From Lachnospiraceae bacterium P6A3 (lineage in GTDB: Bacteria; Bacillota; Clostridia; Lachnospirales; Lachnospiraceae): a stretch of 64,000 nt of DNA. The notes below the pieces were generated by a model, which made no database searches, had not been told where the DNA came from, and was given only the letters and a program-made list of their open reading frames with translations. The stretch is from positions 312,911 through 376,910 of the forward strand of contig KL370861.1 in assembly GCA_000702085.1 (NCBI GenBank). The letters run 5' to 3'. Both the position numbers and the translations under genes were made by a program. This document shows, in pieces, positions 1 through 64,000 of the stretch. Numbering within the stretch: the first letter of the stretch is position 1; every line of letters starts with the position of its first letter.

Positions 1-1036
1 GAACATCAAGAACATACGTGCAGAGGTCAATCGTGACACCGGAGATCACCGTATCTATGCGGAGAAAACCGTTGTTGAGACCGCTGATGATGTTATGGAC
101 CCTCTTGAGGATATCTCTCTCGAAGATGCTCAGGCAATCGCGCCCGAGGCACAGATCGGAGACGTTGTACAGGTTGATATCAAGTCCGAGGAACTTACCC
201 GTATTGCCGCAATGAGTGCAAAGAACGTCATTCTCCAGAAAATCCGCGAAGAGGAGAGACACGCGGTATTTGATCAGTTCTCCGGCAGAAGAAAGAATGT
301 TGTTACCGGTACCGTTAACCACTATGTAGGAGGCAATGTGAGCCTTAACCTCGGTAAAGCGGACGGTATCCTTGCAGAGTCTGAGATGATCCCCGGCGAG
401 AGATATAAGAACGGAGACAGACTCAAAGTTTACGTTCTTGATGTCAAGTCCACACCCAAGGGACCCCGTATCAGCGTAAGCCGTACTCATCCCGAACTTG
501 TAAGATGCCTTTTCGAAAACGAAGTTACCGAGATTTCCGATGGTATCGTAGAGATCAGAAGCATCGCGCGCGAGCCCGGCAGCCGTTCCAAGATCGCAGT
601 ATGGAGCAACAATCCCGACGTCGATCCCGTAGGCGCATGCGTTGGTATGAACGGAGACAGAGTAGGTGCGGTAGTCAGCGAACTCAATGATGAGAAGATT
701 GACATCGTATGCTGGGATGATAACCCCGGAAACCTTGTTCAGAATGCTCTTTCTCCCGCATCGGTAAATGCGGTATTTGCCGATCCTTATGAGAAGACCG
801 CTAAGGTTGTCGTTCCCGATGACCAGCTTTCACTTGCTATCGGTAAGGAAGGACAGAATGCCCGTCTTGCAGCCCGTCTTACCGGCTACAAGATTGATAT
901 CAAATCAGAGTCACAGGCTAAGGATGCTCCCGGATTCCGTTACGAAGATTACGAGTATTCGGATGATGAGGATGAAGCTTTCGATGACGGATTCGAAGCT
1001 GCAGAGGAAGTATCCGAAGGGGAAGCAGAGGAATAA
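1..1036 (+). CDS. nusA: Transcription termination/antitermination factor NusA (5' truncated)
   Basis: The 3' part of NusA, open from base 2, with the first residues missing beyond the window edge. NusA binds RNA polymerase and nascent RNA and modulates pausing, termination and antitermination. About 344 residues are visible: the end of the N-terminal domain, an S1 domain (around [20 protein letters not shown]), and two KH domains, the second containing [18 protein letters not shown]. It closes with a short acidic tail typical of Firmicutes, without the extra acidic repeats of enterobacterial NusA. The stop codon overlaps the ylxR start by one base (TAATG), so the genes are probably translationally coupled in the usual nusA-ylxR-ylxQ-infB order. 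Confidence 0.97.
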
Positions 1037-1308
1037 TGGCATCCGAAGTATCAAGAACGTGCATCGGCTGCGGAGAAGTTCATGACAAAAAGACGATGAT
1101 CAGAATCGTCAAGGATCCGCAGGGAAATGTAAGGGCAGATGAAACCGGACGTGCAAACGGACGTGGGGCATATATATGCCTGAATGAAACATGCCTTGAG
1201 AAAGCGGTCAAAAGACAAAGCTTGAACAAAGCATTCAAGATGCAGGTTTCTCAGGATGCTGTATCGGAAGTATCCGAATATATCAGAAACAGACTGGCGG
1301 GAAGCTGA
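1036..1308 (+). CDS. ylxR: YlxR family RNA-binding/nucleoid-associated protein (DUF448)
   Basis: Small basic protein of 90 residues of the YlxR family. It carries the signature RTCIGCGEVHDKKTMIRIV and GRGAYIC, with four cysteines in CxxC and C(x4)C-like arrangement. Family members lie between nusA and infB in Firmicutes and have been linked to RNA or nucleoid binding and, in some species, to control of RNase P. It starts one base inside the nusA stop codon and ends in the sequence CTGA just before ylxQ, so it belongs to the translation-factor operon. Confidence 0.95.
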   Translation: MASEVSRTCIGCGEVHDKKTMIRIVKDPQGNVRADETGRANGRGAYICLNETCLEKAVKRQSLNKAFKMQVSQDAVSEVSEYIRNRLAGS

Positions 1309-1334
1309 TTCGAAGCACGCCCGCAGGAGGAGTT

Positions 1335-1658
1335 ATTACGCAGGACAAAGTATTATCACTTCTAGGAATCGCACAAAAGAGCGGCAACATTGCCGGCGGT
1401 GAAACGCAGGTTCTTGAAAGCATCAGGGACGGAACGGCAATGTGCGTGGTGATAGCAGGTGATGCATCCGACGGCTCTAAGAAAATGTATACGGATAAAT
1501 GTAAGTATTACGAAGTTCCGTATGCTTATTATGCTGACCGGGAATCTCTCGGTAAAGCTGTGGGAAAAGATCTGCGAAGTGCTCTTGCGGTAAAAGATGA
1601 AGGATTGTGTCGTGCGATAATGAAGGCGGCACCTGAGCTGTTTGAGGAGGAATGTTAA
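1335..1658 (+). CDS. ylxQ: YlxQ, L7Ae-family ribosomal/RNA-binding protein, apparent non-canonical start
   Basis: L7Ae/L30e/Gadd45-fold protein that binds kink-turn RNA; about 107 residues. Family similarity begins at QDKVLSLLGIAQKSGNIAGG, well before the first in-frame ATG at 1440, so an ATG start would delete the first strand and helix. A perfect AGGAGG lies at 1325-1330, directly followed by GTT ATT ACG CAG GAC. There is no ATG, GTG or TTG in the right place, so translation probably begins at ATT (1335) or ACG (1338); CTG at 1305, overlapping the ylxR stop, is a third option. The body continues with VLESIRDGTAMCVVIAGDAS and a typical C terminus. The identity is firm, the start is not. Confidence 0.85.
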   Translation: MTQDKVLSLLGIAQKSGNIAGGETQVLESIRDGTAMCVVIAGDASDGSKKMYTDKCKYYEVPYAYYADRESLGKAVGKDLRSALAVKDEGLCRAIMKAAPELFEEEC

Positions 1659-1661
1659 TTA

Positions 1662-4643
1662 ATGGCAAAGATCAGATTGAATCAACTTGCAAAAGAATTT
1701 GGAATAAAGAGCAATGATGTGGTTGACGCCGCTAAAGAGATGGGCATGGATGTAACATCACATGCCAGCTCCGTATCCGATGAAGAAGCGGATAAGCTCA
1801 GAGCCAGATTCGGAGCAAAAAGCGGTGCAAAGGCTGCCGAAGCACCTAAGCCTGCTCATGCAGAGAGCAAGGAAGAGAAAAAGCCCGCCGAGGTTAAGGA
1901 AAGTGCTCCTGCCGAGAAGAAGCAGGAAAACAAGCAGGAGAATAAGCCTGCTCAGGCATCAGGCGATTCAGCTCAGCCCAGAAAGAAAATAATTATCGTT
2001 AACAATAAGAACGGTAAGCCTCAGGGTCAGAGCACTCCCAATCAGCCTGCCAAGGCATACACGGGACAGACCGCAAACACCAAGCAGAATCCTGCAGGCT
2101 ATAATCAGGCCAGACCCGGTCAGGTAAATAACCGTCCCGGTGTCCAGTCGGGAAGACCCGAAGTCAGAAGAATAATCAAGCCTCTGACCGCTCCTTCGGA
2201 TACCCCTTCCGTTAATATGGTACAGGATCCCAAGACTGTTCAGAATCCCAGGAAGCCTAAGCCCGAGGTTAACGAACAGCCCGCTCAGAAGACTCAGGAT
2301 CAGAATGCACATGCAAATACCCAGACTCCCGAAGTAAAGGCTGAGAATAAGTCCGCACCTTCCGAGAGCAATCGTCCTGCAAATAACGATCAGAAGCAGA
2401 ACCAGGGAAATCGTGATGCAAACCGTTCCATCAGCATCAATGACAGACCCGGACAGCGTTCAAAAGGCGGATATCGCGGAGGAAACGGATATGGCGCAGG
2501 CAACACGGAAAAAGGCACGGGCAGCGGGAATTTCAGGCAAAATCAGGCAGGGCGCACGAACTCTTTCCAGGGCGCGCAGAACCCTCAAAGGGGTGGTTTT
2601 AACGCTGGAGCTCCTGGCAGGGGCTTTGCTGGTGGCGCTGGAAATCAGAGACCAAATGGCAGACCGGGAACCGGATTCGGAAACGGCAAAGCTTCTGGCG
2701 GAGGTAAGATCTTTACCTCAGACGGTCCTACATCGAACAAGGGCGGCCGCGACGCAAGACGCAGAAACGAAGAAAGAAACAGCAAGCATAAAGATATAAA
2801 TTATAACGAGGAAGAAATGTCTCGCAGCAAGAAAGCGGGACGCTTCATCAAGCCCGAGAAGAAGGTGGAAGAGGTAGTAGAAGAGCAGATCAAGGTTATC
2901 ACTCTTCCCGATACCATTACCATCGGTGATCTTGCTGCCAAGATGAAGATGAAGGCTTCCGATATCATCAAGAAGCTTTTCCTCACCGGTAAGATCGTTA
3001 CCGTTAACCAGGAGATCTCTTACGAAGATGCAGAGAACATCGCTATGGAGTATGAGATCCTCTGTGAACATGAAGTTAAGATCAATGTCATCGAAGAGCT
3101 CCTTAAAGAGGACGAGGAAGATACCAGCAAGATGAAGGAGAGACCTCCCGTAGTCTGCGTAATGGGTCATGTTGACCATGGTAAGACTTCGCTCCTCGAT
3201 GCCATCAGAAAGACTCATGTAACCCAGCGCGAGGCCGGCGGTATTACCCAGGCCATCGGTGCTTATACCGTTGATGTTAAGGGCAAGTCCATTACCTTCC
3301 TTGACACTCCCGGACACGAAGCATTCACTGCAATGCGTATGCGTGGTGCAAACTCCACCGATATCGCTATTCTTGTTGTCGCTGCAGACGACGGTGTAAT
3401 GCCCCAGACCGTTGAGGCTATTAACCATGCCAAGGCAGCAGGCGTAGAGATCATTGTTGCGGTAAACAAGATCGATAAGCCTTCGGCAAATATCGACAGA
3501 GTAAAGCAGGAACTTTCAGAGTACGAACTCATCTCCGAGGATTGGGGCGGATCAACCGTATTTGCTCCCGTATCCGCCAAGACCGGTGACGGACTCGACA
3601 ACCTGCTTGATATGATCCTTCTTACAGCAGACGTACTTGAGCTCAAGGCCGATCCCGACAGAAAAGCAAGAGGTGTCGTTATCGAGGCACAGCTTGATAA
3701 GGGAAGAGGTCCTGTTGCTACCGTTCTTGTACAGAAGGGTACTCTTCACATCGGAGATTTCATTTCTGCCGGTGCCGCACACGGTAAGGTAAGAGCAATG
3801 ATCAGCGATAAGGGTGAGAATGTTAAGACCGCAGGTCCTTCTACTCCCGTAGAGATCCTGGGCTTAAATTCCGTACCCGAAGCAGGTGAGGTATTTCTTG
3901 CACATGCATCCGATAAGGAAGCTAAGTCCTACGCTGATACCTACACCGCAGAGAATAAGAAGCAGAAGCTTGCAGAGACCCAGGGCCGCATGAGCCTTGA
4001 AGATCTCTTCTCCAAGATCAAGGAGGAGAACCTCAAGGAACTTGATATCATCATCAAGGCCGATGTACAGGGTTCTGTTGAGGCGCTCAAGGAGTCACTC
4101 CTCAAGCTTTCCAATGAAGAAGTTGTTGTTAAGGTCATCCACAGCGGCGTTGGTGCCATCAATGAATCCGACGTCACCCTTGCAGGTGCATCCAACGCGA
4201 TCATCATCGGATTCAACGTTAAGCCTGACAGCGCAGCCGGAGATAAGGCTGAGCAGGAGAACGTCGATGTCAGATGCTACGATGTCATCTATAAGGCAAT
4301 CGAGGATGTTGAGCGTGCTATGAAGGGAATGCTCGATCCCGTATTCGAAGAGAAGATTCTCGGACATGCACAGATCAGACAGATCTTCAAAGCATCCGCT
4401 ATCGGAAACATTGCAGGTTCCTATGTGCTCGACGGTATCATGCAGAGAGGCTGCAAGGTTCGTATTACCAGAGGAGAGGACACCGTTTACGAAGGAGTTC
4501 TTTCATCACTTAAGAGATTCAAGGATGACGTCAAGGAAGTTAAAGAAGGTTTCGAATGCGGACTTGTATTTGACGGTTTCGATGCCATCAAGGAAGAAGA
4601 CATGGTAGAAGCCTACATTATGGTAGAGGTTCCCAGAACGTGA
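1662..4643 (+). CDS. infB: Translation initiation factor IF-2
   Basis: IF-2, the GTPase that places initiator tRNA on the 30S subunit and promotes 50S joining; 993 residues, long for the family because of an extended N terminus. Residues 1-50 form an IF2_N domain. Residues 60-390 are low-complexity: first Lys/Glu/Ala/Pro, then Gln/Asn/Pro, then a Gly/Arg/Asn/Phe block (about 275-370). A second IF2_N module precedes the G domain, with G1 GHVDHGKTS near residue 503, [11 protein letters not shown] and NKID. Domains II-IV follow and end normally. AGGAGG lies upstream of the ATG. The stop overlaps the GTG start of rbfA. Confidence 0.98.
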
Positions 4644-5029
4644 GAAAAAACAGTATAAAAAATATAAGACTTAATTCCGAAGTTCAGAAGGAACTTGCGT
4701 CCATCATTCGTGATGTTAAGGATCCCAGGGTCAGTCCCTGGACCAGCATCATCGATGTATACGTAGCTCCCGATCTTAAGACATGTAAAGTATGGATATC
4801 CGTTCTCGGTTCCGATGAGGACAGGGACAATACCATCAAAGGTCTTGAGTCTGCTTCGGGTTACATCAGACATGAACTTGCCATGCGTATGAATATGAGA
4901 AACACTCCGCTTCTCACATTCATATCCGATTCAACCGTTGAATACGGTGTCGATATGATCCACAAGATCGATGAGATCGTTGCGGATGATGAAGCAAGAC
5001 ATGTGGACGACGGTGAGGAAGAAGAGTAA
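4640..5029 (+). CDS. rbfA: Ribosome-binding factor A
   Basis: RbfA, a KH-like 30S maturation factor acting on the 16S 5' region; 129 residues. The core motifs are [20 protein letters not shown] and a mid-protein [13 protein letters not shown] strand/loop, then an acidic C-terminal tail (HVDDGEEEE). The start is GTG at 4640, inside the infB stop (GTGA), and the first residues [11 protein letters not shown] match the family. This overlap suggests reinitiation after IF-2 translation. Confidence 0.96.
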
Positions 5030-5056
5030 GTTCCCGCCAAATAGAGGTTTTGTTTA

Positions 5057-6040
5057 ATGCTTGATATTTTAAAAGAATGTGAAGGTGCTAAGAGAATAGG
5101 CATCAGCGGTCATATCAGACCTGACGGTGATGCCATTTCTTCATGCCTTGCTCTCAGACAGTATCTGCTTAATGCAATGCCGGAAATAACCGCCGATGTT
5201 TATCTCGAAAATCCCATCCCCACCATATTTGACGGTGAGACGGGATATTCCGAGATCAAAAGAGAATTCCCCGATGTGGATCCTTATGATGTATATTTCG
5301 TATTGGATTGCAACAGGGACAGACTGGGCGGACCCGGCAAGTATTTTGATGCTGCAGTTAAGAAGATCAATATCGATCATCATGAGAGCAATAAAACGGG
5401 TGCCGGTGATTTCAATGAGATCGATCCCGACATCAGTTCCACCTGCGAACTTCTCTATACTCTTTTTGATAAGAAGTACGTTGACGTGGAAGTTGCAAAA
5501 TGTATTTATACCGGAATGGTAACCGACACCGGTGTTTTCCAGTACTCATGCACTTCTCCCGACACCATGAGGAGAGCTGCGGAGCTTATGGAATACGGTT
5601 TTGATTTTCCTGCACTTATCCAGAGATGCTTCTACGAGAAGACTTATCTTCAGTCTCAGATACTCGGAAGATGTCTCATGGAAAGCGTAAGGTTCATGGA
5701 TGACAGATGCGTAGTCAGCTGGCTCGATAAGAGAACTCAGGATTTCTACGGCGTAGTCAGCAAGGACTTTGAAGGTATCGTATCCCAGCTCAGGAATATC
5801 AGAGGTGCAGAGGTTTCGATCTTCATGTATGAGGTCGGCAACCAGGAATACAAGGTATCGCTGAGATCTTCCGAGAAAGTAAATGTTGCCAAGATCGCAG
5901 AGAATTTCGGCGGCGGCGGACATGCGAGAGCGGCCGGATGCAACATGAGCGGTAACGTATATGATTGTGTAAACAATCTTTCCAAATATATCGAAAAGCA
6001 GCTTGATGCTTCCCCCGAAGGAGAAGAGCAGGATGCCTGA
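5057..6040 (+). CDS. nrnA: DHH/DHHA1 phosphoesterase, NrnA-like oligoribonuclease/pAp phosphatase
   Basis: DHH-superfamily phosphoesterase of 327 residues, the class that hydrolyses nano-RNA and 3'-phosphoadenosine 5'-phosphate. Visible metal-binding motifs are GHIRPDGDAIS (about residues 15-25), a D in FVLDCNRDRL, the DHH motif NIDHHESN near residue 105 and TGMVTDTGVF. The C-terminal DHHA1 substrate domain has GGGGHARAAG near 290. It sits between rbfA and truB as in many Firmicutes. Cyclic-dinucleotide-linked activity of some homologs is known but cannot be read from the sequence. Confidence 0.92.
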   Translation: MLDILKECEGAKRIGISGHIRPDGDAISSCLALRQYLLNAMPEITADVYLENPIPTIFDGETGYSEIKREFPDVDPYDVYFVLDCNRDRLGGPGKYFDAAVKKINIDHHESNKTGAGDFNEIDPDISSTCELLYTLFDKKYVDVEVAKCIYTGMVTDTGVFQYSCTSPDTMRRAAELMEYGFDFPALIQRCFYEKTYLQSQILGRCLMESVRFMDDRCVVSWLDKRTQDFYGVVSKDFEGIVSQLRNIRGAEVSIFMYEVGNQEYKVSLRSSEKVNVAKIAENFGGGGHARAAGCNMSGNVYDCVNNLSKYIEKQLDASPEGEEQDA

Positions 6041-6974
6041 TTCGGGAATAAACGGAATACTTAACATATCAAAGGAGGCGGGATACACCTCCTTTGATGT
6101 TGTAGCGGTTGTTCGCGGTGTTTACAGACAAAAGAAAAGCGGACATACAGGAACACTGGATCCGATGGCAACGGGCGTTCTTCCCGTGGCACTCGGTAAA
6201 GCTACCAAGGTATGCGGCATGATCACCGACTGGGATAAGGAGTATATCGCAGAACTTCTTCTGGGTAAGACCACCGATACTCTCGATGTGACGGGAGAAG
6301 TGACGGGAGGAGATCCGGACGCCGTAAATGCTCTTCCCGAAGAGCAGATCACCGAAGCTGTCAGCCGCTATGCCGGCGAGATTGAGCAGATCCCTCCCAT
6401 GTATTCTGCGTTAAAAAAAGACGGAAGAAGACTTTACGACATCGCAAGAAGCGGTCAGACCATCGAAAGGGAAGCAAGAAAAGTAACGATCCACAGGATT
6501 GAAGTACTGGACATATCACTTCCCGTCGTCAGGATCAAAGTCCTTTGTTCGAAGGGAACATATATCAGATCTCTTTGCGACGATATCGGAAGAGACCTTG
6601 GCTGCGGCGGATGCATGCAGTCACTTATAAGGAGCAAAGTAGGCCCCTTTACTCTGGATAATGCGATAAGCCTTGACGAGATAAGACATTTAAGAGATGA
6701 AGGCCATGAAGATAAACTCATGGATTATCTTATGAGCGTTGATACCGTATTCGAAGATCTTCCTGCGCTTACCGTTAAGGAGGAAGCTCAGAAGAAACTT
6801 TCAAACGGAAACAAACTTCTTTTTGAGGATTTTGAGGAAGATGTATCCGCAGCCATTGCATTAACCGGATCCGGTAAAAAAGAGTTCAGGATCTATCACA
6901 GCGATAAGACTTTCGCCGCAGTTTACGAATCGGATCCTGTACAGAGATTTCTTTCACCCGTAAAGATGTTTTGA
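6033..6974 (+). CDS. truB: tRNA pseudouridine(55) synthase TruB
   Basis: TruB makes pseudouridine 55 in the T-loop of tRNAs. The catalytic motif GHTGTLDPMATGVLP (Asp near residue 43) and the downstream motif YSALKKDGRRLYDIAR are both present; 313 residues. The chosen start is ATG at 6033 (MPDSGINGILNI), preceded by GGAG in the end of nrnA; a start at 6003 would add ten residues without an equally good ribosome-binding site. It overlaps nrnA by 8 bases and ends where ribF begins. Confidence 0.96.
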   Translation: MPDSGINGILNISKEAGYTSFDVVAVVRGVYRQKKSGHTGTLDPMATGVLPVALGKATKVCGMITDWDKEYIAELLLGKTTDTLDVTGEVTGGDPDAVNALPEEQITEAVSRYAGEIEQIPPMYSALKKDGRRLYDIARSGQTIEREARKVTIHRIEVLDISLPVVRIKVLCSKGTYIRSLCDDIGRDLGCGGCMQSLIRSKVGPFTLDNAISLDEIRHLRDEGHEDKLMDYLMSVDTVFEDLPALTVKEEAQKKLSNGNKLLFEDFEEDVSAAIALTGSGKKEFRIYHSDKTFAAVYESDPVQRFLSPVKMF

Positions 6975-6976
6975 AT

Positions 6977-7903
6977 ATGGAAATAATATCCGGAACAAAA
7001 GACATATACATAAACGGACCTTCATGCGTGGCAATCGGTAAGTTTGACGGCGTGCACATCGGACACCAGAGCCTTCTGATGGAGATCACTCAGTATGCAA
7101 AAAGCCATGCGGATGAAGATTTCAAGTCCGTTGTTTTTACATTCGATCCCGCACCCGAGTCTTTCTTCGGAGGCGAGAGCGGAGTTCTTACAACCCCGGC
7201 AGAGAAGCGTATTCTTTTCGAAAGAAAGGGTATCGATATTCTGATAGAATATCCTTTCGACAAAGCTACCGCGGATACCGAGCCCCTGGATTTTTTGAAT
7301 AATCTTATAGTCGGCAGGATCGGCGCGGTGATGATGGCTGCGGGGTCGGATCTTTCTTTCGGTAAAAAAGGTCTGGGAAATGCAGATCTCCTGAAGTCCT
7401 ACGGAAAAGAGAACGATATAGAAGTCAGGATCATAGACAAGCTCACCGTAAACCTCGATAAGGAATATGAAGTCAGTTCAACACTTATCAGACAGATGGT
7501 TTCGGAAGCGGAGATGGAAAATGCCGAAGAACTGCTCGGGATTCCTTATTTTGTCTTTGGGAAAATAGTTCACGGAAATCACATGGGTCGTGAACTCGGA
7601 TTCCCCACGATAAATATCGTGCCGGATCCCGAAAAGCTTCTTCCCCCGAGCGGAGTATATACATCCGATGTATTGATCGACGGACATAAATATGCGGGGC
7701 TGACCAATATCGGTAAGAAGCCCACGATCTCGGACCATGAAGTCAGGGGCGTTGAGACCTACATCTACGATTTTGACGGTGATGTATACATGCGCGATGC
7801 CGAGGTGTATTTAAAGCATTTTTGCAGACCCGAGACCAGATTTGAATCCCTGGATGCTCTTAAGGACCGTCTGGCTTCGGATATTGAGAAGTATCGTCCT
7901 TAG
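6977..7903 (+). CDS. ribF: Bifunctional riboflavin kinase/FAD synthetase
   Basis: RibF converts riboflavin to FMN and FMN to FAD. The N-terminal nucleotidyltransferase half has GKFDGVHIGHQ (residues about 17-27) and SSTLIRQ; the C-terminal flavokinase half starts near GNHMGRELGFPTINI and contains PPSGVY. About 308 residues. ATG at 6977 is chosen; a TTG at 6971 overlapping the truB stop is also possible. It is the last gene of the nusA-ribF cluster. No FMN riboswitch precedes it. Confidence 0.95.
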   Translation: MEIISGTKDIYINGPSCVAIGKFDGVHIGHQSLLMEITQYAKSHADEDFKSVVFTFDPAPESFFGGESGVLTTPAEKRILFERKGIDILIEYPFDKATADTEPLDFLNNLIVGRIGAVMMAAGSDLSFGKKGLGNADLLKSYGKENDIEVRIIDKLTVNLDKEYEVSSTLIRQMVSEAEMENAEELLGIPYFVFGKIVHGNHMGRELGFPTINIVPDPEKLLPPSGVYTSDVLIDGHKYAGLTNIGKKPTISDHEVRGVETYIYDFDGDVYMRDAEVYLKHFCRPETRFESLDALKDRLASDIEKYRP

Positions 7904-7907
7904 TACC

Positions 7908-7936
7908 TTGCGACTTAGGCGGCATTCGATTATAAT
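7908..7936 (+). promoter_or_regulatory. Sigma-A-type promoter for the Na/Pi symporter gene
   Basis: TTGCGA (7908-7913), a 17-base spacer and a perfect TATAAT (7931-7936), about 60 bases before the start codon at 7995. It marks a new transcription unit after ribF. Confidence 0.7.
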
Positions 7937-7994
7937 CGTAAGCGTTCGATGAGGGTTATAAGAGAAGAGTTTTCGGAAACGAAATGAGGAAGTA

Positions 7995-9668
7995 ATGAGT
8001 ATATCGGTAATAGTTGCATTGTGTGGGGGATTAGGTCTTTTCCTGTACGGCATGAAAATAATGAGTAAGGCGATCGAGACCGTTGCGGGCGCCAAGCTCA
8101 GACATATTTTGGAAATATTCACGACCAATCGTTTTACCGGCATGATCGTCGGACTGATCTTCACAGCGGTGATCCAGTCATCTTCGGCATGTACTGCGAT
8201 GGTCGTTTCGTTCGTTAATGCGGGCCTCATGAATCTCTATCAGGCAGCCGGAGTTATCCTCGGTGCCAACATCGGTACCACGGTTACCTCGCAGCTCGTT
8301 TCATTCAACATAAGCAAATACGCTCCCGTGATCCTGCTTGTGGGTGTTGTCAGCCTTATGTTTTCCAAAAAAGAAAAAACCAAGGATATCGCCGAGATAA
8401 TCGTTGGTTTCGGTATCCTCTTCATGGGACTTCAGACCATGAGCTCATCCATGAGCTTCCTTAAAGAGGACGCAAGAGTTGCTTCGCTCCTTCTTTCACT
8501 TGATAACAGATTCCTTGCAACATTTGTGGGCTTTGCCATAACAACCATTGTCCAGAGTTCTTCCGTTACGGTGTCCATTGTCCTCTTGATGGCTAAGCAG
8601 GATCTCCTTGAACTTCCCATGTGTCTGTATATCATCATGGGCTGTAACATCGGTGCATGTTCAACCGCGGTTCTTGCTTCACTGTCCGGTAAAAAGGATG
8701 CAAAGCGTGCCGCAATGATCCATCTGTGGTTCAACGTTATCGGTACCGCGATCATGTATGTCATCATGGCTGTCGGACAGGATCAGGTCATCGCATTTAT
8801 CAAGATGTTCTCCGCTGATAACGGAAGATTCGTTGCAAATGCTCATACCCTTATGAAGATCGCGCAGGTTATCATCGTTCTTCCTTTTGTAAAGCCTCTC
8901 GTAAAACTGGCGAGTGCTACCGTAAGAGGAGAGGATGTAAAGGTCGGATACCGCGAGAACTTCCAGCTTAAATACATCGGTTCTAAGGTTATCTTCAATC
9001 CTGCTACCGCTATGATAGAAGTTGTCAAAGAGCTTGACCGAATGGCATCTCTTGCAAGCGAGAATCTCAACCGTGCAATGAACGCTCTCGTTACTCTTGA
9101 TGAGGACGATATCGAAGAAGTTTATAAGGTTGAGGAAAACATCAACTTCCTGAACCATGCCATAACCGGATATCTGGTCCAGATCAACCAGATGCCGCTG
9201 CCCATCGAAGACTTGAAATCCATCGGCGCAATGTTCCATGTTGTTAACGATATCGAGCGAATAGGCGACCATGCGGAAAATGCCGCTGACGCCGCAAAGC
9301 AGCGCAAAGAAAACGGTGCGGTCCTTTCACACGATGCCCTGAGAGAACTTGGGGAAATGCTTGATATGGTAAATACCATCATCAGATATTCGATGGATAT
9401 ATTTGCAAAGAGCGATGAGACACACTTCCAGGATGTTATCGATCTTGAGGAGAGAATCGATCAGGAGGAAAGAACACTTCAGGAGAACCACATCAACCGT
9501 CTTACCAAGGGTGAGTGCACTCCCGAAGCAGGAATGATCTTCTCCGACATTGTATCCGGACTTGAGAGAGTTGCGGATCATGCAACAAATATTGCATTTG
9601 CCATCAAAGAAGAAGAGGACAATCTTAACGCAGCGAAACAGGGAGCTATTCCCATTTCAAAACAGTAA
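7995..9668 (+). CDS. Na/Pi cotransporter family protein with PhoU-like domain
   Basis: Sodium-dependent phosphate symporter of the NptA/YjbB type, 557 residues. Two inverted Na/Pi repeats occupy residues 1-330, each with the QSSS signature (QSSSACTAMVV near 57 and QSSSVTVSIVL near 190), spanning about eight membrane segments. From about residue 340 a soluble PhoU-like helical domain follows (NFLNHAITGYLVQI, DIERIGDHAENA and GLERVADHATN). It would import phosphate or mediate its efflux. It has its own promoter and a GAGGAAG site before the ATG. Confidence 0.92.
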   Translation: MSISVIVALCGGLGLFLYGMKIMSKAIETVAGAKLRHILEIFTTNRFTGMIVGLIFTAVIQSSSACTAMVVSFVNAGLMNLYQAAGVILGANIGTTVTSQLVSFNISKYAPVILLVGVVSLMFSKKEKTKDIAEIIVGFGILFMGLQTMSSSMSFLKEDARVASLLLSLDNRFLATFVGFAITTIVQSSSVTVSIVLLMAKQDLLELPMCLYIIMGCNIGACSTAVLASLSGKKDAKRAAMIHLWFNVIGTAIMYVIMAVGQDQVIAFIKMFSADNGRFVANAHTLMKIAQVIIVLPFVKPLVKLASATVRGEDVKVGYRENFQLKYIGSKVIFNPATAMIEVVKELDRMASLASENLNRAMNALVTLDEDDIEEVYKVEENINFLNHAITGYLVQINQMPLPIEDLKSIGAMFHVVNDIERIGDHAENAADAAKQRKENGAVLSHDALRELGEMLDMVNTIIRYSMDIFAKSDETHFQDVIDLEERIDQEERTLQENHINRLTKGECTPEAGMIFSDIVSGLERVADHATNIAFAIKEEEDNLNAAKQGAIPISKQ

Positions 9669-9720
9669 CACGCGGAGCAGTGGCTCCGGTTTATATGGCC
9701 CTTTGGGCAGGGAGGATATT

Positions 9721-10470
9721 ATGAAGAAATTTTTAGGATTAGTTATGTGTGCCGTAATGGTCATGAGCCTTGCAGGATGCGGAAAGACCGCAGGCGGAAC
9801 CGCACAGGAAGGCATTCTTGTTATGGCTACCAATGCAGAGTTTCCCCCTTATGAGTATCACGAGGGAAGCACGATCGTAGGTATTGATGCAGAGATTGCA
9901 GCAGCAATCGCTGAGAAGATGGGATGCGAACTTCAGATCGAGGATATCGCATTCGATTCCATTATCCCCGAAGTAAGCTCAGGTAAGGCTGACATGGGTA
10001 TGGCAGGAATGACCGTTACCGAAGACAGAATGCAGAACGTTGACTTCTCCGATACTTACGCTATCGCACGTCAGGTTGTTATCGTAAGAGCAGACAGCGG
10101 AATCACTTCTCTTGATGATCTTCAGGGACTTGTTATCGGCGTACAGCAGGGAACTACCGGTGACATTTATGCTACCGATGAATTCGGAGACGAGTACATC
10201 GAGCGTTATGCAAAAGGAATGGAAGCCGTTCAGGCTCTTACCCAGGGTAAGATTGATGCGGTTATTATCGACAACGAGCCTGCAAGAGTATTCATTACCG
10301 AGAATGAGGGACTCATCATTCTTGAGGAGGCTTATGCCGACGAAGAGTATGCCATCGCAGTAAGAAAGGGTAACAAGGAGCTCCTTGACCGTATCAATGA
10401 GACTCTTGCTGAGCTTAAGGCAGACGGAACCCTTGATGCAATTGTAGCTAAGTACATTTCTGCGGATTAA
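9721..10470 (+). CDS. Amino-acid ABC transporter substrate-binding lipoprotein
   Basis: Family-3 extracellular solute-binding protein (polar amino acids or cystine), 249 residues. The start is ATG at 9721 (MKKFLGLVMCAVMVMSLAGC), with GGGAGG upstream. The lipobox SLAGC gives an acylated Cys at residue 20. Ligand-fold motifs include TNAEFPPYEY, DIAFDSIIPEVSSGKADMG and VQQGTTGDIYA. It heads a compact three-gene transporter operon with permease and ATPase immediately downstream. The exact substrate cannot be assigned from sequence alone. Confidence 0.94.
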   Translation: MKKFLGLVMCAVMVMSLAGCGKTAGGTAQEGILVMATNAEFPPYEYHEGSTIVGIDAEIAAAIAEKMGCELQIEDIAFDSIIPEVSSGKADMGMAGMTVTEDRMQNVDFSDTYAIARQVVIVRADSGITSLDDLQGLVIGVQQGTTGDIYATDEFGDEYIERYAKGMEAVQALTQGKIDAVIIDNEPARVFITENEGLIILEEAYADEEYAIAVRKGNKELLDRINETLAELKADGTLDAIVAKYISAD

Positions 10471-10473
10471 TTT

Positions 10474-11169
10474 ATGTTTGAAGATTTTAAACAGCAATTT
10501 ATTTTGAATTTTGTAAGCGAGGACCGTTGGCGTTATCTGGCAAACGGTCTTCTCGTTACTTTAAAGCTGACTTTTTTTGCGGTATTACTCGGACTGATCA
10601 TCGGTTTTACCATCGCCATTATCAGAAACGTCCATGATAATACCGGCAAATTAAAGTTCCTGAATTTCCTGTGCAATGTTTATCTCACCGTCATCAGGGG
10701 AACTCCCGTAGTCGTACAGCTGATGATCATTTATTTCGTCATATTCGGAAGCGTGAGAATAGATAAAGCGCTTACCGCGATACTTGCATTCGGAATCAAT
10801 TCCGGCGCATATCAGGCGGAGATATTCAGATCGGGTATTCAGTCTATTCCCAGGGGCCAGATGGAAGCCGGAAGATCACTCGGTTTCTCTTATTTCCAGA
10901 CCATGACCAGGATCATCATGCCCCAGGCGCTGAAGAATGTAATCCCCACACTATTGAACGAATTCATCACTCTTTTGAAGGAAACCTCTGTTGCGGGTTA
11001 CATCGCACTTGAGGATCTTACGAAAGGCGGAGATATCATAAGGAGCCGTACATATTCGGCATTCATGCCCCTTATTGCGGTGGCACTTATCTATCTCGTG
11101 ATGGTTCTTATACTTGAGAGACTTGTAAAAATGATAGAACGGAGGCTTAACAAGAATGACAAACGTTAA
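10474..11169 (+). CDS. Amino-acid ABC transporter permease (HisM/GlnP type)
   Basis: Inner-membrane permease of 231 residues with about five membrane segments. It carries the EAA loop for ATPase contact ([20 protein letters not shown]) and the family motif [12 protein letters not shown]. It begins three bases after the binding-protein stop and overlaps the ATPase gene by 14 bases, so all three components should be co-expressed and act as one importer. Confidence 0.95.
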
Positions 11170-11902
11170 CGGAAGCCCCCTTATCAGTGTAAGGAATCTC
11201 GAGAAGCACTTTGGGGATATGAAGGTTTTAAAAGGTATTACCGTGGACATCAACAAAGGTGATGTCGTGTGTGTCATCGGTCCTTCGGGTTCCGGAAAAT
11301 CCACATTCCTAAGATGCCTTAACAGACTTGATGAGCCCACGGGCGGAGAGATCATATTCGACGGTGTGAATATCTGCGATCCTTCAACGGATATCAATCT
11401 TCACAGGCAGAAGATGGGAATGGTTTTCCAGCAGTTCAATCTTTTCCCCCATATGTCCATAATGAAGAACCTGACAATTGCACCCATGACGCTTCAGAAG
11501 AAGTCCAAAGAAGAGGCCGAAGGATATGCATATGAGCTTCTCGACAGAGTAGGTCTTAAAAACAGGGCGCTGGATTATCCTCTTCAGTTATCCGGCGGAC
11601 AGCAGCAGAGAATCGCAATCGTAAGAGCACTTTGCATGAAGCCGGAAGTAATGCTTTTTGACGAGCCCACATCCGCACTCGATCCCGAGATGGTAGGAGA
11701 GGTTCTCGAGGTTATGAAAGAACTTGCCGAAGAGCACATGACCATGGTGGTCGTAACCCACGAGATGGGCTTTGCAAGGGAAGTTGCCAGCAGGGTAATG
11801 TTCCTTGACGGAGGAGATTTCCTCGAAGAAAATGAGCCCGGGGAGTTCTTCGCAAATCCCCAAAATGACAGACTTAAGGAATTTTTGGGCAAAGTATTGT
11901 AA
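11156..11902 (+). CDS. Amino-acid ABC transporter ATP-binding protein (GlnQ type)
   Basis: ABC ATPase of 248 residues. Walker A is [10 protein letters not shown], the Q-loop lies in [14 protein letters not shown], the signature is [15 protein letters not shown], Walker B is [14 protein letters not shown] and the H-loop is VVTHEMGFA. It energises the importer encoded just upstream. The next gene, rpsO, has its own promoter. Confidence 0.96.
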
Positions 11903-11927
11903 AGACCTTAAAATTGCCAAATAATCC

Positions 11928-11956
11928 TTGTATTTTGCGGATTTTGGTGATATATT
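11928..11956 (+). promoter_or_regulatory. Promoter of rpsO
   Basis: TTGTAT (11928-11933), 17-base spacer, TATATT (11951-11956). Transcription would start near 11963, leaving a leader of about 118 bases before the rpsO start codon. Confidence 0.75.
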
Positions 11957-11960
11957 AGAT

Positions 11961-12055
11961 GGGCACGCGGTCTTACCGAGGCACAGTCCAGAGGAAAACT
12001 CCACCCGGACTTTGTTTCAGGCGAAGCGCATGCGGGATGTTCATAAGAACGTCTT
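11961..12055 (+). ncRNA. Structured rpsO leader, candidate S15 autoregulatory element
   Basis: The leader between the promoter and rpsO can form several helices: CGGT/ACCG (11968-11971 with 11975-11978); AGTCC/GGACT (11985-11989 with 12007-12011), enclosing GAG/CTC closed by a GAAAA loop; and GATGTTC/GAACGTC (12036-12042 with 12047-12053) with an ATAA loop. S15 proteins in several bacterial groups repress their own mRNA through structured leaders, so this is the likely role. I cannot match it to one of the named S15 leader classes by eye. Confidence 0.5.
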
Positions 12056-12080
12056 AAATGTTTAAACGGAGGTTTTAGAA

Positions 12081-12347
12081 ATGATCAGTAAGGAAAAGAA
12101 AACAGCAATCATGAACGAGTATGCCCGCACACCCGGGGATACCGGTTCACCCGAGGTTCAGGTAGCGGTTCTCACCGCTCGTATCGCAGAGCTCACCGAG
12201 CACCTTAAGGCTAATCCCAAGGACAATCATTCACGTCGCGGAATGCTTAAGATGATCGGACAGAGACGTGGACTTCTCGATTATCTTGCAGACAAGGACA
12301 TCGAGAGATATCGTTCCCTTATCGAGAGACTCGGACTTCGCAGATAA
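12081..12347 (+). CDS. rpsO: 30S ribosomal protein S15
   Basis: S15, 88 residues, a primary 16S-binding protein of the platform of the 30S subunit. It shows the family pattern [34 protein letters not shown] and a C-terminal [13 protein letters not shown] perfect-looking GGAGG lies before the ATG. It is followed by a hairpin and then pnp, the classical rpsO-pnp order. Confidence 0.98.
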
Positions 12348-12357
12348 TAATTCAAAA

Positions 12358-12388
12358 CGAGAGGCCGTGCGGTTTCGCACGCCTCTCG
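12358..12388 (+). terminator. Hairpin after rpsO (terminator or processing site)
   Basis: A near-perfect stem CGAGAGGC(C)GTGCG / CGCACGCCTCTCG with a short TTT loop. The following TTGTATTT is a poor U-tract, so it may be a partial terminator or mRNA stabiliser that lets some transcripts continue into pnp. Confidence 0.65.
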
Positions 12389-12412
12389 AGTTGTATTTAA
12401 ACCTTGTTTTTA

Positions 12413-12499
12413 GGGAACAGACGGTTATTCCGAGATTGCTGAAAAGCAAGTGAATAACGATTCGCCGGTTTTTCAGTAGTTTCGGTGCCCTCTGTTCCA
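12413..12499 (+). ncRNA. Candidate structured pnp leader: three-way junction with kissing loops
   Basis: Read directly from sequence. P1 is GGAACAGA (12414-12421) with TCTGTTCC (12491-12498), 8 pairs. P2 is GTTATTC (12424-12430) with GAATAAC (12452-12458), capped by TTGC/GCAA and the six-base loop TGAAAA (12440-12445). P3 is CGCCG (12463-12467) with CGGTG (12483-12487), and its loop holds TTTTCA (12470-12475), the exact complement of the first loop. pnp mRNA in E. coli is autoregulated through a leader cleaved by RNase III; this element is in the same position but its architecture is different. No known riboswitch core was recognised. Confidence 0.55.
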
Positions 12500-12530
12500 T
12501 AAAATATATCAAATATTTTAAGGAGGCATT

Positions 12531-14621
12531 ATGTACAAGAAGTATGAATTGGACCTTGCCGGAAAAAAGCTTGTCGTAGATATCGACAGAGTCGGCAAAC
12601 AGGCTAACGGTTGTGCTCTTATGCACTACGGTGATACCACCGTTCTTGCTACCGCAACCGCATCAAGTGCTCCCAGAGACGGAATCGATTTCTTCCCTCT
12701 TTCTGTTGAGTACGAAGAGAAGTTCTATGCAGTAGGAAAACTTCCCGGAGGTTTTAACAAGCGTGAAGGTAAGGCAAGCGAGAATGCTATTCTCACCAGC
12801 CGTGTTATCGACCGCCCCATGAGACCTCTTTTCCCCAAGGATTACAGAAACGACGTTACTCTTGACTGCATGGTCATGAGCGTTGATCCCGAGTGCAGAC
12901 CCGAGCTTGTTGCAATGCTCGGCGCATCCATCGCAACCTGCATCTCCGATATTCCTTTCGACGGCCCCTGCTCAATGACTCAGGTAGGTATGAAGGACGG
13001 AGAGTTCGTTATCAACCCTTCTCAGGAAATCTGGGACAAGGGAGACCTTAAGCTTACCGTTGCTTCAACCAAGCAGAAGGTTATCATGATCGAGGCAGGC
13101 GCTAATGAGATTCCCGAGGAGAAGATGCTCCAGGCTATCTACATGGCACACGATGTAAACCAGACCGTTATCGCATTCATCGATAAGATCGTTGCAGAGT
13201 GCGGAAAGGCTAAGCACGAGTACACCTCATGCGCAATCCCCGCAGAGATGTTCGAGAAGATGAAGGAGATCGTTCCTCCCGCTGAGATGGAGACCGCTGT
13301 CTTCACCGATGACAAGCAGACCAGAGAGGGCAATATCGCCGAGATTACCGAGCGTCTTAAGGAAGCATTCGCAGAGAACGAAGAGTACCTTGCAGTTCTC
13401 GGCGAGGCAGTATATCAGTACGAGAAGAAGACCGTCAGAAAGATGATTCTTAAGGATCACAAGAGACCCGACGGACGTGAGATCACCCAGATCAGACCTC
13501 TTGCTGCTGAGGTTGATATCATCCCCAGAGTCCACGGTTCAGCTATGTTCACCAGAGGACAGACTCAGATCTGTGACGTATGTACCCTTGCTCCTCTTTC
13601 AGAGGCACAGCGCGTAGAAGGACTTGATCCTTACGTTACCGAGAAGAGATACATCCATCAGTACAATTTCCCCTCATATTCGGTTGGTGAGACCAAGGTT
13701 AGCCGCGGTCCCGGACGTCGTGAGATCGGACACGGTGCTCTTGCAGAGCGTGCCCTTCTTCCCGTTCTTCCCACCCCTGAGGAGTTCCCTTATGCCATCA
13801 GATGCGTATCTGAGACCTTCGAGTCCAACGGATCCACTTCAATGGCTTCTACCTGCGCATCCTGCATGTCTCTTATGGCTGCCGGTGTTCCCATCAAGAA
13901 GATGGTTGCAGGTATCTCTTGCGGACTTGTAACCGGTGAGACTGATGACGATTTCGTTCTCCTCACCGATATCCAGGGCCTTGAGGACTTCTTCGGAGAC
14001 ATGGACTTCAAGGTTACCGGTACTACCGAAGGTATCACCGCGATCCAGATGGATATTAAGATTCACGGTCTTACCAGACCTATCGTTGAAGGCGCTATCG
14101 CAAGATGCCGTGAGGCAAGACTTTTCATCATGGATACCTGCATGAAGCCCGCTATCGCAGCTCCCAGAGCTGAGGTCGGACAGTATGCTCCCAAGATCGT
14201 ATCCATCAACATCGATCCCGATAAGATCGGAGATGTTGTCGGACAGCGCGGAAAGACCATTAACGAGATCATCGCACGCACCGGTGTTAAGATCGACATC
14301 GATGAGAGCGGAAGAGTTGATATTTGTGGAACCGATAAAGAAGGAATGGACAAGGCCATCGAGATGGTTCAGATCATTACCACCGATTTCGCAGAGGGAC
14401 AGGTTCTCAAAGGAAAGGTTGTCTCCATCAAAGAGTTCGGCGCATTCGTTGAGTTTGCTCCCGGCAAGGAAGGCATGGTTCACATCTCCAAGATTGCTAA
14501 GGAGAGAGTTGAGCATGTTGAAGATTACCTGACACTCGGTGATGTTGTTACCGTTAAGTGCCTCGGTAAGGACAAGATGGGACGTATCAGCTTCTCCATG
14601 AAGGACGTTGCCCAGAACTAA
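12531..14621 (+). CDS. pnp: Polyribonucleotide nucleotidyltransferase (PNPase)
   Basis: PNPase, a trimeric phosphorolytic 3'-5' exoribonuclease of mRNA decay; 696 residues, standard length. Two RNase PH domains are visible (GKREGKASENAILTSR region and, in the second, SVGETKVSRGPGRREIGHG). A KH domain (VVGQRGKTINEIIARTG, about residues 570-586) and an S1 domain (GKVVSIKEFGAFVEFAPGKE) close the protein. AAGGAGG precedes the ATG. The gene lies behind a structured leader and ends at a strong terminator. Confidence 0.98.
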   Translation: MYKKYELDLAGKKLVVDIDRVGKQANGCALMHYGDTTVLATATASSAPRDGIDFFPLSVEYEEKFYAVGKLPGGFNKREGKASENAILTSRVIDRPMRPLFPKDYRNDVTLDCMVMSVDPECRPELVAMLGASIATCISDIPFDGPCSMTQVGMKDGEFVINPSQEIWDKGDLKLTVASTKQKVIMIEAGANEIPEEKMLQAIYMAHDVNQTVIAFIDKIVAECGKAKHEYTSCAIPAEMFEKMKEIVPPAEMETAVFTDDKQTREGNIAEITERLKEAFAENEEYLAVLGEAVYQYEKKTVRKMILKDHKRPDGREITQIRPLAAEVDIIPRVHGSAMFTRGQTQICDVCTLAPLSEAQRVEGLDPYVTEKRYIHQYNFPSYSVGETKVSRGPGRREIGHGALAERALLPVLPTPEEFPYAIRCVSETFESNGSTSMASTCASCMSLMAAGVPIKKMVAGISCGLVTGETDDDFVLLTDIQGLEDFFGDMDFKVTGTTEGITAIQMDIKIHGLTRPIVEGAIARCREARLFIMDTCMKPAIAAPRAEVGQYAPKIVSINIDPDKIGDVVGQRGKTINEIIARTGVKIDIDESGRVDICGTDKEGMDKAIEMVQIITTDFAEGQVLKGKVVSIKEFGAFVEFAPGKEGMVHISKIAKERVEHVEDYLTLGDVVTVKCLGKDKMGRISFSMKDVAQN

Positions 14622-14637
14622 TCTATGGTTCACGGAA

Positions 14638-14666
14638 GGACCCTGTACTATTCAGGGTCCTTTTTT
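14638..14666 (+). terminator. Rho-independent terminator of pnp
   Basis: GGACCCTG / CAGGGTCC with a seven-base loop, followed by TTTTTT. Confidence 0.92.
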
Positions 14667-14725
14667 ATTAATCCGGATTTATGCCAATCAAGCCGCAGGC
14701 TAAAACTTTTCTCGGATTGCCGGAG

Positions 14726-14880
14726 TTATTAGCCTTTTGTCCTTAGAAATGAGGGGATTTAGTCCCCAAAGGCTAATAAAGTATCTGATAAGACTTATTT
14801 ATTAGCCTCGTCTGCACAAACCGGGCATCAAAACGCCCGATAAGGCTAAAATACAGCCTTAAACTTCCGAATTATTAGCC
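14726..14880. repeat. Cluster of alternative inverted repeats built on GGCTAATAA
   Basis: A gene-free stretch. TTATTAGCCTTT (14726-14737) is complementary to AAAGGCTAATAA (14768-14779), and the same GGCTAATAA can instead pair with TTATTAGCC at 14799-14807; a further TTATTAGCC is at 14872-14880. Between them lie smaller hairpins: GGGGATTTAGTCCCC, GGGC/GCCC, and AAGGCT/AGCCTT. The motif family resembles the 73-bp tandem array that follows, so the whole segment is probably one repeat region. Confidence 0.7.
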
Positions 14881-14914
14881 CGGACGTCGTCAAATCGACT
14901 CAAAATTCCGAATA

Positions 14915-15173
14915 GGGCTATAATTTCCGAGGAAAGGCATTGGATTATAGCCCGTATGCCCCAAAAGTCCCGCGGTTTCGCATGGAAGGGCTATAATTTC
15001 CAAGGAAAGGCATTGGATTATAGCCCGTATGCTCCAAAAGTCCCGCGATTTCGCATGGAAGGGCTATAATTTCTGAGGAAAGGCATTGGATTATAGCCCG
15101 TATGCTCCAAAAGTCCCGCGATTTCGCATGAAAAGGCCATAATTTCTGAGGAAAAGGCAGAAATTATAGCCCC
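14915..15173. repeat. 73-bp tandem repeat array, each unit a GGGCTATAAT palindrome
   Basis: Units begin at 14915, 14988, 15061 and, partially, 15134, an exact 73-base period. In each full unit GGGCTATAAT is matched by ATTATAGCCC 25-35 bases later (10 perfect pairs), followed by a spacer with CCCGCG and TTTCGCATG. In the last unit the stem sequence changes on both sides (ATAATTTCTG with CAGAAATTAT), keeping or extending base pairing, which suggests the structure is selected. The rest of the gap up to 15281 shows only the ribosome-binding site of the next gene. Confidence 0.9.
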
Positions 15174-15281
15174 ACCTAAGCCTGCACAAGGTTACGTAAG
15201 CCCGCCGGAAAACTCCGCACGAGCCTGCATCAAAGCCTGCTATTAACACGGAAGTGATGTTTACATGGAAGGTATAAGAAT

Positions 15282-16196
15282 ATGTTTGGCTATACGACAG
15301 TGAATAAACCCGAAATGAAGTTCAAGGAGTACGACCTGTATCACTCGTACTACTGTGGCCTTTGCAGTGTTCTTAAGAAGAAGTTCGGCCTTACGGGCGA
15401 ATTCACACTTTCTTATGACGGTGCGTTTCTGTGTTCACTTCTCTGTGATCTGTACGATGCTCAGGATGAGATCTCAGAGAGAAGATGCGCAGTTCATCCC
15501 GGGGTAAAGCATGTCATAAGGACAAATGTCGTAACTGACTATGCTGCGGATATGAATGCTCTTATGGCGATGTTCAAATGTCAGGATGACTGGCATGACG
15601 ATAAGAAGCTTTCGGGAAAGATCATAGCGGGACTGTTAAACGGCAAGACAAAGTCACTTCGCGATAAATATGCGGATAAAATTGCGGTCATCACCAAAGC
15701 AATCGATGACATGAACGAGATTGAAAAAAGCGGAAAGCCCGATCCCGAGGGCATGGCATTTCTTTTCGGCAAATGTATGAGTGAAGTCTATGCATATAAA
15801 AACGACGAATGGGAGAAGTATTTAAGAGTATTCGGAGACAGGCTCGGAAGAGTGGTGTATCTCATGGATGCTTATGAAGATGTATATGCCGATGTAAAAA
15901 AAGGCAGATACAATCCCTTTTCCGATGTGTATGAAAGATCCGATTTTGAGGGACTTGCAAGAGAGATGATAACAGTTCATCTCGAGGAAGCATGCGTGGC
16001 TTTTGAAAAACTCCCTCTCATCGAAAATGTGGATTTCCTCAGAAATATTCTGTATTCCGGAATATGGATCAGATTTAATATTGCAGCCGGCAAAAGATCG
16101 GGTGCATCATCCGTAGAGGTTTCGGATAACGAAGACCGGAAAGACGGGCCGGATAAAACCGATAAAGACGGTAAGGAAGAAGGAGGACAGTCATGA
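15282..16196 (+). CDS. DUF5685-like protein with terpenoid-synthase-like Asp motifs
   Basis: 304 residues, conserved in Clostridia beside J-domain genes; no established function. The N terminus has [17 protein letters not shown]. Two Asp-rich motifs stand out: CQDDWHDDK (about 98-106; DDxxD) and [17 protein letters not shown] (about 194-210). The second closely parallels the DxxED...RGR...P motif of squalene/phytoene synthases, and the predicted all-helical pattern fits that fold. Cysteines cluster in the first 75 residues. The last 30 residues are charged and look disordered. The ATG follows GGAAGG. The stop overlaps the J-protein start (ATGA). The enzyme assignment is my inference; the family name is moderately sure. 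Confidence 0.8.
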
Positions 16197-16906
16197 CGGA
16201 TCCTTACAGGGTTCTCGGAGTTTCTCCCACAGCTTCCGAGGATGAGATAAAAAAAGCATACAGAAAACTCAGCCGTATGTACCATCCCGATTCCAACATG
16301 AACAAGTCGGAATCCGAGAAAAAGATGGCAGAGGAAAAATTCAAAGAGGTTCAGACCGCTTACGAAGATATCATAGACGGGAAGGTTGATCCGAGAGTTT
16401 ACAGAGGAGGTTCTTCATCCTCTTACGGTCCCGGTTCTTCAAGAAGCAATTATTCGAATACATACCGCAGGCAGTACAGTGCGGGAGGGAGCAATTCTTC
16501 ATCGTATGATAATACCGATGTACATCTGGAAGCGGCAGCGAACTTTATAGCCAACGGATACTTAAGAGAAGCCAGAAATATTCTCGACAATATAGATCCT
16601 TCCACAAGAACGGCAAAATGGTATTACTACAGTGCAATTGTCTATGCAAGAACGGATCAGAAGTCACAGGCCATATATCATGCGAGAGCAGCAACCTCAA
16701 TGGAGCCTTCCAATTCGGAATATTCGGTATTCTACGATTATCTGACAGGCGGTTCTTTCACCAGAAGTACACAGGATGGTGCAGCTTCCTATACAGGATG
16801 GTACAATGACAGAAGAAACACATACGGATACGGTGCTTCGAATGTAACCGGATGCTGCAATACCTGTATTAACCTGATAGTGTGTGCATCCTGTTTCGGC
16901 TGCTGA
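16193..16906 (+). CDS. J-domain (DnaJ-like) protein with TPR-like region and Cys-rich tail
   Basis: 237 residues. Residues 3-65 form a J domain with the HPD motif (RMYHPDSN), which stimulates Hsp70 (DnaK) ATPase. A Ser/Gly/Tyr-rich linker (75-105) follows, then a TPR-like helical hairpin region ([40 protein letters not shown]). The last 20 residues hold five cysteines ([17 protein letters not shown]), a possible membrane-associated or metal-binding tail. It lacks the zinc-finger and C-terminal domains of DnaJ, so it is a specialised co-chaperone, probably working with the DUF5685 protein with which it overlaps by four bases. Confidence 0.88.
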
Positions 16907-16932
16907 CGTATTTTCCCGAAAGGAGAACGATC

Positions 16933-17391
16933 ATGGAAAACGAGATTAAAAAACTCAGAAAATCGCTTATGGCAACTCAGACCATCTGTATTCTGATGCT
17001 GGTTGTGCTTTTGGGAATGATGGTCGGAATCCTTCAGATAGTCAGGGTGTTCGGCGAATATAAGTCCGATATAGATAAAGCATGTGAGCTGGTAAGGGAA
17101 TTGAAGAAAGCCGATATCCCCCAGCTTGCGGAAGATATTCATACAACCTCCGAAGCAATAAATGCGGTGGACTGGGCCGATCTTTCCGAAAGACTTAATG
17201 AAATGGACCTTCAGGGAATAAAGGAGACCATTGATTCACTTGATCTTGAGCAGATAAATAATACGCTCGGTCAGCTTGATCTTGAGGAGATAACTCAGAC
17301 GCTTAACGAACTTGATGTGGAGAAGATCAACGAAACCATGGATGATATCCAGGCGGCACTTGAAAAACTTGATAAGTTCGGATTTTTCTAA
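16933..17391 (+). CDS. Membrane-anchored protein with five 12-residue repeats
   Basis: Function unknown. 152 residues from ATG at 16933, behind AGGAG. One membrane segment near residues 17-40 (TICILMLVVLLGMMVGILQI) leaves the rest on one side of the membrane. Residues about 78-137 are five 12-residue repeats, such as LDLEQINNTLGQ, LDLEEITQTLNE and LDVEKINETMDD; a 12-residue period is not a plain heptad coiled coil. It is the third gene of the DUF5685/J-domain operon and ends at a terminator. It may be a scaffold or membrane tether for that pair; this is inference. Confidence 0.85.
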   Translation: MENEIKKLRKSLMATQTICILMLVVLLGMMVGILQIVRVFGEYKSDIDKACELVRELKKADIPQLAEDIHTTSEAINAVDWADLSERLNEMDLQGIKETIDSLDLEQINNTLGQLDLEEITQTLNELDVEKINETMDDIQAALEKLDKFGFF

Positions 17392-17410
17392 AACGATTTT
17401 TTGAATAAAT

Positions 17411-17446
17411 AAACGGCTTTACTCCGAAAAGAGTAAAGCCGTTTTT
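17411..17446. terminator. Bidirectional terminator between the repeat-protein gene and nrdG
   Basis: ACGGCTTTACTC / GAGTAAAGCCGT, 12 pairs with a CGAAAA loop, A-rich on the left and TTTTT on the right, so it can serve both convergent genes. Confidence 0.92.
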
Positions 17447-17461
17447 ATATGTACGAATATT

Positions 17462-17992
17462 TTATCTGAGATTGTTCTCATCACACAGGATTGTTTTTCC
17501 TTCTGCCAGAGATTTCTGAACATCTATAAGTCGCTGATTTTCGCTTCCGCGGAATTTAAGTGAGAGATTCTTTTCACGGATGTGGAATTCTCCGTCGACT
17601 ATTACGTCTAAGAGAGGAAGAAGACTCTTAACGATCTCATCCGTCTTCGCCCATTCGAGAATATCCGTTTCGTAAGTATATCCGCTGTAAAGCCAGATGG
17701 TTTTCTCCGGAAATTTCTCGCGGAGTTTTTTTGCAAGCGAGAAAACAAAAGGACGGTTTTCGGGTTCCATGGGTTCGCCGCCCAGGAATGTAAATCCGGA
17801 GATATAGGAAGGTTCCATTGCACGAAGAATCTCTTCTTCAATCTCTGCGGTATAAACATCGCCGTATTTGAAATCCCAGGTCTCTGCATTAAAGCAGCCT
17901 TCGCAGTGGTGACGGCATCCGCTTACAAAAAGCGATACCCTTACTCCGGGACCGTCCGCCACATCAGATTTTTTGATCATTCCGTAATACAT
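17462..17992 (-). CDS. nrdG: Anaerobic ribonucleotide reductase activating protein
   Basis: Radical-SAM activase that installs the glycyl radical on NrdD; 176 residues. The [4Fe-4S] motif is CRHHCEGC (CxxxCxxC) in SLFVSGCRHHCEGCFN, followed by the glycine-rich TFLGGEPMEPENR motif. nrdD is not inside the window, so the activase is separated from its reductase here. A good promoter lies just upstream on the minus strand and AGAGGA precedes the ATG. Confidence 0.95.
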   Translation of the reverse strand: MYYGMIKKSDVADGPGVRVSLFVSGCRHHCEGCFNAETWDFKYGDVYTAEIEEEILRAMEPSYISGFTFLGGEPMEPENRPFVFSLAKKLREKFPEKTIWLYSGYTYETDILEWAKTDEIVKSLLPLLDVIVDGEFHIREKNLSLKFRGSENQRLIDVQKSLAEGKTILCDENNLR

Positions 17993-18028
17993 CAGATTGT
18001 CCTCTTTGTCAGTGTCTTATGTATTACT

Positions 18029-18057
18029 ACTATATGCAATCACATTGTATTTTTCAA
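18029..18057 (-). promoter_or_regulatory. Promoter of nrdG
   Basis: On the minus strand: TTGAAA, a 17-base spacer and TATAGT, about 36 bases before the nrdG start codon. I did not find a convincing pair of NrdR boxes. Confidence 0.7.
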
Positions 18058-18144
18058 GAATCGAAAACTTCGGTAAAATCGCCCCTTTCCGAATTTGTGT
18101 TGAAAAGAATACGGAAAACAATAGTAAGCGTTATAAAGAAATTG

Positions 18145-18157
18145 TGTGATAGTCACA
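18145..18157. promoter_or_regulatory. Short palindrome TGTGA-TAG-TCACA
   Basis: A 13-bp perfect palindrome between nrdG and the next gene, about 60 bases upstream of a TATAAT at 18214-18219. It could be a regulator site for the downstream gene; the arm spacing (3) differs from a CRP/FNR site (6 or 4). Confidence 0.3.
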
Positions 18158-18280
18158 AAAAAATGCGGATTATTGTTTTATATTGTGAATATTATTGAAT
18201 CAGTTTCCTATACTATAATGATTTGCAAAGCATGTTTTTTTCCGAGGTGTTTCGGAGTTTCCCTTATGAGGAGTTCGTTT

Positions 18281-19090
18281 ATGAAATTGAATTACGGCAA
18301 GACAATATACACTTTCCGGTTCGGCGGAGAAGCTATGACTGTTAATAACATCGTTCAAGCATGGCTTACCGCAAACCGTTTTTCGTCGGTAAATAATTTC
18401 GATGAAACATATTATTATAACTATGATGCCTGGTACGGAGACAGATGTTTTCAGTATGCGATCGAGGGCGATATCATAACTGTTTATGCATGGACTATCA
18501 GTATCAAAAATAAATTCGTAATGCTTGATTCCGGTGCGCTCAACAATATGAGCGGCAATGCATACAAAGACCTTCTCAACACTCTTTTCTCGGAGATCAC
18601 CGCTAACTGCGCTCCGAACCCTTCGCAGAATATCGTCGCACCTCAAGCCTCTGCTCCCGCACAGAATACTGTAGAACCTCAGTACACAGCCCCCGTGCAG
18701 AACAACGAAGCACCTCAGTACACAGCCCCCGTGCAAAACACCGCAGTACCTCAGTATACAGCCCCTGCGCAAAATCCCGCAATGCCTCAGTATACTGCTC
18801 CCGCACAGAATCCCTACGCCGGTGTGCCTGATTCTGCTCAGTTCACTGATGTGTTTGAAAAAGATATATTGGATAAAAACTCACAGCTTTGCAACATAGG
18901 TTTCATATTATCGATCATCGGATTATTTATATCCATGTTCGGAATGATGTATGGTTTTTTCATCTACTTTATCGAGATATATTTTGCATACAGGGGATTG
19001 AAATCCTACGTAAAGGGCAGGGCAATCGCAATCTTCATTCTCACGGGAATTTCGATATTGATCATTATTCTGAAGCTGGTTCTGCGTTAA
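18281..19090 (+). CDS. Membrane protein with Pro/Gln repeat linker, unknown function
   Basis: 269 residues from ATG at 18281, chosen because GAGGAG lies seven bases upstream; farther upstream starts lack a site. Three parts: an N-terminal globular domain (about 1-110, FRFGGEAMTVNNIVQAWL, WYGDRCFQYAIEGD), a linker of four 12-residue repeats with PQYTAPVQN cores, and two C-terminal membrane segments (NIGFILSIIGLFISMFGMMY and IFILTGISILIIILKLVL). Such soluble domain-linker-two-TM proteins are common in Clostridia without known roles. A TATAAT at 18214 may be its promoter. Confidence 0.8.
   Translation: MKLNYGKTIYTFRFGGEAMTVNNIVQAWLTANRFSSVNNFDETYYYNYDAWYGDRCFQYAIEGDIITVYAWTISIKNKFVMLDSGALNNMSGNAYKDLLNTLFSEITANCAPNPSQNIVAPQASAPAQNTVEPQYTAPVQNNEAPQYTAPVQNTAVPQYTAPAQNPAMPQYTAPAQNPYAGVPDSAQFTDVFEKDILDKNSQLCNIGFILSIIGLFISMFGMMYGFFIYFIEIYFAYRGLKSYVKGRAIAIFILTGISILIIILKLVLR
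18662..18805 (+). repeat. Four coding 36-bp tandem repeats
   Basis: Four units of 36 bases starting CAGAA/CAAAA, encoding the 12-residue Pro-Gln-Tyr-Thr-Ala-Pro linker. Units 1 and 2 are nearly identical at the DNA level, so copy number could vary between strains. Confidence 0.9.
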
Positions 19091-19236
19091 TGGTGAATTA
19101 AAGATCTCTTCCATGGTTTATTCAGGAAGGCTATTTAAACCCTTTCTCGAATCAGCATTACCGTATATTCAAAAACTGACCTTGTAACACAGGGAAAGAA
19201 AAGCGGAAGGGTCCGGACAGTCAAAAACTGCAGGAA

Positions 19237-19277
19237 AACGGGGACAGGCCTTTGGGGGCCGGCCCCGTTATTTTTTT
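19237..19277 (+). terminator. Terminator downstream of the repeat-linker membrane protein
   Basis: AACGGGG...CCCCGTT with an inner GGCC/GGCC pairing, followed by ATTTTTTT. The 145 bases between it and the gene end show nothing recognisable. Confidence 0.85.
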
Positions 19278-19333
19278 GGAAACGCTCCTTTTCAAATTAT
19301 GATATAATAACTTAGTTTGTGAAGGAGATAGTT

Positions 19334-20269
19334 ATGACTAACAAAGAATATTTTGAAAGTTTATGCCCCGAAATGGCAAAACATTCCGAGGAAGTAGTCA
19401 GAAAAATGGGCAGGAACGATCCCTGCTGGTGCGGAAGCGGCAAGAAATACAAAGCATGCCACGCCGCATTCGATGATAAGCTCAAAAAGTATGCTCTGAT
19501 GGGGAAAATAGTACCCGATCACAGCATTATCAAGACCCCCGAACAGATCGAGAAGATCAAGGAGTCCTGCGTGATCAATGTTGCGATCCTTGACCGCATC
19601 GAAAAAGAAATCCACGAGGGCATGCCCACATCGGAGATTGATAAGATCGTTTACGATATGAGCATCGAAGCGGGCGCAATACCCGCACCTTTGAACTACG
19701 AGGGATATCCTTATTCCGTATGTACCTCGGTCAATGAGCAGGTATGCCATGGATTCCCCTCGGACAATGTTATTTTAAAGAGCGGTGATATCGTAAATGT
19801 TGACTGCTCCACGATACTGAACGGTTTCTTTTCCGATTCTTCGAGAATGTTCTGCATAGGAGAGGTTTCCGAGGAAAAGAAGCGCCTTGTGCAGATTACT
19901 AAAGAAGCTTGCTACGAAGGCCTTAAATACGCTAAGCCCTGGGGGTATCTGGGAGACGTGGGCCAGGCTGTACATGATTATTGTTACGACAACGGATACT
20001 CTATCGTCAGGGAAATCGGCGGACACGGTGTGGGACTGGAATTCCATGAAGATCCCTGGGTAGGATATCACTCCAGAAAGGGCACCGAAATGCTCCTTGT
20101 ACCCGGAATGATATTTACGATAGAGCCCATGGTAAATATGGGAAAAGAAGACATTGTGACCGACAAAACAAACGGTTGGGAAGTGTCAACCAAAGACGGT
20201 CAGCCTTCGGCTCAGTGGGAGCTGATGGTACTCATAACAGAGGACGGAAACGAAGTTCTCAGCTGGTAA
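19334..20269 (+). CDS. map: Methionine aminopeptidase, type I, with N-terminal SEC-C motif
   Basis: Removes N-terminal methionine from nascent proteins; 311 residues. Residues about 26-46 are a SEC-C zinc motif (GRNDPCWCGSGKKYKACH) that may dock the enzyme to the ribosome. The peptidase fold follows, with metal ligands in VNVDCSTILNGFFSDSS (DxD-like), GHGVGLEFHEDP and FTIEPM. ATG at 19334 is preceded by AAGGAG; a GTG at 19319 would lie on top of that site. A TATAAT at 19303-19308 is a likely -10 element. It is followed after four bases by the next gene. Confidence 0.95.
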   Translation: MTNKEYFESLCPEMAKHSEEVVRKMGRNDPCWCGSGKKYKACHAAFDDKLKKYALMGKIVPDHSIIKTPEQIEKIKESCVINVAILDRIEKEIHEGMPTSEIDKIVYDMSIEAGAIPAPLNYEGYPYSVCTSVNEQVCHGFPSDNVILKSGDIVNVDCSTILNGFFSDSSRMFCIGEVSEEKKRLVQITKEACYEGLKYAKPWGYLGDVGQAVHDYCYDNGYSIVREIGGHGVGLEFHEDPWVGYHSRKGTEMLLVPGMIFTIEPMVNMGKEDIVTDKTNGWEVSTKDGQPSAQWELMVLITEDGNEVLSW

Positions 20270-20273
20270 ACCT

Positions 20274-21272
20274 ATGAAAAGATCAGGGATCATCCATATC
20301 TGTTTCGCAGTGCTTGCGGTAGTGATACTGGTGCTTGTGATAATCAGATTGAAGGGCTGGATCAGGATCGTGGATCTGGGCGATATATCCGGCTCCGAGG
20401 GCGAGGTTGCGGATTATGAGTGCCACGACAGCATCATGCCGCTGACCGACGAGGAATACAATCTCATACGTCAGAACGAAGAGGTCATCCTTGTTTTCGG
20501 AAACGATCCTTTTTCGGATAACTGCGGTGAAAACGGCAGTTTATCTGCGATGCTGGAAGAAGCATCGGGTGCAAAGGTGATCAATTGTGCCATAACCGGT
20601 TCCTGCATGGGTATGCAGGAGCCGGCTTTTGATATATCGAAAAGTCCCATGAATATATTCAGTCCTTATTTTCTTGCCTGCATTGCCTGTTCTGATAATA
20701 TGGATTATTCAAAAGAGCTTGCTCAGGCAAAAGAAGCTTTGGGGGATACTTTTCCCGAAAACGGAGAACTGGTCCTGAAGATCTTATCGGATCTTGATAT
20801 TTCGACCGTTGATGTGATCGTTTTGTTTTATGACGGCGCGGATTACTTAAAGAGTATACCCGTGGGATTTGACGAGGAGGAATATGACGATCCCTTCTGC
20901 TCATATCTGGGTTCTTTTTCCGCAACCGTGGATGTTCTGAAAAAAGCAGCACCCTCAGCAAGGATCATTGTTTTGTCCGCTCCCTATATGTATTCGGTCT
21001 CCGAAACCGGAGAATGGGAAGCGTGTGAGGACAATCCCAATCTTCTGGGCGCGGATCTGTCGGATTATGTCCTGGGACAGTTCAAGCTGTGCACGGAGGC
21101 ATATGATATCAGCTTCGTTGATAACTATTACGCGAGCATAAATATTCAAAACGGCAGGGATTATCTCACCGACGGCCGTTTTCTGAACGAAGAGGGTAAA
21201 AAAGTCATCTGTGACCGCTTCATGTATGCCCTGACCTATTATGACGCCGAAAATGCGGGAAAAGTTGACTGA
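20274..21272 (+). CDS. SGNH-hydrolase-like membrane-anchored protein, catalytic motifs degenerate
   Basis: 332 residues. A signal anchor (about 5-27) is followed by an extracellular domain that reads like an SGNH/GDSL fold: strand plus VFGNDPFSDN (block I position, about residue 73), a middle helix/strand with VIVLFYDGADYL, SARIIVLSAPY, and a C-terminal DGRFLNEEGKKVICD where active enzymes have DxxHxxxxG. The nucleophile Ser (GDS becomes GND) and the catalytic His (replaced by Asn) both appear lost. It is probably a non-catalytic binding or structural relative, co-transcribed with map. The family assignment is tentative. Confidence 0.7.
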   Translation: MKRSGIIHICFAVLAVVILVLVIIRLKGWIRIVDLGDISGSEGEVADYECHDSIMPLTDEEYNLIRQNEEVILVFGNDPFSDNCGENGSLSAMLEEASGAKVINCAITGSCMGMQEPAFDISKSPMNIFSPYFLACIACSDNMDYSKELAQAKEALGDTFPENGELVLKILSDLDISTVDVIVLFYDGADYLKSIPVGFDEEEYDDPFCSYLGSFSATVDVLKKAAPSARIIVLSAPYMYSVSETGEWEACEDNPNLLGADLSDYVLGQFKLCTEAYDISFVDNYYASINIQNGRDYLTDGRFLNEEGKKVICDRFMYALTYYDAENAGKVD

Positions 21273-21408
21273 AGGCCCCTTTTTCTTCCAAATATATGGT
21301 TTAAAAAGTTGCTTTAATGTAGTAAAATATGTATTTGCAGTTACTTTGTGCTCAGACGGGCGCGAAGCTTTATACTGATGCGGGAACTGCCCATTTTGAG
21401 GAGATTTC

Positions 21409-23898
21409 ATGACATCGGAAGTCAAGCTGACCGAATACATTGACAAAGAAATACTGCAAAAGATTCAGGACTCCTTTTCGGATATGACGGGACTTGCGGC
21501 TCTTACCACAAATGCCGACGGAACCGCTGTTACGGAAGGGTCCAATTTCTGCCGTTTTTGCACGGAATTAAACAGAAAATGCCCGCTGGGAAACCAGCTT
21601 TGCGAATACTCCGATAAGACAGGCGCCATGATGACCCACTCCATGGGACGCCCGACATTTTATACATGTCATGCGGGACTTGTGGATTTCTCCGCTCCCA
21701 TCATCATAAACGGTGAGATGATAGGATGTATTGTCGGCGGCCAGGCACTTACTTCGGAGCCTGACGAGTCCAAGGTCAAGGCACATGCGATACAGCTCGG
21801 GATAGATCCGGACGAGTATTGGAAAGCGATATGCGAAGTGCCCGTGATATCCGAGGACAAGGTCAGCAAGGCCATGGATTTCCTCTATACCATATCCGGA
21901 GTTTTGTCGGATATCGCCTACGGAAAATACAACTCCGACAGGGCTAAGGTGGAGATGGAGCATGCCGTCAAGATGAAGTCCGACTTTCTGGCCAATATGA
22001 GCCATGAGATCAGGACACCGATGAACTCGGTTATCGGAATGGCGGAGATGGCACTCAGGGAAGACATTCCCGACAATGCAAGAAGCTATATCAACCAGAT
22101 CAAATCATCGGGAAGAGCGCTTCTTACCATCATCAACGATATACTTGATTTTTCGAAGATCGAATCGGGCAAGATGGATATAAGCCCGGTGGAATATGAA
22201 CCCATGAGCCTGTTCAACGATGTGGCGAACATCATCATGACAAGGCTGATGGATAAGGATATAGAACTGATCCTTAACATGAACGTGGATATGCCTCATC
22301 TGATCTACGGAGATAATGTGAGGATCCGCCAGATACTTATCAATCTGGCAAACAATGCGGTTAAGTTCACCCGTTCGGGACAGGTGCGTTTCGTAGTTGA
22401 TTTCACCTGGATCGACAGTGACAATATAATGCTCAGTGTTGCGGTAGAAGATACCGGAATAGGAATCAAGCCCGAGAATGTGGGCAAGATCTTTGAATCA
22501 TTCTCACAGCTGGATTCCAAAAGAAACAGAGATGTTGAAGGCTCCGGACTCGGACTTGCGATATCCAAGAACCTCTTAAGCCTGATGAACGGAACGATAC
22601 ATGTCGAATCCGAATACGGCAGGGGATCGGTGTTTTCTTTTAAACTGCCTCAGAAGGTGGTTGATAAAACTCCCAGCATGAGCGTAAAAAATCCTTCGGG
22701 AGTACTTGCGATAGGATTGTTCCAGAACATTTACCTGTCGGACGGCTTTACATGGGATGCCGCCAAGCTCGGTGTGTCGGTTATGAACCTTGCACTGGAT
22801 GCGGATCTTCCCGTAGCATGCGAGACATTCCGCAAGAGAAATCCCGACAGGAAGCTCTTTGTTTTTATAGAGCAGGAGCTGTTAACAGAGGAGAAAAAAG
22901 AATACTTCCGCAAAAATCCAGATATATGCGCGGTTGTTGTGGCAGGATTCTTTGACAGGGTAGAATCGGATATTTCCAATCTGCTCATTGTGAAAAAGCC
23001 GCTTTCGGCAATGAATCTTGCAATGATCCTCAATCATGAGAAGGTTCACTTTGCTTCCTCTGAGGAACGTGCGGATGAAATTACATTTACCGCACCCGAT
23101 GCGAAAGTCCTGATAGTTGATGATAACTCGGTCAACCTGACCGTATCCGAAGGACTGCTCGAGCCGCTTAAGATGAAGACCGAGGCGGCGCTCAGCGGCA
23201 AGGAAGCAATCCGTAAGATAGAAGAGACACATTTCGACCTGATACTGATGGACCACATGATGCCGGAAATGGACGGCGTGGAGACCACCAGAATAATCAG
23301 AAGAATGTATCCGGATTATGACAATGTCCCTATCATAGCCCTGACCGCGAATGCGGTAAACGGAGTGAAGGAAATGTTCCTCTCCGAGGGCATGAACGAT
23401 TTTGTAGCAAAGCCCATAGAGCTTAGGGTATTGGTAAGCAAGATCAGACAGTGGCTTCCTCCGGAACTCATTAAAAAAACAGGATCGTCCGCAAAAGAAG
23501 AAACACCGGATGATATATCCGAAGAAGTGTTTTCCGAAAAATCCGGGGGGCTTGCGGATCTTGATACCGACGAAGCAATGAGACTTCTGGGTACGGAGAA
23601 GCTGTTCATGGCAGTACTTGCCGAGTTTACACGTACCATTCCCGAAAAAGAAGAGAGGGTCGAAAGACTCTACCGTTCGAGAAAGTGGGCGGATTATGCC
23701 ATTGAAGTTCACGGTCTGAAAAATGCATCGAGGCAGATCGGAGCCATGGAACTTTCATCCATGTGTGCGGAGCTTGAAAAAGCAGCCAAGAGCTCGAACG
23801 AAGAAACGGTCATGCAGATCCATGATGAAATGACCGGAAAGCTCAGAGCATACGAGCCGGTATTCAAAGAATACCTGGCAGAGCACGGCACGTTGTAA
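21409..23898 (+). CDS. Hybrid sensor histidine kinase: PocR domain, HisKA, HATPase, REC, HPt
   Basis: 829 residues, cytoplasmic. The N terminus (about 10-170) is a PocR-type ligand or redox domain with a cysteine cluster (FCRFCTELNRKCPLGNQLC). HisKA follows, with phospho-His in MSHEIRTPMNSVIGMAEMAL (about residue 200), then an ATPase domain (VEDTGIGIKPENVGKIFESF, GSGLGLAISKNLL). A degenerate receiver region is followed by a REC domain with the acceptor Asp in LILMDHMMPEMDG (about 612), and an HPt domain with VHGLKNASRQIG (about 766). The full His-Asp-His relay is present; no separate regulator is encoded beside it. An ATG with GAGG upstream was used. Confidence 0.94.
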   Translation: MTSEVKLTEYIDKEILQKIQDSFSDMTGLAALTTNADGTAVTEGSNFCRFCTELNRKCPLGNQLCEYSDKTGAMMTHSMGRPTFYTCHAGLVDFSAPIIINGEMIGCIVGGQALTSEPDESKVKAHAIQLGIDPDEYWKAICEVPVISEDKVSKAMDFLYTISGVLSDIAYGKYNSDRAKVEMEHAVKMKSDFLANMSHEIRTPMNSVIGMAEMALREDIPDNARSYINQIKSSGRALLTIINDILDFSKIESGKMDISPVEYEPMSLFNDVANIIMTRLMDKDIELILNMNVDMPHLIYGDNVRIRQILINLANNAVKFTRSGQVRFVVDFTWIDSDNIMLSVAVEDTGIGIKPENVGKIFESFSQLDSKRNRDVEGSGLGLAISKNLLSLMNGTIHVESEYGRGSVFSFKLPQKVVDKTPSMSVKNPSGVLAIGLFQNIYLSDGFTWDAAKLGVSVMNLALDADLPVACETFRKRNPDRKLFVFIEQELLTEEKKEYFRKNPDICAVVVAGFFDRVESDISNLLIVKKPLSAMNLAMILNHEKVHFASSEERADEITFTAPDAKVLIVDDNSVNLTVSEGLLEPLKMKTEAALSGKEAIRKIEETHFDLILMDHMMPEMDGVETTRIIRRMYPDYDNVPIIALTANAVNGVKEMFLSEGMNDFVAKPIELRVLVSKIRQWLPPELIKKTGSSAKEETPDDISEEVFSEKSGGLADLDTDEAMRLLGTEKLFMAVLAEFTRTIPEKEERVERLYRSRKWADYAIEVHGLKNASRQIGAMELSSMCAELEKAAKSSNEETVMQIHDEMTGKLRAYEPVFKEYLAEHGTL

Positions 23899-23981
23899 GC
23901 CGGTGCGTATTCCGAATTTTATGTTTTTCAAAAACGTGAAAATACAACGAATTAATTTATTTTTATGCAGGAGGTTTTTAA

Positions 23982-25223
23982 ATGTATTCGCTTGATGAAG
24001 TAAAGAACGTAGACCCCGAGGTAGCACAGGCCATCGTTGACGAGCAGAACAGACAGAATTCTCATCTGGAACTGATCGCATCCGAGAACTGGGTAAGCAA
24101 GGCTGTTATGGCAGCAATGGGCAGCCCCCTCACCAACAAGTATGCCGAAGGATATCCCGGAAAGCGTTACTATGGCGGATGTGAGTGCGTTGACGTAGTA
24201 GAAGAGCTCGCAAGAAACCGCGCTATGGAACTCTACGGATGCACATATGCAAATGTTCAGCCTCATTCCGGAGCACAGGCTAACCTTGCGGTTCAGTTTG
24301 CACTCCTTCAGCCCGGTGACACTATTATGGGCATGAACCTCGATCACGGCGGACATCTTACTCACGGTTCACCGGTCAATATTTCCGGAACCTATTTCAA
24401 TGTTGTTCCTTACGGTGTTAACGATGAGGGATTCATCGATTATGACAAGCTTGAGGAGATTGCTAAAGAGTGCAAGCCCAAGATGATCATCGCAGGTGCT
24501 TCCGCGTATGCGCGTACCATCGACTTCAAGCGCTTCAGAGAGATTGCCGATGAAGTAGGTGCATTCCTCATGGTAGATATGGCACACATCGCCGGACTTG
24601 TAGCTGCAGGACTTCATCCCAGCCCCATCCCTTATGCTGATGTTGTAACCACCACTACTCACAAGACTCTTCGCGGACCCAGAGGAGGACTTATCCTTTC
24701 AAGTGCAGAGTTCGCAAAAGAGCACAAGCTCAACAAGGCAGTATTCCCCGGAATCCAGGGCGGACCTCTTATGCACGTTATCGCTGCTAAGGCAGTATGC
24801 TTTAAAGAGGCACTCGATCCCTCATTCAAGGTATATCAGCAGAATATCTATGACAATGCACAGGCTCTTGCAAAGGGACTTATCTCAAGAGGACTTAAGA
24901 TCGTATCGGGCGGAACCGATAACCACCTGATGCTCCTTGATCTTACTCCTTTCAATGAGACCGGTAAGGAGATCGAGGCTCTGCTTGATGAGGCACATAT
25001 CACTGCCAACAAGAACACCATTCCCAATGATCCTCAGAAGGCTAATGTCACAAGCGGTATCAGACTCGGAACTCCCGCTGTTACCTCCAGAGGACTTAAC
25101 ACCGATGATATGGATCAGCTCGCTGAAGCTATCAGCATCATCGTTAAGGAGAAGGAAGCTGGCGTAGAGAAGGCCAAGGCTATCGTTATGGCCCTTACAG
25201 AGAAGTATCCTCTGAACAAATAA
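23982..25223 (+). CDS. glyA: Serine hydroxymethyltransferase
   Basis: PLP enzyme interconverting serine and glycine while charging tetrahydrofolate with a one-carbon unit; 413 residues. It has [20 protein letters not shown] at the N terminus, [14 protein letters not shown], and the PLP lysine in [20 protein letters not shown] precedes the ATG. hom and lysC follow closely, suggesting a serine/glycine and aspartate-family amino-acid unit. The upstream 83 bases show no T-box or glycine riboswitch. Confidence 0.97.
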
Positions 25224-25243
25224 GTAATTGACTGGAGATAGAA

Positions 25244-26452
25244 ATGATTCAAGTTGCTGTATTCGGATACGGAACCGTAGGAAGCGGAGTTGTGGAAGTT
25301 ATCGACAGAAACAACGCATACGTTTCCGATAATTCGGGAGACAAGGTTAACGTTAAATACATACTCGATCTTCGCGATTTCCCCGGAGATCCCAATGAGT
25401 CAAAACTTGTACATGACGTTGATGTCATTTTAAACGACGACGAAGTGTCGATCATCTGCGAGACCATGGGAGGAGTAGGAGCGGCTTATAAGTTTACAAA
25501 GGCTGCTCTCGAAAAGGGAAAGAGTGTATGCTCATCCAATAAAGAGCTTGTTGCAAAACACGGCGCAGAGCTTATTCAGGTTGCCAAGGCTCACGGATGT
25601 GCTTATCTGTTTGAGGCAAGCGTAGGCGGAGGTATTCCCGTTCTCAGAACTCTTACCACCGCTCTCACTGCCGAGAGAATCACAAAGATCGCAGGTATTC
25701 TCAACGGAACCACCAATTTCATTCTGACCAAGATGGAGCAGGACGGAGCTGATTTTGCGGATACTCTGAAAGTAGCTCAGGATCTGGGATATGCCGAGAA
25801 AGATCCCACTGCAGATATCGAAGGACATGACACCGCCAGAAAGATTTCGATCCTTTCCGACATTATGTCTGGACATTTCGTGGATTCCGATGCGGTACAG
25901 ACCGAAGGTATCACGAAGATCACAAGCTCCGATATTGCCATAGCCGCAAAGGCCGGATACAGCATTAAACTCCTCGGACTTGCATCCAGATATGATGATG
26001 ACAGCGTAAGCACGATGGTAGCACCTTTCCTTGTTGCAAAGTCTCATCCCATCGCAGGTGTAAGTGATGTATTCAACGCGGTATTTGTAACCGGTAATAT
26101 GCTCGGTGAGACCATGTATTACGGCAAAGGCGCAGGAAAGCTTGCAACCGCAAGTGCCGTTGTTGCCGACGTTATCGACGCAGCCAGAAAAGGTTCTTCC
26201 TGCATGTACAAAGGCTGGGATGAAACTCCCGTTAAGGCTGCTTCCCTTGCGGATGCCGAGTACAGATTTTTCGTAAGATGTTCATCGGCGGATGCGGATT
26301 CGGTCAAGTCCGGATTTGCGGGTGCGGGAGAGAATATCACCGTAGGATCCGATACCGGATTTATCACAGGTAAGATGACTCAGTCCGGGTTCTATGCGGC
26401 TGCATCAAAAGCAGGTGCTAAGATACTCGGAAGCATCAGAGTTTATGAATAA
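25244..26452 (+). CDS. hom: Homoserine dehydrogenase
   Basis: NAD(P)-dependent reduction of aspartate semialdehyde to homoserine in threonine/methionine synthesis; 402 residues. The Rossmann motif is FGYGTVGSGVVEVI; the substrate domain has GILNGTTNFILTKM, DLGYAEKDPTADIEG and DTARKISIL. A C-terminal segment of about 80 residues resembles an ACT regulatory domain (YRFFVRCSSADADSVKSGFA), consistent with threonine feedback. It lies 20 bases after glyA and 24 before lysC. Confidence 0.96.
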   Translation: MIQVAVFGYGTVGSGVVEVIDRNNAYVSDNSGDKVNVKYILDLRDFPGDPNESKLVHDVDVILNDDEVSIICETMGGVGAAYKFTKAALEKGKSVCSSNKELVAKHGAELIQVAKAHGCAYLFEASVGGGIPVLRTLTTALTAERITKIAGILNGTTNFILTKMEQDGADFADTLKVAQDLGYAEKDPTADIEGHDTARKISILSDIMSGHFVDSDAVQTEGITKITSSDIAIAAKAGYSIKLLGLASRYDDDSVSTMVAPFLVAKSHPIAGVSDVFNAVFVTGNMLGETMYYGKGAGKLATASAVVADVIDAARKGSSCMYKGWDETPVKAASLADAEYRFFVRCSSADADSVKSGFAGAGENITVGSDTGFITGKMTQSGFYAAASKAGAKILGSIRVYE

Positions 26453-26476
26453 ATATTGAAAGAGGATTATGGAAAG

Positions 26477-27799
26477 ATGGCAAAGGTAGTAAAATTCGGC
26501 GGCAGCTCACTTGCTTCTGCCGAGCAGTTCAAAAAGGTCGGCGATATCATCAGAGCGGATGAAGAGAGAAGATATGTTGTTCCCTCTGCTCCCGGTAAGA
26601 GATCTCCCAGAGATACCAAGGTTACCGATATGCTCTACAATCTCTACGACAGTGTTTCGGATGAGAGAAGCTTTGCGGAGTGCCTTAAAAACATCCGCGC
26701 AAGATATGATGAGATCATCAAAGGACTCGGGCTTAAGCTTGATCTGACAAGTGAGTTCGATCTGATCGCCAAGAACCTTAAAGAAGGCGCAGATAAGGAT
26801 TATGCCGCATCCAGAGGAGAGTATCTCAACGGACACATTATGGCAGCATATCTCGGATATGAATTCCTTGATCCCGCAGACTATATTATCTTTGACAAAA
26901 AGACCGAAAATTACGATCCCGAGAAGACTTACAAGAATCTCGGAAAGAAGCTTGAAAAGGTTGAGAGAGCCGTTATTCCCGGATTCTACGGAGCTTATGC
27001 GGACGGAACCGTTAAGACCTTCTCAAGAGGCGGATCCGATATAACCGGTTCAATCGTGGCACGCGCAATCCACGCGGATGTTTACGAGAACTGGACCGAC
27101 GTATCCGGATTCATGATCACCGATCCCAGGATCATCAAAAATCCTGCCAAGATCGAGACCATTACCTACAGAGAACTCAGAGAGCTCGCATACATGGGCG
27201 CGGGAGTTCTTCATGAGGATGCTATCTTCCCCGTTAGACAGGAAGGCATTCCCATTAACATCAGAAACACCAATGATCCTAAGGATGACGGAACCTGGAT
27301 CGTAGAGACAACTTCCAAGAAATCCAAGTATGTTATTACCGGTATTGCCGGCAAGAAGGGATTCTGTGCCGTCAATGTCGATAAGGATATGATGAACTCC
27401 GAGATCGGATTTGGGAGAAGAGTTCTCCAGGCGTTTGAGGAGAACGATATCTCATTCGAGCACCTTCCTTCCGGTATCGATACCATGACCGTATTCGTAC
27501 ATCAGGATGAGTTCAGGGATAAGGAGCAGAGCGTTGTATCCGCTATCCGCAGAATGACCGATCCCGATACCATCGATATCGAATCCGATCTTGCTCTTAT
27601 CGCTGTCGTAGGACGCGGCATGAAGTCCACAAGAGGAACTGCGGGAAGAATCTTCTCCGCACTTGCTCATGCACATGTCAATGTAAAGATGATCGATCAG
27701 GGTTCTTCCGAGATCAACATCATCATCGGCGTTGCAAACTCTGATTTTGAGACGGCTATTAAGGCCATCTATGATATTTTTGTCGAGACAAAAATGTAA
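26477..27799 (+). CDS. lysC: Aspartate kinase
   Basis: First step of the aspartate pathway; 440 residues from ATG at 26477 (MAKVVKFGGSSLASAEQF); a TTG at 26456 is less likely. The kinase domain has KFGGSS, FSRGGSDITGSIVARAI and DPRIIKNPAKIE. Two ACT domains follow (GKKGFCAVNVDKDMMNSEIG and VVGRGMKSTRGTAGRIFSAL, ending MIDQGSSEINIIIGV), the arrangement of feedback-controlled aspartokinases. Together with hom it would feed threonine, methionine and lysine synthesis. Confidence 0.95.
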   Translation: MAKVVKFGGSSLASAEQFKKVGDIIRADEERRYVVPSAPGKRSPRDTKVTDMLYNLYDSVSDERSFAECLKNIRARYDEIIKGLGLKLDLTSEFDLIAKNLKEGADKDYAASRGEYLNGHIMAAYLGYEFLDPADYIIFDKKTENYDPEKTYKNLGKKLEKVERAVIPGFYGAYADGTVKTFSRGGSDITGSIVARAIHADVYENWTDVSGFMITDPRIIKNPAKIETITYRELRELAYMGAGVLHEDAIFPVRQEGIPINIRNTNDPKDDGTWIVETTSKKSKYVITGIAGKKGFCAVNVDKDMMNSEIGFGRRVLQAFEENDISFEHLPSGIDTMTVFVHQDEFRDKEQSVVSAIRRMTDPDTIDIESDLALIAVVGRGMKSTRGTAGRIFSALAHAHVNVKMIDQGSSEINIIIGVANSDFETAIKAIYDIFVETKM

Positions 27800-27847
27800 G
27801 GTTTTCAATTTTCCGAGGGTTTCCTCCGGATAAAAGGAGCTGAGATT

Positions 27848-29662
27848 TTGAGCAGACATAAGAAGAAAAACAGGAAGAATAATGCTTCGCAGGCAAGCGA
27901 AGAGATCAAGACCAAGGTAACGGATGAGGTAACCGAAGAAGAAACTTCTTCCGAAACCGGGGAACAGTCTTCGGATGAAGAAGTGATCGAAGAGAATGCT
28001 TCGGAAGAAACTGCCGCAGCTGAGGAGTCTTCCGCAGAAGAATTATCTTCGGAGGAAGAGACTTCCGAAATGCCCGTATCCGAAGAAACGGCCGATCCCG
28101 AATCCCGGGATGAGGAAGCCGATGTAGCCGAAGCCATAGCTTCCGCTGAAAATGAGGATTCCGAAGAATGTGCATCAGAAGAATCCGAAGATAAAGAATC
28201 AAAGTCCGCAAAGCAGGACGAAAAAGAGAAAAAAGAAAAGAAAGTAAGCCGTGATGCTCTAAGGGAACAGACCGAAAACGAGAGGATCAGACGTGAAGCC
28301 AGACACAGAAAGCGCATACGTCAGCAGGTTACGGCTTATGTGATACTGGTTATTATTCTTGCCGTAATAGGATGCGGTATCTTTTTCGGAATAAAGTTCT
28401 TTGTTAATTCCGCAAGAGACAGAAGAGCAGCTCAGGAAGCGGCAATGCTTGAGCAGCAACAGCAGCTCGAAGCCGAGGCTGATTCACAGACGGATCCTGT
28501 AATAGATGAACCGCCCGCTCCCACCGTGGAAGATCTGGGCGCTACTCCTCAGGAACAGCTTGATGCCCTTATCGCCTCCGATATCGCTTCGATGACTCTT
28601 GAAGAAAAGGTTCAGGGACTCATGTTCATTACCCCCGAATCCATTACCGGTGTTGACCGTGTAATGATCGCAGGTGAAGGCACCGCAGCCGCACTTTCGG
28701 ATTTTTGTCCCGGCGGTATCGTATATTCGGCCAAAAACGTAACATCCGCAGACCAGTTCTCGGAAATGATGGCTACCACATCAACTCTTGTAAGCCGTCC
28801 CGTATTCCTCGCAACCGCGGAAACCGGACTTAACGAATCCGGACTTGTGGGAGCAGGTGTCGTTACTTCATCCATGACACCCACCGATGCTGCCGCAACG
28901 GGGGATGTAGAGCAGGTTGTTAATGTAGGCATAAATGTAGGTGTCGGACTTCACAGCGTCGGAATTACGGTGGATTTTGCCCCTGTGGCGGACCTTTCCG
29001 TAACCGCAGGCGGTATTAATGCAAACGCTTCTTACGGAAACGATGCTGCGGCAATAACGCCCTATGTAACCGCAATGGCTGACGGGCTTCTCCAGTCCGG
29101 AGTCACACCCGTATATAAGTATTTCCCGAGCCTTGCCGCTTCGGCGCAGAATCCGGTCTGGGGAAGAGCGGTATGTGACAGAAGCATCGATGATTTCAGA
29201 AGCAATGAATTCCAGGTATGGCTTTCTGCGATAAATGCCGGAGCTTCGATGATCCAGATGAGTAATGTCATCTATCCTTCCATCGACAGTGATTCGCTTC
29301 CTTCATCACTTTCGGACAAGACCGTTACGGGAGTCCTTCGTGATGAACTTAAATACGACGGTGTTATCATCAGCGGACCTTTGAGCGATGCAGCCATCAC
29401 CTCGTACTATACGGCCTCTGATGCGGCTGTAATGGCCCTTAAAGCGGGTTGCGACATGATTTATTCATCTCCCGATCCCAGAGCCGCCGTACAGGGCATT
29501 TTGGACGCTGTAGCGGAGGGAGTTATCTCGGAGCAGAGAATCGACGATGCACTGACCAGAATCTACAGAGTCAGATATGCGGATGAGCTGGAAAGGCTCA
29601 GAGCGGAATATGAATTGAATGCAGCCTCTATGGGAGTTGATCTTACCGGAGTGCAGTATTGA
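27848..29662 (+). CDS. Membrane-anchored GH3-like (NagZ-fold) protein, probable pseudoenzyme
   Basis: 604 residues from a TTG start behind AAGGAG. Residues 18-125 are very acidic and Ser-rich (SSEEETSEMPVSEETADPES), presumably cytoplasmic; a membrane segment follows near 162-184. A glycoside hydrolase family 3 domain occupies about 235-590 (IASMTLEEKVQGLMFITPES, GITVDFAPVADLS). The GH3 signature K-H-F-P-G-H-G is replaced by KYFPSLAASAQN near 423, and the nucleophile region reads IISGPLSDAAI near 507 without the usual Asp. It is therefore likely a glycan-binding or structural protein. It sits 48 bases after lysC and may be read from the same transcript. Confidence 0.8.
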   Translation: MSRHKKKNRKNNASQASEEIKTKVTDEVTEEETSSETGEQSSDEEVIEENASEETAAAEESSAEELSSEEETSEMPVSEETADPESRDEEADVAEAIASAENEDSEECASEESEDKESKSAKQDEKEKKEKKVSRDALREQTENERIRREARHRKRIRQQVTAYVILVIILAVIGCGIFFGIKFFVNSARDRRAAQEAAMLEQQQQLEAEADSQTDPVIDEPPAPTVEDLGATPQEQLDALIASDIASMTLEEKVQGLMFITPESITGVDRVMIAGEGTAAALSDFCPGGIVYSAKNVTSADQFSEMMATTSTLVSRPVFLATAETGLNESGLVGAGVVTSSMTPTDAAATGDVEQVVNVGINVGVGLHSVGITVDFAPVADLSVTAGGINANASYGNDAAAITPYVTAMADGLLQSGVTPVYKYFPSLAASAQNPVWGRAVCDRSIDDFRSNEFQVWLSAINAGASMIQMSNVIYPSIDSDSLPSSLSDKTVTGVLRDELKYDGVIISGPLSDAAITSYYTASDAAVMALKAGCDMIYSSPDPRAAVQGILDAVAEGVISEQRIDDALTRIYRVRYADELERLRAEYELNAASMGVDLTGVQY

Positions 29663-29691
29663 TAAAAAAATTACCCCGGAATTTCCGGGGT
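29662..29691 (-). terminator. Second of two tandem terminators on the minus strand
   Basis: ACCCCGG...CCGGGGT hairpin with a short AATTT loop, followed on the minus strand by a run of T (AATTTTTTT). It backs up the first terminator behind the tRNA gene and lies directly behind the stop codon of the GH3-like gene. Confidence 0.85.
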
Positions 29692-29720
29692 AAAAAAATT
29701 CCCGGATGAAAATCCGGGAA
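29692..29720 (-). terminator. Terminator of the tRNA-Gly gene
   Basis: TTCCCGGAT / ATCCGGGAA, nine pairs, followed on the minus strand by seven T. Just downstream of the tRNA 3' end. Confidence 0.9.
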
Positions 29721-29728
29721 TAAAAAAG

Positions 29729-29801
29729 AGCGATAGACGGGGCTCGAACCCGCGGTCTCCACCTTGGCAAGGTGGCGCTTTACCAACTAAGCTACTATCG
29801 C
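29729..29801 (-). tRNA. tRNA-Gly (anticodon GCC)
   Basis: 73 bases on the minus strand. Acceptor stem GCGATAG/CTATCGC, D-loop AGTTGGTAAAG, anticodon loop with CTTGCCAAG inside a five-pair stem, T-arm GCGGGTTCGAGCCCCGT. CCA is not encoded; the gene is followed at once by the T-rich terminator region. Confidence 0.96.
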
Positions 29802-29826
29802 ACGTCTGCTTCAGACGACATGTGTT

Positions 29827-29855
29827 AATATACTAAAAAGCAGACTCTTTGTCAA
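29827..29855 (-). promoter_or_regulatory. Promoter of tRNA-Gly
   Basis: On the minus strand: perfect TTGACA, 17-base spacer, TATATT, about 26 bases before the tRNA 5' end. Confidence 0.85.
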
Positions 29856-29888
29856 CAAGATTTTGAAAAAACTTTTGACGAATTATTT

Positions 29889-30509
29889 TCAGGCTTTTAC
29901 TTCCTCGTTGCTCTCTTTTTTCTCGGGGATTCCGAGGAGAGAAGACAGCTTAGCGGGAGACTTTTTCTCGACAATGCTCCAGATCATAAATGAGATGATC
30001 GCGCAGCAGGTTCCGGTGATTATTCCCGCAAGAACATCGGTAGGATAATGAACTCCGACATAAAGTCTTGAAAAAGCGATAAGAAATGCCATAATTATCG
30101 AGGGTATTCCGAGCTTCTTGGGACCCTTGACGAGAAACACAACTGCGGCTGCAAAGGATGCTCCCGAATGTCCGGAAGGGAATGACCAGTCGTGCTGCTC
30201 TTCGATGAGGAGCTTAAGTCCCTGACCGCCTACGGTTTCGGGAAGGTAGGGTCTGGGCCTTGCAACAAGGTTCTTGATGATTGCGTTGTTGATTACAACC
30301 GACATTACGAGAGCTATACCGGCCATAAGACCAATGGGTCTGGTCTTTTTGAAACAGCAGAGAAGTATGGCCAGGAGAATCCAGAAGATTCCTTTATCAC
30401 CCAGATGAGTGATGAGTTTCATAATGGGAGTGAGAACATCGTTTCTTACATTTTCCTGAAGGAAGAGCAGAAACTGACCGTCCCAGGGCATGTTTAAAAG
30501 TGCGTCCAT
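29889..30509 (-). CDS. PAP2-family membrane phosphatase
   Basis: Phosphatidic-acid-phosphatase type 2 family, 206 residues, about five membrane segments. The three phosphatase motifs are present: KNLVARPRPYL (KxxxxxxRP), SFPSGHSG (PSGH) and SRLYVGVHYPTDV (SRxxxxxHxxxD). Likely substrates are undecaprenyl pyrophosphate or other lipid phosphates at the outer membrane face. The start at 30509 (MDALLNMPWDG) has GAAAGGA in front; a start at 30527 is less supported. It is divergent from the glycosyltransferase operon. Confidence 0.93.
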   Translation of the reverse strand: MDALLNMPWDGQFLLFLQENVRNDVLTPIMKLITHLGDKGIFWILLAILLCCFKKTRPIGLMAGIALVMSVVINNAIIKNLVARPRPYLPETVGGQGLKLLIEEQHDWSFPSGHSGASFAAAVVFLVKGPKKLGIPSIIMAFLIAFSRLYVGVHYPTDVLAGIITGTCCAIISFMIWSIVEKKSPAKLSSLLGIPEKKESNEEVKA

Positions 30510-30547
30510 TGTTTTTGTTCCTTTCAATACTGGCTTTAGCCTAATTT

Positions 30548-30578
30548 TTTACAGTCTCTTAACCGACTGAAATATAAT
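30548..30578 (+). promoter_or_regulatory. Probable promoter of the GT2-GtrA to folA operon
   Basis: TTTACA (30548-30553), 19-base spacer, TATAAT (30573-30578), 20 bases before the ATG at 30598. The spacer is slightly long. Confidence 0.55.
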
Positions 30579-30597
30579 AACACATACAGAGGTTTTT

Positions 30598-31689
30598 ATG
30601 TACGATAATGTTCAGGTTATAATTCCTTCGCTTAATCCCGATGAAAAGCTGGCGAAGACCGCAGCGGGAATGATAGAAAAAGGATTCACCGACGTGATTC
30701 TTGTGGATGACGGATCCGATGAGGAGCACAGAGGAGAATTCGGCAAGATCAAAGAGACATTTCCGGATAATATCACGGTTCTTGTCCACGAGGTAAATAA
30801 GGGTAAGGGAAGGGCTATGAAGACGGCCTTCGAATACGTTATGAAAGAGAGAAAAGACTCTCTCGGAGTAGTGACAGTGGACGGAGACGGACAGCACACC
30901 CCCGAAGATGCCGCAAAGTGCATCGATGCTATGATCGCTCAGAATGCATTTATCATAGGCTGCAGGGATTTCTCGCTTCCTCAGGTTCCTTTGAGAAGCA
31001 GACTTGGAAACGTCATCACCAGAAATGTGTTCAGATATGTCTGCGGAATAAAAGTATCCGATACCCAGACGGGACTCAGAGCCGTTCCCGCATCGCTTCT
31101 TGAGTATATGACTCATGTAGACGGAGACAGATACGAGTATGAGACCAACCAGCTTCTCAAGATAGGTTCCGATCATATTTCATATTCCGAAGTTCCCATC
31201 GAAACGGTTTATATCGACGATAATCAGACCTCGCATTTCCATCCTTTCAGGGATTCCGCAAGAATTTACGGGGTTATACTTAAATTTGCCGCAAGCAGCG
31301 TTATTTCGTGTATAATAGATATAGTTTCATTCAGGGTGATACTATATTTTGTGCCTCGTATCATCGAAGAAGCCTTAAGAAGCTCGATAGCGGGCGTTCT
31401 GGCTCGTATCATATCGGCAGCATGTAATTTCCTCATCAACAAAAAGGTTGTCTTCGGAGCTAAGGGAAATTCCGCAAAAAGCGCCGTCAGGTATTTGATC
31501 CTGGCGTTATGCCAATTGGGTGCTTCGCTTGGCCTTGTTGCGTTGTTTACGGAAGTGTTTAATGCCGGTGACTGGCTGAAAACACTTATCAAGATAATAG
31601 TTGATACCTGTCTGTTCTTTGTAAGCTTTAAAATACAGAGAAACTGGGTATTTAAAACGGAGAAAGGTAACAGTAGTAAAGATGTCTAG
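30598..31689 (+). CDS. Glycosyltransferase family 2 fused to GtrA-like membrane domain
   Basis: 363 residues. The N-terminal 225 residues are a GT-A glycosyltransferase like polyprenyl-phosphate sugar synthases: VQVIIPSLNPDEKL, VILVDDGSDEEH, VTVDGDGQHTPED (DxD-like), SDTQTGLRAVP. The last 130 residues form about four membrane segments of the GtrA/DPMS-2 type (FLINKKVVFGAK, FKIQRNWVFKTE). Such fusions make a lipid-linked sugar and present it across the membrane for decorating surface polymers. The stop overlaps the next gene by eight bases. Confidence 0.92.
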   Translation: MYDNVQVIIPSLNPDEKLAKTAAGMIEKGFTDVILVDDGSDEEHRGEFGKIKETFPDNITVLVHEVNKGKGRAMKTAFEYVMKERKDSLGVVTVDGDGQHTPEDAAKCIDAMIAQNAFIIGCRDFSLPQVPLRSRLGNVITRNVFRYVCGIKVSDTQTGLRAVPASLLEYMTHVDGDRYEYETNQLLKIGSDHISYSEVPIETVYIDDNQTSHFHPFRDSARIYGVILKFAASSVISCIIDIVSFRVILYFVPRIIEEALRSSIAGVLARIISAACNFLINKKVVFGAKGNSAKSAVRYLILALCQLGASLGLVALFTEVFNAGDWLKTLIKIIVDTCLFFVSFKIQRNWVFKTEKGNSSKDV

Positions 31690-32800
31690 ATTAGATGAAA
31701 AGCGTTCCGGCTCGGGACTCAGAGCCGCTAAGATCGTATTAAAGGTTATCCTGAGATTTTTCGCAATATTGGGAGTCACGGTTTTACTCGTTCTTATTCT
31801 TCTTGTAGGTGCATGCTTCCTTGCAATGCACGGCCCCAGTCCCGCATTCAGGAGCCAGTTTGCCATGTTTGCGTATGAGACAAGTGCACTCAAATGGCTT
31901 CCCAGACTTTTCCTCGGAAATGAGCGCTTTGAAACCATTATCGCGGAAAATACAATGCCCGAGGTAGAAGACGGAACTTCTTCGAATACCGACCTTATCC
32001 AGATAGTCGATACTCCTGTTGACGGTGAGCAGGTTAAGCCCATCATCATCGAGGAGATAAACGGCGGAACATATCACGGATACATGATGATCATTCAGGA
32101 TCCCTCCACCGTATTCGTAGGAACCGTCCAGCAGTTTGCCCAGACCGACGGAGATGTTGTAAAGAAATTCTGTGAGCGTTACGAAGCGATTGCGGGTGTT
32201 AACGGCGGAGAGTTCGTTGACATGGGTTCATACAGCTATACCGCATGTCCCGTGGGCGGTGTTATTTCTCAGGGTGTTCCCGTATATGAAAACAATGATA
32301 TCGGCAAGTGGAATCTTGTATGCATGACCAATGACAACAAGCTTATCCTTCTCAAGGGCTATTCGGTGTCACAGGCACTTGCAATGGGCGTAAGAGATGC
32401 CGTTCACGTAAAGCATGAGACCGGTCCCTTCCTGATCATTGACGGAGAACCTCTTGAAGTTCCCAGCGTTGATGTATACGGCGGAGGTAAAAACCCCCGT
32501 ACCGCAATCGGACAGCGTGCCGACGGTGCGATCCTTATGTGCTGCATCGACGGACGTCAGGCATCCAGCCTTGGCGCAACCTTCAAAGAGATGATCGATA
32601 TCATGCAGGATTACGGTGCAATCAATGCCGCATGTCTTGACGGCGGTACTTCGACTCAGATGGAATACAACGGAATTACCGTTAACAATCCTTATTCACC
32701 TACGGGACCCAGAAGATGTCCCACTGCATTCTTGGTAATGAGCACTCCTGAGAATTCCTCTTATGATGCTCTTGCAATCATGAACGGGGAGGCTGAGTAA
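31682..32800 (+). CDS. Phosphodiester glycosidase (NAGPA) family exoprotein
   Basis: 372 residues. One membrane segment (about 18-50) anchors an extracellular NAGPA-type domain, the fold of GlcNAc-1-phosphodiester alpha-GlcNAc-ases, with IAGVNGGEFVD, NPRTAIGQRADG and the C-terminal ACLDGGTSTQMEYNG motif. In bacteria these proteins often accompany surface polysaccharide or teichoic-acid genes, fitting the upstream lipid-sugar synthase. Substrate unknown. A second, distant member is at 42129-43925. Confidence 0.9.
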   Translation: MSRLDEKRSGSGLRAAKIVLKVILRFFAILGVTVLLVLILLVGACFLAMHGPSPAFRSQFAMFAYETSALKWLPRLFLGNERFETIIAENTMPEVEDGTSSNTDLIQIVDTPVDGEQVKPIIIEEINGGTYHGYMMIIQDPSTVFVGTVQQFAQTDGDVVKKFCERYEAIAGVNGGEFVDMGSYSYTACPVGGVISQGVPVYENNDIGKWNLVCMTNDNKLILLKGYSVSQALAMGVRDAVHVKHETGPFLIIDGEPLEVPSVDVYGGGKNPRTAIGQRADGAILMCCIDGRQASSLGATFKEMIDIMQDYGAINAACLDGGTSTQMEYNGITVNNPYSPTGPRRCPTAFLVMSTPENSSYDALAIMNGEAE

Positions 32801-33939
32801 TGAGTAACGGTAAGAAAAAAAGCTTTTTTAAGATAGGACTTTTAATATATTTTCTGCTCGGTCTTGTGGGAATTTTCTTTTTTCTCCGCTGGTTCAAGGG
32901 ATACCTTACAGCGTATGAATCGGCACTTCCCGCAACAGGTATTGCCGAGGTGAGAGCCGCATTCGAAAGCGGTGCGATCGAAGAAGTCATGAGCGGTGAA
33001 AACCTTGTAACGGAATCCGCTTACTATAATATTTTTGATTATGAGGCACATATCAAAGAGATGATCGTCGGAAAAGAGATCACTGTCGAGGAGTCTTCCC
33101 AGTCATCCGCCGAAGTTCCCAGATATGTCATCAAGGCGGGCGGTGAGCCTGTTACCGATGTTACTCTCAGAGTAATCGGACAAAACGATTACAATATGGA
33201 TATCTGGGGATGCGATAAGTTCTATCCCGACCAGTATCTGATGTCAAATGACGAATATACCATAACGGTTCCTTCGGACTTTGTCGTCAACGTATCCGGA
33301 AGGGATCTGACAAGTGCGGATATCAAGAAGGATGAGAACGGTAATCCCGTAGTAAACGGTATCGATGTTATATCAAACGTAACCTCATACATGAATTACG
33401 TTCCTACATTTACTACTTATTCGGTGAGCGGACTGTGGAATGATCCCGTTGTTACCGCAAAGGCTGCAGACGGCACCCCGGTAACTCTCGATTGTGACGG
33501 AACAAACTACAGTGCTCCTCTTCAGACCGATGCCGCCGTTATGGCAGAGATCAATGCACTGATCCCCACCATAGTGGAAGCATACGGAAAGCACTTTATC
33601 GGTGTCAACTCGGGTGCGGTATATAACTACCTCCTTCCCGACTCGGAGTACAGAGCTTCGCTTTCCACCGCGATGACGAATTTCTATCCCACCTCACATA
33701 TCACTACTTACGATTACTACAATGTGAGTGCGGACAACTTCATTACCTATTGCGACAACTGCGTGTCTGCCAACATCACCTTCGATCTTGTTGTCAGATT
33801 CAATTCAACCGCTTATCAGACCAAGAACGAAGGCAGCGATGCGGTATGGGTTTTCATTAAGCAGAACGGTACCTGGTATCTTGCGGATGTTCCCAGACAG
33901 GAACCCAGAACTCTTGAGGATGCCGGTATAACGGATTAA
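32800..33939 (+). CDS. Membrane-anchored extracellular protein of unknown function
   Basis: 379 residues, not recognised. A membrane anchor near residues 8-28 (IGLLIYFLLGLVGIFFFLRW) is followed by an extracellular region. It has a duplicated-looking beta-rich middle (VTDVTLRVIGQNDYNM, YTITVPSDFVVNVSGRDLTS) and a C-terminal part ending VWVFIKQNGTWYLADVPRQ, reminiscent of an NTF2-like or lumazine-binding-like domain. It overlaps the upstream phosphodiester glycosidase by one base, so the two are probably produced together. Confidence 0.82.
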   Translation: MSNGKKKSFFKIGLLIYFLLGLVGIFFFLRWFKGYLTAYESALPATGIAEVRAAFESGAIEEVMSGENLVTESAYYNIFDYEAHIKEMIVGKEITVEESSQSSAEVPRYVIKAGGEPVTDVTLRVIGQNDYNMDIWGCDKFYPDQYLMSNDEYTITVPSDFVVNVSGRDLTSADIKKDENGNPVVNGIDVISNVTSYMNYVPTFTTYSVSGLWNDPVVTAKAADGTPVTLDCDGTNYSAPLQTDAAVMAEINALIPTIVEAYGKHFIGVNSGAVYNYLLPDSEYRASLSTAMTNFYPTSHITTYDYYNVSADNFITYCDNCVSANITFDLVVRFNSTAYQTKNEGSDAVWVFIKQNGTWYLADVPRQEPRTLEDAGITD

Positions 33940-33960
33940 CTCTTTTTAAGGAGGCAGTCT

Positions 33961-35571
33961 ATGAAGCTTATATTTGTCGGAGCAGCACATGAAGTAACGG
34001 GAAGCTGTCATTACCTGCAGGCGTGCGGCAAGAACATACTTGTCGACTGCGGTATGGAGCAGGGCATCGATACTTTTGAAAATGTTCCACTCCCGGTTCC
34101 CGAAGCACAGGTCGATTATGTATTTCTGACTCATGCACATATTGACCACTCGGGACTTTTACCTCTTCTCTATGCGAGAGGATTCAGGGGACAGATCTTC
34201 GCAACCGATGCAACCTGCGATTTATGCTCGATCATGCTTCGTGACTGTGCTCACATCCAGCTGATGGATGCAGAGTACAAAAACAGAAAAGGCCGCCGTA
34301 CCAAGGATATGCCTATTGTAGAGCCTCTCTACACCATGGAGGATGCTGAGGGTGCCATCAGAAGACTTGTGGCATGTCATTATGACACTGTTGTCGATAT
34401 TTGCGACGGCATTCAGATAAGATTTACCGATATCGGACATCTCCTCGGTTCGGCAAGTATCGAGGTTTGGATAACCGAAGATAATAATTCCAAGAAGCTG
34501 GTATTTTCCGGTGATATCGGAAACAGCGGACAGACCCTTATTAAGGATCCCAAGCCCACCACCGAAGCCGATTACGTTATCATGGAATCTACATACGGTG
34601 ACAGAGATCATCCTCCCGTAGAGGGCGATTTCGAAACACAGCTTGCGGATATCATTCAGGAAACATTTGACAGAGGCGGGAACGTCGTAATTCCCTCCTT
34701 TGCCGTAGGCCGTACCCAGGAGCTTCTGTATTATCTCAGAAGGATCAAGGTAGGAAAGAGAATCAAGGGTCACGACAATTTCGCGGTATATGTTGACTCG
34801 CCTCTTGCGGTTGATGCGACGGAGATTTTCACTGCAAACCGTATGGACTGCTTCTCTGAAGCGGCCATGGACCTTGTAAAGCAGGGTATCAACCCGATTT
34901 CTTTTGCGGGACTTAAGCTTGCGATTACCAGCGATGAATCCAAGAACATCAATTTCATCGAAGAGCCCAAGGTCATAATTTCCGCATCGGGCATGTGCGA
35001 AGCGGGACGTATAAGACATCATCTGAAGCACAATCTTTGGAGACCCGAGTGCACGATCCTGTTTGTAGGTTATCAGGCAAACGGAACTCTCGGAAGAGCG
35101 ATTGTGGAAGGCGCCGAAACGGTTAAGCTGTTCGGCGAAGAAATCCAGATAAGAGCACAGATCAAGCAGCTTAAAGGTCTTTCCGGACATGCCGGAAAAT
35201 CCGGACTTATCTGGTGGATCTCACAGTTTACCGAAAAGCCCAAGAAGGTATTTATCGTTCACGGCGAAGATGCGGTTGCAACCCAGTTTGCCGAGACACT
35301 TAAGATAGAGTACGGACAGCGCGCCGTAGCTCCCTACAGCGGATCCGAATTCGATCTTGCGGCGGGAAGATTTACCTACGAAGCCGCTCCCGTCAAGAAG
35401 GCCAAGAAGGCAGCAGGCAAGACCGTATCCGGTGTTTATGCACGTCTTGTTGCCGCAGGTCAGAGACTTATGGCCATCATCAAAGGTATGGACGGATATC
35501 CCAACAAGGATATCGGAAAATTCGCAGACCAGATCACTGCTCTTTGCGAGAAGTATGATGACAGGAAATAA
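33961..35571 (+). CDS. MBL-fold/beta-CASP RNA metallohydrolase
   Basis: 536 residues. Metallo-beta-lactamase motifs: FLTHAHIDHSG (HxHxDH), TDIGHLLGSAS, VFSGDIGNSG; beta-CASP motifs: MESTYGDRDHP, IPSFAVGRTQELLYYL, SASGMCEAGRIRHHL and LSGHAGKSGL. This is the CPSF73/YsiC-like group of RNA endo- or exonucleases, related to but distinct from RNase J. A C-terminal extension of about 80 residues is Lys/Ala-rich then helical. It sits in an operon with thyA and folA with no obvious mechanistic link. Confidence 0.92.
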   Translation: MKLIFVGAAHEVTGSCHYLQACGKNILVDCGMEQGIDTFENVPLPVPEAQVDYVFLTHAHIDHSGLLPLLYARGFRGQIFATDATCDLCSIMLRDCAHIQLMDAEYKNRKGRRTKDMPIVEPLYTMEDAEGAIRRLVACHYDTVVDICDGIQIRFTDIGHLLGSASIEVWITEDNNSKKLVFSGDIGNSGQTLIKDPKPTTEADYVIMESTYGDRDHPPVEGDFETQLADIIQETFDRGGNVVIPSFAVGRTQELLYYLRRIKVGKRIKGHDNFAVYVDSPLAVDATEIFTANRMDCFSEAAMDLVKQGINPISFAGLKLAITSDESKNINFIEEPKVIISASGMCEAGRIRHHLKHNLWRPECTILFVGYQANGTLGRAIVEGAETVKLFGEEIQIRAQIKQLKGLSGHAGKSGLIWWISQFTEKPKKVFIVHGEDAVATQFAETLKIEYGQRAVAPYSGSEFDLAAGRFTYEAAPVKKAKKAAGKTVSGVYARLVAAGQRLMAIIKGMDGYPNKDIGKFADQITALCEKYDDRK

Positions 35572-35588
35572 AAGGTGGTTTTACAAGT

Positions 35589-36437
35589 ATGAGTTATGCA
35601 GATGAAGTATTCAAAGAAACATGCAGGGACATCCTTGAGAACGGAACCAGCACCGAAGGTCAGAAAGTAAGACCTCACTGGGAAGACGGAACTCCCGCAT
35701 ATACCATTAAGAAATTCGGAGTGGTCAACAGATATGATCTTTCCAAGGAATTTCCCATAATGACACTTCGCCGTACGGGACTCAAATCCGCTACGGATGA
35801 GCTTCTTTGGATATGGCAGAGAAAGAGTAACAACATTCACGATCTTCACTCACATATCTGGGACGAGTGGGCGGATCCGGACGGTTCCATCGGTAAGGCT
35901 TACGGATATCAGATGGCGGTTAAGCACGAGTATCCCGAAGGAAAAATGGATCAGGTGGACAGAGTTATCTACGATCTTAAGCATAATCCTTTTTCCAGAA
36001 GAATCCTGACCAATATCTATGTATTCCAGGATCTTCACGAGATGAATCTGTACCCTTGTGCTTATTCCATGACATTTAATGTAACGCAGAAAGACGGAGA
36101 CGATAAGCTTACGCTTAATGCAATTCTCAACCAGCGTTCGCAGGACATGCTTGCCGCTAATAACTGGAACATCGTTCAGTATGCCGTTCTGGTACATATG
36201 CTTGCACAGGTTTGCGACATGAGAGTGGGAGAACTTGTTCACGTAATTGCCGACTGCCACATTTATGACAGACATATCCCTCTTATCGAGGAGATGCTGA
36301 AAAGAGAGCCTTTGCCTGCTCCCAAGTTTATACTGAATCCTGATGTACATGATTTCTACAAGTTCACATCCGATGATGTGTCGCTTGAGAACTATCAGCA
36401 TCACGAGCAGATAAAGAATATACCCATTGCAATTTGA
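35589..36437 (+). CDS. thyA: Thymidylate synthase, Bacillus ThyA-like clade
   Basis: Folate-dependent methylation of dUMP to dTMP; 282 residues. The catalytic Cys lies in MNLYPCAYSMTFNV, the phosphate site in LNQRSQDMLAANNWNIVQYA and the nucleotide site in ADCHIYDRH. The usual His after the catalytic Cys is Ala, as it is not conserved in the B. subtilis/phage-type ThyA group either, so I do not read this as inactivation. folA lies 12 bases downstream, regenerating the tetrahydrofolate that ThyA oxidises. Confidence 0.95.
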   Translation: MSYADEVFKETCRDILENGTSTEGQKVRPHWEDGTPAYTIKKFGVVNRYDLSKEFPIMTLRRTGLKSATDELLWIWQRKSNNIHDLHSHIWDEWADPDGSIGKAYGYQMAVKHEYPEGKMDQVDRVIYDLKHNPFSRRILTNIYVFQDLHEMNLYPCAYSMTFNVTQKDGDDKLTLNAILNQRSQDMLAANNWNIVQYAVLVHMLAQVCDMRVGELVHVIADCHIYDRHIPLIEEMLKREPLPAPKFILNPDVHDFYKFTSDDVSLENYQHHEQIKNIPIAI

Positions 36438-36449
36438 GAAAGGCTTGAG

Positions 36450-36941
36450 ATGACTATTATTGTTGCTGCGGATAGCAATTGGGCTATCGGAAATAAAGAC
36501 GATCTTCTTGTAAGAATCAAGGAGGATCATAAGAACTTCAAGGAACTGACAACGGGACATACCGTTATTCTCGGAAGAAAAACTCTTTGTACATTTCCCG
36601 GAGGACTTCCTCTTAAAAACAGAACCAACATCATCATGAGCCGTGATCCGGGATACAGCGTAGAGGGAGCAAAGGTTGCTCACAGCATTGATGAACTTCT
36701 TGAGATCGTAAAAGAAACGGATGATGAGGTTTTTGTTATCGGCGGAGGCACGATCTACGATCAGCTTCTTCCCTACTGCGATAAAGCAATCGTAACCCGC
36801 ATTGATCATGCGTATGAAGCAGACACTTACTTCCATGATCTTGATGCCGATGATGAGTGGGAAATCATCGATACTTCAGATGAAATGACATCGTTCGATC
36901 TGACTTATCACTTCGTAACATATGAGAGAAAGAAAGCCTGA
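36450..36941 (+). CDS. folA: Dihydrofolate reductase
   Basis: Reduces dihydrofolate to tetrahydrofolate with NADPH; 163 residues. Motifs: VAADSNWAIGNKDDLL, the substrate Asp/Glu region in IKEDHKNFKELTTG, VILGRKTLCTFPGGLPLKNR and VIGGGTIYDQLLPYC. It closes the six-gene operon and is followed by a terminator. No sign of a plasmid-borne resistance variant. Confidence 0.95.
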   Translation: MTIIVAADSNWAIGNKDDLLVRIKEDHKNFKELTTGHTVILGRKTLCTFPGGLPLKNRTNIIMSRDPGYSVEGAKVAHSIDELLEIVKETDDEVFVIGGGTIYDQLLPYCDKAIVTRIDHAYEADTYFHDLDADDEWEIIDTSDEMTSFDLTYHFVTYERKKA

Positions 36942-36966
36942 AGCTAAGCTTCGGGCTTTTTATTTT
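36935..36966 (+). terminator. Terminator after folA
   Basis: GCCTGAAGC / GCTTCGGGC (one G-T pair) with a TAA loop, then TTTTTATTTT; the stem overlaps the last codons and stop of folA. Confidence 0.88.
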
Positions 36967-36976
36967 ATCTACCGAT

Positions 36977-37134
36977 GACAGTTCCTGCATTCCTGGGGTC
37001 CTGCCGCGGTGCATAATTTTCTCGATTTTCGGGATCAGGCGGCCATGGAACGATGTTTGTTCAAACTCATGCCGCAGACCACCGAAGTCTCGAAAATCAT
37101 ACATCCGCGTCACCCGCGGAATGCAGGAACTATC
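36977..37134. repeat. 158-bp nested palindrome (MITE-like repeat or structured RNA)
   Basis: The outer arms are complementary over 17 positions with one mismatch; their core GTTCCTGCATTCC (36981-36993) pairs perfectly with GGAATGCAGGAAC (37118-37130). Moving inward are further pairs in the same order: CCGCGGTG with CACCCGCGG, GATTTTCG with CGAAAATC, GCGG-CATG with CATGCCGC, and GAAC with GTTC. The element lies exactly between two convergent genes, right behind the folA terminator and ending at the stop codon of the minus-strand LRR lipoprotein gene. Whether it is a mobile palindrome or an RNA cannot be told from one copy. Confidence 0.8.
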
Positions 37135-38385
37135 TCAATTATCTTCAGAATCTTCTTCAGGTTCTTCTTCAGGCATCTTAAAGCCGCCGGGGCTTCCTTC
37201 GGTATATCTGAATACTTCACGCATTCTTGCGTAATAGGAGAAGAAGGTATATCCGTAATCGTCATATCTCCATGCGTAGCCGTAAGGATTACCGCTGTAA
37301 ACACACATGCAGTCCGGGTGGGCCTCGGCATATTCATCAAAATCATCTCTGGATAAAGGATTTCCGATACAGCTGAAACGGTCGAGGTTCATATCCATTA
37401 TTCCGCTGATATCGCTTGTGCGTGTATAACTGATATTGAGATATTTGATGGAATCCATGTCTGCGATGACCGGCAGATTCTGTATCTTATAGCAGCTTAC
37501 AAGTTCAAGCCAGGTGAGCTTACTGCAGTTTGTAAGCGGAGTAAGATCGGTAAATTGAGCATCCGATAAAATCAGACATTCAAGATCCGGCATGTTCTCG
37601 ATAAATGAGATGTCGGTGATACCGCTGTCGTGACCCAGATCCATGTAGATGACCTCATTGCAGTACTTCAAAGGTTCCGTCATGGAATCATTTATTCCGT
37701 GGGTCATTCGTATTACCTGGTCGTCGGTAAGAGCAGACTTCCAGCCCACATGGATTCTCCAGACAACCTTGGTATTCGGGAAATCTTCCCTGATCTTGGC
37801 CATTATCTCATCGTCTATCCCGCAATCGTCCAAAAGGAAATACTCGCATTTATCAAGGACCGAAAGAGCCTGACGGACGGTTTCTTCCCCTTCATTTCCG
37901 ATTTCGGTCTTTATGAAGCTTACCTCGGTATCTTCGGTGGTAATGTGCTGCTCGAACATGTCGAATTCATAGATGAAATGGACATCCGGAAAGCTTTCTT
38001 TAAGTACGCATACCGCTTGAAGAGACAAAAGAGGATCACTTCCTTCGGGTATGAGATTAACCTCCGCAAGCTCCGGAAGTTCGGCCATTTTAGCGGATAT
38101 TTCGGCGATATCCTCGGGATGCATATCCGACAGATCCAGGAAGGTTTCATTTTCGTCGTATTCTTTTCCGAGAATCTCCACGGTTACGGGAAGGATCTCC
38201 TCGGGTTTAGGCTCGGGGGATTGAGTTTCTTCAGGTTCGGGAGCTGCATTTTCTGCCGTATTTTCCACGGAAACAACGGGATCCGGAGCAGGTGTGGGAG
38301 AGCCCGAAACCTGCGAACAGGCGCAAAAGCTCATTATATAGACTGCTGTTATCAGCGAAAGGGTTATTTTCTTAAATGCGTTCAT
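37135..38385 (-). CDS. Leucine-rich-repeat lipoprotein, unknown function
   Basis: 416 residues from the ATG at 38385 (MNAFKKITLSLITA), the best signal peptide start. Lipobox-like IMSFCAC places the acylated Cys near residue 22. A Pro/Glu-rich linker (TPAPDPVVS, PEPEETQSPEPKPEE) leads to an LRR domain with internalin-like 22-residue units: VNLIPEGSDPLLSL, MPDLECLILSDAQFTDLTPL, CSKLTWLELVSCYKIQNLP, MDSIKYLNISYTRTSDISGI. It ends in an acidic tail. Surface-exposed; binding partner unknown. The nested palindrome begins immediately after its stop codon. Confidence 0.85.
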   Translation of the reverse strand: MNAFKKITLSLITAVYIMSFCACSQVSGSPTPAPDPVVSVENTAENAAPEPEETQSPEPKPEEILPVTVEILGKEYDENETFLDLSDMHPEDIAEISAKMAELPELAEVNLIPEGSDPLLSLQAVCVLKESFPDVHFIYEFDMFEQHITTEDTEVSFIKTEIGNEGEETVRQALSVLDKCEYFLLDDCGIDDEIMAKIREDFPNTKVVWRIHVGWKSALTDDQVIRMTHGINDSMTEPLKYCNEVIYMDLGHDSGITDISFIENMPDLECLILSDAQFTDLTPLTNCSKLTWLELVSCYKIQNLPVIADMDSIKYLNISYTRTSDISGIMDMNLDRFSCIGNPLSRDDFDEYAEAHPDCMCVYSGNPYGYAWRYDDYGYTFFSYYARMREVFRYTEGSPGGFKMPEEEPEEDSEDN

Positions 38386-38423
38386 TTTCCTGAATTCCTT
38401 ATATGCTGTAAATACATACATTA

Positions 38424-38452
38424 TTGTACCAAAAACCCCGTTGTGCTAAAAT
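38424..38452 (+). promoter_or_regulatory. Promoter of ilvE
   Basis: TTGTAC (38424-38429), 17-base spacer, TAAAAT (38447-38452), 46 bases before the start codon. Confidence 0.7.
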
Positions 38453-38498
38453 GTTTTAAAGTTTTTTTTATTTTAATAAGAAAGAAGGCGGATCTGAA

Positions 38499-39527
38499 AT
38501 GGAAAAGAAAGACATTGATTGGGGCAACTTAGGATTTGGTTATATCAAGACCGATTATCGCTACGTCTCTAACTTCAAAGACGGCAAGTGGGATGACGGT
38601 GAGATTACCACTGACGATAAGGTCGTGCTTAATGAGTGCGCAGGCGTTCTTCAGTATGCACAGACCGTATTTGAGGGACTTAAGGCATATACCACCGAGG
38701 ACGGCCGTATTGTTACATTCCGTCCCGACCTTAACGCAGAGCGTATCAACCAGTCTGCTGCAAGACTTGAGATGCCTACTCTTCCCGACGGAAAGTTCAT
38801 CGATGCCGTTGAGAAGACTATTAAGGCAAACGCAGCATACGTCCCTCCCTTCGGAAGCGGAGCTACTCTCTATGTAAGACCTTATATTTTCGGATCAAAC
38901 CCCGTTATCGGAGTTAAGCCTGCCGATGAATATCAGTTCAGAATCCTTGTAACTCCCGTAGGACCTTATTTCAAGGGAGGCGCTAAGCCCATCGTTATCA
39001 AGGTATCCGATTTCGACCGTGCGGCACCGCACGGAACCGGAGACATCAAGGCAGGACTTAACTATGCAATGAGCCTTCATGCTATAGTTACCGCTCACAA
39101 GGAAGGTTTCGCTGAGAACATGTATCTTGATTCCGCAACCAGAACCAAGGTCGAGGAGACCGGCGGAGCAAACTTCCTGTTCGTAACCAAGGACGGCAAG
39201 GTTGTTACTCCCAAGTCAAACAGCATTCTTCCTTCCATCACCAGAAGAAGCCTTGTATATGTTGCTCAGAAGTATCTCGGACTCGAGGCAGAAGAGAGAG
39301 AGATCACTCTCGAAGAAGTTGCGGATATGGCAGAGTGCGGACTTTGCGGAACCGCAGCGGTTATCTCACCTGTCGGCAAGATCAACGATCACGGCAAGGA
39401 GATCTGCTTCCCCAGCGGAATGGAAGAGATGGGACCTATTACCAAGAAGCTGTATGACACTCTTACCGGAATTCAGATGGGCCGCATAGAAGCACCCGAA
39501 GGATGGGTTCACGAGATAAAGCTTTGA
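38499..39527 (+). CDS. ilvE: Branched-chain amino-acid aminotransferase
   Basis: Fold-type IV PLP transaminase for valine, leucine and isoleucine; 342 residues. QTVFEGLKAYTTEDGRIVTF, RPYIFGSNPVIGV, the PLP lysine in GDIKAGLNYAMSLHA and the cofactor loop EVADMAECGLCGTAAVISPV are visible. AAGGCGG precedes the ATG. The stop codon is overlapped by the start of the following lipoprotein gene. Confidence 0.96.
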   Translation: MEKKDIDWGNLGFGYIKTDYRYVSNFKDGKWDDGEITTDDKVVLNECAGVLQYAQTVFEGLKAYTTEDGRIVTFRPDLNAERINQSAARLEMPTLPDGKFIDAVEKTIKANAAYVPPFGSGATLYVRPYIFGSNPVIGVKPADEYQFRILVTPVGPYFKGGAKPIVIKVSDFDRAAPHGTGDIKAGLNYAMSLHAIVTAHKEGFAENMYLDSATRTKVEETGGANFLFVTKDGKVVTPKSNSILPSITRRSLVYVAQKYLGLEAEEREITLEEVADMAECGLCGTAAVISPVGKINDHGKEICFPSGMEEMGPITKKLYDTLTGIQMGRIEAPEGWVHEIKL

Positions 39528-40585
39528 TTTCCATACGTAAAACAATTAAGACGATACTGTGTGTGTTCCTTGCCGTCAGCCTTTTGACCGGCTGCGGCAG
39601 GGCACAGGTCGTGCTTACCACGGGTTTTAAACAGGACGAAGTATTTATAGTGGGCAGCGAAAGCTGCAGCCTTCAGGAATTGATGATATATATCACCAAT
39701 ATCCAGAAGACATATGAAAATGTCTTCGGCGAAGAGATAAGAAATGTCACTTCGGACGGAGTTACATTTGAAGAGAGTATCAAGAACACGGCACTTGCGC
39801 AGCTCGCACAGATAAAGACCATGTATCTGATGGCACTCGACAGGGGGCTTACTCTTGATCCTGCCGGACAGAATGCGGTAAGACAGGCTGCGATGGAATA
39901 TTATTCTTCGCTTTCCGAGGCGGAGATTGAGGAACTCGGTGTGACCGAGGACCTGATTGAAAACATGTACTATGAGATGGCAATGGCCCAGCTTGCTTAT
40001 GATGAGATCATTAAGGACATATCTCCGGAGATCTCCGATGATGAAGCGAGATTCGTTAAGGTCAGGATCATCTATATGCGCACCGCATATAAAAACGGTG
40101 ACTCGCTGATCCCGTATATGGACAGCGATTATGAAAGAGTATATAAGACTCTCCAGGGAATAAGGGACGGAATCTTAGACGGAAGTCTTGATTTTGAGAC
40201 CGAAGCGATGAGATATAACGAAGCCGGTGAATCGGTGATCTCATTCGGAAAAGGTACCATGGATATTGCGGTAGAGGAAGAAGCTTTTTCCCTTGCCGGA
40301 GGAGAGGTCAGTGATATAGTGGGAACCGCGGACGGCCTGTATCTGATGCAGTGCATCCTGCCGCTCGACAGAACCCAGACGGACGAAAACAAAATACTCA
40401 TCACACGTAAGCTCAGAGATGAAGCCTTCGAATCGGTATATGATGAGTTTTTGGAAAGTCTTATCAGAAATCTTAACAGTGAACTTTGGAAAAACGTAAC
40501 TCTTAACTACGATCCTGAGATTACAACCTGCAGTTTTTTTGAAATCTACGACAAGTATTTGGATGGCGAGGGGCCGGATGATTAA
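39524..40585 (+). CDS. PrsA/SurA-like peptidyl-prolyl isomerase lipoprotein
   Basis: About 353 residues. I place the start at TTG 39524, overlapping the ilvE stop (TTGA); ATG at 39503 would add seven residues but has its site abutting the codon. Signal peptide with lipobox SLLTGC. Then an N-terminal SurA-like helical region and a parvulin-type domain (EARFVKVRIIYMRT, VISFGKGTMDIAVEEEAFSL, GGEVSDIVGTADGLYLMQC). It would assist folding of exported proteins on the outer membrane face. It overlaps the HD-GYP gene by eight bases. Confidence 0.86.
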   Translation: MISIRKTIKTILCVFLAVSLLTGCGRAQVVLTTGFKQDEVFIVGSESCSLQELMIYITNIQKTYENVFGEEIRNVTSDGVTFEESIKNTALAQLAQIKTMYLMALDRGLTLDPAGQNAVRQAAMEYYSSLSEAEIEELGVTEDLIENMYYEMAMAQLAYDEIIKDISPEISDDEARFVKVRIIYMRTAYKNGDSLIPYMDSDYERVYKTLQGIRDGILDGSLDFETEAMRYNEAGESVISFGKGTMDIAVEEEAFSLAGGEVSDIVGTADGLYLMQCILPLDRTQTDENKILITRKLRDEAFESVYDEFLESLIRNLNSELWKNVTLNYDPEITTCSFFEIYDKYLDGEGPDD

Positions 40586-41684
40586 ACGCAAGTTTGTAAG
40601 TACAAGAGTTCTTCAGCCGGGTATGAGGATCGATCAGTCGATCCTTGATAAAACCGGTCGCGAACTTATCGCGAAGGGTGCATATCTGGATGATTTCCAG
40701 ATCGAGTATCTTCAGAAGAAGTCAATAGGCGGTATCTACGTGTCCGAGGGCGAACCGGATCCCGATGAGATCCATTCCCTCGAGGCTCAGCTTCCCGCAT
40801 ATACAAAAGAGCTCATAGAAAAGAGCCGTGTCGAAGATAAAAGCAAGGTTGCACTCAGCAAAGAAGTTATCAAGCGTGTCGGTGAAGGCGTACAGTTCCT
40901 TTACGACAATGTCGAATCCGAGAATTTCCTCGAAGCTACCAACAATGTAACGGGCGAGCTTGTTAAAGCGATTGAAGCAAACAATGCCATTGCAGTCGAT
41001 ATCAACCTGATCAAGGTCAGTGACGAATATACTTTCAAACATTCCGTAGACGTTGCCACCATGGGAATGATCATCGGAAGAAATTACGGACTTTCCCAGG
41101 AAGAGATAAGGAATATCGGTGTATCGGGACTTCTTCACGATCTCGGTAAATCAAACATCCCCCTTGAGATTTTAAATAAACCCGGAAAACTTGATGATGA
41201 TGAATTTGCTCTCATGAAGCAGCATTCGCTTTTCGGTTTTAAGATCCTGAAGGAAAAGAATGCGTTCAACGATGAGATCATGAAGGGCGTTCTCCAGCAT
41301 CATGAGAAGATGAACGGAAGAGGATATCCCTTAGGTGTTACCGGAGAAGCCATCAGCAAATTCGCCAAGATCCTTTCCGTTGCGGATATATACGATGCTC
41401 TCGTAACCGAGCGTCCCTATAAAAAGGGATTCCCCAAAAGAGAAGCTCTCGAGATGATCTTCGGAATGTCCACAGAGCTTGATACCAAAGCAATTTCAAG
41501 CTTCATGGATTCTGTCATTATCTTCCCTGTAGACTCTTACGTACAGCTTTCAAACGGAGAGATGGGCAAGGTAGTGGCCAATAATCCCGGCTATCCCATG
41601 CGCCCCGTAGTCATCGGCTTTAAAACCGGCAAGAAATACAATCTTCTCGAAGACATCAATTGTGCTTCGATGGTCATAGAATAG
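40578..41684 (+). CDS. HD-GYP domain cyclic-di-GMP phosphodiesterase
   Basis: 368 residues from ATG 40578 (MIKRKFVSTRVLQPGM). An N-terminal DUF3391-like beta domain (LIAKGAYLDDFQIEYLQKKS) precedes an HD-GYP domain: HSVDVATMGMIIG, LLHDLGKSNIPLEI, HHEKMNGRGYPLG, ADIYDALVTERPYK. All metal-binding HD and GYP residues appear intact, so it probably hydrolyses cyclic di-GMP. Last gene of the ilvE operon; a terminator follows at once. Confidence 0.93.
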   Translation: MIKRKFVSTRVLQPGMRIDQSILDKTGRELIAKGAYLDDFQIEYLQKKSIGGIYVSEGEPDPDEIHSLEAQLPAYTKELIEKSRVEDKSKVALSKEVIKRVGEGVQFLYDNVESENFLEATNNVTGELVKAIEANNAIAVDINLIKVSDEYTFKHSVDVATMGMIIGRNYGLSQEEIRNIGVSGLLHDLGKSNIPLEILNKPGKLDDDEFALMKQHSLFGFKILKEKNAFNDEIMKGVLQHHEKMNGRGYPLGVTGEAISKFAKILSVADIYDALVTERPYKKGFPKREALEMIFGMSTELDTKAISSFMDSVIIFPVDSYVQLSNGEMGKVVANNPGYPMRPVVIGFKTGKKYNLLEDINCASMVIE

Positions 41685-41685
41685 G

Positions 41686-41715
41686 AACACCCCGTAATGC
41701 CTGCGGGGTGTTTTA
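41686..41715. terminator. Terminator between HD-GYP gene and small minus-strand gene
   Basis: AACACCCCG / CGGGGTGTT with a nine-base loop, then TTATATTA. Placed at convergent gene ends; best oriented for the plus strand. Confidence 0.82.
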
Positions 41716-41988
41716 TATTATCGTATATACCCAGTCAGATCTGCGGCCTTCCTTGCCCTCCACGAACCATCTGTGGTCACGTTCCGAATAAAACACGAAT
41801 GCGCTTTTTCCGCATATCCTGCACGTGTAACGCAGGCCTATGCCGCCTCCGCCTGTCGATACGGCACGGCATACGCTTACAACCTTGTCCACGGTATATC
41901 TGGTTCCGTCCGTCCATGATACCTGCAAGGGTTCTATTTTTCCGTCTTTATCGAATTTTGCGGTGACTTCCACAAATACTTTACTCAT
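41713..41988 (-). CDS. Small conserved protein of unknown function
   Basis: 91 residues, MSKVFVEVTAKFDKDGKIEP at the N terminus, GGAG correctly placed before the ATG on the minus strand. It has a beta-rich pattern with one CxxC pair (YTCRICGKSAF) and a C-terminal RWFVEG segment. It resembles small uncharacterised proteins I recall from Lachnospiraceae. It is alone between an operon end and a divergent promoter. Function not known; the CxxC could bind metal or be incidental. Confidence 0.75.
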   Translation of the reverse strand: MSKVFVEVTAKFDKDGKIEPLQVSWTDGTRYTVDKVVSVCRAVSTGGGGIGLRYTCRICGKSAFVFYSERDHRWFVEGKEGRRSDWVYTII

Positions 41989-42065
41989 AACGCACTCCGA
42001 ACATATGTTTGTATATGGATTTTATAATCCGCGGAAAGTTTTCGCAACCGAACACTTTATTAATT

Positions 42066-42095
42066 TTCACAAATGCCCGTCTCATGCGGTATAAT
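42066..42095 (+). promoter_or_regulatory. Promoter of the second phosphodiester-glycosidase operon
   Basis: TTCACA (42066-42071), 18-base spacer, perfect TATAAT (42090-42095), 34 bases before the ATG. Confidence 0.7.
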
Positions 42096-42128
42096 GGCAT
42101 GGAGAAATATAAGCGGAGACTATATTGA

Positions 42129-43925
42129 ATGCTTTTTAATGTTTTAAAGGAAAGTTATCTGAGAATGTATGATGCGCTGCCTTCACTACCTGCATGGCGC
42201 ATCAATTTTTTGTATATACTGGCAGTTCTTGTTTTCTTTTCGGTCACTATGACGATCGTTCTTGCGGTTAAAAAGAAAACACGCTTCATGACCGGTATCT
42301 TCTGCATTTTGCTGACCGCAGTCATAATGCTTATCTGTATCTTTTATCCTTATGTCGATCTGCTTTATGCCCATCCTAGCGGAAATCCGGCGGATGAAGC
42401 GGGAGCTTTTCTTAATGCGTTGTCGGAGGGAAGGATCTCCGATGCTTATGATGTATTGTACGGACGTGAGCAGGCGGTATCCGGTGATTTGCAGATCCGG
42501 GTATCGGATCTTTTTGACGATCCCACAGCGTCAATGTATCTGGACTATCTTAGGTCAGGTTACGGCTTCGAATATACGGGCGACATGACGGTAAACGATC
42601 TTACCGCTTCTGTTCCCGTAAAAATATATTATGCGGACCTTTCCGCGGCATCCGCACGTGTTGATGAGCTGCTTGATGAGGAGCTGGACAATATCGTGCA
42701 GAGTCACCCGAGAAGGGAAGTATATAAGGATGATGATTCTTATCAGGAATGGGTGGTTGAAGAGGCATATCAGAATGCATCCGGAACCGTTCTTTCGTCC
42801 GATTCTTATAAAGCATCTTCGGATATTCTTATCAATCTCAGATATGAAAACGGAAAATGGAACATAATCCCCACGGAGGAGCTGTTAAATGTTCTCGGCG
42901 GCGGAGTATGTGCAAATCCTCTGTCTGCGGAAATTCTGTCGGATAAGATCGCTCTTTATGCCAATAACACCAAATCGAATATACTGGCGGATCTCGTATA
43001 TATACCCAAACTCTACTCGATACCGGAAGATGCGCTCTGCGGATATATGCCCTGTGATGATAAGTTTCATCAGCTTACTGATCCTTATCTGATAAATGAA
43101 GCAATTGCAGGAAGCGAAAGACTTATAGGTGATGCGGAGCTTGTATTCGATCCGAATGTTACCTTTGCACCGGGTCAGAGCATCTACTATTACGCGGATG
43201 AATCCATGTTTGCGATTGTATGGAAAGAATTCTGCAATGACTGCTACTGCAATTTTGCTGAAGTATTTATCGCGGATCCCAGCCAGCTCAGAAGAAAGAT
43301 TGCCGGAGACACATACGGTTACGGTGTCCAGATGTATGCATCGCAGCTTGCCGCCCAGGCAAATGCGGTGGTTGCCATGAACGGTGATTTTTACAAATTC
43401 AGATCGATAGGTCTTACCGTTTATGACCGTACCGTATGCAGATGTGAAGGAACATATCTGGATACATGCTTTTTTGATACAAACGGAAATATGATATTTT
43501 CTTATGCCGGTGAACTCACCACCAAAGAAGAGGCTCAGCAGTTTGTGGATGATAATGATATTTTGTTTTCCGTATCTTTCGGTCCCGTACTGATCGATAA
43601 CGGCGTGCCCAAAGAAAACCTTAATTACCGGATCGGTGAGACCATGCAGAGATATTCGCGCTCGGCATTCGGTCAGATAGGAGAGGGACACTATCTTATG
43701 ATGACCATAGGACATGTGTATCCTTATAAAGAATGCTGCACGCTTAAGGGTGCTCAGGACATCATGCTCTTAAAGGGATGCGTCAACGCGTACACTTTGG
43801 ACGGAGGACAGACGGCAGAGATCATCTGGAGAGACAGACCTTACAGCTACGTTGACTGGGGAGTTGAAAGAACCGTCAGCGATATTATCTATTTTGCCAC
43901 TGCGGTACCGGAGGACGAACAATGA
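42129..43925 (+). CDS. Membrane-anchored protein with C-terminal phosphodiester glycosidase (NAGPA) domain
   Basis: 598 residues. Two membrane segments at the N terminus (about 26-45 and 55-75) are followed by an extracellular helical/beta region of about 270 residues with no match that I recognise. A NAGPA-type domain then occupies about 390-590: NAVVAMNGDFYKFRSIGLTV, SVSFGPVLIDNGVP, LLKGCVNAYTLDGGQTAEI. It is larger than the member at 31682. The gene overlaps the next by four bases (ATGA), tying it to the Lgt-like membrane protein. No ribosome-binding site is obvious before the ATG. Confidence 0.88.
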   Translation: MLFNVLKESYLRMYDALPSLPAWRINFLYILAVLVFFSVTMTIVLAVKKKTRFMTGIFCILLTAVIMLICIFYPYVDLLYAHPSGNPADEAGAFLNALSEGRISDAYDVLYGREQAVSGDLQIRVSDLFDDPTASMYLDYLRSGYGFEYTGDMTVNDLTASVPVKIYYADLSAASARVDELLDEELDNIVQSHPRREVYKDDDSYQEWVVEEAYQNASGTVLSSDSYKASSDILINLRYENGKWNIIPTEELLNVLGGGVCANPLSAEILSDKIALYANNTKSNILADLVYIPKLYSIPEDALCGYMPCDDKFHQLTDPYLINEAIAGSERLIGDAELVFDPNVTFAPGQSIYYYADESMFAIVWKEFCNDCYCNFAEVFIADPSQLRRKIAGDTYGYGVQMYASQLAAQANAVVAMNGDFYKFRSIGLTVYDRTVCRCEGTYLDTCFFDTNGNMIFSYAGELTTKEEAQQFVDDNDILFSVSFGPVLIDNGVPKENLNYRIGETMQRYSRSAFGQIGEGHYLMMTIGHVYPYKECCTLKGAQDIMLLKGCVNAYTLDGGQTAEIIWRDRPYSYVDWGVERTVSDIIYFATAVPEDEQ

Positions 43926-44911
43926 ATACTCAGACGGTAACCGCGGTATATGCGGGAAACACACAGATAGGATACGGGATCATCATTACCGTCATTGCAT
44001 TCATCGCATCGATGATGCTGACGTTTTCTTTGAATCCCGTAAAAGAAGAAAACGAAGTCGCACGTTTCAGGTATAGATTCTCTTTGTTTATATATCTGAT
44101 CCTTTCTCCGGTCTTTGCGGCATTTTTGGGAAGATTTATTCACTGGTATTCCCATTATGAAAGCTATGAATCATTCTCTGCCGCATTTTCTTCAGCAGAG
44201 GGGAGTTTTCATGAGGCGGGAATTGTTATAGGAGCTTTTACCGCATCGTTTATCTCATCGAAAATAGCAGGAAGCAAATACGGTAAAAGAGTACTTGCCG
44301 CAGCTGCTGCGGGGATCATGCTCTTTATGACGCTGGTGTCACTTACATCCATGTTCAATGAATGCGACAGAGGAAAAGCTGTGATAGAAGATCCCGCATA
44401 CATGCGTCTTCCTTTTGCTTACCCGGCAGTAACATCATCGGGAGAAAGCGAATACAGGACCGCCGTCTTTTTCTGGAAGTTCATGATACTTGCGCTCATA
44501 ACGGTCATTGCCGTTATCATCTCTATCAGAAAACAATCCGCCCTCAGGACTTACATCATGTATTTCTGCGCGATGGCGCTTTTGGACAGTGCCAGATACG
44601 ATGCATCTTTTTTGAGATCCAACGGTTTTGTAAGTCTTATGCAGATCGTATCGGGTGTGTTTTTGCTGATAACGGTAATATTCTGTATCGGAAAGCTTGT
44701 AGGAAACCGCAGGTTCAAAGCGGGACATTTCCTTTATACACTGGCATTTTTGCTCGGACTTTCTCTTACCGGCTTTATGGAATACTATGTCCAGAGGCAC
44801 GGTAATCTCTATATTTCATGCTATGCCGAAATGGCGGCGGCATGTATCGTCATGGCGGTTTCCGTCATTGGATTGCACAAAGCACAGCAGACATCCATAA
44901 AAAGAAAATGA
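43922..44911 (+). CDS. Polytopic membrane protein resembling prolipoprotein diacylglyceryl transferase (Lgt)
   Basis: 329 residues, about seven membrane segments. Several features recall Lgt in the correct order: an ISPVFAAFLGRFIHWYSH-like region, GSFHEAGIVIGAF (Lgt SFHGG loop with its conserved His), SMFNECDRG at the place of the GRxGNFxNxE signature, and ALLDSARYDAS before a Gln-rich FVSLMQIVSG helix (Lgt ...R..D....Q..S). The central signature is degenerate: its Arg, Gly and Asn residues are not kept. It may be a diverged paralog with another lipid substrate, linked to the NAGPA protein upstream. Confidence 0.72.
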   Translation: MNTQTVTAVYAGNTQIGYGIIITVIAFIASMMLTFSLNPVKEENEVARFRYRFSLFIYLILSPVFAAFLGRFIHWYSHYESYESFSAAFSSAEGSFHEAGIVIGAFTASFISSKIAGSKYGKRVLAAAAAGIMLFMTLVSLTSMFNECDRGKAVIEDPAYMRLPFAYPAVTSSGESEYRTAVFFWKFMILALITVIAVIISIRKQSALRTYIMYFCAMALLDSARYDASFLRSNGFVSLMQIVSGVFLLITVIFCIGKLVGNRRFKAGHFLYTLAFLLGLSLTGFMEYYVQRHGNLYISCYAEMAAACIVMAVSVIGLHKAQQTSIKRK

Positions 44912-44927
44912 AAATCGTTCCCAAATC

Positions 44928-44956
44928 TTGACATTACATGATCTAAATGGTAAAAA
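44928..44956 (+). promoter_or_regulatory. Promoter of the zinc-regulator operon
   Basis: Perfect TTGACA (44928-44933), 17-base spacer, TAAAAA (44951-44956). The -10 element is overlapped by an imperfect palindrome that looks like the operator. Confidence 0.75.
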
Positions 44957-44975
44957 TGGTAACGGTTCTCATTTT
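44953..44975. promoter_or_regulatory. Candidate Zur/Fur-type operator
   Basis: AAAATGGTAAC-G-GTTCTCATTTT, a 23-bp palindrome with 9 of 11 arm positions matched, overlapping the -10 and start site of the regulator gene. It lies just before a Fur-family gene and a metal ABC transporter, so autoregulation by zinc is the natural reading. Confidence 0.6.
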
Positions 44976-44993
44976 CGTAACAGGAGGGATATT

Positions 44994-45419
44994 ATGGCTT
45001 CAGGCTCTAATTACAAGACCAAACAGCGCGAGATCATGTTGGCTTATCTTGAATCCAGACCGGGAGTTCATATCACCGCTGCGGATGTATATGACCATTT
45101 CAGAGCGCAGGGTGTAACCATAGGACAGTCCACGGTTTACCGCCAGCTGGAGAAATTCGTAGACGACGGAATACTCAATAAGTATGTCCTGGAAAGCGGA
45201 AGAAGCGCCTGCTTTGAATACGTTGGAATGAGTGTCCACAAAAAGAACGAGACCTGTTTTCACTGCAAATGCGAAAAATGCGGAAAGCTTATTCATTTGA
45301 AGTGCGAAGAACTTGAAGAGATCGGTAAGCATCTGTATTCGGAGCATAAGTTTAAGCTCGATCCATTGAGAACCGTATTTTACGGAATGTGTGACGATTG
45401 CCTTGAAAGCAAGGCGTGA
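44994..45419 (+). CDS. Fur-family metal regulator, probably Zur
   Basis: 141 residues from ATG 44994 with AGGAGG upstream. N-terminal winged helix (MLAYLESRPGVHITAADVYD, IGQSTVYRQLEKFVDDGIL) and a C-terminal dimerisation/metal domain with paired CxxC motifs (KCEKCGKLIHLKCEELEEI and CDDCLESKA) that form the structural zinc site. The first gene of an operon with a Znu-like transporter, which argues for zinc sensing (Zur) rather than iron or peroxide, though specificity is inferred from context. Named only by family here. Confidence 0.88.
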   Translation: MASGSNYKTKQREIMLAYLESRPGVHITAADVYDHFRAQGVTIGQSTVYRQLEKFVDDGILNKYVLESGRSACFEYVGMSVHKKNETCFHCKCEKCGKLIHLKCEELEEIGKHLYSEHKFKLDPLRTVFYGMCDDCLESKA

Positions 45420-45446
45420 TCATATTACTTATTCGGAGGAAAGGAC

Positions 45447-46178
45447 ATGGCACTGATAACGGCAAAAGATCTGTCGGTCGGATACGGCGGTCAGACAGTT
45501 GCAGAGCATCTGAATTTCAAAGTAAATTCGGGTGATTATCTGTGCATTGTCGGAGAGAACGGCTCCGGTAAATCAACGCTTGTTAAAACACTTGTAAAGC
45601 TGATAAAACCGGTTGCGGGAGAGGTTAAATACGGCGACGGACTTATGCCCGGCGAGATCGGTTATCTCCCTCAGCATACTGTGGTACAGAGAGATTTCCC
45701 GGCATCCGTTAAAGAGATAGTTTTATCCGGATGCCAGAGTAGGATGGGGCTCAGACCTTTCTATAACAGCGAGGAGAAAAAACTCGCCGCAGATAATATG
45801 GAAAAGATGGCGATCACCGATCTGGCAAATAAATGCTATCGTGAACTGTCGGGCGGACAGCAGCAGAGAGTCCTTCTTGCAAGAGCGCTTTGTGCCACAA
45901 AGAAAATGCTGATCTTAGACGAGCCCGTATCCGGACTTGATCCTAAAGTTACCGCAGAAATGTATGAACTTGTGTCTAAGCTCAACAAAGAAGGCATTAC
46001 CATCGTCATGATCTCTCATGATATCAAGTCTGCGGTTGAGTATGCGGATCATATTCTTCATATAGGAAACACGATCTATTTCGGATCGAAGAGCGAGTAT
46101 TTAAACAGTAAAGCCGGCAAGATCTTTATGATGATGCAGAGTAAAGATCCGCATGCCGGAAAACCGTTAACGGTTTAG
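45447..46178 (+). CDS. Zinc/manganese ABC transporter ATP-binding protein (ZnuC-like)
   Basis: 243 residues. Walker A GENGSGKSTLVKTL, signature [15 protein letters not shown], Walker B MLILDEPVSGLDP, H-loop ISHDIKSAVEYADH. It clusters with metal-type (family 9) ABC ATPases by its QHTVVQRDFPASVKEIV segment. It partners with the permease 11 bases downstream. GGAGG precedes the ATG. Confidence 0.93.
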   Translation: MALITAKDLSVGYGGQTVAEHLNFKVNSGDYLCIVGENGSGKSTLVKTLVKLIKPVAGEVKYGDGLMPGEIGYLPQHTVVQRDFPASVKEIVLSGCQSRMGLRPFYNSEEKKLAADNMEKMAITDLANKCYRELSGGQQQRVLLARALCATKKMLILDEPVSGLDPKVTAEMYELVSKLNKEGITIVMISHDIKSAVEYADHILHIGNTIYFGSKSEYLNSKAGKIFMMMQSKDPHAGKPLTV

Positions 46179-46189
46179 GCGGTGAAAAG

Positions 46190-47029
46190 ATGATAGATAC
46201 ACTTATGATGTACATGGGATATCCGTTTGTGCGTTATGCGATGATGGTTGGAGTGATGATTGCTCTGTGCTCATCGCTTCTTGGAGTTACCCTTGTACTC
46301 AAGAGATATTCTTTCATAGGTGACGGACTCAGTCATGTGGCATTCGGTGTCATGTCCATCGCCGCAGTATTAAATCTTACCAACACCATGATAATAGTTC
46401 TTCCCGGAACAATCCTTGCAGCCGTGCTTCTTCTCAGAACCGGACAAAACGCCAAGATCAAGGGAGATGCGGCTATAGCGATGATATCGGTCGGTGCACT
46501 TGCTTTCGGATATCTTCTTATGAATAAATTCTCCACTTCCACAAATCTGTCCGGAGATGTGTGCAGTACTCTTTTCGGATCAATGTCCATACTCACACTT
46601 ACCAAAAGCGAAGTCGCACTCTGTGCCGTATTATCAGCCATCGTTGTTATAGTATTTATCCTTTTCTATAACAAGATCTTTGCTGTCACATTTGATGAGA
46701 CCTTTGCAAGAAGTGCGGGAACAAAGGTTAATGCATATAACCTGCTGATCGCAGTGGTGATCGCGGTGATAATCGTGCTTGCCATGAACCTTGTGGGATC
46801 ACTTCTTATATCGGCACTTGTTATATTCCCCGCGCTTTCATCTATGAGGATATTCAAGACATTCAAGAGTGTAACGATTTTCTCGGCGGTCTTTTCCGTA
46901 ATATGCGCATTCTTTGGCATTGTAATCTCAATGCTAGCGGGAACACCTGTGGGTTCAACCATCGTTGCCGCGGATATAGCAGCCTTCGGAATATGCTCGC
47001 TTATCGGACATTTTTCGGGAGCAAGATGA
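46190..47029 (+). CDS. Zinc/manganese ABC transporter permease (ZnuB-like)
   Basis: 279 residues, about eight membrane segments. Family-3 metal permease signature: LVLKRYSFIGDGLSHVAFG at the N terminus, FAVTFDETFARSAGTKVNAY in the middle and LVGSLLISALVIFPALSSMR. It forms the channel with the upstream ATPase. The expected solute-binding ZnuA gene is not next to it; a different lipoprotein is. Confidence 0.93.
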   Translation: MIDTLMMYMGYPFVRYAMMVGVMIALCSSLLGVTLVLKRYSFIGDGLSHVAFGVMSIAAVLNLTNTMIIVLPGTILAAVLLLRTGQNAKIKGDAAIAMISVGALAFGYLLMNKFSTSTNLSGDVCSTLFGSMSILTLTKSEVALCAVLSAIVVIVFILFYNKIFAVTFDETFARSAGTKVNAYNLLIAVVIAVIIVLAMNLVGSLLISALVIFPALSSMRIFKTFKSVTIFSAVFSVICAFFGIVISMLAGTPVGSTIVAADIAAFGICSLIGHFSGAR

Positions 47030-47030
47030 T

Positions 47031-47672
47031 ATGAAAAAGAAATTGTTGTTAAGTCTCATATGCGCTTCACTGATGCTTACCGCTTGCGGTAATTCGGATA
47101 CGTCTCACGATGTAGCCGTATCGGATTCTCCATCCTCGGTTGAAGAAGTACTTGCCGCAAGGATGGCCGAAGAGGATGCGGAAAATTATATGAATCAGGG
47201 AGACTTAAGCGAGGTTCCCGGACTTTCCGAAAATGCGGAAGACGATTACGAACGTCAGAGCGGAGTAAATGAGGATGCTCCGGAGCCCGAAATGAGCGGC
47301 CTTGATGAGTCGGTATTGCAGACAGAAGGAGTTGATATAGACCTTACCGTATTATCAAGCATAATGGTCTATTCACAGGTCTACAGTCTGATCTCGGATC
47401 CCGACAGATATCTGGGCAAGACAGTTAAGATGACAGGTATGTATGCCTGCACAGACACTACGGATTTTGATCAATTCTACTGCGCCTGCATAATTCAGGA
47501 TGCAACTCAGTGCTGCTCACAGGGAATAGAGTTTGTACTTGATGATTCGTATTCTTTTCCCGATGATTATCCGAAGTATGGTGATGATGTGACCGTAATA
47601 GGAGAGTTTGATATATATCAGGACGGCGGATATACCTATTGCACCCTGAGAAATGCCAGACTGGTGGATTGA
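47031..47672 (+). CDS. Lipoprotein with OB-like Cys-Cys domain in the zinc operon
   Basis: 213 residues, signal peptide with lipobox LMLTAC, an acidic linker to about residue 105, then a domain with YLGKTVKMTGMYACTDTTD, ACIIQDATQCCSQGIEFVL and DDVTVIGEFDIYQDGGYTYC. The pattern of a short beta-barrel with a CC pair resembles the C-terminal domain of YcgQ/DUF1980 proteins, which belong to zinc-responsive loci in Firmicutes. It starts one base after the ZnuB-like gene and ends at the operon terminator. A zinc-capture role is inference. Confidence 0.75.
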   Translation: MKKKLLLSLICASLMLTACGNSDTSHDVAVSDSPSSVEEVLAARMAEEDAENYMNQGDLSEVPGLSENAEDDYERQSGVNEDAPEPEMSGLDESVLQTEGVDIDLTVLSSIMVYSQVYSLISDPDRYLGKTVKMTGMYACTDTTDFDQFYCACIIQDATQCCSQGIEFVLDDSYSFPDDYPKYGDDVTVIGEFDIYQDGGYTYCTLRNARLVD

Positions 47673-47689
47673 AAAACAAGGAACATAAT

Positions 47690-47742
47690 ACTCCGCAGAA
47701 CACGAAAAGCCGCATGGTTACCGTATTCTGCGGAGTTTTTTG
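47690..47742 (+). terminator. Terminator of the zinc operon
   Basis: ACTCCGCAGAA / TTCTGCGGAGT, 11 pairs around a longer loop, followed by TTTTTT. Confidence 0.9.
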
Positions 47743-47768
47743 CATTTAATAATTTTTTTAGAAATAAA

Positions 47769-47795
47769 TTAGCACTCACCTGTTGACAGTGCTAA
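47769..47795. promoter_or_regulatory. CIRCE operator (HrcA site)
   Basis: TTAGCACTC-N9-CAGTGCTAA, one base from the consensus TTAGCACTC-N9-GAGTGCTAA. The right arm overlaps the -35 box of the hsp20 promoter, the expected place for HrcA repression relieved by heat. Confidence 0.93.
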
Positions 47796-47811
47796 CAATG
47801 CGTGTTATATT
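47783..47811 (+). promoter_or_regulatory. Promoter of hsp20
   Basis: Perfect TTGACA (47783-47788), 17-base spacer, TATATT (47806-47811); leader of about 90 bases before the ATG. Confidence 0.88.
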
Positions 47812-47906
47812 GCATCTAGAACAAAGAAAACAAAGGACATCCGGATAACTCAAAGGTGACCATAACGGCACATCAGGATGCCCTCGGATAGAAGGAGGAA
47901 TGACTT

Positions 47907-48368
47907 ATGATGATGTTCCCTAGTATCTACAACAACGATTTATTCGATGACCTTTTCGATCTCCCTGAATGGAACGACAGAGACATGAAGAAGTGCGAGA
48001 AGAAGCTTTACGGACGCCATGCCGGCAACCTGATGAAGACCGATATCAAGGAGAAGGATAAAGAGTACGAGCTCCACATCGATCTCCCCGGATTCACCAA
48101 GGATGAGATCCAGGTATCTCTCGATAACGGCTACCTTACCGTACAGGCTTCCAAGGGCCTTGATAAGGACGAAGAGGAGAAGGACGGCAAGTGGATCCAC
48201 AGAGAGCGTTATGCAGGCAGCTGCATGAGACAGTTCTATGTAGGTGACGGTCTTGTTCAGAGCGATATCAAGGGCGAATTCAAGGGCGGTATTCTGAAGG
48301 TTACAGTGCCCAAGAAGGAAGCACTTCCCGACAGAACCGAGAATAAGTACATCGCCATCGAGGGATGA
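47907..48368 (+). CDS. Small heat-shock protein, Hsp20/alpha-crystallin family
   Basis: 153 residues, ATP-independent holdase. Alpha-crystallin domain about 45-145: DIKEKDKEYELHIDLPGFTK, GYLTVQASKG, FKGGILKVTVPKKE. The C-terminal IxI anchor motif is present (KYIAIEG). AAGGAGG lies before the ATG cluster; MMM at the start leaves one or two residues of uncertainty. Controlled by the CIRCE site upstream. Confidence 0.95.
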   Translation: MMMFPSIYNNDLFDDLFDLPEWNDRDMKKCEKKLYGRHAGNLMKTDIKEKDKEYELHIDLPGFTKDEIQVSLDNGYLTVQASKGLDKDEEEKDGKWIHRERYAGSCMRQFYVGDGLVQSDIKGEFKGGILKVTVPKKEALPDRTENKYIAIEG

Positions 48369-48390
48369 TGTTCCCGATCTTTCCGATTTG

Positions 48391-48427
48391 AAGAAGAGCC
48401 CGCTATATGCGGGCTCTTCTTTTTTTA
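48391..48427 (+). terminator. Terminator of hsp20
   Basis: AAGAAGAGCCCGC / GCGGGCTCTTCTT, 13 pairs with a five-base loop, then a run of T. Confidence 0.93.
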
Positions 48428-48472
48428 TCCGGTTGTATTAGAATCATCGCAGATATGATAAAATACCCTTGT

Positions 48473-50515
48473 ATGCCTAGTTTAAATCTTAAGAAAAAGA
48501 TCACAGATCATATATGGGCGAGTCTCCCTGAAGAAGCTCAGTACAATTATGTTCATACAGGAACTGTAGGAGCATATAAACTGTGGAAACTTTGCAAGTA
48601 TTACACCAATACCCCGGACCTGTACTTAAAGCTTTTGGACAGTGAATATGAAAAGCCTCTGTTTCTGTCACGCAAGCCTTCCGTATCCGTCATGGTAACG
48701 GGAGGAGATGCAGGTCTTGAGAAGACTCTCATGTCTATTGAAGGTCAGGCATGCGCCAAAATAGATTCCGTAAATGTATGCGGAATAAACATCAAAGAGA
48801 CAGATTCCCTTGTAAAAAAATCCGAAAGTGAATACATGGCTTTTGTTAAGAGCGGAGCGGTCCTTCAAAACAGGGCCTTTTATGAGTGCGGAAAGGTTCT
48901 TCTGTCAGGCGATAAGCCGGCACTCATTTATTCCGATGAGGATTTTATCGATGATGAAGGTGTAAGATCCAAGCCTTTCTTCAAGCCTGATTATGCTCCT
49001 GATCAGCTCATGTCCCACGATTATTACGGCGGATTCGTATTTGTATCCCGTAAGGCGTATATAGATGCGGGAGGTCTTGAAGAGGGCGCCTCCGAAGATC
49101 CTTTCTACGATCTGTGGCTCAGAATATCCGAAAAAGAAAAAGTGGCCCACATCGATAAAGTGCTGTTCCACAAAACCGCAGCTCTTGAACCTTCCAAAGC
49201 AGATCCCGATGCGGTTAAAAGAGCCCTTGCAAGAAGAAATCTTAAAGGCAGTGTAAGCGTCGCAGAAGACAGATGCATCATAGATCATGAGACTGAAGGA
49301 CTTGTCAGCATAGTAATTCCTTCCAAAGACAATCCGGATTATCTTAAGGATTGTCTGTCGTCTCTTGATGAAGTTACCCTTTACAAAGATTATGAGATCA
49401 TTCTCGTAGATAACGGAAGCTCCGATGAGAACAGACGCATCTACGAAGAACTGTGCGGAAAATATAATGCAAAATACATTTATGAGAAAAAGGATTTTAA
49501 CTTCTCATACATGTGCAATCTGGGTGCGGGGAATGCATCGGGAGACGTACTGGTTTTCCTTAACGACGATATTAAGATAACAGAGCCCAAGTGGCTGGGT
49601 AGTATGGCCGGACAGGCACGTGTCCCTTATGCCGGAGCGGTGGGATGCATGCTTCTTTATCCCGAAGGAAATATGATCCAGCACTGCGGAACCAAAGACT
49701 GCGTGGATGGTCCCAATCATATATATCAGGGATATCATCCGGGAGATGAGGGATGCCCCGATGCGATCTTTCCCCTGGATGTGAACGGAGTAACCGCAGC
49801 GTGCCTCGCGGTTGAAAAGAGTAAGTTTGACTCAGTGGGCGGCTTTGATGAGGAGATGTCCGTTTGCTATAACGATGTTGCTCTTTGTTATGACCTGATC
49901 AATGCCGGATACGTTAATTGCGTAAGAGGCGATATACGTCTGATACATAAGGAATCCGTAAGCCGCGGAACGGATGAAGTAAACGAAACCAAATACAGAC
50001 GTCTTATCAAAGAACATGCCCGTCTGTATTCGGTACACGCTCTTAAGGATTCACCACACCCTTATTACAATATCAATCTTGCCATGAGGTATGCGGGAAC
50101 GGGGCCCGATTATACCAGATGGATGTATAAGGTTAAGACTAAGGTCAGGAAGATGACTCACGCGGAGATCAAAGCCTGGCAGGAAGCGCCCGTAAGAGAG
50201 GATACTCAGATCGCATTCGATGAGATCGATGCTTTCAAATATGTCCACATCTTCGGATGGAGCTATGCATCTGATTATAAATTCAATCACAAGACTGACC
50301 GTAAGATGGTCATCTATGATGATAAAAATTTTTACCTGGCTGAGCTGCAGAGCTGGTACAGGCCCGATGCATATAAGATAAAAAGAATACCCAATACGGA
50401 ATTTTGCGGATTCATAGCACAGTTTGATCATGAACTGATAGAAGAGGGAAGATACAAACTGAGCCTTTGGTCCAAGATAGGAAAGTTTGATACCGGGAAA
50501 GAGCTTATAAGATGA
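48473..50515 (+). CDS. Two-domain glycosyltransferase family 2 protein
   Basis: 680 residues from ATG 48473 (MPSLNLKKKITDHIW). An N-terminal degenerate GT-A domain (KPSVSVMVTGGDAGLEKTLM, LIYSDEDFIDDEGV) is followed by a canonical one from about 275: VSIVIPSKDNPDYL, IILVDNGSSDENR, VFLNDDIKI, DVALCYDLINAGY. A C-terminal part of about 130 residues looks like a small beta domain. Such proteins build rhamnan or other cell-surface glycans. No ribosome-binding site precedes the start, while a TAAAAT at 48459-48464 sits only nine bases before the ATG. It overlaps the next gene by four bases. Confidence 0.9.
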   Translation: MPSLNLKKKITDHIWASLPEEAQYNYVHTGTVGAYKLWKLCKYYTNTPDLYLKLLDSEYEKPLFLSRKPSVSVMVTGGDAGLEKTLMSIEGQACAKIDSVNVCGINIKETDSLVKKSESEYMAFVKSGAVLQNRAFYECGKVLLSGDKPALIYSDEDFIDDEGVRSKPFFKPDYAPDQLMSHDYYGGFVFVSRKAYIDAGGLEEGASEDPFYDLWLRISEKEKVAHIDKVLFHKTAALEPSKADPDAVKRALARRNLKGSVSVAEDRCIIDHETEGLVSIVIPSKDNPDYLKDCLSSLDEVTLYKDYEIILVDNGSSDENRRIYEELCGKYNAKYIYEKKDFNFSYMCNLGAGNASGDVLVFLNDDIKITEPKWLGSMAGQARVPYAGAVGCMLLYPEGNMIQHCGTKDCVDGPNHIYQGYHPGDEGCPDAIFPLDVNGVTAACLAVEKSKFDSVGGFDEEMSVCYNDVALCYDLINAGYVNCVRGDIRLIHKESVSRGTDEVNETKYRRLIKEHARLYSVHALKDSPHPYYNINLAMRYAGTGPDYTRWMYKVKTKVRKMTHAEIKAWQEAPVREDTQIAFDEIDAFKYVHIFGWSYASDYKFNHKTDRKMVIYDDKNFYLAELQSWYRPDAYKIKRIPNTEFCGFIAQFDHELIEEGRYKLSLWSKIGKFDTGKELIR

Positions 50516-52350
50516 GCGAAGAAAAAATCGGAAATGTAATACTTGATCTGACCTACTATAAGGGAAGCGATGCATACTCTGACGGTGAATCCGTTGAGGA
50601 CAGGCTTCTCGGAATAGTTCGTGACGGAGAAGATATAGGTGAGAGACTTGCCGCGGGAGACGACTGGGCAGAGCTTTATCATTTATCGGATATAAGAAAA
50701 AACATTCTCTCCTGGACGGATGCGGATAAGAAAGCATCGGTACTTGAAATCGGTTCAGGATGCGGAGCGGTCACAGGCGTTTTGTGTGAAAAGTTCGGAT
50801 CCGTAACCGCAGTTGATCTTTCCAAAAAGCGCTCTTCCATAAATGCGTACAGAAACCGGGAATACGATAACCTGCGTATCATGGTAGGTAATTTTGAGGA
50901 TGTTAAATTTTCCGAGAAGTATGATGTCATAACTCTTATCGGAGTTTTCGAGTATTCCATCTATTACATTTCTTCGGATGATCCCTTTGTCGATATGCTG
51001 AAGAAATGCAGATCGCTGCTTAAAGAGGGCGGAAGACTTTATATTGCCATCGAGAATAAGTACGGTATGAAGTATTTTGCGGGAGCAAAAGAAGATCATA
51101 CCGGAAGAGCATATGACGGTATCGAAGGATATCACGGAGTAGAAAGAGTAAGGACATTTTCCGGATATGCTCTCAATGCAATGCTTAAGGCGGCAGGCTT
51201 TACGGGACTTGAATTCAGATATCCCGTTCCGGATTATAAGCTTCCCATGGAAATCTATTCAGACTTAAGACTTCCCGCACCCGGTGATATCACATACAGA
51301 TCTCCCAATTACGATCGTGAGAGATGTGATTCCTTCGATGAGGTCAAAGTAACGGATCAGGTGTGCGCGGACGGAATGTTCCCCGATTTTGCCAATTCAT
51401 TTTTGATCACGGCATATAACGGAAACGAACCTGCGGACGGCGGATGCATATATGCCAAATTCAATACTCTTCGTGATAAGCCTTACCGCGTGGATACCAA
51501 GATGATGGCAGAGGGAGGTAAGCTATACGCAGTAAAAACTCCCGCATGTAAAGAAGCTGTTCCGCATATCGACGAGATAGTACGTAATAAAGATCTTGCA
51601 AAAGATTTCTACAAGACCATTAAGATTGCCGATGTATCAAGGCGCGGCGATGATCTGTATTTCGATTTCATAAACGGAACTTCCCTGTATTCCGAATGCA
51701 TCGATTATTCAAGTGCGGAGCTTGATGACATAAGAGATGATATAAATATGAAGCTGGATATGCTCATGGATGATATCACGGATTCTTATGAATGTTCATT
51801 CAAAGCTACGGATGAATTCAGGAAAGTTTTCGGAGATATAAAACTTCCGGAGGATCTGCCCGGACTGAAAGCCGCAAATGCGGATATGATATTCGGTAAC
51901 TTCATCAGGACGGAGGATGGACTTGTCTGCATAGACTACGAGTGGTTCTTTGATTTCCCCGTGCCGAAGGATTTTATCAGATACAGAGTAGCGAGATGCA
52001 TATTTGAAAGCTATGCAAATATCTCGACTAAAATAAAGACCAGACAGGAATTTGCAGTATTCCTCGGAATTGATAAGCTTCTTGTTGATGTATTTGATGA
52101 GATGGAAGATAAGTTCCAGGCAATGGTGACAGGCGGCGGACTCGGAAGAGATACACTCACCAAATACGGTAAGAAATTTGAAAGAACGGAAGATGTTCTG
52201 GCGGAAAGAAACGCAGATGCCGCAAGGATCGCAGAACTGGAAAACATTGTGGCAATGCAGCAGGCGCATATAGATAAAATGAAGCGCGCCATTAAAAATC
52301 CCATCTTCGGTATGAAGTGGGCGCTGAAAAAAGCATTTAAGAAGGAATAA
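50512..52350 (+). CDS. SAM-dependent methyltransferase fused to a kinase-like domain
   Basis: 612 residues. Residues about 60-260 are a class I methyltransferase (VLEIGSGCGAVTGVLCEKFG, MVGNFEDVKF, YIAIENKYGMKYFAG). Residues about 300-540 read like an APH/LPS-kinase fold: YAVKTPACKEAVPHIDEI, then NADMIFGNFI and GLVCIDYEWFFDFP at the positions of the catalytic loop and metal-binding Asp. A short coiled coil (IAELENIVAMQQAHIDKMKR) and a basic tail close it. Partnered by overlap with the glycosyltransferase, it may methylate and phosphorylate a glycan terminus, capping the chain; this is inference by analogy to WbdD-type enzymes. Confidence 0.82.
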   Translation: MSEEKIGNVILDLTYYKGSDAYSDGESVEDRLLGIVRDGEDIGERLAAGDDWAELYHLSDIRKNILSWTDADKKASVLEIGSGCGAVTGVLCEKFGSVTAVDLSKKRSSINAYRNREYDNLRIMVGNFEDVKFSEKYDVITLIGVFEYSIYYISSDDPFVDMLKKCRSLLKEGGRLYIAIENKYGMKYFAGAKEDHTGRAYDGIEGYHGVERVRTFSGYALNAMLKAAGFTGLEFRYPVPDYKLPMEIYSDLRLPAPGDITYRSPNYDRERCDSFDEVKVTDQVCADGMFPDFANSFLITAYNGNEPADGGCIYAKFNTLRDKPYRVDTKMMAEGGKLYAVKTPACKEAVPHIDEIVRNKDLAKDFYKTIKIADVSRRGDDLYFDFINGTSLYSECIDYSSAELDDIRDDINMKLDMLMDDITDSYECSFKATDEFRKVFGDIKLPEDLPGLKAANADMIFGNFIRTEDGLVCIDYEWFFDFPVPKDFIRYRVARCIFESYANISTKIKTRQEFAVFLGIDKLLVDVFDEMEDKFQAMVTGGGLGRDTLTKYGKKFERTEDVLAERNADAARIAELENIVAMQQAHIDKMKRAIKNPIFGMKWALKKAFKKE

Positions 52351-52353
52351 AAA

Positions 52354-52395
52354 AATCCCTGCAGTTCACACTGCAGGGATTATTATTGTTTTTAA
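52354..52395. terminator. Bidirectional terminator between the methyltransferase and SDR genes
   Basis: ATCCCTGCAG / CTGCAGGGAT with a TTCACA loop. A run of seven A on the left gives a strong U-tract for the minus strand; the right side is T-rich. Confidence 0.9.
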
Positions 52396-52403
52396 CCTAT
52401 GGA

Positions 52404-53177
52404 TTACATGCAGGTGTATCCGCCGTCTACGGGGATCATCACACCGGTAACATATGAACTTGCGGGAGAAGCAAGGAAGATAGCGGCTGAATCAAGCTCG
52501 CCTTCTTTTCCGTATCTCTCAAGAGGGATCATGGTCTTCGCATTAGCCTGGAAGAAATCGGAATTGAGAGTATCGGTGGTAAGATCGGTGTAGAAATATC
52601 CGGGGCAGATGGAGTTAACAGTGATTCCCTTTACACCCCACTCTGATGCGAGTGCTCTGGTAAGGTTTACAACTCCGCCCTTTGCTGCGTGATAAGGAGC
52701 GCTTCCGCAGATCTTGTTTCCTACGAGGCCGTACATTGATGCAATGTTGATGATACGTCCGTATCCTGCGGGAATCATAGCTTTCTTTGCAACAGCGCGG
52801 GCAACTTTGAAGGTTCCGAAGAGGTCGATATCCATCTCACCCTTGAACTGATCATCGGTGATTTCCTCAGCGGGAGCTACGGCACCGGTGCCGGCGTTGT
52901 TGATGAGGATGTCTATCCTGCCGAAAGTCTTATATACTTCGTCAACTGCTTCCTCGACTCTTGCGGTGTCGGTGATGTCACACTGAACGCCGATTGCCTT
53001 TACGCCGAATTCTTTTTCAATCTCTGCTGCAACAGAGTCAATCATTTCCTTACGGCGTGCGAGAGCAGCGATGTTACATCCCTGATTTGCGAGTGCCTTT
53101 GCCATCTGAACCCCAAGTCCGGTAGAACAACCGGTAACGATGGCAACCTGTCCTGTCAGATCAAAATAATTCTTCAT
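52404..53177 (-). CDS. Short-chain dehydrogenase/reductase, gluconate 5-dehydrogenase-like
   Basis: 257 residues, cytoplasmic NAD(P)-dependent oxidoreductase. TGCSTGLG cofactor motif (residues 15-22), NNAG, catalytic Ser in INIASMYG, YHAAKGG (YxxxK) and a C-terminal GVMIPVDGGYTC. Overall pattern is close to IdnO/KduD-type sugar-acid dehydrogenases, but the substrate cannot be fixed. A single gene with its own terminator. Confidence 0.92.
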   Translation of the reverse strand: MKNYFDLTGQVAIVTGCSTGLGVQMAKALANQGCNIAALARRKEMIDSVAAEIEKEFGVKAIGVQCDITDTARVEEAVDEVYKTFGRIDILINNAGTGAVAPAEEITDDQFKGEMDIDLFGTFKVARAVAKKAMIPAGYGRIINIASMYGLVGNKICGSAPYHAAKGGVVNLTRALASEWGVKGITVNSICPGYFYTDLTTDTLNSDFFQANAKTMIPLERYGKEGELDSAAIFLASPASSYVTGVMIPVDGGYTCM

Positions 53178-53283
53178 CCCTAATACATTCCTTTCAAAAA
53201 TAATTTTGTTAAAAAATTGTCAATCAACAGCATTATTATCCCCTATAAGAGGATAATAGTCAAGAGGATAGGGCCTTTACTTT

Positions 53284-54960
53284 TTACCAATCCTCCCAGA
53301 TACCGGAGAAATCAAACTCGTTATTACCCCAGCTTCCCCAGAAGCTGAAGGAATCGTCGTCATAATCATCATCGTCATCCGAGCTATCGTCATCCGAGCT
53401 ATCGTCATCTTCCCATTCGCCCCAGATATCGGATTCCTGGTAATCACCCCATTCGCTCCAAAAACCCTGGCCCCATTCATCCCAGTCGATGCCTTCGCGG
53501 TCGCTTCCCGCATTACAGAATTTTTCGAGCCATTCTATATATTCGTCATCTATATCACACTGTTCCAAAACCTGAACAAGATCGTTGTACAGGTCATTGT
53601 CATTGTAAGGGAGTGTTACGGATATTCCGGTAAGACTTAAATTATCGGAAGTGGCACCTACATATAGCAGTGCTCTGTCAACGGCACGAGCCAATCTGTC
53701 GGATTTATCGGAATCAATGATATGAGCAAGTCCCATAAGATCGGTGATGCAATAATCGGAGATATATACTTCGCCATCATCATAGAAGTCGTCCAGCGAG
53801 TATTCATCCTCCAGATAATCCAAAACACCTTCAAGGATCAGATCGAATACCTTGTTTTCGCTATTATTGTCACGGTGACGGAATCTTTCTGAAAAGCCTT
53901 CGCCTTTACCTGATTCCTCCATTTCCTGACTGAAATTCGTATTGAGAAGAGCCTCTTCGTTGGCGTACGCAAATTCGGTCCATACATCCCAAAGCTTCTC
54001 AATCTTGCCTTCATCTACCAGTGCAAGGATGGATTTGTCACCTTTGAACTTGTCGTGCTCGTTTTTGCTTACCATATCATCGATAATGATCTTGCCCAGA
54101 TCGTAGGTTGATATGGAAGGATTCTCATACAGCGCTTCGAGCCACCCTGTGTAGTACCATCCGAGGCAGCTTTCGAAATCTTCCGAAAGGATCATGTAAT
54201 CGCAGTAATTTCTGAGAGGATAAGCAACCTCAAGGCATGACATGATGCAGCAGTCCATGCCAATGAAATCGAAATGGGTTCCGCATCCGTTAAGAGCTTT
54301 GACCATTTCATCAACACTTAAATTCTCCCAGTCGTCCTGGAACTCATCCCATCCGAAACCGTAAGCGGGTCCGCCACCGTGATCCCAGAATATGAGAATA
54401 TTTCTGGAAGCGGGATATTCCTGCGCACAGTATCTTACGAATTCTCTGAGGGTTTCGGGTTTGGTGCAGTCCAGCTGTCCGAGATTGTCGCGGACAAGTT
54501 CAAGTCCGTCTTCACCCACAACATAGGTCTGTGATCTGTCGGACTCAATACCCAGTTTTTCGGACCAGTATTTGGTACCCATGGTCTGGATTACGATATT
54601 AACATCCTCCGAATAACCGGCATTTATCATCTCGCAGATGTCGGTGGTTGCAAATCCCGCCTCGGTTTCGAGGGTGGATCCGTTCATGTAAACCATGATG
54701 GTGACCGTTCCGGGCTCCGCATCGTTATCCGCGGTTTCATAGTCGTCATCGTCCCAGTCATATTCTTCTTCGTGATCTTCCGTATCGGGCCAGGTCCATA
54801 TGTCTCCGGCGGGCATGTCATCAAGTTCTTCTTCATATTCCGCCATCTGTTCGGTTGCATCAAATAAAATTCCGGGTACTCCCAGATAAGTATGGGAACA
54901 TCCGGTCATAAGAAGACAGCATGCCGTTGCCAATACTGTTGTTTTTCTGAAATTTCGCAC
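53284..54960 (-). CDS. Clostripain-family (C11) cysteine protease lipoprotein with Trp/Asp-rich tail
   Basis: 558 residues. Signal peptide with lipobox LLMTGC. After an acidic linker, the peptidase C11 domain starts at about 85 (GTVTIMVYMNGSTLETEAG), with catalytic His in IFWDHGGGPAYGFGWDE (about 190) and Cys in GMDCCIMSCLEVAY (about 235). The last 80 residues are unusual: tryptophan-glycine units between runs of Asp and Ser (WSEWGDYQESDIWGEWEDD, DDSSDDDSSDD), encoded in part by a 15-bp tandem repeat. It is probably a surface-tethered protease; the acidic tail may bind calcium, as C11 proteases are calcium-dependent. Confidence 0.9.
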   Translation of the reverse strand: MRNFRKTTVLATACCLLMTGCSHTYLGVPGILFDATEQMAEYEEELDDMPAGDIWTWPDTEDHEEEYDWDDDDYETADNDAEPGTVTIMVYMNGSTLETEAGFATTDICEMINAGYSEDVNIVIQTMGTKYWSEKLGIESDRSQTYVVGEDGLELVRDNLGQLDCTKPETLREFVRYCAQEYPASRNILIFWDHGGGPAYGFGWDEFQDDWENLSVDEMVKALNGCGTHFDFIGMDCCIMSCLEVAYPLRNYCDYMILSEDFESCLGWYYTGWLEALYENPSISTYDLGKIIIDDMVSKNEHDKFKGDKSILALVDEGKIEKLWDVWTEFAYANEEALLNTNFSQEMEESGKGEGFSERFRHRDNNSENKVFDLILEGVLDYLEDEYSLDDFYDDGEVYISDYCITDLMGLAHIIDSDKSDRLARAVDRALLYVGATSDNLSLTGISVTLPYNDNDLYNDLVQVLEQCDIDDEYIEWLEKFCNAGSDREGIDWDEWGQGFWSEWGDYQESDIWGEWEDDDSSDDDSSDDDDDYDDDSFSFWGSWGNNEFDFSGIWEDW

Positions 54961-55078
54961 TTAAAATTACCTCCGTAAAGTGCCTATATCTTACCACCAA
55001 AACACCCTTATGTCATAGGAAACACGCGGAAAATAAGGGAATTTTAATAATTGGAAACCCCGCGGAAACGAAGGGGGT

Positions 55079-55108
55079 TTGACTAATCGTCAATAATAGG
55101 AATATACT
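55079..55108 (+). promoter_or_regulatory. Promoter and probable operator of the tetR-type gene
   Basis: TTGACT (55079-55084), 18-base spacer, TATACT (55103-55108). A 15-bp palindrome TTGAC-TAATC-GTCAA covers the -35 (55079-55093) and is a likely autoregulatory operator. The intergenic region also carries a small AAACCCC/GGGGTTT hairpin just upstream. Confidence 0.65.
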
Positions 55109-55162
55109 TATTTCGGCGGGTACTGAACGGATCCTATGATCTATTCAAAAAGGGGTGATTCC

Positions 55163-55750
55163 ATGGCAAAAAGAATGAACAATACCGAGGAACGAAAAAA
55201 ACAGATCCTTGATATAGCCGAGGAGCTGTTTCTTAAACACGGTTACTACGGTGTTAATCTGGACGACGTAGCCAAAGAAGCTTCGGTCGTAAGAGGAACC
55301 GTACTTCATTATTTTGAATCAAAAGAAAACCTTTTTAAGTGTGTTCTGGACAGAAGAGCCCAGAAGTCCGCAGACCTTCTCATAGCTCTTATGGTCAACA
55401 AGGATCAGTCCGTTCAGGAAATCCTTAAGACCTTCGTATATTTCTGCATGAGACAGTTCAAGGAAGACAAAGAAGATACCGACAGATGCTTCGGTGACGA
55501 AGCCATGAGATATCAGCTTGACTGTGTGCGTATCGGAACATATTACAAACTTCTGGATTCCTTCGAAGCTCTTCTCGAAAGAGGAAACGAAGAAGGAGTG
55601 CTCAGGATCGTCAATACCAGAGCACGGGCTTCATCGGTTCTGTTTGCGGTCTTCGGACTGACGGGAGAGAGTATCTCCACCATCGAAGTAACCGCTGAGC
55701 TGTACGACCTTATCGGCAACATGCTCGGCATCGATCTGAAAAATGTGTAG
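55163..55750 (+). CDS. TetR-family transcriptional regulator
   Basis: 195 residues from ATG 55163, AGGGGTG upstream. N-terminal helix-turn-helix: QILDIAEELFLKHGYYGVNL, VVRGTVLHYFESKENLF. The C-terminal ligand domain is helical and diverse. The gene is divergent from the clostripain-like lipoprotein and convergent with a serine hydrolase, so either may be a target. Its terminator lies inside the end of the convergent gene. Confidence 0.92.
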   Translation: MAKRMNNTEERKKQILDIAEELFLKHGYYGVNLDDVAKEASVVRGTVLHYFESKENLFKCVLDRRAQKSADLLIALMVNKDQSVQEILKTFVYFCMRQFKEDKEDTDRCFGDEAMRYQLDCVRIGTYYKLLDSFEALLERGNEEGVLRIVNTRARASSVLFAVFGLTGESISTIEVTAELYDLIGNMLGIDLKNV

Positions 55751-55761
55751 ATAACAATTTA

Positions 55762-56931
55762 TTAAGCAAGGATTATATTCCGGATCCTGCGGGTAAGCCC
55801 GAAGGTTCCGGAATCTTTTTTCTGTGTCATGAGAAGTATGGACATGTTATCGGAGGGGATGTTTGTCATATAGCATCCAAGCCATCCGTCCCATCCGTAT
55901 TCGCCCTTTCTTGAAATGGTCACCGCTTTTTCGGGATCGTTCATGATCCTGAGGAAATGAGAATAGGAAAAGCCCTGCATTCCGTCCCAGTTAAAATCCT
56001 TTTGCTGATCGGGTGTAAGCCCGCCCGAGGTTAAAAACTTCACCGAATTTTCGCCGAGTATTCTCTTGCCTTTATATTCCCCGCCATTAATCAGCATTGT
56101 TACAAATGCAGCATAATCATCGATACAGGAGATCAGTCCCGCACCGCCGGATTCGAAAGCAGGCTTGTGTACGGGCGGATTTTCTATTCCGAGATTTTCT
56201 CCGGTGTATTCGATCATTTCCGAACCGGGCACTGTTTCGTAAACCTTGGCAAGTCTGTCTGTTTTATCCGCGGGCACATAAAAGTCCGTATCCTTCATTC
56301 CCAGTGGCTCGAAGATTTCCTTTTTAAGAAAATCGCCGAAAGGCATTCCCGAAACTTTTTCTATTACCGCTCCCATGATGTCCGCACCCGTTCCGTACGC
56401 CCAGTGTGAACCCGGATTAAACAGAAGAGGACATCTTCCCGTTCTGTCTGCATATTCCAGAGTGGTCATTTTACCGCCGGGAACTTCGGCAAGTCCTTTG
56501 ATGATGTCGTCGAATATCATTCCGGCTTCATAAGATGCACCGTCGGGACCGGGATAAGAAAGACCGCTTGTCATGTTGAATATGTCATAGAGATTAAGGT
56601 CCCTGTCTGCACGGGATGCTTTTCCGTTTTCAAGAACTTTCATGTCCTTAAAAGAAGGAAAGATATATTTTATCTGGTCGGTAAGTTCGATCATTCCCCT
56701 TTCGACCAGGATCATGGCCGCAACCGCGGTTATGGGCTTTGTCATGGAATAAAGCCTGAAGAGAGAATCTCTTTTCAACGTTTTCTTATTCGGGATATCC
56801 GCATATCCCGTTTCGAGGTAACATTCTTCTTTGCCGTCTTTTAAAACAAGAAGAAGAGAACCCGCGGTTTCTCCCCATGAAACGGATCTTTCCATTGCTT
56901 CTTTGAGATTATCGATTCTTTGCTTATCCAT
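55762..56931 (-). CDS. Beta-lactamase-class-C-like serine hydrolase
   Basis: 389 residues, family of penicillin-binding-protein-like esterases and peptidases. SxxK nucleophile in LYSMTKPITAV (about residue 62) and a YxN-equivalent in HWAYGTGADIMGAVI. No signal peptide is visible, so it is probably cytoplasmic, which argues for an esterase or peptidase rather than a true beta-lactamase. The last 17 codons overlap a terminator for the tetR-type gene on the other strand. Confidence 0.9.
   Translation of the reverse strand: MDKQRIDNLKEAMERSVSWGETAGSLLLVLKDGKEECYLETGYADIPNKKTLKRDSLFRLYSMTKPITAVAAMILVERGMIELTDQIKYIFPSFKDMKVLENGKASRADRDLNLYDIFNMTSGLSYPGPDGASYEAGMIFDDIIKGLAEVPGGKMTTLEYADRTGRCPLLFNPGSHWAYGTGADIMGAVIEKVSGMPFGDFLKKEIFEPLGMKDTDFYVPADKTDRLAKVYETVPGSEMIEYTGENLGIENPPVHKPAFESGGAGLISCIDDYAAFVTMLINGGEYKGKRILGENSVKFLTSGGLTPDQQKDFNWDGMQGFSYSHFLRIMNDPEKAVTISRKGEYGWDGWLGCYMTNIPSDNMSILLMTQKKDSGTFGLTRRIRNIILA
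55777..55821 (+). terminator. Terminator of the tetR-type gene, inside the convergent coding end
   Basis: ATTCCGGA ... TTCCGGAAT outer stem with an inner CGGG/CCCG helix, followed on the plus strand by CTTTTTT. Confidence 0.75.
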
Positions 56932-57034
56932 TGATGATGCCCTCGCCCACAGTTTTTCTGTTACGTATTGATTTTACATTCATATCGCCTGATAGTAAAA
57001 TATTAAATCGTACAGACAAGTGTGGAGCATAGCG

Positions 57035-58771
57035 TTGAAATCACAGTCATTGGAAAAAAATAAAACAGCCTCATCGGAAAAGTTTCCTTTTCTTATCATT
57101 CTCCTCTGGGCGGGAGCTTTTTTGGCAAATGTAAAAAGCATATTTGCCGATTATGATGTGGACATGTCTTATGCGGTTGTAACATCATACAGACATCTTT
57201 CGGGAGAGAGAATGTTCATGGAGATGTGGGAGCCTCATCAGACCTCTGCTTTTCTGCTGGATCCTTTGATGTGGATCTTCTCCAAAATCACCGGCGGTTA
57301 CGACGGCATTATCATATTCTTAAATATCTCGGGTGTGATACTCTATGCGCTTCTTGCGGCCTTTCTTGTGCAGACCCTTAAGAAACATACAGATCCTTAT
57401 GTCGCACACCTTGCGGGAATTGCGGTATTTGCATTCCGTGTAAGACAGATCGTTCTTCCCGAATTTACAAATATGCTTTCGGGCTTTTCCATTCTTCTCA
57501 TCATTTTCCTGATAAAACATTTCGAAAAGAAAACAGACAGGCTCTGGCTCGTGTTATCCGCGCTTGCGCTTTGCCTTACGGTTCTTTCATATCCTTCCGC
57601 AGTGGTAAATTACATTGCGGTATGCCTGTGTATATTTATGTTCTCCGAGTCCAAGATTAAGGATTTTGTGATCCTTACATGCGTTTGCGCAGCGGCAGGT
57701 TTGATGTATCTGTTTTATTTTGCGGGACATGCGGGAGGCCTCGGGGCATTTTCGGATAATCTGAAAAATATAGTCTCGGGAGATTCTTCCCATAATTCGG
57801 AATATGCTTTTGATATGCTGTTTTACATGAAAGAGGTACTCGCAGGAGCAGCCTGGTTTGCGATTTCCGCCATAGCCGCATTCATAGTATCTTTTGCGGT
57901 ATGCGCAGTATTCAGGAAAAAGAAAGCGGTGATATTTCCTGCGGTTTTCGGCGGTTTTCTTATCATCACGGATCTGACCTTCTGTATCTTTTTTGATAAT
58001 GTCATAAGAACCGGAAGTCTGAGATATGTGTACGGCAACTTATCACTCCTCCTCATTGTCACAGCGGTATTCGGATTGAAAAAATGCAATGACTTCGAAA
58101 AGAAGATGCAGCTCATTGCCATATTCATTTCCGTTTCGAATATGCTCTCCGTAATACTGCTTACCAATATGGAACTTATTACCGCGGTCCAGTATCTTAT
58201 ACCCGCAGGTGCATTATCACTTATATCCGTAAGCAGACTTATGGCATCCGCAGATAAAGAGAAAGCTTCCGGAGCAGGTTTTTCCTACGCATTTGTATTC
58301 CTTGCCGTATTAACGATAGTGATGCACAGAGGGATAATAATGAAAGATTATTCGGGAGTGTGTAAGAGCGTTCTCGGAATAGAAGGTATAGTTAAAAACG
58401 GCCCCGCAAAGGGAGTGGTTTGCAGCTATATGGCTTCCTATATGGCCCGGTGCAATGAAGAAGACTGGAACAGATTCGTAAGCCCGGGAGAAAATGTACT
58501 TGTAGTCGCATCGAATCTCTATGATCCGATCGTGTACTGTTTTAATTCTTCATCCGTAAGTCATTATTCCACCATCGATACACCCACATATGATGAAACG
58601 CTTTTGAAATACTGGGAACTGTATCCGGACAATTATCCCGATGTGATAGCGGTTGAATGCTGGTACGGGGATATGCATGTGGAAGAAGACTCCTGGATAA
58701 TGAATTGGGTGGAATCTTCTTCGGATTATATCGGTGACGGAAGCTATTACAGATTTTACAGAGTCCGCTGA
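57035..58771 (+). CDS. Polytopic membrane protein, GT39/ArnT-like glycosyltransferase
   Basis: About 578 residues, roughly ten to twelve membrane segments. Near the N terminus, the first periplasmic loop has DYDVDMSYAVVTSYRHLSG and EMWEPHQTSAF, matching the acidic D-x-D/E and W-x-P-H-Q pattern of GT-C lipid-sugar transferases. A C-terminal soluble part of about 130 residues follows (GVVCSYMASYMARCNEEDWN, VLVVASNLYDPIVYCFNSSS). TTG at 57035 has GGAG at good spacing; GTG at 57020 is the alternative. Stands alone, convergent with the AraC gene. Donor and acceptor unknown. Confidence 0.8.
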   Translation: MKSQSLEKNKTASSEKFPFLIILLWAGAFLANVKSIFADYDVDMSYAVVTSYRHLSGERMFMEMWEPHQTSAFLLDPLMWIFSKITGGYDGIIIFLNISGVILYALLAAFLVQTLKKHTDPYVAHLAGIAVFAFRVRQIVLPEFTNMLSGFSILLIIFLIKHFEKKTDRLWLVLSALALCLTVLSYPSAVVNYIAVCLCIFMFSESKIKDFVILTCVCAAAGLMYLFYFAGHAGGLGAFSDNLKNIVSGDSSHNSEYAFDMLFYMKEVLAGAAWFAISAIAAFIVSFAVCAVFRKKKAVIFPAVFGGFLIITDLTFCIFFDNVIRTGSLRYVYGNLSLLLIVTAVFGLKKCNDFEKKMQLIAIFISVSNMLSVILLTNMELITAVQYLIPAGALSLISVSRLMASADKEKASGAGFSYAFVFLAVLTIVMHRGIIMKDYSGVCKSVLGIEGIVKNGPAKGVVCSYMASYMARCNEEDWNRFVSPGENVLVVASNLYDPIVYCFNSSSVSHYSTIDTPTYDETLLKYWELYPDNYPDVIAVECWYGDMHVEEDSWIMNWVESSSDYIGDGSYYRFYRVR

Positions 58772-58776
58772 CCCGG

Positions 58777-59640
58777 TTATTTTCTCTTTTTATATTCTTT
58801 GGGAGTGCAGCCCGTAAGCTGCTTGAACTGTCTGTTGAAATTGGAGATGTTGGTATAGCCGACGCTTAAAGCTGCTTCCGATGCGGACATGTTCTCGTTG
58901 GCAAGAAGCCTGCATGCGTTGTCTACCCTGACCTGCATCAGATATCCTATAACTGTATTACCCGTTACTTTCTTGAACAGGTTCATAAAATAGCTCTTGC
59001 TTAAGTGGCATTTATCGGCGAGCATATCCACCGTGATATGGTCGCTGTAATATTCTCTGATGTAATCTACCGCCGGCTTGATGGAGTCCGATGATATCTC
59101 CGATTTATAACCGGTCTCGACTATACCGCTTTCGATGATGAGCCTGAATATCTCAAGCAGTGATATTTTCACTTTAAGATCGCCGCTTCCCGAAAAAAGT
59201 CTCGCAGCTTCAAAGAGATCCAGAGTATTTTCCCTGATCTCGTCGTAATAAGGATTATTTGAATTGATGGGCAGATTTATGAACGAATCGTCTCTTTCGA
59301 AAATGCTCAGAAGATCCGTAAAACATCTCTCGGCATGATTGCCGAAGAGAAAAGAGTCGTCAAATACGATAGTATCATAATCGAACTTTTTGCATTCCGT
59401 TTTATCCGTGGAATGAAGAGCTCCCGGTTTGATGATCACAATATCACCCGATTCAACGGGTATGATCTGTTCCTCAATTCTGAATACGCCCTTGCCGTCG
59501 TGGATGTAAGCAAGTTCGAATTCCCTGTGCCAGTGAAGAGGTACCGAGGGAAACCAGTCGGGGATGATGCCTTTGTAGCAAGTGTAGGGAACGCGTGCGT
59601 TTGAGTGGTGTCTTTTTTCTTCTGTGGATCTGTCTTTCAT
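58777..59640 (-). CDS. AraC-family transcriptional regulator
   Basis: 287 residues. An N-terminal cupin-like sugar-sensing domain (HWHREFELAYIHDGKG, VESGDIVIIKPGALH) and two C-terminal helix-turn-helix units (VDMLADKCHLSKSYFMNLFK and SEAALSVGYTNISNFNRQFK). It is divergent from the cellobiose phosphorylase gene with a 334-base gap, so it probably controls that gene and the one behind it in response to a sugar. Confidence 0.93.
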   Translation of the reverse strand: MKDRSTEEKRHHSNARVPYTCYKGIIPDWFPSVPLHWHREFELAYIHDGKGVFRIEEQIIPVESGDIVIIKPGALHSTDKTECKKFDYDTIVFDDSFLFGNHAERCFTDLLSIFERDDSFINLPINSNNPYYDEIRENTLDLFEAARLFSGSGDLKVKISLLEIFRLIIESGIVETGYKSEISSDSIKPAVDYIREYYSDHITVDMLADKCHLSKSYFMNLFKKVTGNTVIGYLMQVRVDNACRLLANENMSASEAALSVGYTNISNFNRQFKQLTGCTPKEYKKRK

Positions 59641-59787
59641 CTTATGAGCCTCTGAAACAAAAACTGTATGACTGAATGTGCCTTTCCCCCTCGCACAATA
59701 CTATAGTATCACATTTGAGTTATATTTTGTTTGTTTTATTTTACCTTAAAAATTATTGTACAGGTGTAGGGATTACTTACAGTAGGG

Positions 59788-59904
59788 ACGGGAAGTCACT
59801 GATGCCGGCGCGAGGGGTTCGATGTCAGGTTGAAGAGGCTTCCCGTTTCGAAGTAAAACGGGGGAAAAGCGTATTATCCTAACTGTTTTTTTAGTGCCCG
59901 TTTT
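59788..59904 (+). promoter_or_regulatory. Candidate leader with mutually exclusive helices upstream of cellobiose phosphorylase
   Basis: ACGGGAAG (59788-59795) can pair with CTTCCCGT (59839-59846). CCCGTTT (59842-59848) can instead pair with AAACGGG (59856-59862), and AAAACGGG (59855-59862) with CCCGTTTT (59897-59904). These pairings exclude one another, a switch-like arrangement. No clear U-tract follows and no known riboswitch core was recognised. A TATACT at 59907-59912 could also be a closer promoter, in which case part of this segment is not transcribed. The remaining gap on the AraC side is AT-rich without clear elements. Confidence 0.35.
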
Positions 59905-59974
59905 GCTATACTGTTCAGGTAATGCCCGCTTTTTTTTAGGGATAAAAAACAAAATCGTAAAAGGGGAAAAATCT

Positions 59975-62404
59975 ATGCAGTACGGACATTTTGACGACGA
60001 AGCTTACGAATACGTTGTTGACAGGCCGGATACTCCGACTTCCTGGAGTAACTATCTCGGTACCACCCAGTACGGTGCTATCATCACCAATAATGCGGGA
60101 GGATACGGATTCTACCGTTCCGGTGCACAGGGAAGATTTATGCGTCTTCGCTTTAACTCCATTCCCATGGATCAGCCCGGAAGATACTTCTATCTCAGAG
60201 ACAATGATTCCAAGGATTACTGGTCAGCTTCCTGGCAGCCTGTCGGAAAGCCTCTCGACAAGTTCAAGAACGTATGTCGTCACGGTACGGCTTACACCAT
60301 AATCAGCTCGGACTATGAGGGCATCCACACCGATGCCACTTACTTCGTTCCTCTCGGACAGACCTTCGAGTATTGGAGACTGGACGTGGAGAATAAGTCC
60401 GATAAGCCCAGAAATCTCTCGGCATTTACCTACTGTGAGTTCGCAAGCCAGTGGAACACCACCCAGGACCTTGTAAACCTTCAGTATTCACTTTTCATCA
60501 TGGAAGCAGACAAGAAGGCCGACAACATCCTCGGCTATTCCATCCATGACAACATCTACAAGCAGCATCCCGAGTACGAGCTCGGCGGACTTGTCCAGCA
60601 GGAGTGGTTCGCAGTCTGCGAAGCTCCCATGACCCACTATGACACTTCAAGAGAAAAGTTCCTCGGAACTTACGGATCATACAAGGAGCCCAAGGCTGTC
60701 ATCGAAGGACAGTGCTCCGATTCATGGTGCTACGGCGATACCGCCTGCGGATCCATTCAGTCAGATATGGTGCTTCAGCCCGGTGAAAAGAAAACCGTTC
60801 TCATCCTTCTCGGTATCGGCAATGCAAATGCCGTCGGAGAAAAGACCGTTAAAGAGTACGGCTCCATCGCAAGATTCGATGAAGAATTTGAGAAGCTTAA
60901 AACAGACTGGCACTCAAAGCTCACTTCATTCAAGGCTAAGACTCCCGATGAGGATATCAACCACACCGCCAATGTATGGGGACTTTACAACAACCTCATC
61001 ACATTCTCCTGGTCAAGAGCGGCATCACTTGTTTACAACGGAGAAAGAGACGGTCTCGGATACCGTGATTCCGTTCAGGATACACTCGGCGTAAACGCTG
61101 CAATTCCCGGTCTTTCAAAAGAAAGACTTAAACTCATGCTCTCAGGTCAAACCAACTGCGGAGGAGCAATGCCTCTCATTAAGCTGGGACACAATCCCGG
61201 ACATGAGCAGTGTCCCGAGGAGAAGGATTTCAGATCCGATGACTGTGAATGGTTCTTCAATGCGATTCCCGCTTATGTTGCGGAAACCGGTGACATTGAT
61301 TTCTTTAACGAAGTGGTTCCTTATGCGGATCACGGTGAGGATACCGTTTACGGACATCTTAAGAAGGCCCTTCTTTTCAACATCGAAAGAAGCGGTGCGG
61401 ACGGACTTCCTTCCGGACTTGCTGCTGACTGGAACGACTGTCTACAGACCGGATATCACGGTGAGAGCGTAATGGTTACCTTCCAGTTGAGACTCGGTCT
61501 TACCACCTATGCGGATATTTCCAAACTCCTCGGAAAAGAAGACGAGGCAGCATGGGCTCTTAAGCAGAGAGATATCCTCGATGAAGCCATCCAGAAGAAA
61601 GCATGGGACGGCAAGTGGTGGATCTGGGCTGTCGGCGAAGACGGAACCGTTTACGGAACCGATAAATACGACGAAGGTAAGGTTTATCTCAATACCCAGG
61701 TTTGGGCTGTTATGTCCGGTGCCTGCAAGGGCGACCAGGAACAGCTCTGCCTCGATGCGGTTGACGAGCAGCTCTTCTCCGAGTACGGACTTAAGCTCTG
61801 TGCACCCGCTATCGTTTACACTCCTCAGACCGTTATGGGCTGCGTAGTATTCCCTACCGGTATCAAGGAGAACGGCGGTATCTTCAACCATACCCAGGGA
61901 TGGGGCGTTATGGCCGAAACTGTTGCCGGCAACGGAAACAGAGCATATAAGTACTTAAAGGCTGCACTTCCCGCAAGCTATAACACCAGAGCAGAGATCC
62001 GTCAGTCCGAGCCTTATGTTCAGGGACAGACCACTTATTCCGATGAGTCACCCAGACCCGGTAACTGCCGTACTTCATGGCTCTCCGGTGCGGTTGCATG
62101 GACTTATTATTCACTTACCCAGTACGTACTCGGTATCAGACCTCAGTATGACGGAATGCTCATCGATCCCTGTATCCCCGATTCCTGGGACGGATACGAA
62201 GTCGACAGAGTATTCAGAGGAAAGAATCTTCACATCGAGGTTAAGAATCCCGAGCATGTATGCAAAGGTATCTCTTACATCGTTGTAAACGGAGAAAAGC
62301 TTGACTCGGCGGTTATTCCCGTATCCAAGCTTAAGGACGGAGACAACAAGATCGAAGCTGTTATGGGCAAAGATGCTCAGAAGGTAGAATTTGAAAGACT
62401 TTAA
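59975..62404 (+). CDS. Cellobiose phosphorylase (GH94)
   Basis: 809 residues from ATG 59975 (MQYGHFDDEAYEYVV). Glycoside hydrolase family 94: N-terminal beta-sandwich (SNYLGTTQYGAIITNNAGG), linker and a catalytic (alpha/alpha)6 barrel with YRDSVQDTLGVNAAIP, the general acid in SGLAADWNDCLQTG (about residue 484) and a C-terminal SGAVAWTYYSLTQYVLGIRP. It splits cellobiose with phosphate into glucose 1-phosphate and glucose, in the cytoplasm, saving ATP during cellulose or beta-glucan use. No exporter signal. Preceded by AAAGGGG; regulated probably by the divergent AraC protein. Confidence 0.95.
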   Translation: MQYGHFDDEAYEYVVDRPDTPTSWSNYLGTTQYGAIITNNAGGYGFYRSGAQGRFMRLRFNSIPMDQPGRYFYLRDNDSKDYWSASWQPVGKPLDKFKNVCRHGTAYTIISSDYEGIHTDATYFVPLGQTFEYWRLDVENKSDKPRNLSAFTYCEFASQWNTTQDLVNLQYSLFIMEADKKADNILGYSIHDNIYKQHPEYELGGLVQQEWFAVCEAPMTHYDTSREKFLGTYGSYKEPKAVIEGQCSDSWCYGDTACGSIQSDMVLQPGEKKTVLILLGIGNANAVGEKTVKEYGSIARFDEEFEKLKTDWHSKLTSFKAKTPDEDINHTANVWGLYNNLITFSWSRAASLVYNGERDGLGYRDSVQDTLGVNAAIPGLSKERLKLMLSGQTNCGGAMPLIKLGHNPGHEQCPEEKDFRSDDCEWFFNAIPAYVAETGDIDFFNEVVPYADHGEDTVYGHLKKALLFNIERSGADGLPSGLAADWNDCLQTGYHGESVMVTFQLRLGLTTYADISKLLGKEDEAAWALKQRDILDEAIQKKAWDGKWWIWAVGEDGTVYGTDKYDEGKVYLNTQVWAVMSGACKGDQEQLCLDAVDEQLFSEYGLKLCAPAIVYTPQTVMGCVVFPTGIKENGGIFNHTQGWGVMAETVAGNGNRAYKYLKAALPASYNTRAEIRQSEPYVQGQTTYSDESPRPGNCRTSWLSGAVAWTYYSLTQYVLGIRPQYDGMLIDPCIPDSWDGYEVDRVFRGKNLHIEVKNPEHVCKGISYIVVNGEKLDSAVIPVSKLKDGDNKIEAVMGKDAQKVEFERL

Positions 62405-62423
62405 TTCTTACTAAATTTATTAA

Positions 62424-62472
62424 GATCCCGTGGGAGGATGCGCACCCCGCATCCTTCCGTGGGAATTTTTTT
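62424..62472 (+). terminator. Terminator after cellobiose phosphorylase
   Basis: GGATGCG / CGCATCC with flanking GGGA...TCCC pairs and a CACCC loop, followed by ATTTTTTT. Read-through to the next gene 15 bases later is possible. Confidence 0.85.
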
Positions 62473-62487
62473 AGAGGTTGTTTTACA

Positions 62488-64000
62488 ATGAGAAATCTTA
62501 TCAGAAGAGCGGGAGCCGGATTGCTGGCTGTACTTACGGCTTTTGCGTTGATGCCGGCAGCAGGCGTAAAGGCTGCCGAACAATATGAAGAAGAACTTTC
62601 CGTCTTTATTTCTTTTACCGGATCCGGTGCGGAAGCGGGAGACAGAGGACTGGTGTATGCGGGCCCCGGCAGAGAATCTTCCACGGGCATTACTGCGGTA
62701 ACCGCAAGTGCGGCGGTCGGTGATACCGTTACTGTTTCTCTTACCTTTCCCGAAGAAGTAACAGGCGTTTATGATATCGCACCTGTAATAGTATCTCAGT
62801 ATGACAATATCGCCATTGAAAATGTCACCGCCGATGTTGCTCTTAAGGTTAACGGAGAAGACGTTGAGATAAACCTTGAGGAAAGCGAAGATATCCCGAT
62901 TTCATGGGAATCTTTTAAGGACGATTATAAGACCGCATGGCGCCTTTACGGAGGCATTGAAGAAGGCGGGCTTAAATATGTGGATGCGAATGTATTTAAA
63001 GGTGCAACAAGCATTGAATATACCATCACGATAAAATCCGCGGATGAAACCGGACCTGCATGCGAAGGCGAAGCGAGAGTATTTATCGCTTTCGACGGAG
63101 ATCTGGCTGAAAGCGGGGATCACGGTCTTAAATACTACGGCGAAGGAAATGAGGAAAATGCCGGAGATATCGAAGCGGTGGAAGCGCTTGCTAAGGTAGG
63201 AGATACCGTAACCGTTTCTCTCACCCTTCCTTCCGCATTAAGACATGCATATTTTGTTTCACCCGTCATAGTTCCTGAGGAAGGAACCGAGTACAGCAAG
63301 GCTGATGTAACCGTAGCACTTAATATTGACGGCTCCGTTATAGCTCTTGATGAAACGCTTACGGCCGGAGCGTGGGATGAAGCGCTCCCAGGCATCGAAA
63401 GTGCATGGAGACTTTACGGCGGTGCCGATGATGCGGGGTCGGGTACCGTAGAAGCTGATCTTTTTGCGGGTGTTACCAAGATTGAATACCGGATAACCAT
63501 CAATTCTCTCTATGAAGTTCCCAAAGAGCCCGAACCCGAACCCGAACCTGAGGTCGTTCCCGAAGAGCCTGCTCCCGAAGAAATCGCACCTGCTCCGGTT
63601 GAACCTGTCTCACCTGAAGTGCCTGCTGTTGAAGATGATTCTCAAAAAGGACTTGTCATGGGTATAGTTATCGCAATTATTGCCGTCATAATGATCATTG
63701 CGGGAGCACTTCTTTCCAGAAAGAAAGATCCCGATGAAAGCAAGGACAATAAGAAAAATAAAAACGATGATGATCTGGATATCATCGATCTTTCGGACAG
63801 CGCGGATGAACTTGAAGAAGCCGAAGATGAAGCGGAAGAGATATCCGAAAGTAAGGCAGCTGCCGCGGTAAGCGGAGCGGAAGAGATTGAAGCAGGCGCA
63901 GAAAATCTTTCCGGTGATCTGTACTCGGATCTTCCCGATCTTGATAAAGAGATGAAGAGGATAGATTCGGTCATAGCAAAAGGACCTTACACCGATGACT
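62488..64000 (+). CDS. Surface protein with duplicated beta domain, PEP linker and membrane anchor (3' truncated)
   Basis: Open from ATG 62488 (MRNLIRRAGAGLLAVLTAFA) to the window end without a stop, at least 504 residues; the stop lies beyond. A signal peptide ends near GVKAAEQ. Two related domains of about 165 residues follow: VGDTVTVSLTFPEEV with AWRLYGG and IEYTITIKS in the first, VGDTVTVSLTLPSAL with AWRLYGG and IEYRITINS in the second. Then a Pro/Glu linker (EPEPEPEPEVVPEEPAPEE), one membrane segment near 388-408 and an acidic cytoplasmic tail. Likely a glycan-binding or adhesion protein; its position behind cellobiose phosphorylase suggests a carbohydrate ligand. Confidence 0.85.
   Translation, partial: MRNLIRRAGAGLLAVLTAFALMPAAGVKAAEQYEEELSVFISFTGSGAEAGDRGLVYAGPGRESSTGITAVTASAAVGDTVTVSLTFPEEVTGVYDIAPVIVSQYDNIAIENVTADVALKVNGEDVEINLEESEDIPISWESFKDDYKTAWRLYGGIEEGGLKYVDANVFKGATSIEYTITIKSADETGPACEGEARVFIAFDGDLAESGDHGLKYYGEGNEENAGDIEAVEALAKVGDTVTVSLTLPSALRHAYFVSPVIVPEEGTEYSKADVTVALNIDGSVIALDETLTAGAWDEALPGIESAWRLYGGADDAGSGTVEADLFAGVTKIEYRITINSLYEVPKEPEPEPEPEVVPEEPAPEEIAPAPVEPVSPEVPAVEDDSQKGLVMGIVIAIIAVIMIIAGALLSRKKDPDESKDNKKNKNDDDLDIIDLSDSADELEEAEDEAEEISESKAAAAVSGAEEIEAGAENLSGDLYSDLPDLDKEMKRIDSVIAKGPYTDD

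Follow-up and report, generated by a model that had tools for sequence, protein, structure and literature searches.

The DUF5685 protein encoded in the window, a 64,000-nucleotide stretch of the genome of Lachnospiraceae bacterium P6A3 (contig KL370861.1), has a predicted class I isoprenoid-synthase fold with two nearly invariant Asp motifs, and its gene is conserved beside that of a partner with a cysteine-rich C-terminal tail. The best explanation, to which we give a probability of roughly 40%, is that DUF5685 belongs to the class I isoprenoid-synthase superfamily as a divergent enzyme and acts as an S-prenyltransferase on tail cysteines of its J-domain or J-less partner. This reading draws on sequences and predicted models, and its parts differ in strength: DUF5685 very probably works through Mg2+/diphosphate chemistry and probably acts on or with the Cys tail, while transfer of a prenyl group to cysteine is a more tentative proposal. 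The family, PF18937, is without assigned function, and the literature mention of DUF5685 that we found is an item in a list. Now that the family has a superfamily, a partner and a proposed acceptor, a single assay could test its function directly.

The gene lies at 15282-16196 on the plus strand and encodes 304 residues that match PF18937 (E 8e-89; 298.1 bits, gathering score 26.7; residues 1-265). Members occur in gut and rumen bacteria, throughout Bacillota and also in Thermotoga maritima, and were present in 20 of the 199 genomes searched; one match (L019), near which no partner was seen, has an in-frame TGA and looks decayed. The first-pass annotation had described an apparently all-helical enzyme resembling squalene/phytoene synthases (SQS/PSY) and had proposed structure prediction as a check. 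The predicted fold is almost certainly the terpenoid/isoprenoid-synthase helical bundle and not some other fold, and the all-helical description of this trans-prenyltransferase fold stands except for one beta-hairpin. Among the matches listed, the structural neighbors of the model are mostly E-polyprenyl synthases and MoeN5, at 8-16% identity in the alignments listed; squalene/phytoene synthases are absent among the 50 neighbors listed. No Foldseek match reached E <=0.001, a PDB sequence search gave a best E of 0.67 and nothing relevant, and neither the PF00494 nor the PF00348 HMM matched the protein at E up to 1.

Two Asp-rich motifs had been pointed out near residues 100 and 195, in the order expected, and both are there: DDWHDD is residues 102-107, and the second stretch ([17 protein letters not shown]) begins at residue 196. 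D102xxxD106 (15585-15599) sits at the end of helix 83-107, and Y193xxD196xxxD200xxxD204...N211 (15858-15914) on helix 178-206, which we take to be the places expected for FARM and SARM; from the order of helices in the model, the two conserved motifs appear to lie on facing helices. Our alignment has 125 rows, with the window entered twice, and 117 distinct sequences. D102 is found in 125/125 rows and D106 in 124/125, the lone motif-Asp exception being an Asn at position 106 in L010, and E148 (15723-15725) and each named residue of the second motif are invariant (125/125). The second-motif pattern is present in all 117 distinct sequences and in three of three very divergent members (L018, L020 and L021), which were examined apart from the alignment and retain all of these residues and the three invariant cysteines described below; the genomes of L020 and L021 each contributed a further stretch, L022 and L023. 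The conservation on which the earlier reading had been staked is therefore near complete for both motifs.

A DxxxD first motif with a DxxxD second motif is typical of squalene/phytoene synthases, and D102xxxD106 and D196xxxD200xxxD204 give DUF5685 the same pair. Compared by hhalign with an SQS/PSY profile (20 proteins, the squalene-synthase loci L132 and L159 left out for faulty ORF choice), DUF5685 scored 38.0 (probability 51.9, single-target E 1.5e-4) over residues 157-213, which span the second motif and the region that follows; the highest of 60 column-shuffled controls scored 26.8. With a PF00348 profile (21 proteins; L145 yielded no ORF) it scored 22.8 (probability 1.6, control maximum 21.4) with both motifs aligned, D102xxxD106 falling on the DDxxD of PF00348; PF00348 against SQS/PSY scored 27.2 in the same test. 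Together with the missing HMM matches, these scores support the reading of the motifs and leave membership of PF00494 or PF00348 unsupported, so the proposed squalene/phytoene-synthase likeness survives as a local profile match over the second motif and not as membership of PF00494. For S-prenylation, the fold, the motifs and the likeness to the SQS/PSY profile and, weakly, to that of PF00348 count in favor; the hhalign probabilities and the Foldseek result count against.

The IPP-binding signature GGKxxR is found in 0/117 DUF5685 sequences and in 21/21 PF00348 proteins, an absence that also favors S-prenylation. Upstream of the second motif, pattern search found a Gln in 20/21 PF00348 and 15/20 SQS/PSY proteins, and this position is Tyr in 117/117 DUF5685 sequences. 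DUF5685 thus differs from PF00348 and MoeN5 in HMM match, GGKxxR, this Tyr and sequence identity, and from PF00494 in HMM match, invariant cysteines and a Cys-tailed partner. Its own genome holds no PF00494 match and one PF00348 match, a possible source of the prenyl donor, which adds to the case for S-prenylation. The better profile match to SQS/PSY, the DxxxD form of both motifs and the PF00348 genes near three loci would also suit an enzyme that makes or modifies a free isoprenoid, by head-to-head or terpene-like chemistry, with J/Hsp70 partners that fold or localize it. We consider such a small-molecule role improbable, as PF00494 does not match, no further isoprenoid-pathway gene was noticed to recur next to DUF5685 in an unsystematic look at its neighbors, and neither the Cys tail nor the fused form would be explained. 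A non-catalytic scaffold that binds prenyl diphosphate and links a membrane Hsp70 system to the supply of isoprenoids would accommodate the Tyr and the missing GGKxxR, but near-invariance of every motif Asp is typical of catalysis, and we rate this role slightly lower again.

The gene that follows, overlapping DUF5685 by four bases, encodes a 237-residue protein (16193-16906, plus strand; PF00226 E 5e-20) that agrees with its first description as a J-domain/TPR protein with a Cys-rich tail. Pfam places the J domain, with its HPD, at residues 3-62 (16199-16378). The predicted model (pLDDT 75.5, pTM 0.41) continues through a disordered linker to a TPR-like helical unit (16511-16747) and a low-confidence terminal helix, residues 218-234, that bears cysteines. 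The tail itself, residues 221-237 (16853-16903), reads [17 protein letters not shown]. In an alignment of 79 J proteins, which excludes L116 and L118 because trimming had truncated them, its cysteines are conserved at positions 221 (99%), 225 (90%), 231 (91%), 234 (92%), 235 (84%) and 237 (87%).

Pairing of DUF5685 with a Cys-tailed partner is conserved. The named loci are the best 80 among at least 585 matches, and in all 80 a J protein with a Cys tail adjoins DUF5685 on the same strand; these loci are by title mostly Lachnospiraceae or other Bacillota, and some may duplicate genomes of the 199-genome set. The same arrangement is found in 36 of 47 genomes of the phylum and relative sets (L001 and L009, both the window, counted once). 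Elsewhere a short J-less Cys-tailed protein adjoins DUF5685 (L011, L018, L020 and L021; some are TPR-like by sub-cut-off HMM matches) or lies on its other side (L036), the Cys-rich tail is fused to DUF5685 itself (L015), or a Cys-tailed gene lies some kb away (L016 and L017, the latter having just 4 Cys among the final 40 residues). Because the J-less partners and the fusion keep the tail, it is more constant than the J domain; a passing remark at first reading, it proves the most constant feature of the partner. The pairing, the J-less tails and the fusion all speak for S-prenylation, and the three of 47 loci (L019, L048 and L050) where no Cys-tailed partner was seen near DUF5685 within the stretches examined speak against it.

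Such tails were also counted among neighboring genes. At least five Cys in the last 40 residues were found in 15 of 270 gene models from 20 enlarged loci, of which 13 are partners or the fusion and two are others, L184_2 and a membrane protein of L177 that is zinc-ribbon-like. Across the 80 named loci (best 80 of at least 585) the count is 70 of 894 models, 62 of them J proteins and eight other genes; a crude longest-ORF rule used to call neighbors missed some partner genes, which accounts for the remaining J proteins. In this same set the J proteins carry 5 to 8 Cys in the last 45 residues and a mean of ~0.4 in the remaining chain. A DNA pattern for CCECMGGD occurs in six of the 199 genomes, once each and always among the 20 with DUF5685, a co-occurrence in favor of S-prenylation that spans three genera and so represents few independent events. 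Searching seven genomes with one tail-bearing protein gave only E values of 0.038 or more. The tail ends in Cys in 23/80 named loci and has Cys within the last five residues in 32/80 (best 80 of at least 585 matches), compared with 27/37 and 35/37 in another set; as these counts differ, no single C-terminal rule holds for the tail, a point against S-prenylation.

We propose a model where the two Asp motifs of DUF5685 would hold a prenyl diphosphate through Mg2+ and one or more tail cysteines would accept the prenyl group. Cysteine is the most likely acceptor because DUF5685 has no isopentenyl-diphosphate motif and is encoded together with a Cys-tailed protein. Once lipidated, the tail would hold the partner at the membrane, where the J domain of the partner would in turn tether an Hsp70. 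DUF5685 has three cysteines, C25xxC28 (15354-15365) and C69 (15486-15488), each present in 124/124 rows with letters and placed by the predicted model on helix 14-40 and, for C69, in the hairpin; together these may coordinate a metal to which the acceptor thiolate binds. Support for the earlier proposal, of a co-chaperone in the service of the enzyme, is no stronger than for the reverse, modification of the co-chaperone by the enzyme.

With its conserved tail positions and these invariant cysteines, a metal or Fe-S role remains the main rival. DUF5685 and the Cys tail would then bind or pass a metal or cluster on a reused isoprenoid fold, with J/Hsp70 driving transfer much as HscB/HscA do for IscU. 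The tail fusion in L015, Hsp70 and GrpE in some clusters and, in several loci, a flavodoxin-like gene (one confirmed) downstream of the pair could be read in the same way, and the position-fixed tail cysteines of the 79 rows, being equally suited to a metal site, weigh against S-prenylation. However, the near-invariant Asp motifs would be needless for a role with metal only, PF00348 genes are close to Cys-tail genes in two loci, tail spacing seems by eye to differ between clades, and the tail is modeled as a low-confidence helix and not a knuckle. On balance we regard a metal role as unlikely, though ahead of the small-molecule role.

ComQ and PalQ, trans-IDS-like enzymes that prenylate peptides (PMC13290415; PMC10853753), offer a precedent for S-prenylation by DUF5685, and ComQ is encoded beside its own substrate (PMC4008528). 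Both the isoprenoid-synthase fold and a gene position beside a possible protein or peptide acceptor are shared by ComQ, PalQ and ChrPC. According to a 2026 review, all characterized trans-IDS-like prenyltransferases act on Trp, ComQ, PalQ and ChrPC included, and the Gln before the second motif is tied to Trp recognition in ComQ-type enzymes (PMC13290415); the first point stands against S-prenylation. ComQ lacks the second Asp motif in these accounts, whereas DUF5685 retains both, replaces the Gln with Tyr, and has three invariant cysteines and a Cys-tailed co-chaperone partner. Prenylation of a residue other than Cys, such as the Trp/Tyr just before the tail (W203/Y204), would follow the Trp precedent, and across the 79-row alignment Y204 never varies and W203 hardly does. 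Yet the Trp is missing from J proteins of other clades (L003, L049 and L035, for example) and the Gln associated with its recognition is Tyr in DUF5685, making this the least probable of the alternatives and a very unlikely one.

The wider neighborhood bears on S-prenylation through Hsp70 and polyprenyl synthases. An Hsp70 gene lies directly 3' of the J gene in L100 and L126 (by Pfam) and in L108 (by sequence start only), and beside the DUF5685 cluster in L175 and L178, whose genomes, G198 and G030, carry another Hsp70 gene elsewhere. In L209 (genome G054), a row of genes encodes GrpE, Hsp70, a Cys-tailed protein, a protein with a weak glycine-zipper match and a polyprenyl synthetase, on the other strand from DUF5685, with the synthetase ~6 kb and Hsp70 ~8 kb away. 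There and in L186, the Cys-tailed gene is one gene from a PF00348 gene and some kb from DUF5685. Among 20 enlarged loci, three, belonging to two families of genomes, have a PF00348 gene within ~7 kb of DUF5685: L185 has it on the same strand, two genes after the DUF5685-tail fusion (L015/L185), and L186 and L187 on the opposite strand. A rough estimate puts the chance expectation at ~0.2, given that a genome holds one or two such genes (22 matches in 20 genomes). As Pfam scans covered chosen neighbors only, three of 20 is a lower bound, and this proximity is suggestive only. The Hsp70 neighbors and the PF00348 genes near Cys-tail genes favor S-prenylation; that only three of 20 loci have a PF00348 gene nearby does not.

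Other neighbors vary. Judged by sequence start, 11 of the 80 loci (best 80 of at least 585) have a flavodoxin-like gene after the J gene (L078, L080, L081, L091, L095, L112, L116, L118, L121, L124 and L129), which is confirmed in L081 (Flavodoxin_3). In L191 (5746-8711), DUF5685 lies between an M50-peptidase-match gene and one for a 321-residue protein with a Cys-rich, SPASM-like-looking end, followed by a polytopic protein that by impression resembles dolichol kinases; neither of these last two has a Pfam match at E up to 0.1. A phage or plasmid origin was considered and rejected: scans of viral contigs gave no relative, and two plasmid and two "phage" records match. One matching plasmid record holds a housekeeping cluster at the site. 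L208 (MT835652.1), filed as a bacteriophage, holds DUF5685 (Pfam), a Cys-tailed J gene and, by eye, a folylpolyglutamate synthase-like gene, content that makes the record look bacterial.

Palmitate on cysteine string protein and farnesyl on some eukaryotic Hsp40s are membrane anchors, and the eukaryotic enzymes of protein S-prenylation are built on a different fold. Both cysteine string protein (DNAJC5; PMC4447612) and farnesylated Hsp40 (PMC8262983) are described as J-domain proteins with lipid-carrying cysteines, as proposed here, but are eukaryotic and modified by other enzymes. The first-pass annotation knew of no system of such composition, and our literature search likewise found no described bacterial system uniting a lipidated J protein with prenylation by an isoprenoid-synthase fold. 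It is tempting to speculate, with somewhat more hesitation than for S-prenylation itself, that DUF5685 is the first bacterial protein S-prenyltransferase, trans-IDS-like, giving a dedicated Hsp70 machine that works at the membrane, a convergent counterpart through Bacillota of farnesylated Hsp40 and cysteine string protein. If the acceptor is Cys, bacteria would own a route to protein S-prenylation on a fold unlike that of the eukaryotic enzymes, and a lipid-anchored Hsp70 system. The results on fold and pairing hold whichever acceptor applies.

A third gene (16933-17391, plus strand) encodes, as first described, a one-pass membrane protein with 12-residue repeats: 152 residues with one hydrophobic stretch and five repeats from residue 79 (17167-17346; TRF period 36 nt at 17238-17327), and no Pfam family above cut-off. 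It most likely starts at ATG 16933, behind AAAGGAG, with 26 bases separating it from the J stop; only an upstream GTG start would make it overlap the J gene, by 25 bases. Hence, of the four-base overlaps noted earlier, that of DUF5685 and J stands and the second does not. Homologues with one hydrophobic segment occur in 10/80 named loci (best 80 of at least 585), so the membrane tether is rejected as a core part; within the proposed three-gene neighborhood the pair is conserved and the third gene is clade-specific, and "three-gene system" is too narrow a term. Certain other clades encode a multi-pass protein whose similarity to DUF2232 is sub-cut-off, or a membrane protein whose end is weakly zinc-ribbon-like, and many loci have neither type.

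Terminator-like hairpins, as consensus matches only, follow the three-gene run (17411-17444, plus strand) and the gene upstream of DUF5685 (14634-14664); six are found in the region compared with 2.6 expected. A 73-bp tandem repeat (14914-15159; 3.4 copies, 94% matches) ends ~120 bases upstream of the DUF5685 start and has a 71%-identical match elsewhere in the genome. Further downstream, 18146-19090 encodes a protein that has Pro/Gln/Thr-rich 12-residue repeats (36-nt period at 18662-18803), is hydrophobic in its C-terminal part and matches nothing in Pfam at E up to 0.1. Convergent with the operon lies a gene for a radical-SAM-type protein (17462-17992, minus strand; Fer4_12 E 3e-48, Radical_SAM E 3.5e-7), and the hairpin between them is terminator-like on both strands.
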